Under the pieces are notes generated by a model. The model was not told where the DNA came from. It searched no databases and saw nothing but the letters and a program-made list of their open reading frames with translations. A program made the position numbers and the translations under genes. A DNA stretch of 64,000 bases from Buchnera aphidicola (Macrosiphum euphorbiae) (lineage in GTDB: Bacteria; Pseudomonadota; Gammaproteobacteria; Enterobacterales; Enterobacteriaceae): positions 434,001-498,000 of the forward strand of contig NZ_CP033006.1 of the NCBI RefSeq assembly GCF_005237295.1. The letters are read 5' to 3'. This document shows, in pieces, positions 1 through 64,000 of this stretch (its first letter is position 1; each line of letters starts with the position of its first letter).

Positions 1-591
1 CATTGTTTACTTGCTCTTGAAAAAATTGAATTAAATAAGATTAAAACAGTATATAGTCATCCTCAACCCTTTCAACAATGTAGTAATTTTATTAAACAAT
101 TTCCAGAATGGAAAATTAAATATACTAAAAGCACTGCAGACGCAATGAAAAAAATTACTAAATATCACGAGATAACTAATGCAGCATTAGGAAGTGAAAT
201 AGGGAGTAAAATTTATGGGTTAAAAATTTTAACTAAAAATTTAGCAAATAAAGAAAAAAATATTACAAGATTTGTTATATTGAATCGAAATTCAATAAAA
301 ATTTCTGAAAAAATACCAACTAAAACAACATTAATATTTAGAACAGGACAAGAATCAGGAGCACTTGCTAAAGTTTTGTTAATATTAAAAGAAAAAAAAT
401 TGATTATGAAAAAATTAACTTCCCAAACATTATATAAAAACCCATGGGAAGAAATGTTTTATATTGATATTCAAGTCAATATATCATCAGTATTGATGCA
501 AGATGTTATTAAGAAAATTAAAAAGATTACTAAATTTATAAAAATTTTAGGCTGTTATCCAAGTGAAAATATCACTCCAATAATACAGTAA
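1..591 (+). CDS. pheA: P-protein (chorismate mutase/prephenate dehydratase), 3' part
   Basis: This is the C-terminal 196 codons of the bifunctional enzyme that takes chorismate to phenylpyruvate in Phe synthesis; the reading frame is open from base 1, so the gene begins outside the window. The N-terminal chorismate mutase domain is not included. The end of the prephenate dehydratase domain is recognisable, with the catalytic TRF motif at 265-273, followed by the ACT regulatory domain. In E. coli that domain binds Phe through GALV and ESRP; here they read GALA (358-369) and TSQT (418-429), while the following NPWEEMFY is kept. The ending CYPSEN..PI matches E. coli. Identity is certain; loss of feedback control is an inference from the two motifs. 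Confidence 0.95.
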   Translation, partial: HCLLALEKIELNKIKTVYSHPQPFQQCSNFIKQFPEWKIKYTKSTADAMKKITKYHEITNAALGSEIGSKIYGLKILTKNLANKEKNITRFVILNRNSIKISEKIPTKTTLIFRTGQESGALAKVLLILKEKKLIMKKLTSQTLYKNPWEEMFYIDIQVNISSVLMQDVIKKIKKITKFIKILGCYPSENITPIIQ

Positions 592-745
592 AAATTTTTT
601 AAAATTTATTATTTTTAAAGATAGAACTTATACGTTTCATATTTAAAAGTAAAAAATAATTAGTTTTTAATTAATAAATATTATATTTTAAACGTAATTA
701 TTATCTTCAATAAGTTTTTAAGTAATTTAATGTGAGTAATAAATA

Positions 746-2101
746 ATGTTTGAAAATTTAACTCAACGTCTTTCAAATAGTTTAAAGAAAATTATAAATA
801 AAGGAAGACTTACAGAAGAAAATATTAAAGATACTATAAGAGAAGTTCGAAAAGCTTTATTAGAAGCAGATGTAACATTATCAGTCATCAAAAAATTTAT
901 AGAAAATGTTAAAAAAAAATCAATTGGTAAACAAATAAATAAAAGTTTAACTCCTGGACAAGAATTTATAAAAATAGTTAAACATGAATTAATCTTAGCA
1001 ATGGGTGAAAAAAACAATTCTTTAAATTTATCTATTAAACCACCAGCAATTATATTAGTAGTTGGTTTACAGGGATCGGGCAAAACTACTAGTTTAGCAA
1101 AACTAGGAAAATGGATTAAAGATAAATACAAAAAAAAAATATTAATTATATCTACTGATATTTATCGTTCAGCTGCTATTACACAACTCCAAATATTATC
1201 TCAGCAAATTGAGGTAGATTTTTTTGTACCTAGTGAAAATCAAGAACCAATAGAAATAACTAAAAAAGCAATAAAATATGCAAAATTAAAATTATATGAC
1301 ATTTTATTAATTGATACAGCGGGGCGTTTACATATTGATAAAAAGATGATGAATGAAATCCATCAAATACAAAATTTATCACAACCCATTGAGACACTAT
1401 TGGTAGTAGATTCAATGATGGGTCAAGATGCCATAAATATGGCAAAAATATTCAATGATCATTTATTAATATCTGGTATTATATTAACTAAAACAGATGG
1501 TGATTCCAGGAGCGGAATTGCTTTATCTATGAGATATATCACTGGAAAACCTATCAAATTTATAGGAACAGGAGAAAAAATAACATCTTTAGAAGCATTT
1601 TATCCTGAAAGAATAGTTGATAGAATTCTAGGAATGAATGATATCATATCTCTTATTGAAGATATTGAAGAAAAAATAGATCAATCACAACTTCAAAAGT
1701 TAACAAAAAAATTAAAAAAAGGTCATGATTTTAATCTAAATGATTTTTTAGAACAAATTAAACAAATGAAAAAAATAGGAGGTTTAAGTTATTTTATAGA
1801 CAAATTTTCTATAAATCATCAATTATCTAATAATATATCATTATTAAATACAGATAAAAATACTTTAAATAAAGCAGAAGCAATGATATGTTCTATGACG
1901 CCTAAAGAAAGAAAAAAACCAATGATTATAAAAGGTTCAAGAAAACGTAGAATAGCTTTAGGATCTGGAACAAAAATACAAGATGTAAATAAACTATTAA
2001 AAAATTTTGATGACATACGAAGAATTATGAAAAAAATTAAAACTGATGGAATAACAAAAGTAATGCGTGGAATAAAAAATATACTACCTAAAAAATTTTA
2101 A
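746..2101 (+). CDS. ffh: signal recognition particle GTPase Ffh (SRP54)
   Basis: Ffh binds 4.5S RNA and hydrophobic signal sequences on ribosomes and delivers them to FtsY at the inner membrane. The 451 residues match the usual length of about 453. The N domain is followed by the G domain, with the P-loop GLQGSGKT at residues 107-114, DTAGR at 190-194 and the G4 motif TKTDGD at 248-253. The M domain starts near residue 300 and keeps the RKRRIALGSG RNA-binding stretch, although the methionine-rich loops are now Lys- and Ile-rich as expected under AT bias. The start MFENLTQRLS aligns with E. coli MFDNLTDRLS. It lies between pheA and the rpsP operon; in E. coli it is also just upstream of rpsP. 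Confidence 0.98.
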   Translation: MFENLTQRLSNSLKKIINKGRLTEENIKDTIREVRKALLEADVTLSVIKKFIENVKKKSIGKQINKSLTPGQEFIKIVKHELILAMGEKNNSLNLSIKPPAIILVVGLQGSGKTTSLAKLGKWIKDKYKKKILIISTDIYRSAAITQLQILSQQIEVDFFVPSENQEPIEITKKAIKYAKLKLYDILLIDTAGRLHIDKKMMNEIHQIQNLSQPIETLLVVDSMMGQDAINMAKIFNDHLLISGIILTKTDGDSRSGIALSMRYITGKPIKFIGTGEKITSLEAFYPERIVDRILGMNDIISLIEDIEEKIDQSQLQKLTKKLKKGHDFNLNDFLEQIKQMKKIGGLSYFIDKFSINHQLSNNISLLNTDKNTLNKAEAMICSMTPKERKKPMIIKGSRKRRIALGSGTKIQDVNKLLKNFDDIRRIMKKIKTDGITKVMRGIKNILPKKF

Positions 2102-2228
2102 AAAATTATATTATAAAAATATAGATTTAGTAAATTTTTTATACTTTTTAATACAAAAAATATAAATTTATTTTTTAATTGATTTTAAATAATCCTTTTA
2201 ATTTAACAACTTTTAAGAAGAAAAAGAT

Positions 2229-2477
2229 ATGGTAAAAATTCGTTTAGCTAAATATGGGACAAAAAAATGTCCTTTTTATAAGATGGTGGTAGCAGATAGT
2301 CGTTTTTCTAGAAACGGTCGTTTTATTGAACGTTTAGGATATTTTAATCCTATTGCTAGAGGAAAATCTGAAGAACTAAAATTAGATCTAGACCGTATTA
2401 AATACTGGACTAATCAAGGTGCTCAAATGTCAGAAAGAACTAAAAAACTAATAAAATTACTAAACAAAAAGAGGTAA
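2229..2477 (+). CDS. rpsP: 30S ribosomal protein S16
   Basis: The 82-residue product has the full length of S16, a primary assembly protein of the 30S body. The N-terminus [17 protein letters not shown] and the internal block [14 protein letters not shown] are family hallmarks. AAGAAG just upstream can serve as ribosome binding site. It is the first gene of the rpsP-rimM-trmD-rplS operon, the same order as in E. coli. The stop codon is only one base from the proposed rimM start, so the two are probably translationally coupled. Confidence 0.98.
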
Positions 2478-2478
2478 G

Positions 2479-3009
2479 ATTATAAATATCAGTATTAATA
2501 TACCAGAAAAACCATTATTAATAGGAAAAGTTGGAAAATCTTACGGCGTATTAGGCTGGATAAATATTTTTTCTTTTACAGAAAAAAAAGACGCTATATT
2601 TAATTATCTTCCGTGGTTTTTTTTTAAAGAGAAAAAATGGAAAAGAGTTCAAATTGAAAATTGGAAAAAATATAAAAACCATTTCATTGTTAATATAAAA
2701 GGCATTTCTGATCGCTCAATAACTGAAAAATTTACTAATTCAGATATAATCATTAGTAAAAATGCATTACCTTTATTAAAAAAAAATGATTATTACTGGC
2801 ATGATATTATCAAATATAAAGTATTTAATACAGATCAGCGTTATTTAGGAAATGTAATTAATTTGATAAGGACAAAAAATAACGATATTCTTGTAGTAAA
2901 AAATAAATCAGATGTATTTAAAAAAAATATATTAATTCCGTTTATTGAGAACAAAATAATAAAAAATGTAGATACTAAAAATAAATTTATATTTGTTCAA
3001 TGGAACTAA
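2479..3009 (+). CDS. rimM: 16S rRNA processing/30S maturation factor RimM, non-AUG start
   Basis: The frame encodes up to 176 residues that align with RimM along the whole length: LLIGKVGKSYGVLGW near the N-terminus, an RSI/LTN-like region, DYYWHDII opening the PRC-barrel half, and LIPF near the end. RimM binds S19 and helps mature the 30S head. The frame has no ATG, GTG or TTG: a stop at 2461-2463 closes it upstream, and the first possible initiators are ATT (2479), ATA (2482) and ATC (2488). GAGG at 2471-2474 is a good Shine-Dalgarno for ATT or ATA. I chose ATT because AUU is a known initiator (for example E. coli infC). The gene sits between rpsP and trmD as in E. coli. Confidence 0.9.
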   Translation: MINISINIPEKPLLIGKVGKSYGVLGWINIFSFTEKKDAIFNYLPWFFFKEKKWKRVQIENWKKYKNHFIVNIKGISDRSITEKFTNSDIIISKNALPLLKKNDYYWHDIIKYKVFNTDQRYLGNVINLIRTKNNDILVVKNKSDVFKKNILIPFIENKIIKNVDTKNKFIFVQWN

Positions 3010-3023
3010 ATTATGTATTCTAA

Positions 3024-3731
3024 ATGAAAAAAAAATATAATGATACTATAATATGTTTTAATGTTATTACTATTTTCCCAGAAATGTTCAGTGCAATTAT
3101 TAATTACGGCATCATAGGACAAGCAATTAAAAAAAAAATTATTAATATTAATTTTCTTAACCCAAGAAACTTTAGTAAAAATAAACATAAATCTATAGAC
3201 GATCGTCCTTATGGAGGAGGACCTGGAATGTTGATGAGTGTCGAACCATTATATCTAGCTATTCAAGAAGCTAAATCTAGATTAAAAAATGCAACGGTTA
3301 TTTATTTGTCTCCTCAAGGCAAAGAATTGAAACAAAATAACATAGAAAAATTGATTGCGAAAAAACAAATCATCTTTATATGTGGTCGATATGAAGGAAT
3401 AGACCAAAGGATTATTGATAATCAAGTAGATGAAGAATGGTCTATCGGAAGTTATATACTTACCGGAGGAGAATTAGCTGCAATGGTTATGATTGACTCT
3501 ATTTCTCGATTAATTCCAGGTGTTATTAAAAAAAAATCAATAGAAGAAGATTCTTTTTCTAATAATTTACTTGATTATCCCAGTTATACTCGACCTAAGA
3601 TTATAAAAAACATGTCAGTGCCTCAGATATTATTATCTGGCAATCATGATCAAATTCGCATTTGGCGTTTAAAACAGTCACTTGGAAAAACATGGATTAA
3701 ACGTCCTGATCTTTTAAAAAAAAAAAATTAA
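3024..3731 (+). CDS. trmD: tRNA (guanine37-N1)-methyltransferase TrmD, C-terminus displaced by an A12 tract
   Basis: TrmD methylates G37 of tRNAs reading CNN codons and prevents +1 slippage. The SPOUT knot is intact (GRYEGIDQRIID, SYILTGGELA) as is the GGGPGMLMSVEP loop. The frame ends after 235 residues just past RPDLLKKKN, whereas E. coli TrmD has 255. The missing tail is present in another frame: LTAEEIILLDEFKKKFRE continues to a stop at 3794-3796. The two frames can only be joined between 3710 and 3728, a window filled by twelve A residues. With 13 or 10 A residues the product would be 257 or 256 residues. So this is either a truncated, possibly active enzyme or a gene rescued by slippage. 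Third gene of the rpsP operon. Confidence 0.93.
   Translation: MKKKYNDTIICFNVITIFPEMFSAIINYGIIGQAIKKKIININFLNPRNFSKNKHKSIDDRPYGGGPGMLMSVEPLYLAIQEAKSRLKNATVIYLSPQGKELKQNNIEKLIAKKQIIFICGRYEGIDQRIIDNQVDEEWSIGSYILTGGELAAMVMIDSISRLIPGVIKKKSIEEDSFSNNLLDYPSYTRPKIIKNMSVPQILLSGNHDQIRIWRLKQSLGKTWIKRPDLLKKKN
3716..3727 (+). repeat. A12 homopolymer at the trmD frame break
   Basis: Twelve consecutive A residues follow CTTTT in the trmD codons for the RPDLL region. The trmD frame hits TAA at 3729-3731, while the frame carrying the conserved tail is closed upstream by TGA at 3707-3709, so the register change must lie in this run. Twelve is one short of, or two over, the in-frame lengths. Confidence 0.9.
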
Positions 3732-3828
3732 CAGCAGAAGAAATAATTCTGTTAGATGAATTTAAAAAAAAATTTAGAGAAAAAAATAACTATTAATTTC
3801 TTTATTTTTCTGAATTAAAGAGGAAATT

Positions 3829-4176
3829 ATGCTCAGTATAATTCAAGAAATTGAAAAAGAACAAATAAAAAAAAATATACCTATTTTTAGGCCTGGAGAT
3901 ACTGTAGAAGTTAAAGTATGGGTTATTGAAGGTTCTAAAAAACGTCTGCAATCTTTTGAAGGAATAGTAATAGCAATAAAAAATCGTTATTTAAATTCAT
4001 CTTTTACTGTACGTAAAATTTCTAATGGAGAAGGTATTGAACGAGTTTTTCAAACACATTCTCATAGTATTGATGAAATCATTATAAAAAGAAAAGGTTT
4101 AGTTAGAAAAGCCAAATTATATTATTTAAGAACTCGAACTGGAAAAGCTGCACGTATTAAAGAAAGATTGAATTAA
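3829..4176 (+). CDS. rplS: 50S ribosomal protein L19
   Basis: The 115-residue product has exactly the E. coli length and is nearly collinear with it: [39 protein letters not shown] and the closing [12 protein letters not shown]19 sits at the 30S-50S interface. AGAGGAAATT immediately before the ATG supplies a strong ribosome binding site. It is the last gene of the rpsP operon and is followed by a clear hairpin terminator. Confidence 0.98.
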
Positions 4177-4183
4177 TTTTAAT

Positions 4184-4220
4184 ATGCAGTCATAATAGAA
4201 TTCTTGACTGCATTATTTTT
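4184..4220 (+). terminator. intrinsic terminator of the rpsP-rplS operon
   Basis: ATGCAGTCA (4184-4192) pairs perfectly with TGACTGCAT (4205-4213) around a 12-base loop and is followed by TATTTTTT. It lies 8 bases after the rplS stop and between convergent rplS and tldD, so it may also stop tldD transcription, although the T-run on that side is poor. Confidence 0.8.
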
Positions 4221-4259
4221 TATAACATGTAAATTATAATAAATTTTTATTTCTAAAAA

Positions 4260-5711
4260 TTATAAAGTTCCACCTATAGTTAATTTTTCTAATTTCATAG
4301 ATGGCTGACCAATTCCAACTGGAATATTTTGACCATCCTTTCCACATATACCCATTCCCTGATCCATTTTTAAATCATCACCAACCATAGATATTTGTTG
4401 CATTACTTCTAAACCTGATCCTATTAGAGTCGTGTTTTTAATTGGTGTAAAAATTTTTCCTTTCTTAATTAAATAAGCTTCCGAAGTAGAAAATACAAAT
4501 TTTCCAGAAGTAATATCAACTTGACCTCCGGAAAAATTTACAGCATATATTCCATAATCAACACTTTTAATTATATCATCTATTTTAGATGTTCCAGATA
4601 ACATATAAGTATTAGTCATACGGGGCATAGGTAAATATGAATAAGATTCACGACGTCCATTTCCAGTAGATTTCGTTCCCATTAAACGTGCATTCATTTT
4701 ATCCTGCATATACTTTTTCAGTATTCCATTTTTAATTAAAACATTATATTGACCTGGAGTACCTTCATCATCAATACTCAATGATCCGCGTTGATCTTTA
4801 ATTGTTCCATCATCAATGATAGTACATAATTCTGATGCAACTTTTTTACCAATCATATTAGTAAATATTGAAGTACCTCTTCTATTAAAATCACCTTCTA
4901 AACCATGACCTACTGCTTCATGCAAAAGAACACCTGGCCATCCAGAACCTAAAACTACTGGAAATGTTCCTGAAGGAGCTTCTTTTGAAGATAAATTTAA
5001 CAGAGCTATGCGAACAGCTTCTTTAGACCAATAATCAATTCTAATTTCTTTTGAAAAATCATCTTTATTTAAAAAAAAGTTATAATCAGTACGACTTCCT
5101 CCACCACTGCGACCACGCTCTCTTTTCCCATGATCTTCAACTAACACGCTAATCGAAAATTGTACTGATGGTCTTATATCTGTTGCTAAATCCCCATCAG
5201 TAGAAGCAATTAAAATTTGCTCATACGATCCTGTTAAAGTTGCGTTTACTTCTATAACACGAGGATCAAGACTGCGTGCTATATCATTTACTCTATAAAG
5301 AAGATCGATTTTTTCTCTAGAAGAGAATGTTAGTAAAGGATTTGTAGTACTATAAAAAGGTTGTATTTTTTTTCTTGATAAAGTTTTTGCTTTTCCTGAA
5401 CCTTGTATAAAAATAATACTACGTGCTTTATTAGTACTAGTTCTTAAAGAATCTATTGATATTTGATCTGCATAGGCAAATCCTGTACTTTCTCCCTTGA
5501 TGGCTCTAACTCCAATACCTTGGTCGGAATGATAATTTCCTTCTTTTATAATACCATTCTCTAATGACCAAGATTCATTAATGTGAGATTGAAAATAAAG
5601 ATCTCCATAATCTAACTTACGTGTACAAAGTTCTTCTAAAGAAACAAAAATATCTTGAGAATTTATTTTATTTGCAGATAACAAATTTTCAGCAACTAAT
5701 TCAAATGTCAT
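4260..5711 (-). CDS. tldD: metalloprotease subunit TldD
   Basis: TldD forms a heterodimer with TldE (PmbA) that degrades unfolded peptides and, in E. coli, matures microcin B17 and degrades the CcdA antitoxin. The 483 residues cover the whole family length. The zinc-binding HExxxH motif is present as [11 protein letters not shown], followed by FNRRGTS, the TPGQYNVLI block and the closing [16 protein letters not shown]. The start [11 protein letters not shown] aligns with E. coli MSLNLVSEQLL. The partner gene is not in this window. It is transcribed away from aroQ and converges on rplS. Confidence 0.97.
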
Positions 5712-5823
5712 TTAAACTCACTTAATTTATGATAATATTATAAATATCTATTATAAAAGATAAAACAACAAAACAAAAAATATTTTTTCTAAAAATATTA
5801 TACAATTTTTTAAAGAGATTAAT

Positions 5824-6294
5824 ATGAAAAATATTATAAATATATTATTAATAAATGGACCTAATTTAAATCTTTTAGGAACAAGAGAAACTGAAATTTA
5901 TGGTAATATTACCTTATCTAACTTATTAAAAAATTTAGAAATAAAAGCAAAAAAACTTAATATATCTTTAAAACACATACAATCTAATGCAGAACATGTT
6001 TTAATTGATAAAATTCATTCTTCAAGAAAAAATATTGATTACATAATTATTAATCCAGCAGCATTTACACATACTAGTATAGCTATTCGAGACGCGTTAA
6101 TTGCAGTTAATATTCCCTTTATTGAAGTTCATATTTCAAACATTTATTCTAGAGAAAATTTTCGTTCTCATTCGTGGTTATCTGATATTTCTAAAGGTGT
6201 AATTTGCGGACTAGGTCTAGATGGTTACTATTGGGCATTAGAGACAATATCTAATAGACTTATTAGTTCAAAAGATAATAAGATTCATAAATAA
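5824..6294 (+). CDS. aroQ: type II 3-dehydroquinate dehydratase
   Basis: It dehydrates 3-dehydroquinate to 3-dehydroshikimate, step three of the shikimate pathway. The 156 residues are full length for the dodecameric type II family: [18 protein letters not shown] at the N-terminus carries the catalytic Tyr, [16 protein letters not shown] and EVHISN carry the binding-site and catalytic His residues, and [17 protein letters not shown] ends the core. E. coli K-12 uses the unrelated type I enzyme AroD, so this is not the E. coli gene. It feeds chorismate to enzymes such as PheA at the start of the window. AAGAG lies upstream of the ATG. Confidence 0.96.
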
Positions 6295-6411
6295 AATATT
6301 CAGAATACTAAAAAGAAAGATTTAATAAATGTCAATTATTTATAAAAAATAAAATTAAGTTATTTAAATTTAGATTATTAAAAAAAATTTTTAACAATAA
6401 AAAATATACTT

Positions 6412-6450
6412 TTGCACTCTCTTAAATTTTTATTAAAATAGAAAGTGCAA
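6412..6450 (-). terminator. hairpin between aroQ and fis
   Basis: TTGCACT (6412-6418) pairs with AGTGCAA (6444-6450); after one C/A mismatch two more pairs form. Read on the minus strand, the direction of fis, it is followed by AAGTATATTTTTT, so it is best taken as the fis terminator. On the plus strand no T-run follows, so aroQ would need another way to stop. Confidence 0.5.
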
Positions 6451-6482
6451 TTAAAAAAGAACATAAAAAATATTTAAAATAA

Positions 6483-6779
6483 TTAATTCATATTGTATTT
6501 TTTTAATTTTTTACGTAATGTACTACGATTAATTCCCATCATCAAAGCAGCACGTGTTTGATTTCCTCTAGTATACTGCATTATCATATCTAAAAGCGGC
6601 TGTTCTAATTCAGCTAATACTAATTCATATAAATTATCTACATCTTTACCATTTAAATTTAATAAGTAATATTTTAAAGATTTTTTTACTAATTCACGTA
6701 AAGGTATTTTTATATTTTTATCTTGAGCATTTGTAGTAGATAAAAACATAAATTCAGTATTAATTTTTTTTTCTAGCAT
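6483..6779 (-). CDS. fis: nucleoid protein and global regulator Fis
   Basis: The 98-residue product has the E. coli length. The C-terminal half is almost unchanged (VEQPLLDMVMQYT-like segment, [21 protein letters not shown]), which is the helix-turn-helix that binds and bends DNA; the N-terminal beta-hairpin arm is more divergent. In E. coli fis is cotranscribed behind dusB; here dusB is absent and fis stands alone with 169 bases of AT-rich DNA upstream. Fis is one of only two global regulators seen in the window, with CsrA. Confidence 0.97.
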
Positions 6780-6948
6780 AATACCATTAACTCTTAATTT
6801 TTTTATATTGTATATATTATTTCAAAAAAATTGCGCTTAAAAAATAAATTTTTCATATATGGAATAATATATCTTAAAATTATTGATGAAATAAATAATA
6901 TGTTTTATTAAGAATAAATACAATAAATAAAAAACTTTATTTAATATT

Positions 6949-7896
6949 TTATATTTGCAAAATAAGTTCTTGCATATCGTTAGGAAGAGGTATTGTCCAA
7001 GATACTAAATTATTATTGGCAGGATGGTGAAAAGAAAGATGGCTAGCATGCAATGCTTGACGAGAAAATTGATAGATTTTATTAAGCTTTTTATCTTTTA
7101 TATAATCAAGTTGGATTTTGGAACCACCATAATAAGGATCTCCAACTAATGGGTGTTTAATATATAACATATGAACACGTATTTGATGAGTACGTCCAGT
7201 TTCTAATCCTATCGCTATATGTGTATGAAATTTAAAACGATTAATTATTTTATAATGCGTAACTGATTTTTTCCCTAAATGATGTACCATCATACACGTT
7301 CTTTTAGTACGATGACGCATGATAGGCTGATTGATAGTTCCACCTGAAATCATTTTCCCTTTAACAATCGCTTCATATTCTCGAGTAATTTTTCTTTTTT
7401 TTAATTCTGATAATAAATAATGATAAGAAAATACAGTTTTTGCAATTACCATTAATCCGCTAGTATCTTTATCTAAACGATGAACTATGCCAGCACGAGG
7501 CAAATCTTTGATATTTTTATAATGATATAATAAAGCATTTAAAATTGTTCCTTTTTCATTTCCAGAACCTGGATGAACAACTAAACCTGCAGGTTTATTA
7601 ATAACTAATATTTCATTATCTTCATAAATAATATTTAAAAAAATATTTTCTGGAATATTAAATAATACATCTTTAGGAAAAGGATAAATCGTAATTATTT
7701 CTCCTCCTAAAATTTTTTTATCCGGTTGATTGAGAACATTTTTATTAACTAAAACTCGGTTCATAATAATTAAATTTTTTAAATAAGAACGAGAATATTC
7801 TTTAAATAATTTAGATAAAACTAGATCTAATCTCTGTCCTAATAATGACAAACATGACACAACAGCACTTAGTTCTATTTTTTTCAATACAATCAT
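6949..7896 (-). CDS. rluD: 23S rRNA pseudouridine synthase RluD (U1911/1915/1917)
   Basis: RluD makes the pseudouridines of helix 69 of 23S rRNA. An N-terminal S4-like domain (YSRSYLKNLIIMNRVLVN) precedes the synthase domain, whose catalytic Asp lies in GIVHRLDKDTSGLM; GLETGRTHQIRVHM and HPLVGDPYYGG follow. The 315 residues are slightly short of the E. coli protein at the acidic C-terminus. The ATG at 7896 directly abuts AAGG, which is too close for a binding site; TTG at 7887 would be 9 bases from it and gives a start closer to the E. coli N-terminus. It diverges from bamD as in E. coli. Confidence 0.96.
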   Translation of the reverse strand: MIVLKKIELSAVVSCLSLLGQRLDLVLSKLFKEYSRSYLKNLIIMNRVLVNKNVLNQPDKKILGGEIITIYPFPKDVLFNIPENIFLNIIYEDNEILVINKPAGLVVHPGSGNEKGTILNALLYHYKNIKDLPRAGIVHRLDKDTSGLMVIAKTVFSYHYLLSELKKRKITREYEAIVKGKMISGGTINQPIMRHRTKRTCMMVHHLGKKSVTHYKIINRFKFHTHIAIGLETGRTHQIRVHMLYIKHPLVGDPYYGGSKIQLDYIKDKKLNKIYQFSRQALHASHLSFHHPANNNLVSWTIPLPNDMQELILQI

Positions 7897-8030
7897 CCTT
7901 ATATTTTAATGAATATTATTATAACTTTAAAAGTGAATTTTTAATATTTATAGAATATGATATTCTATATAATTACAAACATAAATATTTTTAATAAAAA
8001 ATTTTATTAAATTAAATCAAATACATAATA

Positions 8031-8774
8031 ATGAAAAAAAAGAACAGTATTATATTTATTTTTATAATTTTATTTTTAAGCTTAACAGTTCATTCTAAAT
8101 CTTTAAAAAATAATTATTTTATAGAAACATATATTCTGTATGAAAAATCTAAAAAAGAATTAAGAAAAGAACATTTTGATAATACTATATGTATATTAGA
8201 AAAAATAAAAAAAAATAATATTACAAATTTTAATAATGATAAAATTCTAATGCATTTAATTTATGCTTACTATAAAAATTTAGATTTTAATATGGCTCAA
8301 AAAAATATAGAGGAATTTATATATTATTATCCAAACCATCCAAATTTAGATTACGTGATATATATACAATGCTTAATTAGCATGACTCTAGATAAAAATA
8401 TATTTTTTAAAATCTTACCTATAGATTATCATAAAAATGATCTTAATCATGCAATACATTCATTCTTTCAATTAAAATATTTTATTTATCAATATCCTAA
8501 AAGTCGATATCTTGTAAATGCTAAAAAAAATTTAATATATCTAAAAAATCGTTTATCTGAATATGATCTTGAAATCTTAAAGTTTTATTTTCTTCATAAA
8601 AAATATATAGCCGTGATAAATAGAGGAGACGAAATAATTCAAAAATATTCAGAAACACCAGCTGCACGAAAAGCTCTTGTATATATAGAAAAATCTTATA
8701 ACGCATTAAAAATTTTTGATACAGCAAAAAAAATATCAAAAATAATTTTATTAAATAAAGTTCAAGAAACTTAA
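8031..8774 (+). CDS. bamD: outer-membrane assembly factor BamD, without lipobox cysteine
   Basis: BamD is the essential TPR-like partner of BamA in inserting outer-membrane proteins. The 247 residues align with E. coli BamD (245): [17 protein letters not shown], the YPKSRY repeat and the closing [10 protein letters not shown]. The first 22 residues form a signal-like hydrophobic stretch, but there is no cysteine in it: it reads [11 protein letters not shown] where E. coli has a lipobox ending in Cys. The product should therefore be a plain secreted or signal-anchored protein instead of a lipoprotein, although lgt is retained at 48.6 kb. Divergent from rluD as in E. coli. Confidence 0.93.
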
Positions 8775-8788
8775 AAATTAATATAAAA

Positions 8789-8811
8789 AATATTTGTTTT
8801 ATACAAATATT
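8789..8811 (+). terminator. hairpin after bamD
   Basis: AATATTTGT (8789-8797) pairs perfectly with ACAAATATT (8803-8811) around a 5-base loop, 14 bases after the bamD stop. The bases that follow are ATAAAATATTTT, a weak T-run, so it is a probable but not strong terminator. Confidence 0.5.
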
Positions 8812-8931
8812 ATAAAATATTTTCTACTAATATTCTTTTTTAATTATTTTAAAAATAAAATGATGTAATGGATTCTGTTTTTAGAATACCTTATTCATAT
8901 CATATTTATTTTTATATTAACAAGACAAATA

Positions 8932-11568
8932 ATGAATAAAACAACAAATAAAATACGTCAAGATTTTTTAAAATTTTTTAAAGAAAAAGGACATGTAATT
9001 ATTCCAAGTAGTTCTTTGATTCCTCATAATGACTCTACATTATTATTTACTAATGCAGGTATGAATCAATTTAAAGAAATCTTTTTAGGCGAAAAAAAAA
9101 GCCACCACCCACGTGTAGCTACTGTTCAACGGTGTTTGAGAACCGGAGGAAAACACAATGATTTAGAAAATGTAGGATACACTTCAAAACATCATACATT
9201 TTTCGAAATGCTTGGAAATTTTAGTTTTGGAGATTATTTTAAACAAAAAGCAATTGAGTATGCTTGGGAATTATTAACATCAAAAAAATGGTTTGAAATA
9301 CCGAAAAATAAATTATGGGTTTCAGTATATAAAGATGATCATGAAACATATAAAATCTGGAATAATATCATAAAAATACCTTCTGAACGTATTATAAGAA
9401 TAGGTGATAAAAATAACATTCAATACAATTCTGAAAATTTTTGGCAAATGGGTGATAGTGGGCCATGTGGTCCTTGTACTGAAATATTTTATGATTATGA
9501 AAACAAAATTATAGATAATCCATTAGATTTTTTAGAAAATAAAAACGGTCGGTTTGTTGAAATTTGGAATATTGTTTTTATAGAATTTAATCGTATATCA
9601 AATACAAAAATTATTTCTTTGAAAAATAAATCTATAGATACAGGTATGGGATTAGAAAGAATATCTGCTGTTTTACAAAATGTTTATTCTAATTATAATA
9701 TCGATATATTTCAAGAATTAATACAAAATATATCTAAATTTAGCCCTCTAAATAATTTAAATAATGTTTCTTTGCAAGTTATAGCAGATCATATTAGATC
9801 TTGCGTATATATTATTGCAGATAATATTACTCCGTCAAATGAACACAGAGGTTATGTTTTAAGAAGAATTATCAGACGCGCATTAAGACATGGACATAAA
9901 ATTGGAATTAAAAAAAATTTTTTTTACAAACTAGTATCCAGTGTAATTCAAATCATGGGAAAAACTAGTGATTTTTTAAAAGAAAAACAAGAAAAAATAG
10001 AAGAAATTTTAAAAATAGAAGAAATGCAATTTTCTTATACACTTGATAAAGGTTTGAAAATATTAAATAACGAAATAAAAAAAATAAATAATAATATACT
10101 TTCCGGTAAAACTGCATTTTATCTTTATGATACTTTTGGATTTCCAATTGATTTAACAGCAGATGTTTGTCGTGAAAAAAATATAAAAATAGATTACACT
10201 GAGTATGAATTATCTAAAGAAAAACAAAAAAAACAATCAAATATCAATAAAAAATTTCATAAAAATTATAACGATAAGATTATTATAAATAATACCTGTA
10301 TTTTTGAAGGTTACAAAAAAAATATAACAAAATCATTAGTAAAATATATTTTTGTAAAAAATAAATCTGTTGAAAATATTAAAAAAAATGAGAATGGAAT
10401 TATTTTTCTCGATAAAACAGCATTTTATGGCGAATCAGGAGGACAAATAGGTGATATAGGTTATTTATATTCTGAAAAATCATCCTTTATGGTAGAAAAT
10501 ACAAAAAAATATGGAAAAACAATAGGACATATCGGAAAATTAATTTCAGGAGAAATTACAGTTAATGATTCTATTTACAGTCAAATTAATGAAGATTACA
10601 GACATTCTATTCAATTAAATCATTCAGCAACACATTTACTACATGCTGCATTACGAAAAATTTTAGGAAAAAATATTAGTCAAAAAGGTTCTTTAGTAAC
10701 TAATAAATATTTAAGATTTGATTTCTCTTATTTTAGAACAATAGAAACATCTCAAATACAAAAAATTGAAAATGTAATTAATATGAATATTCGTAATAAT
10801 GTTAAAATTGAAACTCAGGAGTTAAGTTTAGAAGAAGCTAAAAAGAAAAATGCAATCGCTTTGTTTGATAATCAATACAGCTCTATTGTTCGAGTTGTAT
10901 TTATAAATAATTTTTCAATCGAACTTTGTGGTGGAACACATGCTAAAAGAACTGGTGATATTGGATTATTTAAAATTATTTCTCAATCAAGCATAGCATC
11001 AGGAACTAAACGAATTGAAGCTGTAACAGGACAAAAAGCTATAGATTATTTACACAAAACAGACAATTACATAAAAGACATATCTTTGATATTAAATTGT
11101 AATATTTTCGATATTAAAGAAAAAACAAAAAAACTTACTATCATAATAAAAAATTTAGAAGAAAAAATAATTCAAATACAAAATAAAGAAAATACAAAAA
11201 ATATAAAAAAACTACTTAAAAACATTACAGATATAAAAGGGACAAAATTTTTAGCAAATATCTTTTATAACTATGAACATAAATTATTAAGAACCATAGT
11301 TGATAAGTTAAAAGAAGAATTAAAGAATGTAATTATTATCTTAATAAATATTAAAGATAATCGTTTTACTGTTATTGTTGGAGTTACAAAAAATTTACTT
11401 AATCAAATAACAGCAATAAGAATTATAGATATGATTACAAATGAAACAAAGGGAAAAGGAGGAGGAAGAGATGAAATTGCTGAAGGAGGAGGTGTTTATA
11501 CAAAAAAACTACCTATTATTTTAAATAATATAAAATCATGGATTAATAAAAAGTTACATAAAAAATGA
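8932..11568 (+). CDS. alaS: alanyl-tRNA synthetase
   Basis: The enzyme charges tRNA-Ala and edits mischarged Ser and Gly. The 878 residues match E. coli (876). The catalytic domain shows LFTNAGMNQFK and RVATVQRCLRTGGKHNDLEN with HHTFFEMLGNFSFGDYF. The editing domain keeps its zinc ligands HSATHLLH and CGGTHAKRTGDIG, so Ala editing looks intact, in contrast to LeuRS at 53 kb. The C-terminal domain ends with GKGGGRDEIAEGGG. Followed by csrA and tRNA-Ser/Arg as in E. coli. Confidence 0.98.
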   Translation: MNKTTNKIRQDFLKFFKEKGHVIIPSSSLIPHNDSTLLFTNAGMNQFKEIFLGEKKSHHPRVATVQRCLRTGGKHNDLENVGYTSKHHTFFEMLGNFSFGDYFKQKAIEYAWELLTSKKWFEIPKNKLWVSVYKDDHETYKIWNNIIKIPSERIIRIGDKNNIQYNSENFWQMGDSGPCGPCTEIFYDYENKIIDNPLDFLENKNGRFVEIWNIVFIEFNRISNTKIISLKNKSIDTGMGLERISAVLQNVYSNYNIDIFQELIQNISKFSPLNNLNNVSLQVIADHIRSCVYIIADNITPSNEHRGYVLRRIIRRALRHGHKIGIKKNFFYKLVSSVIQIMGKTSDFLKEKQEKIEEILKIEEMQFSYTLDKGLKILNNEIKKINNNILSGKTAFYLYDTFGFPIDLTADVCREKNIKIDYTEYELSKEKQKKQSNINKKFHKNYNDKIIINNTCIFEGYKKNITKSLVKYIFVKNKSVENIKKNENGIIFLDKTAFYGESGGQIGDIGYLYSEKSSFMVENTKKYGKTIGHIGKLISGEITVNDSIYSQINEDYRHSIQLNHSATHLLHAALRKILGKNISQKGSLVTNKYLRFDFSYFRTIETSQIQKIENVINMNIRNNVKIETQELSLEEAKKKNAIALFDNQYSSIVRVVFINNFSIELCGGTHAKRTGDIGLFKIISQSSIASGTKRIEAVTGQKAIDYLHKTDNYIKDISLILNCNIFDIKEKTKKLTIIIKNLEEKIIQIQNKENTKNIKKLLKNITDIKGTKFLANIFYNYEHKLLRTIVDKLKEELKNVIIILINIKDNRFTVIVGVTKNLLNQITAIRIIDMITNETKGKGGGRDEIAEGGGVYTKKLPIILNNIKSWINKKLHKK

Positions 11569-11699
11569 AAATAAGAAATATTTTGGTTTTATATATTAAA
11601 CATTAAATGCATTAAATACTGAAGAAATTATCAGTTCAAAATTTATTGAAAATATGTAATTAGAATATATTATCTAAATGTCTAATGGTCTACGTTTAA

Positions 11700-11766
11700 C
11701 CCTGTATTATTCATAACGCCAGGAGCTAAAGAGGCCGAACTCTTTTAATCTTTCAAGGAACAAAGA
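11700..11766 (+). promoter_or_regulatory. csrA leader with candidate CsrA sites and hairpin
   Basis: These bases are much less AT-rich than the rest of the intergenic DNA. They hold AGGA at 11721-11724, a hairpin AAAGAG (11728-11733) with CTCTTT (11740-11745) closing a GCCGAA loop, and AAGGA (11755-11759), which is also the ribosome binding site 8 bases before the ATG. TTTCAAGGA..AAAGAATG closely matches the E. coli csrA leader as I recall it. GGA motifs at the binding site are what CsrA recognises in its own message in E. coli, so autoregulation is a reasonable inference. Confidence 0.55.
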
Positions 11767-11940
11767 ATGCTTATTTTAACTCGTCGAGTCGGCGAAACGT
11801 TAATAATTGGCGATGAGATAACTGTAACAGTACTAGGAGTTAAAGGTAACCAAGTTCGTATTGGTGTAAATGCCCCTAAAAAAGTTTCGGTACATCGTGA
11901 AGAAATATATCAACGTATTCAAGCTGAGAAAAAACAATAA
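11767..11940 (+). CDS. csrA: carbon storage regulator CsrA (RsmA)
   Basis: The 57-residue product is nearly identical to E. coli CsrA over its whole core: [33 protein letters not shown] and [15 protein letters not shown]. It is a dimeric RNA-binding protein that blocks or stabilises messages through GGA sites; Leu4 and Arg44-type contact residues are kept. Only the dispensable C-terminal tail is shorter (61 in E. coli). It is far less AT-driven than its neighbours, suggesting strong selection. It lies between alaS and the tRNA-Ser gene as in E. coli. Confidence 0.98.
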
Positions 11941-11958
11941 AAAAATTATTAATCAATA

Positions 11959-11994
11959 CTGCATCTTACTAATATTAAGTAAGATGTAGTTTTT
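11959..11994 (+). terminator. intrinsic terminator of csrA
   Basis: A 12-base-pair stem with one G-T wobble forms between CTGCATCTTACT (11959-11970) and AGTAAGATGTAG (11978-11989) around a 7-base loop, immediately followed by TTTTT. It lies 18 bases after the csrA stop. It is the best-formed intrinsic terminator in the window. Confidence 0.9.
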
Positions 11995-12048
11995 GCACTT
12001 AATAAGAAAACAAATACAAGCTGTACTTTTTATATAAAAAAAATATGT

Positions 12049-12076
12049 TTGACTTATATAAAAAAAAAAGTAAAAT
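12049..12076 (+). promoter_or_regulatory. sigma70-type promoter of the Ser-Arg tRNA operon
   Basis: TTGACT (12049-12054) and TAAAAT (12071-12076) are separated by 16 bases. The tRNA-Ser gene begins 33 bases after the -10 box and the upstream gene is closed off by a strong terminator, so a promoter is required here. Confidence 0.6.
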
Positions 12077-12109
12077 AATATCTATAAAAATTAAAAAATT
12101 TTATGAACA

Positions 12110-12201
12110 GGTGAGATGGCCGAGAGGATGAAGGCGCTCCCCTGCTAAGGGAGTATGCAGAAAAATCTGCATCGAGGGTTCGAATCCCTCTCTCACCGCC
12201 A
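12110..12201 (+). tRNA. serV: tRNA-Ser (GCU)
   Basis: GGTGAGA (12110-12116) pairs with TCTCACC (12191-12197); a G discriminator and an encoded CCA follow. The anticodon GCT is at 12144-12146 in the loop CTGCTAA, and a long variable arm (TGCAGAAAAATCTGCA) marks it as class II. It reads AGU/AGC codons. The symbol follows the position after csrA, as in E. coli. Confidence 0.97.
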
Positions 12202-12219
12202 CTTATTAATTTTTAAATT

Positions 12220-12293
12220 GCATCCGTAGCTCAGTTGGATAGAGTACTCGGCTACGAACCGAGCGGTCGGAGGTTCGAATCCTTCCGGATGCA
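12220..12293 (+). tRNA. argV: tRNA-Arg (ACG)
   Basis: GCATCCG (12220-12226) pairs with CGGATGC (12286-12292) and the discriminator is A at 12293. The anticodon ACG is at 12254-12256; A34 is normally deaminated to inosine by TadA so that CGU, CGC and CGA are read. CCA is not encoded. It follows tRNA-Ser as in E. coli, where several copies exist; only one is present here. Confidence 0.97.
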
Positions 12294-12410
12294 AAAATAA
12301 ATAACAAAAAACAATCTCTCAATTAAAAAATAATAAAAAAAGTATGTGTAAAATATTGTATTTGAAAATATTTTCAGAAGTCTTTCAATATTTTAGATTA
12401 GGAGATAAAA

Positions 12411-13961
12411 TTGATACAAGATATCTCGGAAAAAATTGCTTGGTTAAAAACTAACCCAAAAATGCTAGAAGGTATTTTTCGAGGCATTGAACGTGAAACC
12501 TTAAGAATTGAAAGAAATGGAAATTTTTCTAAAACAACACATCCATATTCAATCGGATCCTCTTTAACTCATAAATGGATTACTACTGATTTTGCAGAAA
12601 ATTTATTAGAATTCATTACGCCTACTAGTGATAATATAGATTATTTATTATCTTTCTTAACAGATCTACATTGTTTTACAGCATCAAAAATAAAGAATGA
12701 ACGTATGTGGCCTTTTAGTATACCTTATTTTTATGATAAAAAAACAAATATTCAAATAGCACAATATGGAACATCTAATCTTGGAAAAATGAAAAATATT
12801 TATAGAAAAGGTTTAAAAAATCGATATGGTGATGTTATAAATACTATTTCAGGAATACATTATAATTTTTCATTACCTTTATTTTTTTGGAAAAACTGGA
12901 AAAAAAACAAAAACAATAATACTGATTACGTTTCATCAGGATATTTAAATTTAATTAGAAATTATTATCGATTTGGTTGGATTATTCCTTATCTATTTGG
13001 ATCATCACCTGCAATACCATTAGATTTTTTAAAAAATACAAAAAAAAAATATAAATTTAAGAAAAATAAAGAAAATATATTTTATTTACCATGGTCTACT
13101 TCATTAAGACTTAGCGATATTGGTTATACTAATACAAATATTTTAGATTTAAACATTATGTTTAATGATATCCATGAATATATCGAATCATTTAAAAAAG
13201 CTTTGGAAACACCATCAAAAAAATTTATTAATATAGGATTAAAAGATATAGATGGTAATTTTAAGCAATTAAACACTAATATTTTGCAAATAGAAAACGA
13301 ACTTTATACTCAAATAAGACCAAAAAGAAAGACAAAAATTGGTGAATCACTTTTAGAAGCTCTAAAAAATCAAGGAATTGAATACGTTGAAATACGCTCT
13401 TTAGATATTAATCCATTTTCGCCTATAGGTATAAACAAAAAACAGATACTGTTATTAGATTTGTTCTTGATTTGGTGTGCTTTAATTGATTCACCTAAAA
13501 TTGATAAAAAAGATTTTCTATTAGTTACCAAAAATTGGGAGAGAATAATTTATGAAGGAAGAAAACCTAATCAAAAAATTTATATCAATAATCAAAATGA
13601 AACAAAAACATTAATTGAAATGAGTGATGTTATATTTAAAGATTTAAATGAAATCGCATTAATACTCGATCATAACTCAAATGATGTATTGTATCAAACA
13701 GCATGTAAAGAAATTAAATCATTTTTTCAAAATCCAGATCTAACTTATTCAGCTAAATGCCTAAATTTTTTAGTTGAAAAAGGAATAAAAAAAACGGGCT
13801 TATTTTTAGCCAACAAATATCATAAAAAATTTATTAATGAAAACCGCTTAAATTTAAACCAAAATATTTTAGAAAAGGAAGCAATATATTCCCTTCAAAA
13901 ACAAGAAAAAATAGAAAAACAAGATATATTATCTTTTGAGAAATATATAAAAATAAAATAA
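12411..13961 (+). CDS. gshA: glutamate-cysteine ligase
   Basis: It joins Glu and Cys, the first and controlled step of glutathione synthesis. The 516 residues match E. coli (518) throughout: [73 protein letters not shown] and [12 protein letters not shown]. The start is TTG, with AGGAG at 12400-12404 six bases upstream; E. coli gshA also starts with TTG. It uses cysteine made by the cys genes at 26-35 kb. No gshB lies in the window. It converges on metK. Confidence 0.97.
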
Positions 13962-13964
13962 TTC

Positions 13965-13986
13965 TCCCATGCTAGTAAACATGGGA
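13965..13986 (-). terminator. hairpin between convergent gshA and metK
   Basis: TCCCATG (13965-13971) pairs with CATGGGA (13980-13986) around an 8-base loop. On the minus strand it is followed by GAATTATTTTATTTTTAT, so it most plausibly ends metK; it starts 4 bases after the gshA stop and could also serve gshA, though no T-run follows on that side. Confidence 0.65.
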
Positions 13987-14095
13987 TACTTATAAAAATA
14001 TTAATATATTCTTTCATATAAAATGCACTTTGCTACTTTATAAAAAAATGTTTTTAAATATTTTATCTTTAAATAACAAGATAATCCCAATAATT

Positions 14096-15235
14096 TTATT
14101 GAGATAATTCATCTATTTTATCAATTTTTTCCCATGGAAACTCCTCTCTACCAAAATGCCCATAAACTGCTGTTTTTAAATAAATAGGCTGAAGAAGATT
14201 TAGCATTTTAATTAATCCATATGGACGTAAATCAAAAACATTGCGAATTAAAAAAATCAAAGAACTATTACTTATTTTTCCTGTTTTAAAAGTATCTATC
14301 ATAATAGAAATAGGTTCGGCTATACCAATCGCATATGAAAGTTGAATTTCACAACGATCAGCTAAACCAGAAGCAACAACATTTTTAGCTACATATCTAG
14401 CTGCATATGCTGCAGATCGATCTACTTTTGAAGGATCTTTTCCAGAAAAAGCACCTCCTCCATGTCTAGCCATGCCTCCATATGTATCAACAATAATTTT
14501 ACGACCTGTTAAACCACAGTCTCCCATAGGACCTCCTATAACAAATCTACCCGTAGGGTTGATAAAAAATTTTGTATGCTTTGTCAACCATTTCTTTGGT
14601 AGTACTGGTTTAATAATTTCATCCATCACAGCTTCTTTTAAAAGATTTTGAGTAATATTTTCCTCATGTTGTGTAGAAAAAACTACAGTATCTATTCCTA
14701 TTATATTTCCATTGTTATATTTAAATGTAACTTGACTTTTAGCATCAGGTCTTAACCAAGGTAGAATATTTTTTTTTCTCAGTTCAGATTGTTTTTTCAT
14801 TAAAAGATGAGCATAAGTAATAGGTGCTGGCATTAAAAATTCAGTTTCATTAGTAGCATAACCAAATATAATTCCCTGATCTCCAGCTCCCTGTTTTAAA
14901 GGATCAGAACGATCTACACCCTGATTAATATCAGGTGATTGTTTTCCAATTGCACTTAAAACTGCACAAGAATTAGCATCAAATCCAGAATCAGAATTAA
15001 TATAACCGATATTATTAATAGTATTTCGGGTAATTTCTTCCACATCAACCCATGCAGTTGTTGTAATCTCTCCACCAATTAAAACCATACCTGTTTTAAC
15101 ATAAGTTTCACAAGCAACACGTGCTTTAAGATCTTGTTTAAGTATTTCATCAAGTAATGCATCAGAAATTTGATCAGCAATCTTATCTGGATGACCTTCT
15201 GAAACTGATTCAGATGTAAAAAGATATTCAGTCAT
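14096..15235 (-). CDS. metK: S-adenosylmethionine synthetase
   Basis: It makes S-adenosylmethionine from Met and ATP. The 379 residues match E. coli (384): [32 protein letters not shown] (the ATP-binding signature), and [20 protein letters not shown], the phosphate-binding loop. The product supplies the methyltransferases of this window (TrmD, RsmE, CysG) and the radical-SAM enzyme MiaB. It diverges from endA, with 292 bases of AT-rich DNA between them in which I see no gene. Confidence 0.98.
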
Positions 15236-15527
15236 ATTCTATTTACCTTATTTCAAAATAATTTTATCTCTATAGTTTTTAAAAAATTTAAAATTTTTTT
15301 AACATACAACAATCAAACATAAGATATATTGAGATTTAAATTTTTTAAATTTATAATAAAATCTTACTTCATTATAATATTTTTTAAAATAAAAAGTTAT
15401 AACTAGATATTTATTGTTAATATGTCAAATATAGTATATTTTTAAAGCAAGAAAAAATAACGATATGTTTTTAATTTTTAAAAAAACATTATAAAAAATT
15501 TATTTTTTAAAAATAGAAAAAATAAAA

Positions 15528-16240
15528 ATGATAAAGAAAATTTTAATTATTATAATTAGTATGTTTTTTTTTTATTCTCAAATAAAAAAAACAATTTAAA
15601 AAAAAATACGATAAAAAATTTCTATCAAGCGAAAATTGTATCAATAAAAATACATAAAAATGCCCCGGGTTCTTTTTATTGTGGATGTAAAATTATTTGG
15701 AAACAAAAAAAAGGTATTCCTGATCTATATTCTTGTGGATACAAAATTCGAAAAAATATAAATCGTGCAACAAGAATTGAATGGGAACATGTTGTACCAG
15801 CATGGCAATTTGGACATCATAAAAAATGCTGGAAAAAAGGAGGTCGTAAAAAATGTATTGCAGATACAACATACCAATATATTGAATCTGATCTTCATAA
15901 TTTACAACCCGTTATTGGAGAAATAAATGCAGACCGTTCTAATTTTGTATATGGGCAAGTAAACCATAATATTTCACAGTATGGAAGATGCAATATGAAA
16001 ATAGATTTTCAAAGAAAAATAGCAGAACCACCTGAAAGAGCTAGAGGTACTATAGCTAGAACTTATTTTTACATGAGTAAAAAATACAATATCATTTTGT
16101 CTAAAAAAGAAAAAAAAACATTTTCAATGTGGAATAAAATTTTTCCCGTTACAAAGTGGGAATGCGAAAGAGAAAAATTAATATTTAGAATACAAGGCAA
16201 TCATAATAATTATATTTACAAAAAATGTTATAAAAAATAA
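15528..16240 (+). pseudogene. endA: endonuclease I, broken in the signal peptide at a homopolymer
   Basis: EndA is a periplasmic nonspecific DNase. The body is well conserved: [11 protein letters not shown], the active-site region [44 protein letters not shown] and KWECERE. The only start with a signal peptide (ATG 15528, [15 protein letters not shown]) leads to a stop at 15597-15599, while the body lies in another frame that is closed upstream by TAG at 15557-15559. The frames can be joined only between 15560 and 15597, which contains T10 (15564-15573) and A8 (15584-15591). One extra T would give 237 residues (E. coli 235). Internal ATG 15995 would omit the active site. Either a young pseudogene or a slippage-rescued gene; rsmE follows as in E. 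coli. Confidence 0.85.
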
Positions 16241-16253
16241 AAAAAAAGAAAAT

Positions 16254-16997
16254 ATGAAAAAAAATATACCACGTATATACATTAAAAACTATTTAGAAAT
16301 TAATAAAACTTACTTTTTATCAGAAGAAAATATACATTACATCAAAAAAGTTTTGAGAATGAAAATTCAAGATATATTAGAGTTATTCAACGATACTAAC
16401 TATATTTTTTTTGCTAATATAATATATATTTCTAAGAAAATAATTCAAATTAAAATTTTTAAAAGTGAATTAAAAAATATTGAATCTCCGCTTCATATTC
16501 ATTTAGGACAAGTTATTTCCAAAAATGAAAAAATGGACTTTACTATTCAAAAATCAATTGAAATGGGTGTTAATATGATCACACCATTATTTTTTGAAAA
16601 CAGTTATTTTCAAAAAAAAAACATTAATATATTTAATAAAATGAAACGTTGGGAAAAAATAGCAATTTCTGCATGTCAACAGTGTAATCGTAACGTTATA
16701 CCAAAGATTAAAACCCCTACAAATATTTTTTCATGGTGTGAAAAAAATGCAAGTAATGATATAAAAATTATTTTTCATCCGAGTTCTACATTAACAATGA
16801 ATTACTTAAAAAAATCTATAAAATATATTCGAATAATTATTGGATCTGAAAAAGGTTTTTCAAACAATGAAATTCAAAAAATTATTAAATATGGATTTAT
16901 TCCAATGAGATTAGGACCTAGAATTTTAAGAACAGAAACAGCTGCTCTCGCAGTTATTACTGCATTACAAACAAAATTTGGTGATTTAATAAAATAA
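16254..16997 (+). CDS. rsmE: 16S rRNA (uracil1498-N3)-methyltransferase RsmE
   Basis: RsmE methylates U1498 in the 30S decoding region. The 247 residues (E. coli 243) contain an N-terminal PUA-like part, SPLHIHLGQVISKNEKMDFTIQKSIE, ACQQCNRN and the C-terminal SPOUT knot RLGPRILRTETAALAVITALQ. The SAM-loop motif that is GPEGG in E. coli reads GSEKG at residues 197-201. It follows endA by 13 bases, as in E. coli, but the next E. coli gene, gshB, is missing. Confidence 0.95.
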   Translation: MKKNIPRIYIKNYLEINKTYFLSEENIHYIKKVLRMKIQDILELFNDTNYIFFANIIYISKKIIQIKIFKSELKNIESPLHIHLGQVISKNEKMDFTIQKSIEMGVNMITPLFFENSYFQKKNINIFNKMKRWEKIAISACQQCNRNVIPKIKTPTNIFSWCEKNASNDIKIIFHPSSTLTMNYLKKSIKYIRIIIGSEKGFSNNEIQKIIKYGFIPMRLGPRILRTETAALAVITALQTKFGDLIK

Positions 16998-17355
16998 AAT
17001 AATATATTTTTATTTTTTATGGTATTTTAAAAAAAAGTTATTAAGCATTAAACAATTTTTTTACTAAAATTCAATTAAAATTTTTACAATTTTTTGATGA
17101 AGTAAGAGTAGTAAATTTCTTGAATTATGATTAATTTTAAACTTATTTTGTTAAAAATAATTAATTTAATAATTGAAATATCTCTACAAAACATAGAAGA
17201 TAATATCTTTTTTCTAACAAAATATTTTAAATAATTTTATATATATCTACTTACATTAAATAATATTTAAGATAAAAAAACCATTTCTTAAAATTATTTT
17301 AAAAATATAAAGAACAGAATTATTTTCTACAAAAAGTTAATATTGTTCTACCTCT
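16998..17355. other. 358-base spacer between convergent rsmE and rpiA
   Basis: No open frame of interest and no recognisable protein remnant. A weak hairpin, AGAACA (17311-17316) with TGTTCT (17344-17349), lies just past the rpiA stop and is followed on the minus strand by TTATATTTTT, so it may terminate rpiA. In E. coli gshB follows rsmE, so this may be fully eroded gene DNA. Confidence 0.4.
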
Positions 17356-18027
17356 TTAAGAATTCATTTTTTTCTTAATAGTTTTTATTCCATTTTGTGT
17401 TCCAACTAAAACAACATCAGCACTTCTAGAAGCAAATATACCTACTGTAACTACTCCCGGTAATGAATTTATTTTTTTTTCCATAGATAAAGGATCTTTT
17501 ATACATAAATTATATACATCTATAATTATGTTTCCATTATCTGTTATAAAATTTTTCCGATATTTTGGTATGCCTCCAATTTTTACCATTTCCTGTAAAA
17601 TGTAAGAAAAAGCCATTGGGATAATTTCAACAGGAAGTGGAAATTTTCCAAGAACATTTACTTTTTTTGTTTTGTCAATAATACAAATAAATTTTTTTGC
17701 CATTGTAGCAATAATTTTTTCTCTCGTTAAAGCCCCTCCTCCACCTTTAATCATCTGCATACAATGATTAATTTCATCAGCACTATCAACATAAATAGTA
17801 AGTGAATTAAAATTTTTTAAGTTAAATACTTTTATACCTTGTTTTTTTAATAATGAAGTAGAAGAATTAGAACTGGACACTGCTCCATATATCAAATTTT
17901 TTATTGTACTTAAAGCTTCAATAAAATAAGAAACAGTTGTACCAGTTCCTACTCCAATAATAGTACCAGGATAAATATAATCTAATGCAGCCCATGCTGC
18001 TTTTTTTTTTAATTGATTTATATTCAT
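17356..18027 (-). CDS. rpiA: ribose-5-phosphate isomerase A
   Basis: It interconverts ribose 5-phosphate and ribulose 5-phosphate in the nonoxidative pentose phosphate pathway, supplying ribose for nucleotides. The 223 residues match E. coli (219): [15 protein letters not shown] forms the phosphate-binding loop, VDSADEI and [14 protein letters not shown] carry the catalytic Asp, Glu and Lys residues. It stands alone between rsmE and the tRNA cluster. Confidence 0.97.
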
Positions 18028-18213
18028 AATATAAAAAACTATTTTTATTTTAAATAAAACTCTAAATTAGAAAAATAGTAGATTTTTGATCTGATTTAAT
18101 TGAAATTCAATATATAATATTGAATTAATAGTTTTAAATAGCAATATTTTATTCTTTATGATTTTAATAAAACTATTTAATTGAGAAGTTAAAATAAAAG
18201 ATATTTTTTAGAT

Positions 18214-18288
18214 TGGCTGGGGTACCTGGATTCGAACCAGGGATGCCGGTATCAAAAACCGGTGCCTTAACCACTTGGCTATACCCCA
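18214..18288 (-). tRNA. tRNA-Gln (UUG)
   Basis: On the minus strand TGGGGTA at the 5' end (18288) pairs with TACCCCA near the 3' end, with a G discriminator and encoded CCA ending at 18214. The anticodon TTG corresponds to 18253-18255 in the loop TTTTGAT. U1-A72 is the E. coli Gln identity pair. It is the last gene of the Met-Leu-Gln cluster, matching the order metT-leuW-glnU in E. coli, and lies close to glnS. Confidence 0.97.
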
Positions 18289-18334
18289 TTATTTTAATAT
18301 TTTATTAAGTTTATGAAAAAATTTTTTTATAATA

Positions 18335-18416
18335 TACGGGAGGCGAGATTTGAACTCGCACACCTTACGGCGCCAGAACCTAAATCTGGTGCGTCTACCA
18401 ATTTCGCCACTCCCGC
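18335..18416 (-). tRNA. tRNA-Leu (UAG) with G1-U72 wobble
   Basis: On the minus strand GCGGGAG (from 18416) pairs with CTCCCGT, giving a G-U wobble at 1-72 where E. coli has G-C; the discriminator is A at 18335 and CCA is not encoded. The anticodon TAG corresponds to 18380-18382 in the loop TTTAGGT; a class II variable arm is present. It reads CUN codons. Middle gene of the cluster. Confidence 0.96.
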
Positions 18417-18428
18417 TTTTTGGTAAAA

Positions 18429-18505
18429 TGGTAGCTACGACGGGAATCGAACCCATGACCCCAGCGTTATGAGTGCTGTGCTCTAACCGACTGAGCTACG
18501 TAGCC
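18429..18505 (-). tRNA. elongator tRNA-Met (CAU) with two odd pairs
   Basis: On the minus strand GGCTACG (from 18505) pairs with CGTAGCT, giving G-U at 1-72; A73 and an encoded CCA end at 18429. The anticodon CAT corresponds to 18469-18471 in the loop CTCATAA. The anticodon stem CAGCA/CGCTG ends in an A-C mismatch at 31-39. Sequence resembles E. coli metT, not the initiator (which lacks a 1-72 pair by C-A) and not the CAU-Ile species. Confidence 0.93.
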
Positions 18506-18535
18506 TAACAAAAATATTTTCTATAATAGAAATAT

Positions 18536-18564
18536 ATTTTATAATATATAAATTGAATAATCAA
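18536..18564 (-). promoter_or_regulatory. sigma70-type promoter of the Met-Leu-Gln tRNA cluster
   Basis: On the minus strand TTGATT (18564-18559) and TAAAAT (18541-18536) are 17 bases apart, and the tRNA-Met 5' end is 31 bases after the -10 box. Spacing and position fit well, but both boxes are common by chance in DNA this AT-rich. Confidence 0.5.
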
Positions 18565-18604
18565 CAAAATTATTTTAATTGAAAAAATTAATACTAGGAA
18601 TATA

Positions 18605-20299
18605 ATGAATACTGAGATAAAAAACAAACGTAAAAATTTTATTTGTCAAATTATCAACAATGATTTTAATGAAAATAAAAATCTATCTTTTTGCACTCGT
18701 TTTCCACCCGAACCAAATGGACATCTTCATATTGGCCATGCGAAATCAATATGTTTGAATTTTGAGCTCGCATATCTATACAAAGGACAATGTAATCTTC
18801 GATTTGATGATACAAACCCATTAAAAGAAAATATTAAATATATCAACTCTATCAAATATGACATTAATTGGCTGGGTTATAAATGGTGTGGTAATATTCG
18901 TTATTCTTCTGAATATTTTTCGCAACTATATCAATATGCACAAGAATTAATTAAAAAAGGTTTAGCTTATGTAGATCAGTTGACAAAAGAACAAATACGT
19001 GAATATAGAGGTACTTTAAATACTCCAGGAAAAAATAGCCCCTATAGAAATAGAACTATAGAAGAAAATATAGAACTTTTTAAAAAAATGAAAAAAGGAG
19101 AATTATCTGAAGGAGAAGCATGTTTACGTGCTAAAATAGATATGAAATCTGATTTTATTGTTATGCGTGATCCTGTTTTATATCGAATTATTTTCACTGA
19201 ACATCATCAGACCCAAAAAAAATGGTGCATATATCCTATGTATGATTTTGCTCATTGTCTTTCTGATTCTATCGAAGGAATTACCCATTCATTATGTACA
19301 CTAGAATTTCAAGATAATAAATCTTTATATAATTGGATTTTAAAGCACACCAGTGTTACACATTATCCTAAACAATACGAGTTTTCTCGACTTAATCTAG
19401 AATTTTCAATTTTATCTAAAAGAAAAATAAAAAAACTTATTGATAAAAAAATTATAGACGGCTGGAATGATCCTCGAATTCCTACACTTTCTGGTTTAAG
19501 AAGAAAAGGATATACACCATCTTCTATCAAAAATTTTTGTCAAAAAATTGGAGTGACTAGACAAAATAATCTAATAGAATTTTCTATGTTAGAACATTGT
19601 ATTCGAAAAGAATTAAATGAAACTGCTATACGTACTATGGCTGTATTAGAACCAATTAAAATATTTTTATATAATTTAAATGAAAATCATAAAGAAAAAT
19701 TTATAGTTCCCAATCATCCCAATCATCCTGAAATGGGTACTCATGAAATTATTTTTACTAATACTTTATATATTGAACGTTCAGATTTCAAAGAAAAATA
19801 TGATAAGAAATATAAAAGATTAAAACTAGGTGAAAAAATACGTCTAAGATATGCTTACATAATTAGAGCAGAAAAAATAGAAAAAGATCAATATAATAAT
19901 ATTATTAATATAATATGCTATTGTGATCTAAATACTTTAGGAAAAAAACCAAAAAATAATAAAAACCCTTCAGTAATACACTGGATTTCAGAAAAAAACA
20001 CGCTTCCAGTAGAATTTAGATTATATAATCAATTATTTAATATAAAAAACCCGGAACAACAAAAAAATTTTTTATCATATATTAACTCCGACTCTTTAAC
20101 AACAAGATATGGATTTATAGAAAAAACAATAGGAGAAAAAATACAACAAAAAATTAATGATAACAATCTAAAATTATTTTTTCAATTTGAAAGAATTGGT
20201 TATTTTTGTATAGATTGCATAGATTCTAAAAAAGATTATTTAGTATTCAATCGCACTGTTAGCTTGCGTGACACATGGAATGTAAAAAAATTAAAATAA
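18605..20299 (+). CDS. glnS: glutaminyl-tRNA synthetase
   Basis: It charges tRNA-Gln directly. The 564 residues (E. coli 554) show the class I HIGH region as PPEPNGHLHIGHAKS, DDTNP, the tRNA acceptor-binding part YPMYDFAHCLSDSIEGITHS and a KMSKS-type loop reading ILSKRKI, then the two C-terminal anticodon-binding beta barrels. AGGA lies upstream of the ATG. The neighbouring divergent cluster includes its substrate tRNA-Gln(UUG). Confidence 0.98.
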   Translation: MNTEIKNKRKNFICQIINNDFNENKNLSFCTRFPPEPNGHLHIGHAKSICLNFELAYLYKGQCNLRFDDTNPLKENIKYINSIKYDINWLGYKWCGNIRYSSEYFSQLYQYAQELIKKGLAYVDQLTKEQIREYRGTLNTPGKNSPYRNRTIEENIELFKKMKKGELSEGEACLRAKIDMKSDFIVMRDPVLYRIIFTEHHQTQKKWCIYPMYDFAHCLSDSIEGITHSLCTLEFQDNKSLYNWILKHTSVTHYPKQYEFSRLNLEFSILSKRKIKKLIDKKIIDGWNDPRIPTLSGLRRKGYTPSSIKNFCQKIGVTRQNNLIEFSMLEHCIRKELNETAIRTMAVLEPIKIFLYNLNENHKEKFIVPNHPNHPEMGTHEIIFTNTLYIERSDFKEKYDKKYKRLKLGEKIRLRYAYIIRAEKIEKDQYNNIINIICYCDLNTLGKKPKNNKNPSVIHWISEKNTLPVEFRLYNQLFNIKNPEQQKNFLSYINSDSLTTRYGFIEKTIGEKIQQKINDNNLKLFFQFERIGYFCIDCIDSKKDYLVFNRTVSLRDTWNVKKLK

Positions 20300-20449
20300 A
20301 AAACATTACGAATAATTAATACGAGTATATAATCTTAAATTTGTATTTTAAATCAAAATATAATAAAGAAAAAAGTAAATATATTTCTATAAAAATTTTT
20401 ATCTTAATTAAGATGTTTTATAATTTAAAATTATTATAAAATATTTTAA

Positions 20450-22135
<1,686 letters not shown>

Positions 22136-22143
22136 GGATAAAA

Positions 22144-23448
22144 ATGTCTAAAATTATAAAAGTTATAGCTCGTGAAATAATAGATTCTCGAGGAAACCCT
22201 ACTGTAGAATCTGAAGTACATTTAGAAAGTGGGTTTGTTGGATTAGCTTCTTCTCCTTCTGGAGCTTCAACAGGTTCCTTAGAAGCTTTAGAGTTAAGAG
22301 ATAAAGATGAAAATCGATTTATGGGAAAAGGAGTAAAAAAAGCCGTTTTATTAATAAATGAAAAAATATCTAGTGCATTAAAAAATAAAAACGCTAAAAA
22401 TCAAAGTGATATTGATCAGATTATGATTAACTTAGATGGAACAATTAATAAATCTAAATTAGGTGCAAATTCGATTTTATCTGTATCTTTAGCTGTTGCA
22501 AAAGCAGCTGCTGCATCGAAAAGAATACCTTTATATGAACATATTTCAGAAATGCACAATACACCAGGTATTTTTTCTATGCCACTACCAATGATAAATA
22601 TCATTAATGGTGGAAAACATGCTAATAACAATATTGATATTCAAGAATTCATGATTCAACCAATTAGTGCAAAAACAATAAAAGAAGCTATACGGATAGG
22701 CTGTGAAGTATTTTATACACTGGGTCAATTACTGAAAGAAAGAGGAATGAGTACAACAGTAGGAGATGAAGGAGGATATGCACCAAATTTAAAATCTAAT
22801 GAGGAAGCTTTAAATATCATTCAAGACGCGATACATAGGACTAAATATAAATTAGGAAAAGATATACGATTGGCAATAGATTGTGCTGCATCAGAATTAT
22901 ATCATAAAAATGAAAAAAAATATCGACTAAAAGGGGAAAATATTTCTTTTTCTTCAAGAGAATTTACTCATTATCTAGAAAAATTATCTAAAAAATACCC
23001 GATAGTTTCAATTGAAGATGGTCAAGATGAATCTGATTGGGAAGGTTTTTTATATCAAACTAATGTACTAGGCAATAAAATGCAATTAGTAGGCGATGAT
23101 TTATTTGTCACAAATACAACTATTTTAAAAAATGGCATAAAAAAAGGAATTGCAAATTCTATATTAATAAAGCCAAATCAAATTGGCACGTTAACTGAGA
23201 CTATTGAAGCTATAAAAATGGCAAAAAAAGCAAACTATGGTGTTATTATTTCTCATCGTTCAGGTGAAACAGAAGATGCTTCTATAGCAGATTTATCTGT
23301 AGGAACGGCAGCAGGACAAATTAAAACCGGTTCTATGAGTCGCTCTGATAGAACTGCAAAATATAATCAATTAATTAGAATTGAAGAGAATTTAGGTAAG
23401 AAAAAAGCACCTTTCTATGGTTTAAAAGAAATTAAATCTGCATTATAG
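22144..23448 (+). CDS. eno: enolase
   Basis: It interconverts 2-phosphoglycerate and phosphoenolpyruvate. The 434 residues match E. coli (432): [14 protein letters not shown] at the start, [21 protein letters not shown], the catalytic Lys in [14 protein letters not shown] and the signature [10 protein letters not shown]. In E. coli enolase is also a degradosome subunit. AAGGATAAAA before the ATG serves as binding site; it is probably cotranscribed with pyrG. Confidence 0.98.
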
Positions 23449-23479
23449 TTTCCTCACGACAATATAACCTTTTCAAAAA

Positions 23480-23516
23480 GAATCAGGTATTTCTATAATA
23501 TGCCTGCTTCTTATTT
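23480..23516 (+). terminator. terminator after eno
   Basis: GAATCAGGTAT (23480-23490) pairs with the segment 23500-23510 (ATGCCTGCTTC) with one T/C mismatch and one G-T wobble around a 9-base loop, followed by TTATTT. It lies about 30 bases after the eno stop. Confidence 0.7.
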
Positions 23517-23909
23517 AGTAAAAAAAATTGAATCCATTTAAAATAGTATAATAATTAACATATATAAATATTTTTTATATTAAAATTTCTAACAAAAATT
23601 GTTTACAGATTTTTTTATTAAAATAAAATATTAATATAAATTCATTAATTTTTTAATAAACAATAATTAATAATTCGAAGATTTTATCAATCAAGTATTT
23701 TTTAAAAATTTATAATATAATTTATCGTTAATAATCTTATATATCACTTTAAAATTAGAATAATATATTGTTTAATTTGTACTATATAACTTTTTACTTA
23801 TAAAATTATAATTACTATATAATCATCGTCATTCATATTATTTAAAATACATATAATAAAATATCAAATAGATTAATAAAAATTTTTAATATTTTTGAGT
23901 TCTAAAAAA
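23517..23909. other. AT-rich spacer between convergent eno and nlpD
   Basis: Nothing gene-like is visible on either strand beyond the eno terminator: no open frame with recognisable protein sequence, no tRNA or rRNA fold that I could see. It is the left breakpoint of the nlpD-cysJ block, which is inverted relative to E. coli. Confidence 0.5.
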
Positions 23910-24917
23910 TCAGAAATTTTTATTAATTTTAGGTAAAATATTTAATGGATTTACAGATTCCCCGAGATAACGTATTTCAAAATAAAGTCGCGCTAAATCA
24001 GTATTTGATATACATCCCATCGTGGCAATTTGCTGTTTTTCATATACTTTATCTTTTTCTTTTACTAAAACCGAATCATTAAAAGCATAAATACTAAGGT
24101 AATTTTTGTTATGTCTAATAATAATTAATCGACCATATTTTTCAAATAAATCAGTTACAACTACAACTTCTCCTCTCGCTGCAGCAAAAACCGGTTGTCC
24201 TTTAAAACCGGAAATTTCTATTTTTTTATTATCTAATTTATTATTATACAAATATTGAATATTTGTATTTTTAACAGGCCAATACCAGTGATTAGAAAAA
24301 TCAAAAGATTTTAAATGTGAAAAATTATTAAAAATTCTTAATTTTTTACTACAAAAAAAGCATATTTTAGTCGATTTTATATTATCTTTTAAAAAATTTG
24401 TAATATTTAATGGTTTTTTAAAAATAGATTCACAAGAACTGTATTTTTTTATAGCATTGTTTTCTGAATTTATAATAGAACAATTATTTGTATTGTCATG
24501 AATCAAAAAATCTCCCATCCATATTTTTTGACCTACAATTATTTTATAAGGTTTTTTTATAGAATTAAATTTAGATAATTCATAATAATTATAACCAGAA
24601 TTTTTAGCAATAGAATACAAAGTATCTTTGAATTTCACAACATAAAATATTTTAAATCGATTTCCTTGAAAAAAACCAATAAAATTATTATTACCAATAA
24701 TAATTTTATCTTGTCTTAAAGAAAATATTTTTTTAGATTTTAAAAATGAAAAACATTCATTTTTTTTTAAAAATAAAAAATCTTTTATATACTTTTTATT
24801 AGAATGAAAATTAGAATAATTTCGATAACTAATAGGAAGTCCAGACACAAAATGATTGCAAAAAAATAATAAAAGTATTAAAAAAAACAATTTAAATAAA
24901 AAAATTTTTAATTGCAT
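23910..24917 (-). CDS. nlpD: NlpD-like LysM/LytM amidase activator
   Basis: In E. coli NlpD is an outer-membrane lipoprotein that activates the amidase AmiC at the septum. Here a hydrophobic N-terminus (residues 4-20) ends in LFFC, a poor lipobox because Phe replaces the small residue before Cys. A LysM domain lies at about 91-135 (YVVKFKDTLYSIAKN, IVGQKIWMGD). The C-terminal LytM domain, about 210-330, includes GRLIIIRHNKNYLSIYA, ATMG and LYFEIRYLGESVNPL, and like E. coli NlpD lacks the first metal-binding His and Asp, so it is an activator and not a peptidase. The linker is much shorter than in E. coli (335 residues here). In E. coli rpoS follows; here it is absent. Confidence 0.85.
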   Translation of the reverse strand: MQLKIFLFKLFFLILLLFFCNHFVSGLPISYRNYSNFHSNKKYIKDFLFLKKNECFSFLKSKKIFSLRQDKIIIGNNNFIGFFQGNRFKIFYVVKFKDTLYSIAKNSGYNYYELSKFNSIKKPYKIIVGQKIWMGDFLIHDNTNNCSIINSENNAIKKYSSCESIFKKPLNITNFLKDNIKSTKICFFCSKKLRIFNNFSHLKSFDFSNHWYWPVKNTNIQYLYNNKLDNKKIEISGFKGQPVFAAARGEVVVVTDLFEKYGRLIIIRHNKNYLSIYAFNDSVLVKEKDKVYEKQQIATMGCISNTDLARLYFEIRYLGESVNPLNILPKINKNF

Positions 24918-25005
24918 TGATTTTATCTATTTGATTTAATAAGAAATAAATTTCTTACATAATGTTTTTCATATATTCAAAAAATTAAAGGAATGTCTTA
25001 TCTAT

Positions 25006-25491
25006 TTAAATGCATTTTTTATTTTTTATAATCATCGCAATTGCTTGACAAGCAATCCCTTCTTTTCTTCCAATACACCCTATTTTTTGAGAACTTGTGG
25101 ATTTAATACTAATGTTGTCTATTTGAGTATTTAGGTCTAATGATAAATTTGATCTCATAAAAAATATGTAAGGTGACATTTTTGGATCTTCTGCAATAAT
25201 AGTAACATCGATATTACTTATATTATAATTTCTTGATTCAATTTTTTTAAAAATTTTTTTTAATAAAATTCTACTGTCGATGTTTTTATATATTTGATTA
25301 TCACTTGGGAAAAAAGTACCAATATCACCCATCGCGGCAGCACCTAATAATGAATCTATTACCGCATGTATTAATAAATCACCATTAGAATGAGCAATCA
25401 AGCCTTTATGATAAGGAATTAAAACACCACCGATAATTAATGGTTTTGTACTTCCAAAGGTATGAAGATCAAAACCGTATCCAATTCTCAT
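25006..25491 (-). CDS. ispF: 2-C-methyl-D-erythritol 2,4-cyclodiphosphate synthase
   Basis: It cyclises CDP-methylerythritol 2-phosphate in the MEP isoprenoid pathway. The 161 residues match the family: the metal-binding DLH in [42 protein letters not shown] and the closing [11 protein letters not shown]. It lies 22 bases after ispD and is probably translated from the same message; in E. coli the same order holds, with truD, surE and pcm between it and nlpD; those are missing here. Confidence 0.97.
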
Positions 25492-25513
25492 AAAAATGTC
25501 CTTTTTTATTTAT

Positions 25514-26221
25514 TTAAATTATGTTTTTTAAATAAAAATTCGCAAGAATAAGATCTTCAGGCCAAGTAATTTTAATATTTCTACAACTACCGATAACTAG
25601 CAACGGATTATATCCACAATATTCTAGTGCTGATGCTTCATCTGTTATACTGATTTTATCTTTAGTAATTTTTTTTAAACAATCTTTTAGCAAATTTATT
25701 TGAAATAACTGAGGAGTCAAGGCATGCCACAAGTGCTTTCTATGTACAGTATATAATACTTTTTCTTGCGTTAGATTACTATATTTAATAGTATCAGAAA
25801 CTGGTCTTGCTAAAAGAGCACCTGCTGGATTTTTTTTAATAATAGATATTAATTTTTCTAAATCTTTATAACTTAAACATGGACGAACTGCGTCATGGAC
25901 TATAACCCAATCAACATTTTTTTCTGCTGCTATCAAGCCTGATAAGACTGAATTCATTCTTTTTTTACCACCAATCACAGAAATAATACGAAGATTAGAT
26001 GATATGGATAATTTATTAAAATAATGATCTTTTTTATTTAAACTTACAATTATACGAACTATGTTCGGATGTAATAATAATGTTCTTAAAGTATGCTCGA
26101 GAATAGTACGATTTCGAATTTTTATATATTGTTTAGGTAAATCCATTTTCATTCTGCTACCTATTCCAGCAGCAGGCACAATAGCTATAATTTTTGGTTC
26201 AAATGAATTAATTAAGATCAT
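25514..26221 (-). CDS. ispD: 2-C-methyl-D-erythritol 4-phosphate cytidylyltransferase
   Basis: It forms CDP-methylerythritol from CTP and MEP, the step two before IspF. The 235 residues match E. coli (236): IVPAAGIGSRM is the nucleotide-binding loop, followed by PKQYIKI, VIVHDAVRPC, LWHALTPQLF and TDEASALEYCG. CTP comes from PyrG. It lies between ftsB and ispF, as in E. coli. Confidence 0.97.
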   Translation of the reverse strand: MILINSFEPKIIAIVPAAGIGSRMKMDLPKQYIKIRNRTILEHTLRTLLLHPNIVRIIVSLNKKDHYFNKLSISSNLRIISVIGGKKRMNSVLSGLIAAEKNVDWVIVHDAVRPCLSYKDLEKLISIIKKNPAGALLARPVSDTIKYSNLTQEKVLYTVHRKHLWHALTPQLFQINLLKDCLKKITKDKISITDEASALEYCGYNPLLVIGSCRNIKITWPEDLILANFYLKNII

Positions 26222-26282
26222 TTTATATCCAAAATAATACTATAAAAAATTTTATTTAAATATAATACAAATAAATATTTTT

Positions 26283-26522
26283 TTATTTTAAAAAATTTAT
26301 ATAAGTTTCATATTTTTTTTTATTGTTATTAATATGATTATGAAAATTTTTAATTTCTAAGATTATCTGATTGTTACGCATCTCAAGAAATTCATTATTT
26401 TTTTTTTGCATTACAACTTTTTTATATATTTTTATATAATCTATAATACCATTTTTTCCTAGCCAAAGAGAATATTGTAACCACAATAGCAAAGAAAACA
26501 AAAATATTTTTAATGTTTTCAT
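26283..26522 (-). CDS. ftsB: cell division protein FtsB, short form
   Basis: FtsB is a bitopic inner-membrane protein that forms the FtsQBL complex. Residues 4-20 form the transmembrane helix and LWLQYSLWLGKNGI is a clear signature. A coiled-coil-like Lys/Asn-rich segment follows. The product has 79 residues against 103 in E. coli; the missing part covers the conserved region after the coiled coil that ends in FYR. I found no convincing continuation in another frame. The position between cysC and ispD agrees with E. coli. Confidence 0.92.
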   Translation of the reverse strand: MKTLKIFLFSLLLWLQYSLWLGKNGIIDYIKIYKKVVMQKKNNEFLEMRNNQIILEIKNFHNHINNNKKKYETYINFLK

Positions 26523-26579
26523 AAATTACTCTGAAAAAATTAATTTCATATAAATAAAAATTTTTTATATTAAATACTT

Positions 26580-27200
26580 TTAATTAGTTCTCAAAAAAGG
26601 TATTATACTGCGATCATATAAAATCTTGATTAGTTTTTTTGAATTATCTTCTAAAAGATCTGTACCATTTAAAAGAACATCAGGGTTTTGTGGAATTTCA
26701 TATACAGATTGCACACCAGTAAAATCAGATATTTTTCCAGTACGAGCTTGTTTATATAATTTTTTAGGATCTCGAGATTCACAAATACTTATAGGTGTAT
26801 CAACAAATATTTCTAAAAAATTTTTTTTTCCTAACATTTGACGAATCATTTCTCTTTGATATTTGTAAGGAGAAATAACTGATACTAATATTATTATACC
26901 AGCATCTAACATTATTTTTACTACTTCTCCAATGCGTCTAATATTTTCTTCTCGGTCTATAACACTAAAACTTAAATCAGAACATAATCCAGATCTAATA
27001 TTATCTCCATCTAATAAATAACTATTAATTCCATTTTTAAATAATATTTTCTCTAAAAAATTAGCAATACTTGATTTTCCTGAACCTGATAATCCAGTAA
27101 ACCATACTGCAATCGATTTGTGAGCATTTTTTTTTTCACGTTTTGCACGTGTAATTGAATGTTTTTGCCAAATAATATTTTTTTTAAAGTTATCATTCAT
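26580..27200 (-). CDS. cysC: adenylylsulfate kinase
   Basis: It phosphorylates APS to PAPS in sulfate assimilation. The 206 residues (E. coli 201) show the P-loop GLSGSGKSSIAN, the DGDNIRSGL substrate-binding segment, SVISPYK with the phosphorylatable Ser, and the closing lid region KISDFTGVQSVYE. It starts 1 base after the cysN stop, so cysD-cysN-cysC form one operon, the same as in E. coli. Confidence 0.98.
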   Translation of the reverse strand: MNDNFKKNIIWQKHSITRAKREKKNAHKSIAVWFTGLSGSGKSSIANFLEKILFKNGINSYLLDGDNIRSGLCSDLSFSVIDREENIRRIGEVVKIMLDAGIIILVSVISPYKYQREMIRQMLGKKNFLEIFVDTPISICESRDPKKLYKQARTGKISDFTGVQSVYEIPQNPDVLLNGTDLLEDNSKKLIKILYDRSIIPFLRTN

Positions 27201-27201
27201 T

Positions 27202-28623
27202 TTAATTAGAAACCTTTTTTGTTAAAAGTTTTTGTATTTTCCAATGTGGAAAATGTCGAGAAATTAAATTATAAAAATCTGATTCAAAATCTTTTTTATT
27301 AAAAGAAGAAATTTTTTCTTGTTTTTCTAGACTATTGACAATCATTCCAGCACCAACAGTAATATTTGTTAAAAGATCAATAAAAATCATATTGCCTGTC
27401 ATTCTATTTTCACTGTAATTATCAAAAATCATAGGTTCACTAAAAATAACTCTAACTTGACCAATACTATTCAGACTAAGAGAATTAACTTTTATTTTTT
27501 TTAAAGTATTAATATCTATCTTGAATAAAATTTCTTTTATATAAATGCGAATTTTTTTACTAGATAACTTGATGTTATATGATTGTCCTTTTAATAATAC
27601 ATTGTCTGTCATCCAAACAATATCAATAATAGATTCTCGCGAAGGTTGTAAAACAGAATCAATGTTTACAAAAAAATCACCACGATTAATGTCTATTTCA
27701 TCTTTTAACACTACTGTAACTGATTGACCAATTTCTGCTTTTTTTAAGTTTTGATCGAAAGTCACAATACGAGAAATATAAGAGTTAATGTTTTCAGGTA
27801 ATATTTTAATAGGTTGCCCAACATGAATCGTACCAGATAGTAATATTCCAGAATATCCACGAAAATCTGAATTAGGACGATTTATGTATTGTACAAGAAA
27901 CCTAAGTTCTTCCAAATTAGTGTTTGTTTGAATTTCTACTGTTTCTAAAAAATTTAATAATGTTAGTCCATTATACCAAGGCATAAGATTTTTTTTAAAA
28001 ACAATATTTTCACCAAGTAAAGCAGAGATCGGAATAAAAACAATATTTAAATTACTAGGGAGTTTTTTAGAAAAAAGCAAAAATTTTTTTTTGATATTGT
28101 TAAATATTTCTTCTTTATAGTTAACTAAATCCATTTTATTAATAGCAACAATTAAATGTTTAATTCCAAGTAAAGTAGAAATAAAACTATGTCGGAAAGT
28201 TTGTTCCGATAATCCTTTTTTAGCATCAACTAATAAAATAGATAAGTCACATGTAGATGCTGCTGTTACCATATTACGAGTATATTGTTCATGACCAGGT
28301 GTATCTGAAATAATAAATTTCCTTTGATCAGTAGAAAAATAACGGTAAGCTACATCAATTGTAATGCCTTGTTCACGTTCAGATTGCAGTCCATCTACAA
28401 CTAATGCAAGATCTATTTTAGATCCTTGTGTACCATGACGTTTACTATCACTTTTTAAAGAACATAATTGATCATCATAAATTTGTTTAGTATCGTGTAA
28501 TAAACGACCAATTAGAGTGCTTTTTCCATCATCTACACTACCACATGTTAAAAATTTTAATAAAGTTTTTTTTTGTTGCGCATCGAACCATTGTTTGAAA
28601 TTATTTTTTATGTTGGTATTCAT
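27202..28623 (-). CDS. cysN: sulfate adenylyltransferase GTPase subunit
   Basis: CysN hydrolyses GTP to drive APS formation by CysD. The 473 residues match E. coli (475) and show the EF-Tu-like G domain: TCGSVDDGKSTLIGRL, SDTPGHEQYTRNM and the G4 motif NKMD, followed by beta-barrel domains (NRPNSDFRGYSG). The frame is uninterrupted, in contrast to Buchnera lineages reported to have lost sulfate assimilation. Confidence 0.98.
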   Translation of the reverse strand: MNTNIKNNFKQWFDAQQKKTLLKFLTCGSVDDGKSTLIGRLLHDTKQIYDDQLCSLKSDSKRHGTQGSKIDLALVVDGLQSEREQGITIDVAYRYFSTDQRKFIISDTPGHEQYTRNMVTAASTCDLSILLVDAKKGLSEQTFRHSFISTLLGIKHLIVAINKMDLVNYKEEIFNNIKKKFLLFSKKLPSNLNIVFIPISALLGENIVFKKNLMPWYNGLTLLNFLETVEIQTNTNLEELRFLVQYINRPNSDFRGYSGILLSGTIHVGQPIKILPENINSYISRIVTFDQNLKKAEIGQSVTVVLKDEIDINRGDFFVNIDSVLQPSRESIIDIVWMTDNVLLKGQSYNIKLSSKKIRIYIKEILFKIDINTLKKIKVNSLSLNSIGQVRVIFSEPMIFDNYSENRMTGNMIFIDLLTNITVGAGMIVNSLEKQEKISSFNKKDFESDFYNLISRHFPHWKIQKLLTKKVSN

Positions 28624-28644
28624 TTTTTTAAATTTCTCTTTTTT

Positions 28645-29556
28645 TTAGAAATAACCTTGTTTTTTTTTAAATTCCATGGAACTTTTTTGATCATAATCAA
28701 TAGCTCGACCAGCTCGTTCACTTGTTTTAACTATTAGCGTTTCTCTAATTACATCTTCAATATTTTTAGCTTCAGATTCAATCGCATTAGTTAAAGGCCA
28801 ACAACCTAATGTACGGAATCTAATCATTTTTTCTTTTATTACTTCATTAGACTGAATGTTAATACGATCATCATCAATCATTATTAGCATACCATTTCTT
28901 TCTAACACTGGACGCATGGCAGAAAAATAAAGAGGAACAATTTCAATATTTTCTAAAAAAATATACTGCCAAATATCTAATTCAGTCCAATTTGAAAGTG
29001 GAAAAACACGAATATTTTCTCCCTTATTAATTTGACCATTATAATTCCACCATAACTCAGGACGTTGTTTTTTTGGATCCCATTGATGAAATGAATCGCG
29101 AAAGGAATAAATACGTTCTTTAGAACGTGATTTTTCTTCATCTCGTCTAGCTCCACCGAAAGCAGCATCAAAACCATATTTATTTATAGCTTCTTTTAAC
29201 CCTTCTGTTTTCATAATATCAGTATATTTACTTCCTCCGTGTTGAAAAGGATTTAAACCTAATGATTTTCCTTTGGAATGAGAATGAACTATTAATTCTG
29301 TTTTTGAAGTTTTAGCAATATAATCTCTAAAAAGATACATTTCTTTAAATTTCCATCCAGTATCTATATGTAACAAAGGAAATGGTATTAATCCAGGATA
29401 AAAAGATTTTTTTGCAAGATGTAACATAACTGAAGAATCTTTTCCAATAGAATACAACATTACAGGATTTTGAAATTCCGAGATCACTTCTCTCATTATA
29501 TAAATACTTTCTGATTCCAATTGACGCAAATAAGTAGTGTTTTTTTTAAACATCAT
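28645..29556 (-). CDS. cysD: sulfate adenylyltransferase subunit 2
   Basis: CysD adenylylates sulfate to APS. The 303 residues match E. coli (302): [15 protein letters not shown] is the PP-loop for [33 protein letters not shown] and [10 protein letters not shown] follow. Two adjacent ATG codons (29556 and 29553) follow AAGGAG; the second has the better spacing. It lies 6 bases after cysG. Confidence 0.98.
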
Positions 29557-29562
29557 TTCTCC

Positions 29563-30984
29563 TTAAATTAATTTAACTGTAGAAAATATATTCTTAATAT
29601 TATGTGATACATTTTCATTGTGAAACCATGCTAACTTTTTATGTAAACGAACAACATCTCCAACTATTAATAAAGATGGAGTGATAGTAAATTGAATGAT
29701 TTTTTCAATTTCGCTTAAACATCCTATAATAACTTTTTGATGCATAGTCGTTCCCTGACTAACAACTGCTATTGGTGTTAATTTCGATCGACCAAGTGTA
29801 ATAAGTTTTTTAGCAATATATATAGCCTGAAATGTACCCATGTATATAACTAAAGTATAAGAAGAATCAGACAAAATTGACCAATTATTTACAAAACCAT
29901 CAATACACTTATGTCCTGTAATAAATATAACACCCTGTGCATATTTACGATGTGTTAATGGTATACCAGTATAAGCTGAAACACCAATTGCAGAAGTAAT
30001 ACCTGGTACAACCTGAAAATCAATACCTGCATTTTTTGCTGCTTCTATTTCTTCTCCACCACGTCCAAAAATAAAGGGATCTCCACCTTTTAAACGTACT
30101 ACTCTTTTTCCTTGTTGTGCTAAAATAATTAATAATTTAATAATTTTTTCCTGGGTAATATTTTTTAAACCAAAACGTTTTCCAACACATATACATTTTG
30201 CATCACGACGAATTAAATCTAAAATATCTTTAGAAACTAAACAATCGTATAAGACAACATCTGCTTGCTGTAATATTTGTAGTCCTCTTAAAGTTAATAA
30301 ACCACTATCTCCTGGTCCAGCACCTACTAAAATAATTTCGCCTTTTAATAAATTACTTTTATACATATTTTTTTTTAAAATATTAATCGCTTGTTCTTTT
30401 TTTCCATTAAGGATATGATCAACAAAAGTACTCTTAAACAATTTTTCCCAAAATCGACGTCTTTCTAAAACATTAAAAAAATGTTTTTTAATTGCAGATC
30501 TCCATTTTCCTGCAATTTTAGCAACATCACCTAATTTCATTGGTAAAATCGCTTCAATTTTCTCACGTAATAAACGCAATAATACAGGTGCAGTTCCTCC
30601 GGAAGACATAGCTACAATTACAGGAGAACGATCAATAATAGAAGGAAAAATAAAAGAACATTTTGTTTTATCATCAACTACGTTTACTAATAAACAACGT
30701 TCATTACATTTTTTAAATATATATTCATTTAATTTTATATCGTTTGTAGCTGAAATTACTAAAAATATTTTTCTTAAATAAATTAAATCAAATTTTTTAG
30801 ATAGCCAATTTATTTTTTTTTCACGTAAAAGCAATTTAACTTCTAAAGATAATTCTTTAGCAATAACATTAACTTTAGCAGCAGCTCGAAGTAGCAATTT
30901 AATTTTATTGAAAGCCACTTCTCCAGCACCAATAACTAAAACATTTTTAGATTTCAAATCTATAAAAAGAGGAAGATAATTCAC
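29563..30984 (-). CDS. cysG: siroheme synthase CysG
   Basis: This trifunctional enzyme methylates uroporphyrinogen III, oxidises precorrin-2 and inserts iron to make siroheme, the cofactor of sulfite reductase CysI. The N-terminal NAD-binding ferrochelatase part (LVIGAGEVAFNKIKLLL) spans about 1-210; the C-terminal methyltransferase includes LVGAGPGDSGLLTLRGLQ, VRLKGGDPFIFGRGGEE and VVPGITSAIG. 473 residues against 457 in E. coli. The start is GTG with AAGG 5 bases upstream. In E. coli cysG is far away behind nirC; here it heads cysDNC, so siroheme supply and sulfate activation share one transcript. Confidence 0.97.
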   Translation of the reverse strand: MNYLPLFIDLKSKNVLVIGAGEVAFNKIKLLLRAAAKVNVIAKELSLEVKLLLREKKINWLSKKFDLIYLRKIFLVISATNDIKLNEYIFKKCNERCLLVNVVDDKTKCSFIFPSIIDRSPVIVAMSSGGTAPVLLRLLREKIEAILPMKLGDVAKIAGKWRSAIKKHFFNVLERRRFWEKLFKSTFVDHILNGKKEQAINILKKNMYKSNLLKGEIILVGAGPGDSGLLTLRGLQILQQADVVLYDCLVSKDILDLIRRDAKCICVGKRFGLKNITQEKIIKLLIILAQQGKRVVRLKGGDPFIFGRGGEEIEAAKNAGIDFQVVPGITSAIGVSAYTGIPLTHRKYAQGVIFITGHKCIDGFVNNWSILSDSSYTLVIYMGTFQAIYIAKKLITLGRSKLTPIAVVSQGTTMHQKVIIGCLSEIEKIIQFTITPSLLIVGDVVRLHKKLAWFHNENVSHNIKNIFSTVKLI

Positions 30985-31353
30985 AGTAACCTTATTTTAA
31001 AAACATAAAATATATCAATAAAAAAATAATTTTTAAATGTTAAAAAAGAATGGCATAATATAATTATAAATCTCATATTAAACATTACCTAAGATATTTT
31101 TAATATTGTATTGCAAGTAATATATTAAAATATGATAAACATTTTATGTTATATTAATAAAAATTTAAAAAAATATATATGCATTACATAAAATATACAT
31201 TTTAAAAAAATAATTTTTTATTTCTTCAAAAGAACAATTTTAAATACAAAAAAATTAAACATCTTAAAAAATAAATAATTTTAAATACATTTAATGAAAA
31301 AAATCATATAATACTTTTTGAATAAAATATTTTATTAATAATATTTAAAAGAT
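30985..31353. other. 369-base spacer between cysG and cysH
   Basis: Almost only A and T; no open frame or RNA fold that I can support. It must hold the promoter of the cysG-cysDNC message and the end of the cysJIH message, both on the minus strand. In E. coli the corresponding interval between cysH and cysD carries iap and the type I-E CRISPR-Cas locus; no repeat array is present here. Confidence 0.5.
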
Positions 31354-32091
31354 TTAATTTTCATGTAAACCACATTCACGTTTCAATCCAAAAAAACGAG
31401 TTTCCTCTTCTAACATGCCAGGAACATGTTTTTTAGTGGTATGCGTGTCTCCTACAGATAAATATCCTTTCTTGTATAAAGGATGAATGTCTAAATTATT
31501 TTCTTTTAAATAATTTTTTATTTTATTATTAGACCAATCTAATATTGGTAAAATTTTAAACACTCCTTTTTGAATAGAAAGATATGCTAATGAATTTCGA
31601 CTTTTTGATTGGTCATGACGTAATCCAGAAAACCATGTTTGTACCGATAATTCATTTAAAGCAAAATTCATAGGCTGTACTTTATTAATATTATTATAAA
31701 AATTAATTCCTTCTATCCCTTTTTTCCATAATTTTCCATATCGTGCTTCCTGCCATGCAGGAGATATTCTCGATCTAAAAACTTTTAAATTTAAATTAAA
31801 TTTATTAGTTAATATATCAATAAACTGATATGTTTCAGGAAATAAATAACCTGTATCAATTAAAACAACAGGAATATCAGGTTTTTGTTTGGTTATAAGA
31901 TTTAATAATACTACTGATTGAATACCAAAACTAGATGACATAATATGTATATGAGGCAAATTTCTTAATGCCCAAGAAATACGCTCTTCTGCAGAATAAT
32001 TAGATATAAGAATATTAGATTCAGATAGTATCTTATTTTGTTTTTGAGGATTTAATAGATTAATATTTTCAGTTTTAAATATAGACATCAT
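31354..32091 (-). CDS. cysH: phosphoadenosine phosphosulfate reductase
   Basis: It reduces PAPS to sulfite with thioredoxin. The 245 residues match E. coli (244): [45 protein letters not shown] and the catalytic Cys near the end in [15 protein letters not shown] follows GGAGGG; the second ATG (32088) has the better spacing, giving 244 residues. It is the last gene of cysJ-cysI-cysH, 12 bases after cysI. Confidence 0.98.
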
Positions 32092-32103
32092 GATCCCTCC
32101 ATA

Positions 32104-33813
32104 CTAACTCCAAAAATCATAAATAGGATTAATAATTTCCTTAACAAAATTTTTTCTAATAACAAAATCTCCAAAATCTTCCTGTTTTGTTCGTTCATAA
32201 GACCAAATTTTAATTAAATCTTTCAAATGAATTAATATCTCTTTTTCTGTAATATTTTCTTTATAAATTTTTGCAATTCGACTTCCTATTCGATTACCTC
32301 CTATATACAAATTATATCGACCAATAGATTTGCCAATTAAACCAATTTCAGCCAACAATGATCTTCCACAACCGTTAGGACACCCAGAAACACGTAAAAT
32401 TATAATTTCTTTTTCTAAACTATATTTTAACATGATTTTTTCTAGCTGAGTAATAAAAAAAGACAGCATGCGTTCTGCTTCAGCCATTGCTAAAGGACAA
32501 GTGGGAAATGAAACACATGCCATAGAATTTTGACGTAAATTACTGATTTTACTTATTAATCCATATGATACTGCTATTTTTTCTATTTCACTTTTATGCT
32601 TCTCAGACACTTCAGAAACAATTATATTCTGATTAGATGTAATTCTAAAATTACCATCATGAATATTTGCTATTTTTAATAATCCAGATTTAAGTAATTT
32701 ATTATCATTATCATATATACGTCCATTTTGAATAAATAATGTTAAACTCCAATTATTATTAACATCTTTAATCCAACCAAACCTGTCTCCTCTACTGATA
32801 AAATTATAATCGCGAATTGGTTCAAAAATAATATTTGCTCGTTTTTCAATTTCTTTTTTAAAAGAATCTAAACTAAAATTATTTATAGTATATCTAGTTT
32901 TAGCATTGGCACGATCAGCACGATTTCCCCAATCTCTTTGAGTTGTTACTATAGCTTCAGCTACAGATAAAGTTTTTTCTACAGAAATATAACCTATTTC
33001 TGTTGCAAGAAACGGCCATGTTTTTTGATTACCATGAATAAAAGATAATCCTCCACCAATTAATACATTAAAACCAATAATTTTTTCATTTTTCGCAATA
33101 ACAACAAAGTTCATATCATTTGCATACAGATCTACATCATTATATGGTGGAATTGCTACAGTTGTTTTAAATTTTCTTGGTAAGTATGTTTGTCCTAATA
33201 TAGGTTCTTTATCTGTTGTAATGATTTTTTTTTGATCTAACCAAATTTCTGCATATGCTTTAGTATGTGGTAATAAAAAATTTGAAATTTTTTGCGCCCA
33301 TTCATAAGCTTGTTGATGAATCAAAGATTCCATAGGATTAGATGTGCAAAGCACGTTTCTATTTACATCATTAGCAGTAGCTAATGAATCCAATCCTATA
33401 TTATGTAACATTTTATGTACATCTTTTAATTTTTTTTTTAAAATACCATGAAATTGAAAAGTTTGACGATTGGTCAATCGAATAGTTCCATATAACGTAT
33501 ATTTACTAGCAAAATGATCAATTTTTAACCATTTTTTAGCTTTTATAACTCCTCCAGGTAATCGACAACGAAGCATCATTGCATGACGTGGTTCTAGTTT
33601 CTGTTGATGTCGTTCTACACGCAGATCTCGATCATCTTGCTGATACATACCATGAAATCGAATAAGTGAAAAATTATCTCCACTAAAACCATTAGTGATC
33701 TCGTTTTTTAAATCATCAATAATTGTCCCTCGAAGATAATTACTGTTTTTTTTAATACGTTCTGCATCTGTCAGTTTTTTTTCTAGAACTGTTTTATTAT
33801 AGTTTTTTTTCAT
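32104..33813 (-). CDS. cysI: sulfite reductase hemoprotein beta subunit
   Basis: It reduces sulfite to sulfide with siroheme and a 4Fe-4S cluster. The 569 residues match E. coli (570). The four cluster cysteines are present in [16 protein letters not shown] and [19 protein letters not shown] and [11 protein letters not shown] are substrate-site segments. It overlaps cysJ by one base (TAATG), so the subunits are translationally coupled. Its siroheme comes from CysG, encoded just downstream of cysH. Confidence 0.98.
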
Positions 33814-35618
33814 TAATACACATCTCTTTTATAACGTTTTTTAAAACGAAGATTATTTAAAAATTCATGAGTATTTTCAAGATTTAAACCGCTGTTTTCA
33901 CGGATAATATCTAACAATGCTTTTTCAACATCTTTTGCCATTTTAGAAGCATTTCCACAGACATATATTTCAGCTCCTTCTTCTATCCAAGACCATATTT
34001 CTTTTCCATTTTCTCTCATTCTATCTTGTATATATATTTTATCCTCTTGATCTTGAGACCAAGCTAAATGCATATTTGTAATTAGTCCTTTTTTTATATA
34101 TTGCTGCCATTCTGTTTGATATAAAAAATCTTCAGTAAAATTAGGATTTCCAAAAAAAATCCAATTTTTTCCTTTAGATCCATCGTTATCTCTTTGCTGC
34201 ATAAAAGAACGAAACGGAGCAATTCCAGTTCCTGAACCAATCATTATTATTGGAGTATTTTGATTAATAGGTAATCGAAAATTATTATTAGTTTCAATAA
34301 AAATTTTTACTGCGTCATCAGGTTTTAAAAATTGTGAAAGATAACCAGAAGCCCCACCAAAATACAAACAACCAGAAATTAATTTTTTTACAACTCCAAC
34401 TGTGATGTGAATTTCATCACAAACTTCTGCTTGTGAAGAAGAAATCGAATATAATCTAGGTGTTAATGGACGAAGTAAACTGATCAATTGTTCAATAGAT
34501 AATTTTGATGGATAATCATTTATCATTTTGATTAAAGGAGTTTGAATAGTATAATTTTGTAAATCAGAATCATTAGATATAATGTTTTTTAAAAATTTAT
34601 TTTTTGTGAAATTTGTATAATTTTTAACAATATTTTTAGTGTTATTTGTTAATTCAAAATTATTTTGCAAAGCATCAAAAATTGTAATGACATCATTTTT
34701 AATTTTAATTTTATCAAACATGCTTATAGAAAGCAATTCTAATATATTTTTTACTAAATTAGCGTCATTTTTATACCAAACACCAAGTGCATCACCAGGA
34801 ATATAATTAATATTTAAATTGCTGATATCAATTTCAATATGACGAACATCTTTTTTAGAATTACGACCAGTAATTTTTTGATTTGTTAAAATAATAGCTT
34901 TAGCAGGTTTTTTTTTTGTATAAAAAGTTTGTAAAATTGCAGGTTTATTTTGTTTTTCTAAACTTAATAAAGAAGATTTAGAATTGATTTCTTTATTATT
35001 GATAGATTTTAATAAATCTTGAGACCATTTATTATAATCATCTTCGTATTCAATATCAGCATCAAATCGATCTAATAAAGAATTTCCACCCAATTCTTTG
35101 AATCTTTTATCAAAATCCTTGCCTGCTTGACAAAATAAATTATAAGACGTATCTCCTAATCCAAAAACACTATAATATAAATCATTTAAATTAGGCGCTT
35201 TTTTTGACGTTATAAATTTGTATAAAGATAATGCTTCTTCTGGCGGTTCACCTTCACCTTGTGTTGAAATAATTAAAATTAATATTTTTTCATCTTTTAT
35301 TTTTTTAAATTTATAGTCAATTGCATTAACTAAACGACTTTTTTTATTGTTTTTATTGAGATATTCATTAAGACGTTTAGATAATAACTTTGCATTACCA
35401 GTTTGAGAAGCAGAAATTATAGTAATAATTTGATCATTTTTATTTGATTCGTCCGTTTTAAGAGATATTGCATCAGATTTTTGATTCGCAATTTTCCAAA
35501 AATAACCTGATAACCAAGCACTTTGAATATTAGTACAAGTAATTTCAAGTTGTTTTAAATTATTTAATTGTTCTGAATTCAATGGAAGTAAAAGATCAAA
35601 CATATTTTGATTTTTCAT
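33813..35618 (-). CDS. cysJ: sulfite reductase flavoprotein alpha subunit
   Basis: It passes electrons from NADPH to CysI. The 601 residues match E. coli (599): an FMN flavodoxin domain ([40 protein letters not shown]), an FAD domain ([11 protein letters not shown]) and an NADPH domain ([24 protein letters not shown]), ending KRYKRDVY. It is the first gene of the cysJIH operon and the last gene of the inverted block before mutS. Confidence 0.98.
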
Positions 35619-35803
35619 TGTACTAAATATCCAAATTTTATTACATTAAACACCTAATATTATCAATAAAATATAATTTACAGAAAATGTTAATTTTTCG
35701 CTACTAACTAATGACAAAAATAAAATTTTATGTAAAATTATTTTAAAATTTTAGGTAAATTATTGATATAATATCTTAAGAGCAAACATAATATTAAAAA
35801 ATA

Positions 35804-38209
35804 TTATATATTTTCTATTTCTTTTAATTTTATTTTCGCGTTTTCTATAACACTGTTTGGTAATCCAGATAATGAGGCAACTGATATACCATAACTTTTT
35901 TTTGATGTACCATTTTTAATTTTATATAAAAAAGCAATATGAGAATTGCTTTCAATAGCAGTAAAATGAAAATTTTTTACACATTTTTCTATTAATTCTA
36001 ATTTTGTTAATTCAAAAAAATGTGTAGATAATAATGTCATAGATTTATTTTTATTTATTAAATATTTAGAACATGACCAAGCTAAAGACAATCCCTCATT
36101 AGTTGATGTCCCTCTTCCTAATTCATCAATTAAAACTAAACTATTGGATGTTGCATTATGAAGAATATTAGATATTTCCGTCATTTCCATCATAAATGTT
36201 GAACATCCATTACTTAAGTCATCTGCAGAACCAATTCTTGTAAAAATCTTATCAATTGAACTAATTAAAGCATATCTAGCAGGAACAAAACTACCAACCC
36301 AAGCCATTATTGTAATAAGAGCAATTTGACGTATATAGGTGCTTTTTCCGCCCATATTTGGACCTGTTATAATAAGCATTCTTTGCTTTTTCGATAAAAC
36401 AATAGAATTGCTTATAAATGGTGTTTTTAAAAAACACTCAACAACTGGATGACGACTATCTAATAAAGAAATACCATATTTCTTACTCATGATAGGACAT
36501 ATGTAGTTTAGTGATATAGAACGTTCAGATAAATTTACTAGTACATCTAGTTCTGATAATGCTAGTGCGCTGTCTTGTAATTGTTCTAAAAAAGGTTCTA
36601 TAATATTAAAAATTTCTGCGTATAATTTTTTTTCTAGAAATAAAGATTGAATTTCTGAATTTGAAACTTTTTCTTCATATTCTTTTAGTATAGGTATAGT
36701 ATACCGCTCTGCATTTTTTAATGTTTGTATTCTGATATAATGTTGTGGAACTAAGTGAATATGACGTTTGCTTACTTGAATATAATAACCAATAATTCTA
36801 TTGAATCGGATCTTAAATGATTCAATCATTAATTTTCTTTTTTCTTTTTCTTCAAAAGTTTTAATATATTGCTTGGAATTTATTTTGATAGATCTCAATT
36901 CATCTAGTTGAATATTATATGATGAAGCTATTACATTTCCATCGCGAATTGATGCAGATGGTTTTAAACTAATTGCTTTTTTTAACAAAAACAAAATATC
37001 TTTGAAATACCCAATAGAAAAACGTATTTTTTGTATATGTTTTAATTTTATTTTTTTTAATATTAAATGTAAATTAGGTAATATTTCTAATGTAGAACGC
37101 ATTCGTGTAAAATCATGAGGTGAAGCAGTACGTAAAGATAAACGAGAATAAATCCTTTCTAAATCATTAACTTGACGAAGAATAGGTTGTAGTTCTTTGT
37201 AAAAAAATTGTAAAACCTTGACACTTTCATGACGATTTCTAACGATATTGAAATTTTTTAAAGGAGAATTTAACCAACGATTCAACATTCTACTACCCAT
37301 AGATGTAACTGTTTTATTTAATATTGAAGATAAAGTATTTTTTTTTTCTCCTGAAATATTTTGAGTAATTTCTAAACTTTTACGTGTACTGAAATTCATT
37401 AAAATATTATCTTTCATATAATTATATTTTAAATAACGAATATTCGGTAAAACGCTCATATGCATCAATTTAACATATTGAAGCAAACAACCAGCTGCAC
37501 GTATTATAAAATTATTTTTTTCTATACCAAACCCATTTAAACTATAAGTTTTAAATTGCAAGTTAAGTAACTTATATGATGTTTCTAAATCAAACTCTAA
37601 TAATGAACGTTTACGAATACATTTTCTATTTTCAATTAAAAAAATATCTGAAAAATTTTCTGGATAGAGTATTTCTTTAGGGTTTGTACGTTCAATTTCT
37701 GAAAGCAAATCACTAGCATTAGAAATTTTAGATACACCAAAAAAACCTAAAGAAACATCTAATACAGAATATCCAAATTCATTATCTTCTTTCCAAATAG
37801 CGGCTATAAAATTATCTTCATTTTCTTCAAGAAATGCTTCGTCTGTAATAGTTCCAGGAGTAATGACACGAACTATCTTGCGAGAAATTAATTTACTTTT
37901 ATGATGAGTTTCTTTTTCTTGATCACAGATTGCAATAGATTCACCTAATTTCACTAATTTTGATAAATAATATTGTGATTTATCGCATGGAACTCCAGCC
38001 ATTGGTATAATCTTATTATTTGAATATCCTTTTTTTGTTAAAGTAATTTTTAATAATTCAGAAATGCGTTCAGCATCTTTATAGAATAACTCGTAAAAAT
38101 CACCCATTTGATAAAAAAGTAGCATATCAGGATACTGTGATTTTAAAGATAAATACTGTTTTATCATTGGAGTATGATTATCAATATTAATAGTTATTTT
38201 TTTTTTCAT
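35804..38209 (-). CDS. mutS: DNA mismatch repair protein MutS
   Basis: MutS recognises mismatches and starts repair with MutL. The 801 residues show the mismatch-binding FYE region (MGDFYELFYKDAERIS), the Walker A loop ITGPNMGGKSTYIRQ, the Walker B DELGRGTSTNEG and the STHFFELT signature. E. coli has 853 residues; the missing C-terminal part carries the tetramer-forming and clamp-binding segment. Retention of MutS matters here because homopolymer slips are a main target of mismatch repair. Confidence 0.97.
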   Translation of the reverse strand: MKKKITINIDNHTPMIKQYLSLKSQYPDMLLFYQMGDFYELFYKDAERISELLKITLTKKGYSNNKIIPMAGVPCDKSQYYLSKLVKLGESIAICDQEKETHHKSKLISRKIVRVITPGTITDEAFLEENEDNFIAAIWKEDNEFGYSVLDVSLGFFGVSKISNASDLLSEIERTNPKEILYPENFSDIFLIENRKCIRKRSLLEFDLETSYKLLNLQFKTYSLNGFGIEKNNFIIRAAGCLLQYVKLMHMSVLPNIRYLKYNYMKDNILMNFSTRKSLEITQNISGEKKNTLSSILNKTVTSMGSRMLNRWLNSPLKNFNIVRNRHESVKVLQFFYKELQPILRQVNDLERIYSRLSLRTASPHDFTRMRSTLEILPNLHLILKKIKLKHIQKIRFSIGYFKDILFLLKKAISLKPSASIRDGNVIASSYNIQLDELRSIKINSKQYIKTFEEKEKRKLMIESFKIRFNRIIGYYIQVSKRHIHLVPQHYIRIQTLKNAERYTIPILKEYEEKVSNSEIQSLFLEKKLYAEIFNIIEPFLEQLQDSALALSELDVLVNLSERSISLNYICPIMSKKYGISLLDSRHPVVECFLKTPFISNSIVLSKKQRMLIITGPNMGGKSTYIRQIALITIMAWVGSFVPARYALISSIDKIFTRIGSADDLSNGCSTFMMEMTEISNILHNATSNSLVLIDELGRGTSTNEGLSLAWSCSKYLINKNKSMTLLSTHFFELTKLELIEKCVKNFHFTAIESNSHIAFLYKIKNGTSKKSYGISVASLSGLPNSVIENAKIKLKEIENI

Positions 38210-38364
38210 AATATAAAATTTATCTTTCTCTACTTATATATTCAGTAATATTAAAAGTTATACTAATATAGTATTTTGTGCTTATATATTATATTATTTT
38301 AAAGATCACTTTTATTCTTCAAAAAAAATAAAAAACGAATAAAAAAATAAATTAGGTGATCAAA

Positions 38365-38994
38365 ATGAAAAAAATGTTAATTATATTATGGATTCTTATC
38401 TTTTCTTGTAATGTTTTTGCTAGTGAATTTAAAAACGGAAAAGAATATACCACAAAAAATAAAATTATATCTGATGTCCCTAATATAATGGATTTTTTTT
38501 CATTTTTTTGTCCATATTGCTATGAGTTTGAAAAAACACATAATACAAGATATTTAATTAAAAATAATGTAAAAAAAAATGTAAGTGTTCAAATATATCA
38601 TGTGAATTTTTTAGGAGGAACATTAAGCTCCATATTAACAAAATCTTGGATAATAGCACAACAAATTGGGATTGAAAAAAAAATTATTCTACCTATTTTC
38701 GAAGGAATTCAAAAAACTCATACAATTAATAATCTGAATAATATAAAAAAAATATTTGAAAAAGAAGCAGGAGTAAATGAAAGTACATTTAATAATTTTT
38801 GGAATAGCTTAACACTTAAAATATTGGTGCAAAAACAAAACCAAGATATCAAAAAATTTAACTTAGAACATATTCCAACAATGCTTATTAACGGAAAATA
38901 CATAATTGATTATTCAAACATAGAAGAAATATTTAAAGATAGTTTTTCTCAAAAATATATTAAACTAATTCAATTTTTGCTAAATAAAAAATAA
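38365..38994 (+). CDS. dsbA: periplasmic thiol oxidoreductase DsbA
   Basis: DsbA introduces disulfides into secreted proteins. I start at ATG 38365, six bases after AGGTG; GTG 38356 would overlap that site. Residues 1-19 are a signal peptide with cleavage after VFA. The active site is CPYC at residues 49-52 (38509-38520), where E. coli has CPHC; the cis-Pro loop HIPTM is kept. 209 residues against 208. In E. coli yihG, yihF and polA are its neighbours; polA follows here too. Confidence 0.95.
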   Translation: MKKMLIILWILIFSCNVFASEFKNGKEYTTKNKIISDVPNIMDFFSFFCPYCYEFEKTHNTRYLIKNNVKKNVSVQIYHVNFLGGTLSSILTKSWIIAQQIGIEKKIILPIFEGIQKTHTINNLNNIKKIFEKEAGVNESTFNNFWNSLTLKILVQKQNQDIKKFNLEHIPTMLINGKYIIDYSNIEEIFKDSFSQKYIKLIQFLLNKK

Positions 38995-39044
38995 TGTTTT
39001 TATGTAATTAATATATCTACAATATTAAAATATAAAGAGAAAAT

Positions 39045-39929
39045 ATGAATCAAAAAAAAAATGAACCCGTTATTATAATCGATGGAAGTTTATATTTATA
39101 TTCATCTTATTATGGTTTTCCCCATTTTAAAAATACTTTAGGAGAACCATTTGGAGCGATATATGGAATGTTAAAAATGATAGATAACATCTTGAAAAAA
39201 TATCCAAATTCAAAAAAAATTATCATTATATTTGATTCTTCTAAAAAAACATTTAGAAATAAATTATTTAAAGAATATAAAAAAAACAGATCACCTATGC
39301 CTAATTCACTATATATTCAAATTCAACCTCTTTTTGAAATACTGAAAAAAATTGGCATTAAAATATTAACTATCCCAGGAATAGAAGCAGATGATATTAT
39401 TGGTAGTTTAGCTTGTCAATTAGAAGAAACAGGAAATAAGATATTAATTATAAGTCATGATAAAGATATGCTTCAACTTGTAACAAAAAACATTAACATA
39501 TTCAACAAAAAAAATAATTGTATTATTACACCAGAAGCAATAAAAGAACAATATGGCATTAAACCCAAGGAATTTATTGATTTTTTAGCTTTGATGGGAG
39601 ATGTTTCTGATAATATTCCAGGAGTTCCTAAAATAGGAATTAAAACCGCGTTGTCTTTGCTAAATAAATTTTCTAATATTAAAAATATTTACAATAATAT
39701 TGAAAAAATAAAATTTTTACCATTTCGAAATGCTAAGAATGTTGCAATTCAACTAAAAAATAATAAAGAAATAGCTTTTCTTTCATATGAATTAGCAGCA
39801 ATAAAATTAGATATTCCAATTAATATAAATTTAAAAGAAATGATTTTGAGTAAATATTGTTCTAAAAATACATTTCAAATTTTTAAACATTATATTTTCA
39901 AATCAAAAATAAATGAAACATTTTTATAA
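39045..39929 (+). CDS. polA: 5'-3' exonuclease domain of DNA polymerase I
   Basis: Only the N-terminal 5' nuclease of Pol I is encoded, 294 residues against 928 for the E. coli polymerase. IIDGSLYLYSSYYGFP, IIIFDSSKKTFRN, IEADDIIGSLA and LMGDVSDNIPGVPKIGIKTA carry the conserved acidic metal ligands and the helix-hairpin-helix. The frame ends cleanly with no polymerase sequence in the 39 bases before engB. It can remove RNA primers and flaps but cannot fill gaps. Such a stub is known from Buchnera. Confidence 0.95.
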   Translation: MNQKKNEPVIIIDGSLYLYSSYYGFPHFKNTLGEPFGAIYGMLKMIDNILKKYPNSKKIIIIFDSSKKTFRNKLFKEYKKNRSPMPNSLYIQIQPLFEILKKIGIKILTIPGIEADDIIGSLACQLEETGNKILIISHDKDMLQLVTKNINIFNKKNNCIITPEAIKEQYGIKPKEFIDFLALMGDVSDNIPGVPKIGIKTALSLLNKFSNIKNIYNNIEKIKFLPFRNAKNVAIQLKNNKEIAFLSYELAAIKLDIPININLKEMILSKYCSKNTFQIFKHYIFKSKINETFL

Positions 39930-39968
39930 AATTATATTAATAATATTTTGTTTATTATGTAGACATCA

Positions 39969-40586
39969 TTATTTATTTAAAATAGTATACTTGTTATACC
40001 AATCATTTAAAATAGATTTCAATTTTTGAATACCAATCTTTTTATAAGATGAAAATAACAAAATTTCAAAAGAATCTAAGAAAAAACTTAATTTCTTTCG
40101 TACTGTATTAACTTGAATATTTTGTTGACTTATTGTCATTTTTTCACATTTAGTTAACAATATTAAAATAGAAACTTTTTTATGCAAAGCTATATTGATT
40201 ATCTTTTGATCGAGTTTTTTTAATGGATATCTAATATCCATGAGAAATACAAAACCTTTTATTTGATTTCTTTGTTCTAGATAATCATATAATACTTTTT
40301 GCCATTTTCTTCTAATTAAAAAAGGGGCTTTTGCATAACCATATCCAGGAAGATCAGCTATTCTTAGATCCGAAACTACTTTAAAAAAATTAATTAATTG
40401 TGTTCTTCCGGGAGTTTTACTAAAACGAGCTAATTTTTTTTGATTAGTTAGTGTATTAATAGCACTAGATTTTCCTGAATTAGAATAACCAATAAATGCA
40501 ATTTCAATACCGTCTTGAATTTCTATATCAGTTATTTTTGAATAGCTTTTCAAAAAACTTGTTTTATTATAATCTAACATGTTCAA
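39969..40586 (-). CDS. engB: ribosome biogenesis GTPase EngB (YihA/YsxC)
   Basis: EngB is an essential GTPase acting late in 50S assembly. The 205 residues (E. coli 210) show the P-loop GYSNSGKSSAINTL, the G2/G3 segment SKTPGRTQ and DLPGYGYAK, and SSYKKIGIQKL near the end. The G4 motif, TKAD in E. coli, reads TKCE at residues 145-148. Next to polA as in E. coli, where the spf RNA lies between; it is absent here, as only 39 bases separate the two stops. Confidence 0.95.
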   Translation of the reverse strand: MNMLDYNKTSFLKSYSKITDIEIQDGIEIAFIGYSNSGKSSAINTLTNQKKLARFSKTPGRTQLINFFKVVSDLRIADLPGYGYAKAPFLIRRKWQKVLYDYLEQRNQIKGFVFLMDIRYPLKKLDQKIINIALHKKVSILILLTKCEKMTISQQNIQVNTVRKKLSFFLDSFEILLFSSYKKIGIQKLKSILNDWYNKYTILNK

Positions 40587-40782
40587 AATTTACTCCTTTT
40601 TATGAAATCCATGAAGAATTGTCTAAATAAAATTCCATTATTTTTACATAAAAGAAAATATTTTTTACACATATTTATAAAAATTAGCATATCAATAATA
40701 TTCCTCAAATCTCGTCTTATAATTCTATCTAAAACCAGTCTGTAATACATCTAAATTATTACTATTTTTGAAAGGAAAAAAA

Positions 40783-42612
40783 ATGCATCACAATATAAGA
40801 AATATTGCCATTATAGCACATGTTGATCATGGAAAAACTACATTACTTGATAAACTATTACAACAATCAGGAACATTTCAAGAACATGAAGAAAAAACTG
40901 AAAGAATTATGGATTCTAATGATTTAGAAAAAGAACGAGGTATTACAATTTTATCTAAGAATACTTCTATAAAATGGAAAAATTATAAAATAAATATAGT
41001 AGATACTCCTGGACATGCTGATTTTGGTGGTGAAGTAGAACGTGTGATGTCTATGGTAGATTCGGTACTGCTAGTAGTAGATGCTTTAGATGGACCAATG
41101 CCACAAACAAGATTTGTCACTAAAAAAGCATTTAAATATGGTCTAAACCCTATAGTGGTTATTAATAAAATTGATAGAATCAATTCTCGTCCTGACTGGG
41201 TAGTAGATCAAGTTTTTGATCTTTTTGTTAATCTTGATGCAAATGATCAGCAACTTGATTTTCCTATTATTTATACATCTGCTATTCTTGGAACTTCAGG
41301 AAAAGATTATCTAAAGATGGAAAATAATATGATTCCATTATATGAATCTATCATTAAAAATGCTCCCGCTCCTAATGTTGATCCTGATCAAAAATTTCAA
41401 ATGCAAGTCTCCCAACTTGATTATAATAATTATTTAGGAGTTATAGGAGTTGGTCGTATTAAACAAGGATCAATAAAACCCAATGATCCAGTAACTATTA
41501 TTGATAGCTCTGGAAAAAATCGAAATGGAAAAATCAATAAAGTTTTAAATTATTTTGGATTAAAAAGAATAGAAACAAATCAAGGCAATGCCGGAGACAT
41601 AATTGCTATTACAGGTCTTAATAAATTAAAAATTTCTGACACAATTTGTCATCCAGATAATTTACAATCTCTACCGGCATTAAGTATAGACCAACCAACA
41701 GTAAATATGTTTTTTTCAGTAAATACTTCACCTTTTTCAGGAAAGGAAGGAAAATATATTACATCTCGTCAAATTTTAGAACGATTAAAAAAAGAAACTT
41801 TACATAATGTTGCATTACAAATAAAAGAAACTAAAGATGCAAATATTTTTTCTGTCTCTGGACGAGGCGAATTACATTTATCTATATTGATTGAAAATAT
41901 GCGTCGTGAAGGATTTGAGTTAGAAGTTTCTCGCCCTAAAATCATTTTTCGTGAAATTGATGGAATTAAAAAAGAACCATTTGAAAATGTAACTTTAGAT
42001 ATTGAAGAAAAAAATCAAGGAAGTGTTATGCAGTTTATAGGTACAAGAAAAGGTGAATTAAAAAATATGATTATGGATTCAAAAGGAAGAGTACGACTCG
42101 AGTATATATTATCTAGTAGAGCATTAATTGGTTTTCGTGGAGAATTTATGAGTATAACTTCTGGAACAGGACTCTGTTATTCATCTTTTAGTCACTATGA
42201 TCATCTTCAAAATAATAATATTGGGCAAAGAAAAAATGGAGTTTTAATATCTAATAGCATGGGCATGGCAGTTGGTTTTTCTTTGTTTAATTTACAAGAA
42301 AGAGGAAAGTTATTTATAGGACATGGTGCTCAAGTCTATGAAGGACAAATAATAGGATTACATAATCGTTCTAATGATTTAACAGTTAACTGCTTAACTG
42401 GAAAAAAATTAACTAACATGAGAGCTTCTGGAACGGATGAAGCCATAGTTTTAACAACAGCTATTAATTTGACTTTAGAAGAAGCAATAGGATTTATCAA
42501 TGATGATGAACTTGTAGAAGTTACACCTCATTCTATACGATTACGTAAATTTTATTTAAAAGAAAATGAAAGAAAAAGAGCTCATCGAAACAAAAATATT
42601 AATTTTAAATAA
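40783..42612 (+). CDS. typA: ribosome-associated GTPase TypA/BipA
   Basis: BipA is an EF-G-like GTPase needed for 50S assembly at low temperature and under stress. I start at ATG 40783 because AAGGA lies six bases upstream and [20 protein letters not shown] aligns with E. coli. The 609 residues are full length: [25 protein letters not shown], and a conserved C-terminal domain with [20 protein letters not shown] and [10 protein letters not shown]. It diverges from engB. Confidence 0.97.
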
Positions 42613-42658
42613 AAAATATAAATTAAAAAAATAAAAATATTTAATATTGTCTTTTGAA

Positions 42659-42693
42659 TTATATAATTCTATTTGTTCAATAGAATTATATAA
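42659..42693. repeat. 15-base-pair inverted repeat between convergent typA and gmk
   Basis: TTATATAATTCTATT (42659-42673) and AATAGAATTATATAA (42679-42693) are perfect reverse complements around a 5-base loop. It lies centrally between the typA and gmk stops and is probably a two-way terminator, though no T-run follows on either strand. Confidence 0.7.
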
Positions 42694-42729
42694 AAGTATT
42701 TGTATAAATTATTTAATATTTTTCTGTAA

Positions 42730-43353
42730 TTAACGTTTTAATAAATTAGAAATTAATAAGTTATATTTATTTTTTTGATGAAATAAACATAGATGTTCAG
42801 CAGTGATAATTGTTGTTAAATCATTTACTGCTTGTTTGAAATCGTCATTAATAATCAAATAGTCATATTCTGAATAATGTTGCATTTCATCTACTGCTTT
42901 TTCCATCCTTTTTGCAATTACTATATCACTATCTTGACCTCTTTCTCTTAATCTTTTGTATAATGTATCTTTAGATGGAGGTAGCAAAAAAATACTTTTT
43001 GATTCTGGCATTTTATATTTAATTTGTTTGGCTCCTTGCCAATCAATATCAAGAAAAACATCAATTCCAGAATATAACATTCGTTCAATAGATTGACGCG
43101 AAGTGCCATAATAATTACTAAAAACTTTTGCATATTCCAAAAAAGATTCCTGTTTAATCATAATTTGAAATTCTTTTTTTGATACAAAATAATAATGTTT
43201 CCCATGCAATTCACCGGGTCGTATAATTCGAGTAGTATGAGAAATAGATACTTGAATGTTATACAAATTTTTTGATTTTAACAATCCTTGAATTAAACTT
43301 GATTTTCCTGTTCCGCTCGGAGCTGAAATAATAAAAAGAATACCTTGAGACAT
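42730..43353 (-). CDS. gmk: guanylate kinase
   Basis: It phosphorylates GMP to GDP. I start at ATG 43353, [20 protein letters not shown], which aligns with E. coli MAQGTLYIVSAPSG; an in-frame ATG at 43470 would add a hydrophobic extension that no relative has. 207 residues, as in E. coli. [14 protein letters not shown]-type GMP-binding residues, [12 protein letters not shown] and [13 protein letters not shown] are present. Confidence 0.97.
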
Positions 43354-43485
43354 GATATTTTTAAAGTATAGTTTCGCCTGAAATTTTATAAAAAATAAAT
43401 ATTTTTTCTTAATGGAATAAAAAATAAATGTCGTGTTTTTTAAAAATAAAATATATAAATAAAAAAACAATTTTTATGTAACTAT

Positions 43486-44445
43486 CTAATTTTTTATCAA
43501 AAAAATATTTTTAAATCCATATACTCTAAATAAATTCTTTACATCTACAGATTTTCGTAAAACTACTTGTATATAAATCTCTTCAGATCTAACATGAACT
43601 ATAGACAATAAAAAACCAATTTTACACCACTTATCATGTATCTGAGTTTCGATAAATGAGCCTATTTTAGGTAAAATATTCCCTCTGCTTATTAAAAAAC
43701 ATAAAAAATATTTATTTATTTTTTTAAAAAATATTCGTGCTATTGTTTCTTGTCCATAATAACATCCTTTTTTAAAACTTATAGCTTTAAGCTTATCTAA
43801 ATTAATTGCTTGTGGTGTAAATTTTTTAGAACATATTGCATCAATAATAGGAAATCCCGCTTCAATATCTAATAATAACCATTGTTTACTATTATTAAAG
43901 AATATATTTTTATTTATTTTTCTTTTTAAAATTAAAAAATCAGACAAAGATAAAACTAATAAAAAACGTTCTATTGGTTCTCCATACCACAGTATAGTTT
44001 TATTATTTTCATGAATTACTGAACAATTTTTGTCTGGTATTTTGATGAAAAAATTTAATAAAAATGATCTAACGTTTAACCCTGCAAGTCCTATTAAACA
44101 CATATTACTTAATTCATGTATTTTTATTTTTGAAAAAACAGAATACTTTTTAATTTCTTCAACTTGAACTTTGCTAATGCTTTTCCGTTGAATATAACCA
44201 TAACCTTTTTCATAATGAAACAAATGCATAGTACTCGAGACCTTGCCATTAAAATTGCAATGTGCACAAAGTGTATGATGAGTCTTAGGTAATAAATTCA
44301 TATCAATAGTTAACTGACTTTGAAGATATTTCTTACTATCTAAACCTTCTACATAAGTCAAAGACCATTCTTCAAGAATTATCATTGTTAATGATAATTC
44401 GTCTGAAGGATAAACAAGATTTTGTAATGATAGAAATGATGACAT
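43486..44445 (-). CDS. ygfZ: folate-binding tRNA-modifying/Fe-S protein YgfZ
   Basis: YgfZ uses tetrahydrofolate and supports some Fe-S enzymes including MiaB. The 319 residues (E. coli 326) are divergent but contain the invariant Cys motif KGCYYGQETIARI, WLLLDIEAGFP and TPQAINLDKL. It diverges from prfB; in E. coli ygfZ is not far from lysS/prfB as well. MiaB, a likely client, is encoded at 50.3 kb. Confidence 0.93.
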   Translation of the reverse strand: MSSFLSLQNLVYPSDELSLTMIILEEWSLTYVEGLDSKKYLQSQLTIDMNLLPKTHHTLCAHCNFNGKVSSTMHLFHYEKGYGYIQRKSISKVQVEEIKKYSVFSKIKIHELSNMCLIGLAGLNVRSFLLNFFIKIPDKNCSVIHENNKTILWYGEPIERFLLVLSLSDFLILKRKINKNIFFNNSKQWLLLDIEAGFPIIDAICSKKFTPQAINLDKLKAISFKKGCYYGQETIARIFFKKINKYFLCFLISRGNILPKIGSFIETQIHDKWCKIGFLLSIVHVRSEEIYIQVVLRKSVDVKNLFRVYGFKNIFLIKN

Positions 44446-44620
44446 TATTTTTATTTCCTAAAATACACTTAATATAAAGTATATAAAACTAAAATACATG
44501 TACCTATTGAATTAAATAGATATAATAAAAAATATAATTTTTACATATTTTAAAAGAATATATCAAAAAAAGTTAAAAATTTTTCAATACAAATTAAATT
44601 AATAGAAGAACTATAAAACT

Positions 44621-45719
44621 ATGTCAGAAACAAATATGATAACTAATCAGATTAAAACTTTTAACAAACGCATAGAAGACCTCAAGAGGTATCTTTGACT
44701 ATAACAAGAAAAAATCTCGTATTTCAGAAATTAATTTAGAATTATCATTACCTAAAACATGGAAAAATCAGATATCTATAACAAAACTTAATAAAGAAAA
44801 ATATTTATTAAGTTCTATAATTCAAAATATTAATGAAATAGAAGAAAATATTAAAGAAGTAATTATTTTTTTAGAATTAGCAATAGAAACAAAAGATGAA
44901 AGTGTATTAAAAGACTCTTTTGCAGAAACGCAAAAAATAGAAAAAAAAATTAAAAAAATTGAATTTTACCGTATGTTTTCAAAAAAAAATGACCACTGTA
45001 ATTGTTATATGGATATACAATCTGGTTCAGGAGGTACAGAAGCACAAGATTGGGCTAAAATGTTACTTAGAATGTATTTAAGATGGGCTGATAAAAAAGG
45101 ATTTCAGACAGAAATTATTCATGAATCTATTGGAGAAATAGTTGGTATTAAATCTTCTACTATTAAAATAAATGGAGAATATGCATTCGGATGGCTAAGA
45201 ACAGAAACAGGAATACATCGTTTAATTAGAAAAAGTCCTTTTGACTCTGGGAACCGACGTCATACTTCTTTTGGTTCAATTTTCATATATCCAGAAATAG
45301 ATGAAAAAATTGATATAAACATAAATTCTTCTGATCTTAGAATTGATGTTTATAGAGCATCTGGAGCTGGAGGTCAACATGTAAATAAAACAGAGTCAGC
45401 CGTTCGCATTACTCATTTGCCTACGAACATCGTCACTCAGTGTCAAAATAATCGTTCTCAACATAAAAATAAAGAACAAGCAATAAAGCAAATGAAATTA
45501 AAACTATATGAAATGCAAATAAGAAAAAAACAAAAAGAGAAACAAAAAACAGAAAAAAATAAATCAAATATAACTTGGGGTAATCAAATACGATCATATA
45601 TATTAGATAACTCAAAAATTAAAGATCTTCGTACAGGAATTGAAAAAAATCACGTGCAATCTGTTTTAGATGGTGATTTAGATGATTTCATTGAACAAAG
45701 TTTAATCATTGGATTATAA
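44621..45719 (+). CDS. prfB: peptide chain release factor 2 with programmed +1 frameshift
   Basis: RF2 terminates at UGA and UAA. The gene starts at ATG 44621; after 25 codons it meets TGA at 44696-44698 in the context AAGAGG TAT CTT TGA C, the RF2 autoregulatory frameshift site. Slipping +1 on CTT and reading GAC (44697-44699) opens the remaining frame to 45719, giving 365 residues, exactly the E. coli length. The stop-codon-reading SPF motif (RKSPFDSG) and the catalytic GGQ ([14 protein letters not shown]) are present. E. coli has AGGGGG as stimulator; here it is the weaker AAGAGG. lysS follows 9 bases later, as in E. coli. Confidence 0.97.
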
Positions 45720-45728
45720 GGAAAAAAA

Positions 45729-47246
45729 ATGTTAGAAGCAAAAAATAATGATTATTATAATAATGTTTGTAATAACGAAATAACGAGAAGACAAAGAAAG
45801 CTTATTGATATGAAAAAAAAAGGATTTTCTTTTCCAAATAATTTTATAAGAAATACTACTTCAAAAAAAATTCATCAAAAATATCAAATAAAAGATAGTA
45901 ACGTACTTAAAGGATTAAAAATTAAAGTTTCTATTTCTGGTCGTATGATACAAAGACGTGTTATGGGAAAAGCTTCTTTTTTCACACTACAAGATATGGA
46001 AGGAAAAATACAAATTTATATAAATGAAGAAAAAATATCATCTGAGTTTTATAATGCTCATTTTAAAAAATGGGATATTGGAGATATTTTAGGTGTAATT
46101 GGAATATTATTTAAAACTAAAACAGGGGAACTATCTGTTTACTGTCAACATATAGAAATACTCAATAAATCATTAAAACCTTTTCCAGATAAGTTTCATG
46201 GTTTATCTAATCAAGAAATACGATATCGACAAAGATATCTTGATTTAATTAGCAACAATAAATTATACGATCTTTTTAAAAAACGCTCTAATATTATTAT
46301 GGCAATTCGCAATTTTATGATAGAAAATAATTTTTTAGAAGTAGAAACTCCAATGTTACAAAGTATTCCTGGAGGAGCAAATGCTAGACCTTTTGTTACT
46401 TATCATAATGAAATAAATTCTAAAATGTATTTAAGAATAGCTCCTGAATTATATTTAAAAAAATTAATTATTGGTGGTTTCGAACGTATTTTTGAACTTA
46501 ATAGAAATTTTCGTAATGAGGGAGTATCAGCTCGACATAATCCAGAATTTACTATGATGGAAGCATATATTGCATATTCTAACTATGAAGATATGATGAC
46601 ATTAATAGAAAATCTTTTTAAGAGTATTACAAAATCAATTTTTAAAAACAATGAAATTATATTTCATAAAAATAATTTTGATTTTAGCAAACCATTTCAT
46701 AGATTGACTATGGAAAATTCTATTCTTCAATTTAATCCAACAATTACATTGTCTGATTTACATGATTTTAAAACAATAAAAGAATTTGCAAAATCGATGA
46801 ATATTAAAGTAGAAAAAAAATGGGGAAAAGGTCAAATAGAAAATGAAATTTTTGAAAAAACAGTAGAAAAAAAATTAATTCAACCAACTTTTATCACTCA
46901 ATATCCAGTAGAAGTTTCTCCATTAGCAAGACGAAATGATATTAATCCAGATACAACAGATAGATTCGAGCTTTTTATTGGTGGATATGAAATAGGAAAT
47001 GGGTTTTCAGAACTAAATGATGTAGAAGATCAAAAAACACGGTTTTTAAATCAAATTAAACAAGCAAACAAAGAAGACAACAAAAATATATTTTATGATC
47101 AAGATTATATAGAAGCGTTACAATATGGTTTGCCACCAACATCAGGATTAGGAATCGGAATAGATCGTTTAATTATGATATTAACTAATCAAATTAGTAT
47201 TCGTGATGTAATTTTATTTCCAACACTTCGTTCCTTTAACAAATAA
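45729..47246 (+). CDS. lysS: lysyl-tRNA synthetase
   Basis: Class II enzyme of 505 residues, the same as E. coli. The N-terminal OB fold (VSISGRMIQRRVMGKASF) is followed by motif 1-2 sequences (FLEVETPMLQSIPGGANARPF, FRNEGVSARHNPEFTMME) and motif 3 (GLPPTSGLGIGIDRLIM). It probably forms an operon with prfB. Confidence 0.98.
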   Translation: MLEAKNNDYYNNVCNNEITRRQRKLIDMKKKGFSFPNNFIRNTTSKKIHQKYQIKDSNVLKGLKIKVSISGRMIQRRVMGKASFFTLQDMEGKIQIYINEEKISSEFYNAHFKKWDIGDILGVIGILFKTKTGELSVYCQHIEILNKSLKPFPDKFHGLSNQEIRYRQRYLDLISNNKLYDLFKKRSNIIMAIRNFMIENNFLEVETPMLQSIPGGANARPFVTYHNEINSKMYLRIAPELYLKKLIIGGFERIFELNRNFRNEGVSARHNPEFTMMEAYIAYSNYEDMMTLIENLFKSITKSIFKNNEIIFHKNNFDFSKPFHRLTMENSILQFNPTITLSDLHDFKTIKEFAKSMNIKVEKKWGKGQIENEIFEKTVEKKLIQPTFITQYPVEVSPLARRNDINPDTTDRFELFIGGYEIGNGFSELNDVEDQKTRFLNQIKQANKEDNKNIFYDQDYIEALQYGLPPTSGLGIGIDRLIMILTNQISIRDVILFPTLRSFNK

Positions 47247-47314
47247 TTTTATAAATTTAAAATTTATCTTTTAAGAGATGAAAAAATTTTTATAAAAATT
47301 CAATGAGATATAAA

Positions 47315-48562
47315 ATGCCACAACTACTAAATGATACTAAAAATAATCTTAATACAAAAACAATTAAAAACTTAATAGAAAAATATGAACCTCCATTTTG
47401 GGTTTATGACTCTGACATTATCTATAAAAAAATTAAATTGTTAAAAAAATTTGATGTTATTAGATTTGCTCAAAAATCTTGTTCAAACATTAATATATTG
47501 CGTCTAATGAGAAATAAAAATGTAAAAATAGATGCTGTTTCATTAGGTGAAATTGAAAGAGCTTTATTATCTGGATTCAAAGGAAACACAAATGAAATAA
47601 TCTTTACTGCAGATATTTTAGACAAAAAAACCTTATCTAAGGTAGTTGATTATAAAATACCAGTAAATGCTGGATCTTTAGATATGTTAAAACAATTAGG
47701 AAAAGTTTCACCAGGTCATCATGTTTGGTTGAGAATTAATCCAAGATTTGGCTATGGACACAGTAAAAAAACTAATACTGGAGGAAAAAATAGCAAACAT
47801 GGAATTTGGGAACCTAAAAAAGCAATACCAATTATAAAAAAATATGAATTAAAATTAATAGGTTTGCATATGCATATAGGTTCAGGAGTAGATTATTTAC
47901 ATTTAAAAAAAGTTTGTCAATCTATGATTAAATATGTTGTTCAATTAAATCAAAAAATATCATCTATTTCTGTTGGTGGAGGATTACCTGTACCCTATAA
48001 ATTTGACGATCAACCTATTGATATAAAAAAATACTTTATGATATGGGATATTGCAAGAAACCAAATATCTGAATTTTTAGGAAAAAAAATTGAATTAGAA
48101 ATTGAACCTGGAAGATTTTTAGTTGCAGAATCAGGTATTTTGATTTCAAGAGTATGGGCTACAAAAAAAATGGGTGACAAAAACTTTGTTTTAGTAGATG
48201 TTGGATTTAATGATTTAATGAGACCAACCATGTATGGTAGCTACCATCATATTTCCGTTATTTCTGGAGACGATAGGAATATTAATGAAATCGAAACAAT
48301 TGATACTGTTGTAGCAGGTCCTCTATGTGAATCAGGAGATATTTTTACACAAAAAGAAGGAGGAACTGTCCAAACCAGAAAATTACCCATTATAAAAATA
48401 GGAGACTATTTAATTTTTCATGACACAGGAGCTTATGGTGCTGCAATGTCATCTAATTATAATACAAGACCACTCATTCCAGAAATATTGTTGAAAAACA
48501 ATGATTCTATTGTTATTCGCAGACGTCAGACAATTGAAGAAATATTAAATTTAGAAAAATAA
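47315..48562 (+). CDS. lysA: diaminopimelate decarboxylase
   Basis: It makes lysine from meso-diaminopimelate, the last step of a pathway feeding the host. I start at ATG 47315 (MPQLLNDT) because GAGAT lies 5 bases upstream and E. coli begins MPH; ATG 47303 is in frame but overlaps that site. The 415 residues show the PLP Lys in RFAQKSCSNI, NTGGKNSKHGI, LHMHIGSGVDY, EIEPGRFLVAESG and GPLCESGDIF. Asd at 58 kb supplies an upstream intermediate. Confidence 0.97.
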   Translation: MPQLLNDTKNNLNTKTIKNLIEKYEPPFWVYDSDIIYKKIKLLKKFDVIRFAQKSCSNINILRLMRNKNVKIDAVSLGEIERALLSGFKGNTNEIIFTADILDKKTLSKVVDYKIPVNAGSLDMLKQLGKVSPGHHVWLRINPRFGYGHSKKTNTGGKNSKHGIWEPKKAIPIIKKYELKLIGLHMHIGSGVDYLHLKKVCQSMIKYVVQLNQKISSISVGGGLPVPYKFDDQPIDIKKYFMIWDIARNQISEFLGKKIELEIEPGRFLVAESGILISRVWATKKMGDKNFVLVDVGFNDLMRPTMYGSYHHISVISGDDRNINEIETIDTVVAGPLCESGDIFTQKEGGTVQTRKLPIIKIGDYLIFHDTGAYGAAMSSNYNTRPLIPEILLKNNDSIVIRRRQTIEEILNLEK

Positions 48563-48596
48563 TATTTTTTTTGATAAAAGGATATCATCTAAATAA

Positions 48597-49448
48597 ATGT
48601 ACATCTTTTTCCCCAACTTAAATCCTATAATTTTTACTATTGGTCCTATTTCTGCTCATTGGTATGGATTTATGTATATTATTAGTTTTTTATTTGCAAT
48701 ATGGTATGGAAAAAAACGCAGTATTAAAAATAAAAAAAAATGGTATAAAAAGAAAATAGAAACACTGTTGTATGCTATTTTTTTAGGTTCTTGCATTGGC
48801 GGAAGAATAGGATATATTATATTTTATAATTTTACATATTTTTCTCAAAATATATTGTGTGTATTTTATATATGGGAAGGAGGAATGTCATTTCATGGAG
48901 GATTAATAGGAGCTATAATTGTCATGCTGTATTTTTCTTTTAAATACAAAAAAAAAATATTAGAAATATCTGATTTCATCACTCCATTAATACCTTTTGG
49001 TTTAGGTGCTGGAAGATTAGGAAATTTTATTAATAGTGAATTATGGGGTCGTGTATCACCAAATTTCTCATATGCAATGATTTTCCCGAATTCTCAATAT
49101 CAAGATTTAGAAACAATAAAAAAATATCCTCAATTAAAACCATTATTAGATAAATATGGAGCATTACCACGTCATCCTTCTCAATTATACGAATTTTTTT
49201 TAGAAGGCATTCTTTTATTTTTTATAATTTATTTTTTCTCAAAAAAAAATAGACCACTAGGTAGTATTAGCGGTTTATTTTTAATTTGTTATGGAATATT
49301 CAGAATATTAATAGAATTTTTTAGAGAACCAGATCCTCAAATAGGATTGTTCAAGAACATCATTACTATGGGACAAATATTATCATTTCCAATGATTATT
49401 GCGGGATCAATTATTATGTATCAATCTTTCTATAAAAATAGATTATGA
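48597..49448 (+). CDS. lgt: prolipoprotein diacylglyceryl transferase
   Basis: Lgt attaches diacylglycerol to the lipobox cysteine in the inner membrane. The 283 residues (E. coli 291) contain several membrane segments and the signatures HWYGFMY, GGRIGYIIFYN, GMSFHGGLIG and AGRLGNFINSELWGR. It is followed 6 bases later by thyA as in E. coli. It is retained although BamD in this window has lost its lipobox, so some lipoprotein clients must remain. Confidence 0.97.
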   Translation: MYIFFPNLNPIIFTIGPISAHWYGFMYIISFLFAIWYGKKRSIKNKKKWYKKKIETLLYAIFLGSCIGGRIGYIIFYNFTYFSQNILCVFYIWEGGMSFHGGLIGAIIVMLYFSFKYKKKILEISDFITPLIPFGLGAGRLGNFINSELWGRVSPNFSYAMIFPNSQYQDLETIKKYPQLKPLLDKYGALPRHPSQLYEFFLEGILLFFIIYFFSKKNRPLGSISGLFLICYGIFRILIEFFREPDPQIGLFKNIITMGQILSFPMIIAGSIIMYQSFYKNRL

Positions 49449-49454
49449 GGAATC

Positions 49455-50249
49455 ATGAAACAATATATAGAATTAATTAAAACAATCATTAAGATTGGGA
49501 ATAAAAAGACAGATCGTACAGGAACAGGTACTTTATCTGTTTTTGGTTATAATATGAAGTTTAATTTAAACGCAGGTTTTCCACTTCTCACAACAAAAAA
49601 ATGTCATATTCCATCTATTATTCATGAACTTCTATGGTTTTTAAAAGGAGACACCAATATTGATTATCTTAATAAAAATAAAATATCAATTTGGAACAAT
49701 TGGGCAGATAAATTTGGAGATGTTGGTCCAATATATGGAAAACAATGGAGAAGTTGGAATACACCGGAAGGGAATAAAATTGATCAAATAAAGAATATAT
49801 TGATACAATTAAAAAATACTCCTAATTCACGTAGAATCTTAGTTTCTAGTTGGAATGTTGGAGAAATAGATAAAATGAAGTTGCCTCCTTGTCATGTTCT
49901 TTTTCAATTTTATGTTTTTAATAACACATTAAGTTGTCAATTATATCAACGCTCTTGTGATGTATTTCTTGGACTACCTTTTAATATAGCTAGTTATTCA
50001 TTACTAATACATATGATAGCACAACAATGTAACTTAAAAGTCGGAGAATTTTTATGGACAGGGGGTGATGTTCATTTATACAATAATCATATTCAATTAG
50101 CAGAAAAACAGATACTTAGAATACCGCGAAAGCTTCCAAAATTAATAATTCTTAAAAAACCTCAGTCATTATTTCAATATTCTTTTCAAGATTTTAAAAT
50201 CACTGAATATCATCCTTATCCTTCTATTAAAGGTAAAATATCTGTATAA
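49455..50249 (+). CDS. thyA: thymidylate synthase
   Basis: It methylates dUMP to dTMP with methylenetetrahydrofolate. The 264 residues equal E. coli. [12 protein letters not shown], the catalytic Cys in [32 protein letters not shown] and GDVHLYNNH are all present. GAGGAATC lies before the ATG, overlapping the lgt end; the pair is coupled as in E. coli. Confidence 0.98.
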
Positions 50250-50305
50250 AAATTTTATATTAAAAACAATATCTTAAAAAATCAAATGGATTAATTTTTA
50301 AACAT

Positions 50306-51625
50306 ATGAAATATATATATATAAAAACTTGGGGTTGTCAAATGAATGAATACGATTCATCTATGATAGCTACTTTGTTGCAAAAAAAAAATAAATACCT
50401 GCTTACTGAATCAGCAAACAACGCTGATATCTTAATATTGAATACTTGTTCTATAAGAGAAAAAGCTCAAGAAAAAGTTTTTCATCAACTTGGAAGATGG
50501 AAAAAAATAAAAAATAACAACCCAAAAGTCATTATTGCTGTAGGAGGTTGTGTAGCAACTCAAGAAGGGCAAGAAATTTTTAAAAGAGCAAATTATGTAG
50601 ATATCATATTTGGAACTCAAACTTTACATAGATTACCAAAAATGATTTCTGAAGTAGAAAAAAAACATAAATTATCTATTGATATCAGCTTTCCTAAATT
50701 AGAAAAATTTAAATATGCTTTAAAACCTAAAAATACAGGATATACAGCAAACGTTTCCATTATGGAGGGATGTAATAAATACTGCTCATTTTGTGTAGTG
50801 CCATATACAAGAGGAAGTGAAATCAGTCGTCCATGTGATGAAGTTTTGTTTGAAATATCAATTTTAGCAAAACAAGGAGTAAGAGAAATTAATTTATTAG
50901 GACAAAATGTTAATGCATATCAAGGTCCAACTTTTAATGGAAAAATTTGTTACTTCTCAGAATTAATAAGATTAGTCGCAGAAATAGATGGCATTGATAG
51001 AATTCGTTTTATTACTAGTAATCCACTAGAATTTACGGATGATATTATCGAAGTATATCAAGACACACCAAAACTGGTTAGTTTTCTACATCTTCCTGTA
51101 CAAAGTGGTTCTAACAAAATCCTTAATTTAATGAAGCGTTCCTATACAGTAGAAGATTATGAATCTATTATTAAAAAACTAATCATTGCTAGACCTAATA
51201 TTCAAATTAGTTCTGATTTTATTGTAGGTTTTCCCGGAGAGTCTGAAATAGACTTTCAAAAAACTATGAACTTTATAAAAAATATCAATTTTGATATGAG
51301 TTTTAGTTTCATATATTCTAATCGACCTGGAACACCATCTTCTAAAATGAAGGATAATCTTGATATAAAAGAAAAAAAAAGACGTTTATATCTTTTACAA
51401 GATCGTATAAATATACAAACACTTTTATGGAGTAGGAAAATGTTTGGAAGCATACAGTCTATTTTAGTAGAAGGTGTCTCTAATAAAAATATTATGAACT
51501 TATATGGCCGGACGGAAAACAATAGAATTGTTACTTTTAAAGGTTCATCTAAAATGATCGGACAATTTGTTAATGTAAAAATTAAAAAAGTACATACACA
51601 CTCACTAAAAGGTGAATTATTTTAA
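50306..51625 (+). CDS. miaB: tRNA-2-methylthio-N6-dimethylallyladenosine synthase
   Basis: MiaB is a radical-SAM enzyme that methylthiolates i6A37 of tRNAs reading UNN codons. The N-terminal cluster Cys residues are at 11, 48 and 82 and the radical-SAM triad is C156, C160 and C163 in [22 protein letters not shown] domain ends the protein. 439 residues against 474; the E. coli C-terminal tail is lost. In E. coli phoH-like ybeZ lies between miaB and ybeY; here it is missing. Confidence 0.97.
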
Positions 51626-51645
51626 AAATAATTTAATTAAGATCC

Positions 51646-52112
51646 ATGAAAAATATTATTTTAAATCTTCAAAATTGTTGTAAGAGAAGTAAAAACATAC
51701 CAAAAAAATCATATTTTAAAAAATGGATAAAAAAAGTTTTATATAAAAAAAAAATATTAATATAATCACGATACGAATCGTAGACGAATTAGAAATTAAA
51801 ATATTGAATTTTACTTATAGAAAAAAAAATAAACCTACAAATATTTTATCATTTCCTTGCAATCAATTTATTAAACGTAATCATAAATTATTAGGAGATT
51901 TAGTATTATGTAAAAAAATAATAGAAAAAGAATCTTTAAAATATGACAAATTATTAGAATCACACTGGGCTCATATAACAATACATGGAACACTACATTT
52001 GTTAGGATATGATCATCAAAATAATCAAGAAACAGATATTATGGAAAAAATTGAAAATAAAATAATGCTGTCTTTGAATTATAAGCAACCACATATTTTA
52101 AAAAATTATTAA
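51646..52112 (+). pseudogene. ybeY: endoribonuclease YbeY, frame broken at an A10 tract
   Basis: YbeY is a zinc-dependent rRNA maturation and quality-control RNase. The N-terminal 36 codons (ATG 51646, MKNIILNLQNCC, YFKKWIKKVLY) run into TAA at 51763-51765. The rest (ITIRIVDELEIKILNFTYR, KPTNILSFP, HWAHITIHGTLHLLGYDH with the zinc His residues) is in another frame that is closed upstream by TAA at 51744-51746. Only the A10 run at 51745-51754 lies in the overlap. One added A gives 155 residues, the E. coli length. Starting at ATG 51804 would yield 102 residues without the N-terminal fold. The catalytic core shows no decay, so the gene may be rescued by slippage. Confidence 0.88.
51745..51754 (+). 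repeat. A10 homopolymer at the ybeY frame break
   Basis: Ten A residues follow TTTTATAT. This is the only place where the two ybeY frames can be joined, because each is closed by a stop codon just on the other side. Confidence 0.9.
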
Positions 52113-52192
52113 TCTTTTATAAAAAATATTTTAACTCAGGCATTTCTACAATAGAATAGTAGAACATATTTCAAAATAGATAATCCAATACT

Positions 52193-53077
52193 ATGAGTAA
52201 TAAGCATTTACAAAATTGTGATAAAATAAATAGAAAAGGGTTTTTTTCTATTCTATTAAATCAAATTTTCCATGATGAACCTAAAAATAGAGAAGAACTA
52301 TTAGTATTAATTCGAGATTCAGAACAAAACGAACTAATTGATCAAGATACTTGCGATATGTTAGAAGGAGTTATGCATATCGTCAAAAAAAGAATAAAAG
52401 AAATTATGATTCCAAGAACACAGATGGTAACATTAAAATTAAATTATAATTTAAATAAATGTCTTGATATCATCATTGAATCCGCACATTCACGTTTTCC
52501 AGTTATGAGTAGTGATAATAATTATGTTGAAGGATTTTTAATCGCTAAAGATTTATTACCATTTATGCAAAATTCAACAAATGTTTTTTTTATAAAAAAT
52601 ATATTACGACCTGCTGTTGTAGTTCCAGAAAGTAAATATGTAGATAGAATGTTAAAAGAATTTCGTTCAAAAAGAAATCATATGGCTATAGTAATCGATG
52701 AATTTGGAGCGGTTTCAGGTCTGGTTACTATAGAAGATATACTTGAATTAATAGTTGGAGAAATTGAAGACGAATATGATGATGAAGAAACATTAAATAT
52801 TAGAAAATTGCAAAAATGTACATTTTCTATCAGAGCACTTACAGAAATAAAAGAATTTAACGAAACTTTTAATACTAATTTTAGTGATAAAGAAGTAGAT
52901 ACTATAGGAGGATTAGTTATGAAAGAATTCGGTCATTTACCAAGTCGTGGTGAAAGCATCAATATTGATGGATATTCTTTTAAAATTTCTATAGCAGACA
53001 GCAGAAAAGTTATACAAATACATGTAACGATCCCAGAAAATAAAATACCAGTTCTAATAGATACAAAAAAAAACTAA
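52193..53077 (+). CDS. corC: CorC/YbeX, CBS-domain protein
   Basis: A cytoplasmic protein with two CBS domains and a C-terminal CorC/HlyC domain; linked to Mg/Co homeostasis and ribosome function in E. coli. 294 residues against 292. MIPRTQMVTL, SAHSRFPVMSSDNN, HMAIVIDEFGAVSGLVTIED and IVGEIEDEYDDEE are characteristic. In E. coli lnt follows; here it is absent and leuS comes next. The exact molecular role is uncertain even in E. coli. Confidence 0.96.
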   Translation: MSNKHLQNCDKINRKGFFSILLNQIFHDEPKNREELLVLIRDSEQNELIDQDTCDMLEGVMHIVKKRIKEIMIPRTQMVTLKLNYNLNKCLDIIIESAHSRFPVMSSDNNYVEGFLIAKDLLPFMQNSTNVFFIKNILRPAVVVPESKYVDRMLKEFRSKRNHMAIVIDEFGAVSGLVTIEDILELIVGEIEDEYDDEETLNIRKLQKCTFSIRALTEIKEFNETFNTNFSDKEVDTIGGLVMKEFGHLPSRGESINIDGYSFKISIADSRKVIQIHVTIPENKIPVLIDTKKN

Positions 53078-53164
53078 TTTTTTAAATTCAAATAAAAAAA
53101 TAAAATGATTTTTTAATTGATATTAAAAGTATTATATTGATTAAATATTTTTTCAGGGAAAAAT

Positions 53165-55744
53165 ATGGAACAAGAATATTCACCAAAAAAAATAGAACTA
53201 TATGTACAGGAATATTGGAAAAAAAATAAAACTTTTGAAGTCAAAGAAGATTTAAAAAAAGAAAAATATTATTGTCTTCCTATGCTCCCATATCCTTCTG
53301 GAAAATTACATATGGGTCATGTTAGAAATTATACCGTTAGCGATGTTATTGCACGATATCAAAGAATGATAGGTAAAAATGTTTTGCAACCAATGGGTTG
53401 GGATGCTTTTGGTTTGCCTGCTGAAGAAGCAGCTATAAAAAGTAACACAAGTCCACTTTCATGGACTAAGAAAAACATAAAATACATGAAAAAGCAACTT
53501 CAATCGCTAGGTTTTAGTTATGATTGGAGTCGTGAAATCACTACGTGTAATGCGGAATATTATCATTGGGAACAATGGTTTTTTATTAAATTATATGAAA
53601 AAAAACTAGTTTATAAAAAAAATAGTTTAGTTAATTGGTGTTCTTATGATAAAACTGTTTTAGCAAATGAACAAGTTATTGATGGTTGTTGTTGGAGATG
53701 TCAAAATCAGATAATAATAAAAAAAATTCCACAATGGTTTATAAAAATAAGACATTATGCTGAATCTTTATATCAAGATTTAAAAAAATTAACTCATTGG
53801 CCTGAAAACGTAAAAAACATGCAACGAAATTGGATTGGACGAGTAAAAGGATTTCAAATAAAATTAAATGTTTTTAACACTTCTCAAAAAATAAAAGTAT
53901 TTACTAACAGATTAGATCTTATAATGGGTGTCACATATATTTCAATATCTATTTGCCACAAATTATCTCTTAATTTATCTAAAAAAAATCAAATAATTGA
54001 AAGATTTATAAAAAAATATCAATGTATCTCGCAAGAAGAACTAAAAACTGTTAAATATATAGGAATTAATACAAATCTATTTGTTATTCATCCTATTACA
54101 GAAAAAAAAATACCAATTTGGATTTCAAATTTTATTCTAAAAGAATATGGTACAAATGCAGTTCTATCTATTCCTGGACATAATGAACACGATTGGAATT
54201 TTGCAGTTAAAAATAATCTCAAAATTAAATATGTCGTTCTAAATCCTAATCATCAAAAATATAATGCACATAGTTCTTTTATAGATATAAAAGGAATATT
54301 ATTTAATTCTAACGAATTTAATGGATTGAATTCTAAAGATAGTAGTGAAAAAATAAAAAATATACTGTTCCAAAAGAAAATATTAAAAGAAAAAATCAAT
54401 TATAAATTGCAAGACTGGTGTGTATCAAGACAGCGCTATTGGGGAGCCCCTATTCCAATGGCAACATTAAAAAATGGAAAAATATTATCAATACCAGAAG
54501 ATGAACTACCTGTAGTTTTACCAACAATTGAACAAAATATAGATTCATTAAAAAAGTCTATTAATCCCAATTCTAATTGGGCTAAAATTTTCATCAATAA
54601 TAAAAGTGCTATTAGAGAAACCGATACTTTTGATACGTTTATGGAATCATCTTGGTACTACGCAAGGTATACTTGTCCAAATTTTAATACAGGCATGATT
54701 GATTTAATGGCATCAAAATATTGGCTACCTGTCGATCAATATATTGGTGGAATAGAGCATGCAATTATGCATTTAATGTATTTTAGGTTTTATCATAAAT
54801 TACTGCGTGATTTCAAATTAGTTGATTCAGATGAACCTGTAAAAAATTTATTATGTCAAGGCATGGTTCTTTCTGAAGCTTTTTATGAAATTGATAAAAA
54901 CTTACGACGCAATTGGATTCACTCATCATCTGTTTTGATAGAACGTAATTCAAAAGGAGAAATTATTAAATCATACAATAAAAAAGGAAAAGAGTTATTT
55001 TATGCAGGAATGATTAAAATGTCTAAATCAAAAAACAATGGAATTGAACCGGAATTAATGATTCAACGTTATGGAGCTGATACAATTCGTTTGTTTATTA
55101 TGTTTTCTGCTCCTGTAGAATCTTCATTAGAATGGAAAGAATCTGGTGTGAAGGGAGTACATCGTTTTTTAAAAAAACTTTGGAAGATAATATATAATTA
55201 TATTGACATAAAAAATACACATCACAAAATGAATTTTAATCTTTTAAATTATCAACAAAGTCACTTACGCTGCCAATTACATAAAACTATTTCTAAAGTT
55301 ACTGACGATATAAGTCGTCGAAAAACATTTAATACTGCCATTTCTGCAATTATGGAATTAGTAAATGAATTAGCAAAAGCTCCGATAAAAGAAGAACAAG
55401 ATAAATCTATTATGCGAGAATCTTTAATTTGTATAATTAAAATGCTCTATCCATTTACACCTCATTTTTGTTTTTTTGTTTGGAAATATTTTTATGAAAA
55501 TAAAACAATTGATGATGAAAAATGGCCTGTCTTTACAGAAAATATTTTATTGAAAAAATATAATGTTATTATTGCTCAAATTAATGGAAAAACACGGTGT
55601 ACTATAAAAATACCTAATAACTTAAATAAAGAAGAAGTATTTTTACAGATAAAAAGTGAACCTATAATAAAAAAATATTTAAAAAATGTTAATATAAAAA
55701 AAATAATATATATTCCTAAAAAAATAATAAATTTTGTAATTTAA
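53165..55744 (+). CDS. leuS: leucyl-tRNA synthetase with degenerate editing site
   Basis: It charges tRNA-Leu. The 859 residues match E. coli (860) and the synthetic site is intact: HIGH-type YPSGKLHMGHVRNY, ETDTFDTFMESSWYYARYT and KMSKS in IKMSKSKNNGIEPE. In the CP1 editing domain the threonine-rich motif TTRPDT of E. coli (247-252) reads TNRLDL at the same numbers (53903-53920), so Thr248 and the pocket Thr252 are replaced by Asn and Leu; GTGAV reads GTNAV and HDQRD reads HNEHD (54179-54193), with the last Asp kept. Charging should work, post-transfer editing probably not. corC is upstream and holA downstream. Confidence 0.97.
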   Translation: MEQEYSPKKIELYVQEYWKKNKTFEVKEDLKKEKYYCLPMLPYPSGKLHMGHVRNYTVSDVIARYQRMIGKNVLQPMGWDAFGLPAEEAAIKSNTSPLSWTKKNIKYMKKQLQSLGFSYDWSREITTCNAEYYHWEQWFFIKLYEKKLVYKKNSLVNWCSYDKTVLANEQVIDGCCWRCQNQIIIKKIPQWFIKIRHYAESLYQDLKKLTHWPENVKNMQRNWIGRVKGFQIKLNVFNTSQKIKVFTNRLDLIMGVTYISISICHKLSLNLSKKNQIIERFIKKYQCISQEELKTVKYIGINTNLFVIHPITEKKIPIWISNFILKEYGTNAVLSIPGHNEHDWNFAVKNNLKIKYVVLNPNHQKYNAHSSFIDIKGILFNSNEFNGLNSKDSSEKIKNILFQKKILKEKINYKLQDWCVSRQRYWGAPIPMATLKNGKILSIPEDELPVVLPTIEQNIDSLKKSINPNSNWAKIFINNKSAIRETDTFDTFMESSWYYARYTCPNFNTGMIDLMASKYWLPVDQYIGGIEHAIMHLMYFRFYHKLLRDFKLVDSDEPVKNLLCQGMVLSEAFYEIDKNLRRNWIHSSSVLIERNSKGEIIKSYNKKGKELFYAGMIKMSKSKNNGIEPELMIQRYGADTIRLFIMFSAPVESSLEWKESGVKGVHRFLKKLWKIIYNYIDIKNTHHKMNFNLLNYQQSHLRCQLHKTISKVTDDISRRKTFNTAISAIMELVNELAKAPIKEEQDKSIMRESLICIIKMLYPFTPHFCFFVWKYFYENKTIDDEKWPVFTENILLKKYNVIIAQINGKTRCTIKIPNNLNKEEVFLQIKSEPIIKKYLKNVNIKKIIYIPKKIINFVI

Positions 55745-55783
55745 CATTAAAAATATATTTTTAAAGATATTACTATTGCCTAT

Positions 55784-56779
55784 ATGAAAAGTATAAGTCC
55801 AGATGAACTAAAAAAAACATTAATAAAAAAATTAAATTATTTTTATATTTTTTTAGGGGAAGATATTTTTTTATCAGAAAGAAATCAAGATTTAATATTA
55901 AATTTTGCATATCAAAAAGGATTTTTAGAAAAAGTTATAATCAATATAGAAAAAGATAAAGATTACAAAAAAATCAATTTTTTCTATAAAAGTAAAAATT
56001 TATTTTTTAAAAAAACAACCTTAATAATTAATTTTATCATAAAAAAATTAAATGTTTTTATGGTTGAAAATATTTATAAAACATTTTCTTTATTAGATTC
56101 AGATATTTTAATAATATTAAAATTTAATCATTTATCTCATTTTATCGAAAAAAACAAATTGCTCGATAAATTTAAAGAATTTCATATAGTTTCTTGTTTT
56201 ACACCATATAATTTACGTTTTATTAATTGGATTAAATATGAAATACGAGAAAAAAATATAAATATAGAAGAAAAAGCATTTTCTTTGTTATGTAAGTATT
56301 ATGAAGGAAATACTTTATTTATATACAAAATTCTAGATATACTATATATAACATGGCCTAATACTTATATTACAACAGAAAAAATAAAAAAAATTATTAT
56401 TGACTTTTTCGATTTATCTCCATTACATTGGGTTAATTCTATCTTTCAAGGTCAAATAGAAAAAGCTATTTATATACTAAAAATTTTTTATAAAAAAAAA
56501 TATAATCATCTTATTTTAGTACGTGCTTTGCAAAAAGATTTATTAAAATTAATTTCTATTAAACGTGAAAAAAAAATAAATATACATGCACAATTGAGAC
56601 AACATAACATTTGGTATACAAGATATAAATTTTTTATAAGTGCTTTTGAAAAAATGAACAATGATAAATTATTAAGAGCAATTCAAATTCTTGTAAAAAT
56701 AGAAATAAATATCAAAAAAAAATATAATAATAATATCTGGAATCAATTGCAAGAATTAACTTTAATATTATGTGAATAA
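55784..56779 (+). CDS. holA: DNA polymerase III delta subunit
   Basis: Delta opens the beta clamp as part of the clamp loader. The 331 residues (E. coli 343) are divergent but collinear: FLGEDIFLSERNQDLI near the start, YYEGNTLFIYKILDILYITWP, LSPLHWVNSIFQG, and ALQKDLLKLISIKRE. In E. coli holA and nadD also follow leuS, with lptE between; lptE is missing here. Overlapping spacing to nadD is 25 bases. Confidence 0.93.
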   Translation: MKSISPDELKKTLIKKLNYFYIFLGEDIFLSERNQDLILNFAYQKGFLEKVIINIEKDKDYKKINFFYKSKNLFFKKTTLIINFIIKKLNVFMVENIYKTFSLLDSDILIILKFNHLSHFIEKNKLLDKFKEFHIVSCFTPYNLRFINWIKYEIREKNINIEEKAFSLLCKYYEGNTLFIYKILDILYITWPNTYITTEKIKKIIIDFFDLSPLHWVNSIFQGQIEKAIYILKIFYKKKYNHLILVRALQKDLLKLISIKREKKINIHAQLRQHNIWYTRYKFFISAFEKMNNDKLLRAIQILVKIEINIKKKYNNNIWNQLQELTLILCE

Positions 56780-56804
56780 TATTTCACATTTGAATAAATA
56801 AAAA

Positions 56805-57449
56805 ATGAAAAAATTATATGTAGTTTTTGGTGGGAATTTTGATCCTATTCATTATGGACATATTTATTCAGCAGAAAAATTAGCAAAAGAAATCTCTATA
56901 GAAAAAATAATATTTTTACCAAACAATTATCCTCCGCATCGAGATAGAACTAAAACATCTATAATAGATAAAATAAAAATGATTAAACTTGCTATTCATA
57001 ATAATCCTTTATTTCAAATAAGTTATTTAGAAACAAAAAAAAATCATTTTTTTTATACTATAGACACATTAAAAAAAATTAGAGAAGAAATAAGTTATTT
57101 AAGACCTTTGTGCTTTATAATGGGAGAAGATAACTTACAAAAATTCTATCTTTGGAAAGATTGGAAAAAAATATTATTATATTCTCACTTGTTAATTTAT
57201 CCTCGAGAACATAAAAAAAATAATCATAATAATGAATTTAAAAAATGGATTGATTTTCATACCGTATATGATTTAAATTTATTACATAAGAAACCATTTG
57301 GTTTAATTTATTTTTCACACGGTTCTTCTATTAATGTTTCTTCTAGTAGAATAAGGAAAAATTATTCTATCGGTAAAAGTTCTTATACACTTTTACCATC
57401 TATTGTAAATAATTATATTTTATCAAAAAAATTATATCATAATGATTGA
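56805..57449 (+). CDS. nadD: nicotinate-nucleotide adenylyltransferase
   Basis: It adenylates nicotinate mononucleotide in NAD synthesis. The 214 residues (E. coli 213) contain the nucleotidyltransferase HxGH motif in FGGNFDPIHYGH, FLPNNYPPHRD, MGEDNLQKFYLWKDW and the C-terminal SSSRIRK. It follows holA as in E. coli. Confidence 0.97.
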   Translation: MKKLYVVFGGNFDPIHYGHIYSAEKLAKEISIEKIIFLPNNYPPHRDRTKTSIIDKIKMIKLAIHNNPLFQISYLETKKNHFFYTIDTLKKIREEISYLRPLCFIMGEDNLQKFYLWKDWKKILLYSHLLIYPREHKKNNHNNEFKKWIDFHTVYDLNLLHKKPFGLIYFSHGSSINVSSSRIRKNYSIGKSSYTLLPSIVNNYILSKKLYHND

Positions 57450-57505
57450 TGATCCTATGAATTCTTTGATTTTTTGTAATACTTAAAAAAAATTTAATTT
57501 GGAAC

Positions 57506-57751
57506 ATGTTTGATGAAAAAATGAAAAAAAAAATTATATTGAATTTAATTGGACTACGATGTCCAGAACCAATTATGATAATAAGAAAAACGCTTCGTAA
57601 TATGAAAAAAAATGAAAAAATATTAGTTTTATCAGATGATCCAACAACTAAAAGAGATATTCCAAGTTTTTGTTATTTTATGGAACATCAGTTGTTAAAA
57701 AATGAAATAAAAATCAAACCTTATCGTTATTTATTAAAAAAAGGATTATAA
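57506..57751 (+). CDS. tusA: sulfur carrier protein TusA
   Basis: TusA takes persulfide sulfur from IscS and passes it to TusBCD for 2-thiolation of tRNA wobble uridines. The 81 residues equal E. coli. The catalytic Cys is in [27 protein letters not shown] and PYRYLLKKG follow. It converges on asd, which lies near tusA (yhhP) and yhgN in the E. coli chromosome too. Confidence 0.97.
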
Positions 57752-57783
57752 ATTTTAAAAATATTTCTTATATAGACTAAACG

Positions 57784-57847
57784 TTTAATATATACACTTC
57801 AAATTTAATATATAATAATTATATATAAATATAGTGTATATATTAAA
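57784..57847. repeat. 15-base-pair inverted repeat between convergent tusA and asd
   Basis: TTTAATATATACACT (57784-57798) and AGTGTATATATTAAA (57833-57847) are perfect reverse complements separated by 34 bases that can fold further. A second short stem, TTCTA (57852-57856) with TAGAA (57867-57871), is followed on the minus strand by GTTTTTT and may be the asd terminator. Confidence 0.6.
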
Positions 57848-57877
57848 AAACTTCTATTTTTCTAAGTAGAAAATATA

Positions 57878-58990
57878 TTATAAATTAATTAGTATATTCA
57901 ACATTCTTCTTAAAGGTTCTGCAGCACCCCATAAAAGTTGATCTCCAACAGTAAAAGCAGATAAATATTTTTTTCCCATATTCAATTTTCTTAAACGACC
58001 TATTGGTATATTTAATGTATCAGTCACAGAAGACGGAGTTAATTTTAACAATGTATCTTGTATATTATTTGGAACAACATTAACCCATTCATTATGATTT
58101 CCAATTATTTCTTCAACATTTTTTAAAGAAAGATCTTTCTTTAATTTAATAACAAATGCTTGACTATGACAACGAAGTGAACCAATTCGGACACATATAC
58201 CATCAATTAAAATTTGATTTGTAGTTCCTAAAATTTTATTGGTTTCAGATTGACCTTTCCATTCTTCTCGACTTTGACCATTACTCATTTTTATATCGAT
58301 CCAAGGTATTAAGCTACCAGCCAAGGGAACAGAAAATTTTTCTACAGGAAAATTAAAATTGCGAGATATTTCAGTTACTTTACGTTCAATACTTAAAATT
58401 GAAAGAGAATTGTTTAATAAATCTTTTTCTACAACGTTATATAACCTACCCATTTGATTTAACAACTCTATCATATGACGCGCACCTGCACCAGATGCTG
58501 CTTGATAGGTAGACACAGAAATCCACTCGACTAATTCTTTTTTAAATAAACCTCCTAAAGACATTAGCATCAAACTAACAGTACAGTTACCTCCTATAAA
58601 AGTTTTAATTCCCTTCTTTATAGAATTTTGTATAAGGTCATAATTCACTGGATCTAATATGATCACAGAATCATTTTTCATTCGTAAATTAGAAGCAGCA
58701 TCTATCCAATAACCTTCCCAACCATTCTTTCGTAATTTTAAATAAACCTCTTCAGTATACGTTCCTCCTTGACATGTAATTATAATATCCATGTCCTTTA
58801 ATACATCAAAATCATAAGCATCTTCTAAAATATTGTGTGATATATTATTTAATAAAGGACTTTTTTGACCAAATTGAGACGTTGAAAAAAATACGGGTTC
58901 AATTTTCGAAAAATCATTTTCTTCTTGCATTCTTTTCAATAAAACTGATCCGACCATTCCACGCCAACCGACTAAACCCACAGTTTTCAT
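57878..58990 (-). CDS. asd: aspartate-semialdehyde dehydrogenase
   Basis: It reduces aspartyl phosphate to aspartate semialdehyde, the branch point to Lys/diaminopimelate, Thr and Met. I start at ATG 58990, [18 protein letters not shown], which aligns with E. coli; ATG 58993 and 59011 are also in frame. The 370 residues (E. coli 367) contain the catalytic Cys in [22 protein letters not shown] and RCHSQAF. It is upstream of lysA in the lysine pathway and supplies cell-wall diaminopimelate. Confidence 0.97.
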
Positions 58991-59292
58991 CATTAATAAA
59001 TACACGGACAATTTATATTAACAGTAATATTTATTAAAATTAATAATAAATACAGTTAAAGCAAACGTTTTCCGGCTCCTAAAAAAAATTAATAAAAGAA
59101 TATTAATTAATAATTATAAATTTCATGTAAGAAAAATATATACTCTCTAAAGATATGAAAAATTTTTAACAAGAATATTAAAATAGAAAATTCTATTTTA
59201 ATTTTAAATATACTATAAAATCATAATTTTATATTAGAAAAAATATTTTAGATCAAAAATAGCATAACTTTAAAAGGATATAATAGATTAAA

Positions 59293-59886
59293 ATGACTGA
59301 AATAATCTCTACAACCATATTACTAATTCTAATTATGGATCCTTTAGGAAATCTTCCGATATTCATGACAATATTAAAACACCTAGAAGCAAAACGACGA
59401 AGAATTGTAGTTATACGTGAAATGATTATAGCATTAATTGTTATGCTATTATTCTTATTTGTTGGCGAAAAAATACTTATAATTCTGAATTTAAAAACTG
59501 AAACTGTTTCAATATCTGGAGGCATTATTTTATTTTTAATTGCTATTAAAATGATCTTTCCTTCTGAAGATAATAATAGTAATGAAGTTTCTGCATATGA
59601 AGAACCTTTTTTAGTTCCTTTAGCTATTCCATTAGTTGCAGGACCATCTTTATTAGCAACATTAATGTTACTGTCACATCAATATTTACATCATATGTTT
59701 TACTTAGTCGGATCATTACTAATTGCATGGTGCTTTACCGTTATAATATTATTATTATCCGGTTTATTTTTAAAATTATTTGGTTCAAAAGGTGTCAATG
59801 CTTTAGAACGTCTTATGGGTTTAGTTTTAATTATGCTTTCTACTCAAATGTTTCTTGATGGAATCAAAGCATGGTTTAAAAATTAG
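59293..59886 (+). CDS. yhgN: MarC-family inner-membrane protein YhgN
   Basis: The 197 residues equal E. coli YhgN. Six hydrophobic segments are visible (for example TTILLILIMDPLG, ALIVMLLFLFVG, GGIILFLIAIKMI). PLGNLPIFM, FLVPLAIPLVAGP and NALERLMGL are family signatures. The transported substrate is not established; MarC proteins are no longer thought to be drug exporters. In E. coli it is next to asd, and the same neighbourhood holds here. Confidence 0.94.
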   Translation: MTEIISTTILLILIMDPLGNLPIFMTILKHLEAKRRRIVVIREMIIALIVMLLFLFVGEKILIILNLKTETVSISGGIILFLIAIKMIFPSEDNNSNEVSAYEEPFLVPLAIPLVAGPSLLATLMLLSHQYLHHMFYLVGSLLIAWCFTVIILLLSGLFLKLFGSKGVNALERLMGLVLIMLSTQMFLDGIKAWFKN

Positions 59887-59905
59887 AATATATTTTTTCT
59901 TTAAG

Positions 59906-59932
59906 AACCTGTTATTAGCAGAATAACAGGTT
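59906..59932 (+). terminator. 11-base-pair hairpin after yhgN
   Basis: AACCTGTTATT (59906-59916) and AATAACAGGTT (59922-59932) pair perfectly around AGCAG, 20 bases after the yhgN stop and 80 bases before pgk. AAAATAAG follows, so there is no T-run. It is a terminator candidate or part of the pgk leader. Confidence 0.55.
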
Positions 59933-60011
59933 AAAATAAGCATTTGAAAGAAAATATAAAATAGATTAAAAAGAATCAATTGTATACAAATTAATACAAA
60001 AAGGCATTATC

Positions 60012-61184
60012 ATGACTATAAAAAAAATGACTGAAATAAATATAACTGGAAAAAGAGTTTTAATAAGAAGTGATTTAAATGTTCCTATAGAAAATGGGAT
60101 CATTCAATCTGATGCCAGAATACTAGCTGCTTTACCAACTATTAAATTAGCTATTAAAAACAATGCAAAAGTAATTGTTATGTCTCATTTAGGAAGACCA
60201 AAAGAAGGATGTTATACAAAAAAATATTCTTTATTACCAATATTTCAATATTTTAAAAAAATATTTAAGAATACTAAAATACATTTTTCTGATAATTTTT
60301 TAGATGGCATTCAACTTAATTCAGGAGAAATTGCAATTTTAGAAAATACTCGTTTCAATGAAGGAGAATTACAAAATAGTGACACATTATCTAAAAAATA
60401 TTCTAATCTTTGCGATATATTTGTAATGGATGCATTTGGAAGTTCACATAGAATAGAATCTTCTACTTATGGGATTGGAAAATTTGTTAAAATAGCATGT
60501 GCTGGACTTCTTTTGATAAATGAAATACATGCTTTAAAAAAAGCATTAAAAAAACCAAAACGTCCAATGGTAGCTATAATTGGAGGTGCTAAGGTATCAA
60601 CTAAATTTAATATATTACATAAATTGGGTAAAATTGCAGATACGATAATAGTTGGTGGAGGTATAGCAAATACTTTTTTAGCTATTGATTATAAAATAGG
60701 AAAATCATTACATGAACCAGATTTTATATTTGAAGCTAAAAAATTACGTGAAAAATACAATATTATTGTACCGATTGATTCTCGTATTGGAAAAAAATTC
60801 TGTAAAAATGAAAAATCTATAATTAAATTACCGAATGATATAAAAGAAGATGAAGAAATTATGGATTTTGGTGATGAAAGTATAAAAAAAATTATCGATA
60901 TTCTCAGAAAATCTCAAACAATTATTTGGAATGGACCAGTTGGAGTATTTGAATTTCCAAACTTTAGAAAAGGAACTGAAATAATCGCAAAAACAATTGC
61001 ACACAGTAATGCATTTTCTATAGCAGGAGGAGGTGATACATTATCCGTCATTGATATGTTTAATATAAAAAATAATATCTCTTACATCTCAACTGGAGGA
61101 GGGGCTTTTTTAGAGTTTATGGAAGGGAAAAAACTACCTGCAATACATATGTTAGAAGAAAATTTTAAAAAACAAATCACATAA
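60012..61184 (+). CDS. pgk: phosphoglycerate kinase
   Basis: It makes ATP from 1,3-bisphosphoglycerate. The 390 residues (E. coli 387) show RVLIRSDLNVPIENG, SHLGRPKEG, ILENTRFNEGE, AIIGGAKVSTK and the nucleotide-binding GGGDTLSVIDMF. It begins the pgk-fbaA-mscS operon; in E. coli epd precedes it and is missing here. Confidence 0.98.
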   Translation: MTIKKMTEINITGKRVLIRSDLNVPIENGIIQSDARILAALPTIKLAIKNNAKVIVMSHLGRPKEGCYTKKYSLLPIFQYFKKIFKNTKIHFSDNFLDGIQLNSGEIAILENTRFNEGELQNSDTLSKKYSNLCDIFVMDAFGSSHRIESSTYGIGKFVKIACAGLLLINEIHALKKALKKPKRPMVAIIGGAKVSTKFNILHKLGKIADTIIVGGGIANTFLAIDYKIGKSLHEPDFIFEAKKLREKYNIIVPIDSRIGKKFCKNEKSIIKLPNDIKEDEEIMDFGDESIKKIIDILRKSQTIIWNGPVGVFEFPNFRKGTEIIAKTIAHSNAFSIAGGGDTLSVIDMFNIKNNISYISTGGGAFLEFMEGKKLPAIHMLEENFKKQIT

Positions 61185-61199
61185 TTAATAGGAAAAAAA

Positions 61200-62279
61200 T
61201 TGAATATTTTAAATATTATTAAACCTGGTGTTATGAATGGTGATGAAGCTCGAATAGTATTCGAATTAGCGAAAAAAAAACAATTTGCAATACCAGCCGT
61301 GAATTGTATAGGGACTGATTCTATTAATACTGTTTTAGAAACTGCTGCTAGAGTAAAATCTCCAGTTATTATACAATTTTCTCATGGAGGAGCTTCTTTC
61401 ATTGCTGGTTATAAAAAACATTTTTCACTAAATCAAGAAGAACAAGCGATACAAGGAGCTATATCTGGTGCTCAACATGTACATTTAATGGCAAAATATT
61501 ACAAAATTCCAGTAATACTTCACACTGATCACTGTCCTAAAGAAATGTTGTCATGGATTAATGGACTACTAGAAGTAGGTACAAAATATTACCTTGATAA
61601 CAAGAGACCTCTTTTTACTTCTCATATGCTTGATTTATCAAAAGAAAGTTTACAAGAAAATATTTCCATTTGTAAAAAATATTTACAAAAAATGAAAAAT
61701 ATTAATATGATGTTAGAAATAGAATTAGGTTGTACCGGAGGAGAAGAAGATGGTATTGATAATACTAAAATAGATAAAAAATTACTTTATACGCAACCTC
61801 AAGATGTAAATTATGCTTATGAAGAGTTAAACAAAATCAGTAAAAATTTTAGTATTGCGGCGTCATTTGGCAATATACACGGTGTTTATCAACCTGGAAA
61901 TATTGATCTCAGACCTATTATTTTAAAACATTCACAAGAATTTGTAAGTACTAAACATAATTTAGAAAAAAACCCATTAAATTTAGTGTTTCATGGAGGT
62001 TCAGGTTCACATGTAAAAGAAATTAATGAATCAATTAAATATGGTGTTGTTAAAATGAATATTGATACTGATATACAATGGGCTGCATGGAAAGGCGTAT
62101 TAAATTTTTATAAAAAAAATAAAGAGTTTTTACAAAATCAATTAGGAAATACAAAAGATAAAAATCAACCTAATAAAAAATACTATGATCCAAGATCATG
62201 GATAAGAAAATCACAAAAATCAATGTCTATTAGATTAGAAAAATCGTTTAAAGATTTAAATGCTTTCAATATTTTATAA
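61200..62279 (+). CDS. fbaA: class II fructose-bisphosphate aldolase
   Basis: It cleaves fructose 1,6-bisphosphate using zinc. The 359 residues equal E. coli FbaA. The zinc ligands are visible in ILHTDHC, GNIHGVY and FHGGSGS, and ELGCTGGEEDGID is a class II signature. The start is TTG at 61200, with AGG about 8 bases upstream; it gives the exact family N-terminus and no in-frame ATG precedes the conserved KPGVMNGDEA. It lies 15 bases after pgk. Confidence 0.97.
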   Translation: MNILNIIKPGVMNGDEARIVFELAKKKQFAIPAVNCIGTDSINTVLETAARVKSPVIIQFSHGGASFIAGYKKHFSLNQEEQAIQGAISGAQHVHLMAKYYKIPVILHTDHCPKEMLSWINGLLEVGTKYYLDNKRPLFTSHMLDLSKESLQENISICKKYLQKMKNINMMLEIELGCTGGEEDGIDNTKIDKKLLYTQPQDVNYAYEELNKISKNFSIAASFGNIHGVYQPGNIDLRPIILKHSQEFVSTKHNLEKNPLNLVFHGGSGSHVKEINESIKYGVVKMNIDTDIQWAAWKGVLNFYKKNKEFLQNQLGNTKDKNQPNKKYYDPRSWIRKSQKSMSIRLEKSFKDLNAFNIL

Positions 62280-62280
62280 C

Positions 62281-62303
62281 AATTCTTATAAAGAATTTTA
62301 ATT
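62281..62303 (+). terminator. hairpin with T-run after fbaA
   Basis: AATTCTT (62281-62287) pairs with AAGAATT (62291-62297) around ATA and is followed by TTAATTTG. A second stem, GGGGAATA (62311-62318) with TATTCTCC (62327-62334), lies just behind. Together they could attenuate transcription into mscS. Confidence 0.5.
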
Positions 62304-62422
62304 TGATTCCGGGGAATAAATAAAAATATTCTCCGAAAAATCACTGTATTAAAAAATATACTGTTTATTAAAATAAATTATTATAATTTTTTTAATTGCT
62401 AAAAAAACATACAGAGAACATG

Positions 62423-63268
62423 ATGGATGAATTAAATGTAGTAAATGATATCAATCATGCAGGAAATTGGTTGATACGTAATCAAGAGTTATTGCTTGGA
62501 TATATAGTAAATCTAACATCTGCTATTATTATTTTAGTTGCCGGAATGTTTATATCTAAAATTATATCAAATGGAGTCAACCAAGTATTAATTACTCGTA
62601 ATATTGATGCTACTATTGCTGGTTTTCTTTCTGCATTAATGCGATATATTATTATCACTTTTACACTCATTGCTGCATTAGGTCGAATTGGAGTACAAAC
62701 AACATCAGTAATTGCTATATTAGGAGCAGCTGGTATGGCAATAGGTTTAGCTTTACAAGGATCTTTATCAAATTTTGCAGCCGGTGTATTATTAGTCACA
62801 CTTAGACCGCTAAAAACTGGAGAATATGTTAATTTAGGAAGTGTTTCAGGAACCGTATTAAATATTCATATTTTTTATACGACACTTCGTACTTTAGACG
62901 GAAAAATTGTAGTAGTTCCTAATAATAAAATCATCTCTGGTAATATTATTAATTATTCAAGAGAACCTGCTCGTCGTAATGAATTTATTATAAGTGTATC
63001 TTACAACAGTGACATTGATTTAGTGATAAAAATATTACGCAAAGTAATAGAAAAAGAAGATCGAGTGATTAAAGATAGAGATATTATTGTTGGTCTCAGT
63101 GAATTAGCTCCATCTTCTTTGAATTTTATAGTACGCTGTTGGAGTAAAAATAATGATTTAAATTCAGTATATTGGGATTTAATGGCTAATTTTAAAAAAG
63201 AATTAGATAAAAATAATATTAATATTCCTTATCCTCAATTAGATGTACATTTATATAAAAAAAAATAA
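62423..63268 (+). CDS. mscS: small-conductance mechanosensitive channel MscS
   Basis: MscS opens under membrane tension to release solutes. I start at ATG 62423 ([17 protein letters not shown]), matching E. coli MEDLNVV; ATG 62420 and TTG 62396 are also in frame. The 281 residues (E. coli 286) hold three membrane segments, with the pore helix [20 protein letters not shown], then the beta domain with [10 protein letters not shown]. In E. coli it (yggB) also follows pgk-fbaA. Confidence 0.96.
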
Positions 63269-63328
63269 AGACAATATAAACATTAAAAAAATATACAAAA
63301 TTTTAATTTATTTTAGAAAAAGGTTTTT

Positions 63329-64000
63329 ATGTTTAAAGTTTATAAATCAAACTCACTAAATATACTCTTATTAAAAGCACATGATATTATTCAAAAACAA
63401 CCTCTTTCTAATATTTTTGAAAAAGAGATTTTTATTTATGATAATAAAGTATTATTTCAATATTTAAATATATTTCTTGCTGAAAAAGTAGGGATTTCCG
63501 CAAATTTTAAATTGTATCATCCTAAAGATTTTATATGGAAATTGTTTCAAATCATATTATCTAAAAAAGAGTTAAAAAATACGTTTACTCATTCTATAAT
63601 GATTTGGAAAATCATGAATATTCTAGATAAAGGAAAATTTTTTGAAAATTACAACAAAAAAAAAGATAAAATTCAAAATTTTAAATTTTCATTTTTAATG
63701 GCGAATATATTTGAAAAATATATCTTTTATCGTCCTAATTGGATTAATGATTGGGAAAAAAAAAATCAGTCAACAATTAATCCGAGTGAACAATGGCAAA
63801 TAAAATTATGGATGGAAATAATAGATAATACAAAAAAACTGAATCAGTGCACTCATCATTTTTCAAATTTATTTTATGATCTTCAAAAATTAATTAAAGA
63901 AAAAAAAATAAAAAAAACACACTTACCTAATCGGTGTTTTATTATTTCTTCTTTTTCATTAAATCCTTCTTATATAAAAATTTTTAAAAAAATAAGTATA
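63329..64000 (+). CDS. recC: exodeoxyribonuclease V gamma chain (RecC), 5' part
   Basis: The first 224 codons of RecC, open to the window edge. MFKVYKSNSLNILL at the start aligns with E. coli MLRVYHSNRLDVL; FIWKLFQIIL, SIMIWKIM, YIFYRPNWINDWE, EQWQIKLWMEII and LPNRCFIISSFSLNPSYIK are collinear with the E. coli N-terminal domain. RecC scans for Chi within RecBCD. AGG lies 5 bases upstream of the ATG. It may be cotranscribed with mscS. Confidence 0.93.
   Translation, partial: MFKVYKSNSLNILLLKAHDIIQKQPLSNIFEKEIFIYDNKVLFQYLNIFLAEKVGISANFKLYHPKDFIWKLFQIILSKKELKNTFTHSIMIWKIMNILDKGKFFENYNKKKDKIQNFKFSFLMANIFEKYIFYRPNWINDWEKKNQSTINPSEQWQIKLWMEIIDNTKKLNQCTHHFSNLFYDLQKLIKEKKIKKTHLPNRCFIISSFSLNPSYIKIFKKISI

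Follow-up and report, generated by a model that had tools for sequence, protein, structure and literature searches.

Loss of editing by aminoacyl-tRNA synthetases in host-restricted bacteria was reportedly the subject of Melnikov et al. 2018 (PNAS 115:E11505), and the leucyl-tRNA synthetase (LeuRS) of Mycoplasma is said to have been treated by Li et al. 2011 (PNAS 108:9378). Passages of two reviews (PMC7373986, PMC10057733) describe degenerate editing sites in several synthetases of host-restricted bacteria with small genomes, and present the Mycoplasma LeuRS as naturally editing-defective, with mistranslation of Leu codons. In microsporidia, a host-restricted lineage, LeuRS editing was lost by deletion of the domain, with proteomic evidence, according to a passage of the former review. 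Engineered counterparts exist in E. coli: the T252R substitution in LeuRS abolishes post-transfer editing, and a D345A strain under microaerobic conditions carried norvaline at 10% of the measured Leu residues, with negligible isoleucine (passages of PMC3834818 and PMC4932531, respectively).

Here we describe the LeuRS encoded in a 64,000-nucleotide stretch of the genome of Buchnera aphidicola (Macrosiphum euphorbiae), hereafter the window. Host restriction is established for Buchnera; the window's genome is a single contig of 645,334 bases, and the 36 genus genomes analysed, this one included, measure 0.6–0.7 Mb. The window LeuRS thereby shares a reduced-genome setting with the natural editing-deficient LeuRSs of host-restricted organisms. 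Its editing site shows the kind of degeneration described for the host-restricted bacteria of Melnikov et al. 2018, to which we add a series of intact and broken sites within one genus and the repeated appearance of the motif TNRLDL. The parallel with the Mycoplasma LeuRS drawn in the preliminary description of this DNA is right in kind, going by passages of the two reviews (PMC7373986, PMC10057733), but the window protein differs in having a full-length CP1 editing domain and a retained D345. Unlike the microsporidian enzyme, it was altered by point changes, and unlike the engineered E. coli versions, its T252L, T248N and G333N changes are natural and are accompanied by an unchanged D345. The window LeuRS is an instance of a trend already known in general for host-restricted bacteria; the series within one genus and the persistence of Asp345 may be new. 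No title among the literature matches listed concerned LeuRS editing in Buchnera, and the passages of PMC4014445 consulted do not treat it.

The features of the gene, placed by alignment to the LeuRS of E. coli strain AST85 (the other six E. coli synthetases used below are from MG1655), are as follows:

53165..55744, + strand: leuS, encoding a leucyl-tRNA synthetase of 859 aa in an uninterrupted frame (TIGR00396)
53273..53296, + strand: CLPMLPYP, with Ser39 changed to Pro beside the Leu-pocket Met40, genus-wide
53309..53320, + strand: HMGH, the HIGH signature, retained in the synthetic site
53846..54392, + strand: CP1 editing domain, spanning window residues 228-410 (228-412 in E. coli)
53903..53920, + strand: TNRLDL for E. 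coli TTRPDT 247-252 (same numbering), with T247 kept and T248N, P250L and T252L
54146..54157, + strand: YGTN for E. coli YGTG 330-333, with G333N
54179..54193, + strand: HNEHD for E. coli HDQRD 341-345, with D342N, R344H and the catalytic D345 kept
55016..55030, + strand: KMSKS signature, kept

The protein scores 1034.3 bits against TIGR00396 (curated cut-off 548.4), covering profile positions 1-842 of 843, and the HMGH and KMSKS signatures together with the CP1 domain likewise place it in the LeuRS family. The boundaries of CP1 (E. coli 228-412) are our choice; the Pfam LeuRS editing domain, PF13603, matches at residues 221-400 with 205.7 bits. An AlphaFold model of the full protein, built from 21 sequences, has a mean pLDDT of 65.1 with a poor N-terminal region. 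The synthetic site had been called perfect, which holds for HMGH, KMSKS and the tallied pocket residues but not for position 39 (codon 53279-53281). This residue is Pro in 36/36 genus genomes and Ser or Ala in all 79 readable relatives among the best 80 of 588 matches; Pro39, next to Met40, might change which amino acids the synthetic site selects.

The substitution of TTRPDT 247-252 by TNRLDL was borne out at its exact coordinates. The accompanying claim that the key threonines are lost applies to Thr248 and Thr252 and fails for Thr247, which is kept. The reported alteration of GTG and HDQRD is likewise present: the former reads GTN, and in the latter D342 and R344 are changed while the catalytic Asp345 (window residue 343, codon starting at 54191) remains. 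Thus, three positions on which editing competence depends, T248, T252 and G333, hold N, L and N, and the fourth, Asp345, is unaltered. We compared these positions with the best 80 of 588 LeuRS matches, all from gammaproteobacteria other than Buchnera. Among these 80, TTRPDT is exact in 79, T248, T252 and D345 are each kept in 80, and G333, R344 and D342 are each kept in 79. As judged from this alignment, the pocket changes in the window LeuRS are far beyond chance. The sole exception to TTRPDT in this set is Candidatus Steffania adelgidicola, an insect endosymbiont with ITHIET, whose GTG/HDQRD region is altered too, a case of decay in another endosymbiont.

We consider it probable, with the pocket residues as the main evidence, that the window LeuRS charges tRNA-Leu normally and has lost most or all of its post-transfer editing, with T252L blocking the pocket, CP1 serving as a scaffold and the loss being tolerated. 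A small residue at position 252 lets correct Leu-tRNA-Leu be hydrolysed. According to a passage of PMC9023258, T252 acts as the negative determinant in the LeuRS pocket, placing correct Leu-tRNA-Leu unproductively, and D345 drives hydrolysis; with the T252R result (PMC3834818), this agrees with the preliminary description of Thr252 as a determinant of pocket size at which a bulky residue blocks editing. Leu252 would fill the pocket such that the 3′ end of mischarged tRNA-Leu no longer binds productively, and the same filling would spare correct Leu-tRNA-Leu from hydrolysis, with CP1 presumably persisting as a structural part of the enzyme. Since D345 is kept, residual hydrolysis is possible.

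The last norvaline-forming step requires a branched-chain transaminase. A transaminase of the corresponding PF01063 (IlvE) family was found in 0/36 genus genomes as against 13/14 control genomes, and a passage of PMC4306246 describes Buchnera as lacking ilvE, with the aphid enzyme performing the final transamination. Leucine synthesis yields norvaline as a side product (passage of PMC4932531), and an epetraborole-resistant mycobacterium with a mutant LeuRS is relieved of norvaline inhibition by leucine (passage of PMC11057210). The loss of editing would be tolerated in that the main threat is norvaline, not isoleucine, and leucine is probably abundant enough to outcompete it. Isoleucine had also been proposed at Leu sites, a suggestion at odds with the editing-dead E. 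coli LeuRS, which mistranslated almost only with norvaline (passage of PMC4932531); the likely cost of editing loss would be norvaline at Leu codons. We found leuA in 29/36 genus genomes, on a second or third contig at coordinates below 8 kb. The seven in which it was not found are exactly the seven single-contig assemblies, that of the window included, so the leucine plasmid is probably missing from these assemblies and no correlation of leucine synthesis with pocket state can be drawn. The absence of PF01063 from intact and broken lineages alike means that the metabolic explanation does not discriminate between them: it may explain why the loss was allowed, not when.

An alignment of CP1 across Buchnera, proposed as a check in the preliminary description, confirmed the broken pocket of the window but also showed that 11 of the 36 genomes keep T248, T252, G333 and D345. 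Position by position, T248 is kept in 13 genomes, T252 in 13, G333 in 11 and D345 in 29, the last including 17 of the 23 that lost T252. The 11 intact genomes are nine of clade C plus G008 and G010 (our genome handles) of another clade. The LeuRS frame is full-length in 36/36. Nine of the 19 clade A genomes, including that of the window, carry TNRLDL, as do G001 and G030. The Leu252 codon is CTN in 16/19 genomes; clade A mostly uses CTT, G001 has CTA and G030 has CTC. Residue 248 in the broken genomes varies among N, D, Q, E, M, L, I and K. The phylogeny was obtained with a time-limited IQ-TREE search from a seven-gene core without editing domains and carries no supports, these being taken from FastTree and a quick three-gene SH-aLRT tree. 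G001 clusters with the intact G008 and G010 (support 1.0 in FastTree and 99 in the three-gene tree), and the position of G030 differs from tree to tree. For groups picked once the tree had been seen, the AU test rejects a single clade of A+G018 with G001 (p 1.2e-5), of A+G018 with G030 (p 3.2e-4) and of the 11 intact sequences (p 4e-66). With TNRLDL in three lineages set apart by a tree free of editing domains, repeated loss is most likely, and the pocket was likely lost in several lineages. Under equal-cost parsimony with regain allowed, the intact/broken label needs only four changes, and G034, a member of clade A, may have either retained or regained its T252.

Gene transfer that carried a broken CP1 from one lineage to another was considered as a source of the shared motif and rejected, there being no domain-wide signal. 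When G001 is compared with G008=G010 at informative sites, the clade A state is matched at 4/7 CP1 and 3/8 core sites, and the pocket residues 252 and 333 account for two of the four matches in CP1; when G030 is compared with four clade C sequences, the figures are 5/10 CP1 and 7/13 core sites.

To survey the wider family, we searched 119 genomes with the E. coli LeuRS, obtained matches at E ≤ 1e-150 in 115, and took the LeuRS from 38 reduced genomes (≤ 2.4 Mb, rounded), leaving out the larger ones. Excluded from the 38 were the Buchnera genomes G000 (the window's) and G024, already in the genus set, G086 with a split match, and G084, G111, G119 and G134 (all 0.2–0.6 Mb) with no match at E 1e-150. 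T248, T252, G333 and D345 survive together in 14 of the 38, and T252 is lost in 15, so editing-site decay is recurrent in reduced-genome relatives. D345 is lost in five of the 38 and is kept in 12 of the 15 without T252. In one relative with a 258-kb contig, 19 TGA codons lie in frame in the LeuRS gene (G136:C1:83203-85713), suggesting that TGA is read as a residue there.

We also entertain, tentatively, the idea of a natural replicate: that editing was switched off at least three times by N248 with L252, plugging position 252 and leaving Asp345 in place, the plug being safe for Leu-tRNA-Leu and the loss of the transaminase having removed the norvaline threat. Bulky residues (L/I/M/F) occupy position 252 in 10 of the 15 other reduced genomes that lost T252. 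A selected path in which the plug came first was tried and set aside for want of statistical support: neutral AT-rich codon drift gives 39–63% L/I/M/F, with binomial p of 0.03–0.49 depending on settings. For Leu by itself, the expected share of non-Thr outcomes at 252 is at most 16%, the independent events being too few for a firm test. Among T248, T252, G333 and D345, the sole residue lost in a genome of the 38+36 is T252 four times (G042, G050, G065, G098), G333 five times (G068, G072, G088, G126, G005), T248 twice (G073, G113) and D345 never. Several of these genomes are changed nearby too: G098 lacks R249, and G005 lacks T247 and R249. For the coupling of 248, 252 and 333, independent pairs agree in direction, though with only four pairs on starred branches significance is unreachable.

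The CP1 domain shows a modest relaxation signal. Its branch-length ratio to the LeuRS core is 1.77 in clade A, 1.87 in the mixed clade B and 1.61 in clade C, the corresponding editing/core controls being 1.1–1.2 for IleRS and ValRS; with resampling, the ratio is 1.84 (1.39–2.37) in clade A and 1.59 (1.27–2.14) in clade C, and 1.25 and 1.26 for IleRS. Over 100 resamples, clade A exceeds clade C in 89 and IleRS in 94. The dN/dS of CP1 is 0.30, 0.28 and 0.47 in three broken pairs, 0.18, 0.21 and 0.15 in three intact ones and 0.24 in a single mixed pair, with 0.11–0.23 in the LeuRS core. Part of this contrast is a lineage effect, for the broken pairs also show higher values in the IleRS editing domain (0.23, 0.27, 0.23, against 0.18, 0.16, 0.16 in the intact ones). 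The percentages of columns invariant across the genus, in editing domain and core, are 9/37 for LeuRS, 24/40 for IleRS, 26/36 for ValRS, 32/27 for AlaRS, 20/41 for ThrRS, 15/20 for PheT and 15/32 for ProRS. Thus, the constraint on CP1 is somewhat weaker yet real, which fits a scaffold domain or residual work.

Three other accounts of these observations can be weighed. First, editing might have been lost already in the ancestor of the genus, the pocket residues having drifted since and the TTR[IL]DT lineages being merely unchanged so far. This would agree with our preferred explanation on the present activity and differ from it on the timing and on the intact clade. It gains from the fact that D342, R344 and P250 are kept in 0/36 genomes, D342 and R344 being changed even where the pocket is otherwise intact, and from the rather fast CP1 of intact clade C (1.59 against 1.26 for IleRS, higher in 88/100 resamples). 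However, 11 genomes in two clades retain all four residues in a domain with only 9% invariant columns; further, the positions equivalent to D342 and R344 are occupied by G and D in IleRS and by D and N in ValRS (by eye), so related editors can do without R344 at least. On balance we regard an ancestral loss as rather doubtful. Second, the pocket may be retuned instead of dead, with D345, T247, R249 and Y330 kept and Leu252 narrowing it but leaving it able to hydrolyse smaller mischarged amino acids. Retention of D345 in 29/36 genus and 33/38 other reduced genomes, as against 0/36 and 11/38 for R344 and 0/36 and 15/38 for D342, is in line with such a retuning, as are the retention of R249 (34/36), Y330 (34/36) and G331 (35/36) in the genus and a CP1 dN/dS far under 1 in all seven pairs measured. 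Yet T248 and G333, near-invariant among the best 80 of 588 matches, were lost along with T252 in the window, and the variety at residue 248 among the broken genomes looks like decay; we hold this to be unlikely. Third, normal editing by other CP1 residues with compensated changes would be in keeping with the conserved length and frame of the domain, its PF13603 match of 205.7 bits and its modelled fold (pLDDT of 81–91 in 14/19 ten-residue blocks and 56–73 in five), but is very improbable given that three top-conserved pocket residues, one a published specificity determinant, are altered together.

We then set the loss of post-transfer editing in LeuRS, the explanation we prefer, beside the other editing synthetases of the same genomes. 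The residues tallied for PheRS, ProRS, AlaRS and ValRS are those which we take to be their key editing residues; C182 of ThrRS comes from a published abstract, and T241, T246, H333 and D342 of IleRS come from published passages. The ThrRS and PheT sets comprise 35 genomes each, as G008 lacks a full open ThrRS frame and its PheT match lies at a contig end. The intact editing residues of AlaRS had been set against those of LeuRS, and for this comparison the gene lies in the window:

8932..11556, + strand: alaS, editing residues H564, H568, C666 and H670 kept (G000:C1:442932-445556)

Across the genus, AlaRS keeps H564, H568, C666 and H670 in 36/36 genomes and T567 in 35/36. The contrast therefore stands but is not the only one: IleRS (T241, T242, T243, T246, H333 and D342 in 36/36) and ValRS (T221, R223, T226 and D286 in 36/36; T222 in 35/36, with one T222S) are also preserved, and the sites of ThrRS and PheRS-beta are gone. 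In ThrRS, C182 and H186 are kept in 0/35 genomes and H73 and H77 in 2/35 each; in PheRS-beta, R244, G318, E334 and A356 are kept in 0/35, H265 in 1/35 and T354 in 2/35. ProRS keeps E218 in 36/36, K279 in 35/36, T257 in 2/36 and H369 in 0/36, two of these four residues being changed in the window's genome. From these residues, the window's cell appears to be without Thr, Phe and Leu editing and to retain Ile, Val and Ala editing. With both sites degenerate throughout their 35-genome sets, the losses in ThrRS and PheRS-beta look older than that in LeuRS. The thrS of G008 (G008:C1:3721-5645) seems split in two frames, with two matches and two TAA codons in the second, and may reflect a frameshift or an assembly error.

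A passage of the review PMC7373986 states that no Mycoplasma with three or more lost editing sites is known and suggests an upper limit; against this limit, three sites (Leu, Thr and Phe) look lost in the window's genome. The finding itself is ordinary in kind, and its interest lies in the series of intact and broken sites within the genus and in the selectivity of loss among the seven synthetases, with the Ile, Val and Ala sites retained in the same cells. As intact and broken LeuRSs stand side by side in one genus, the cause and the cost of proofreading loss become testable by comparison.
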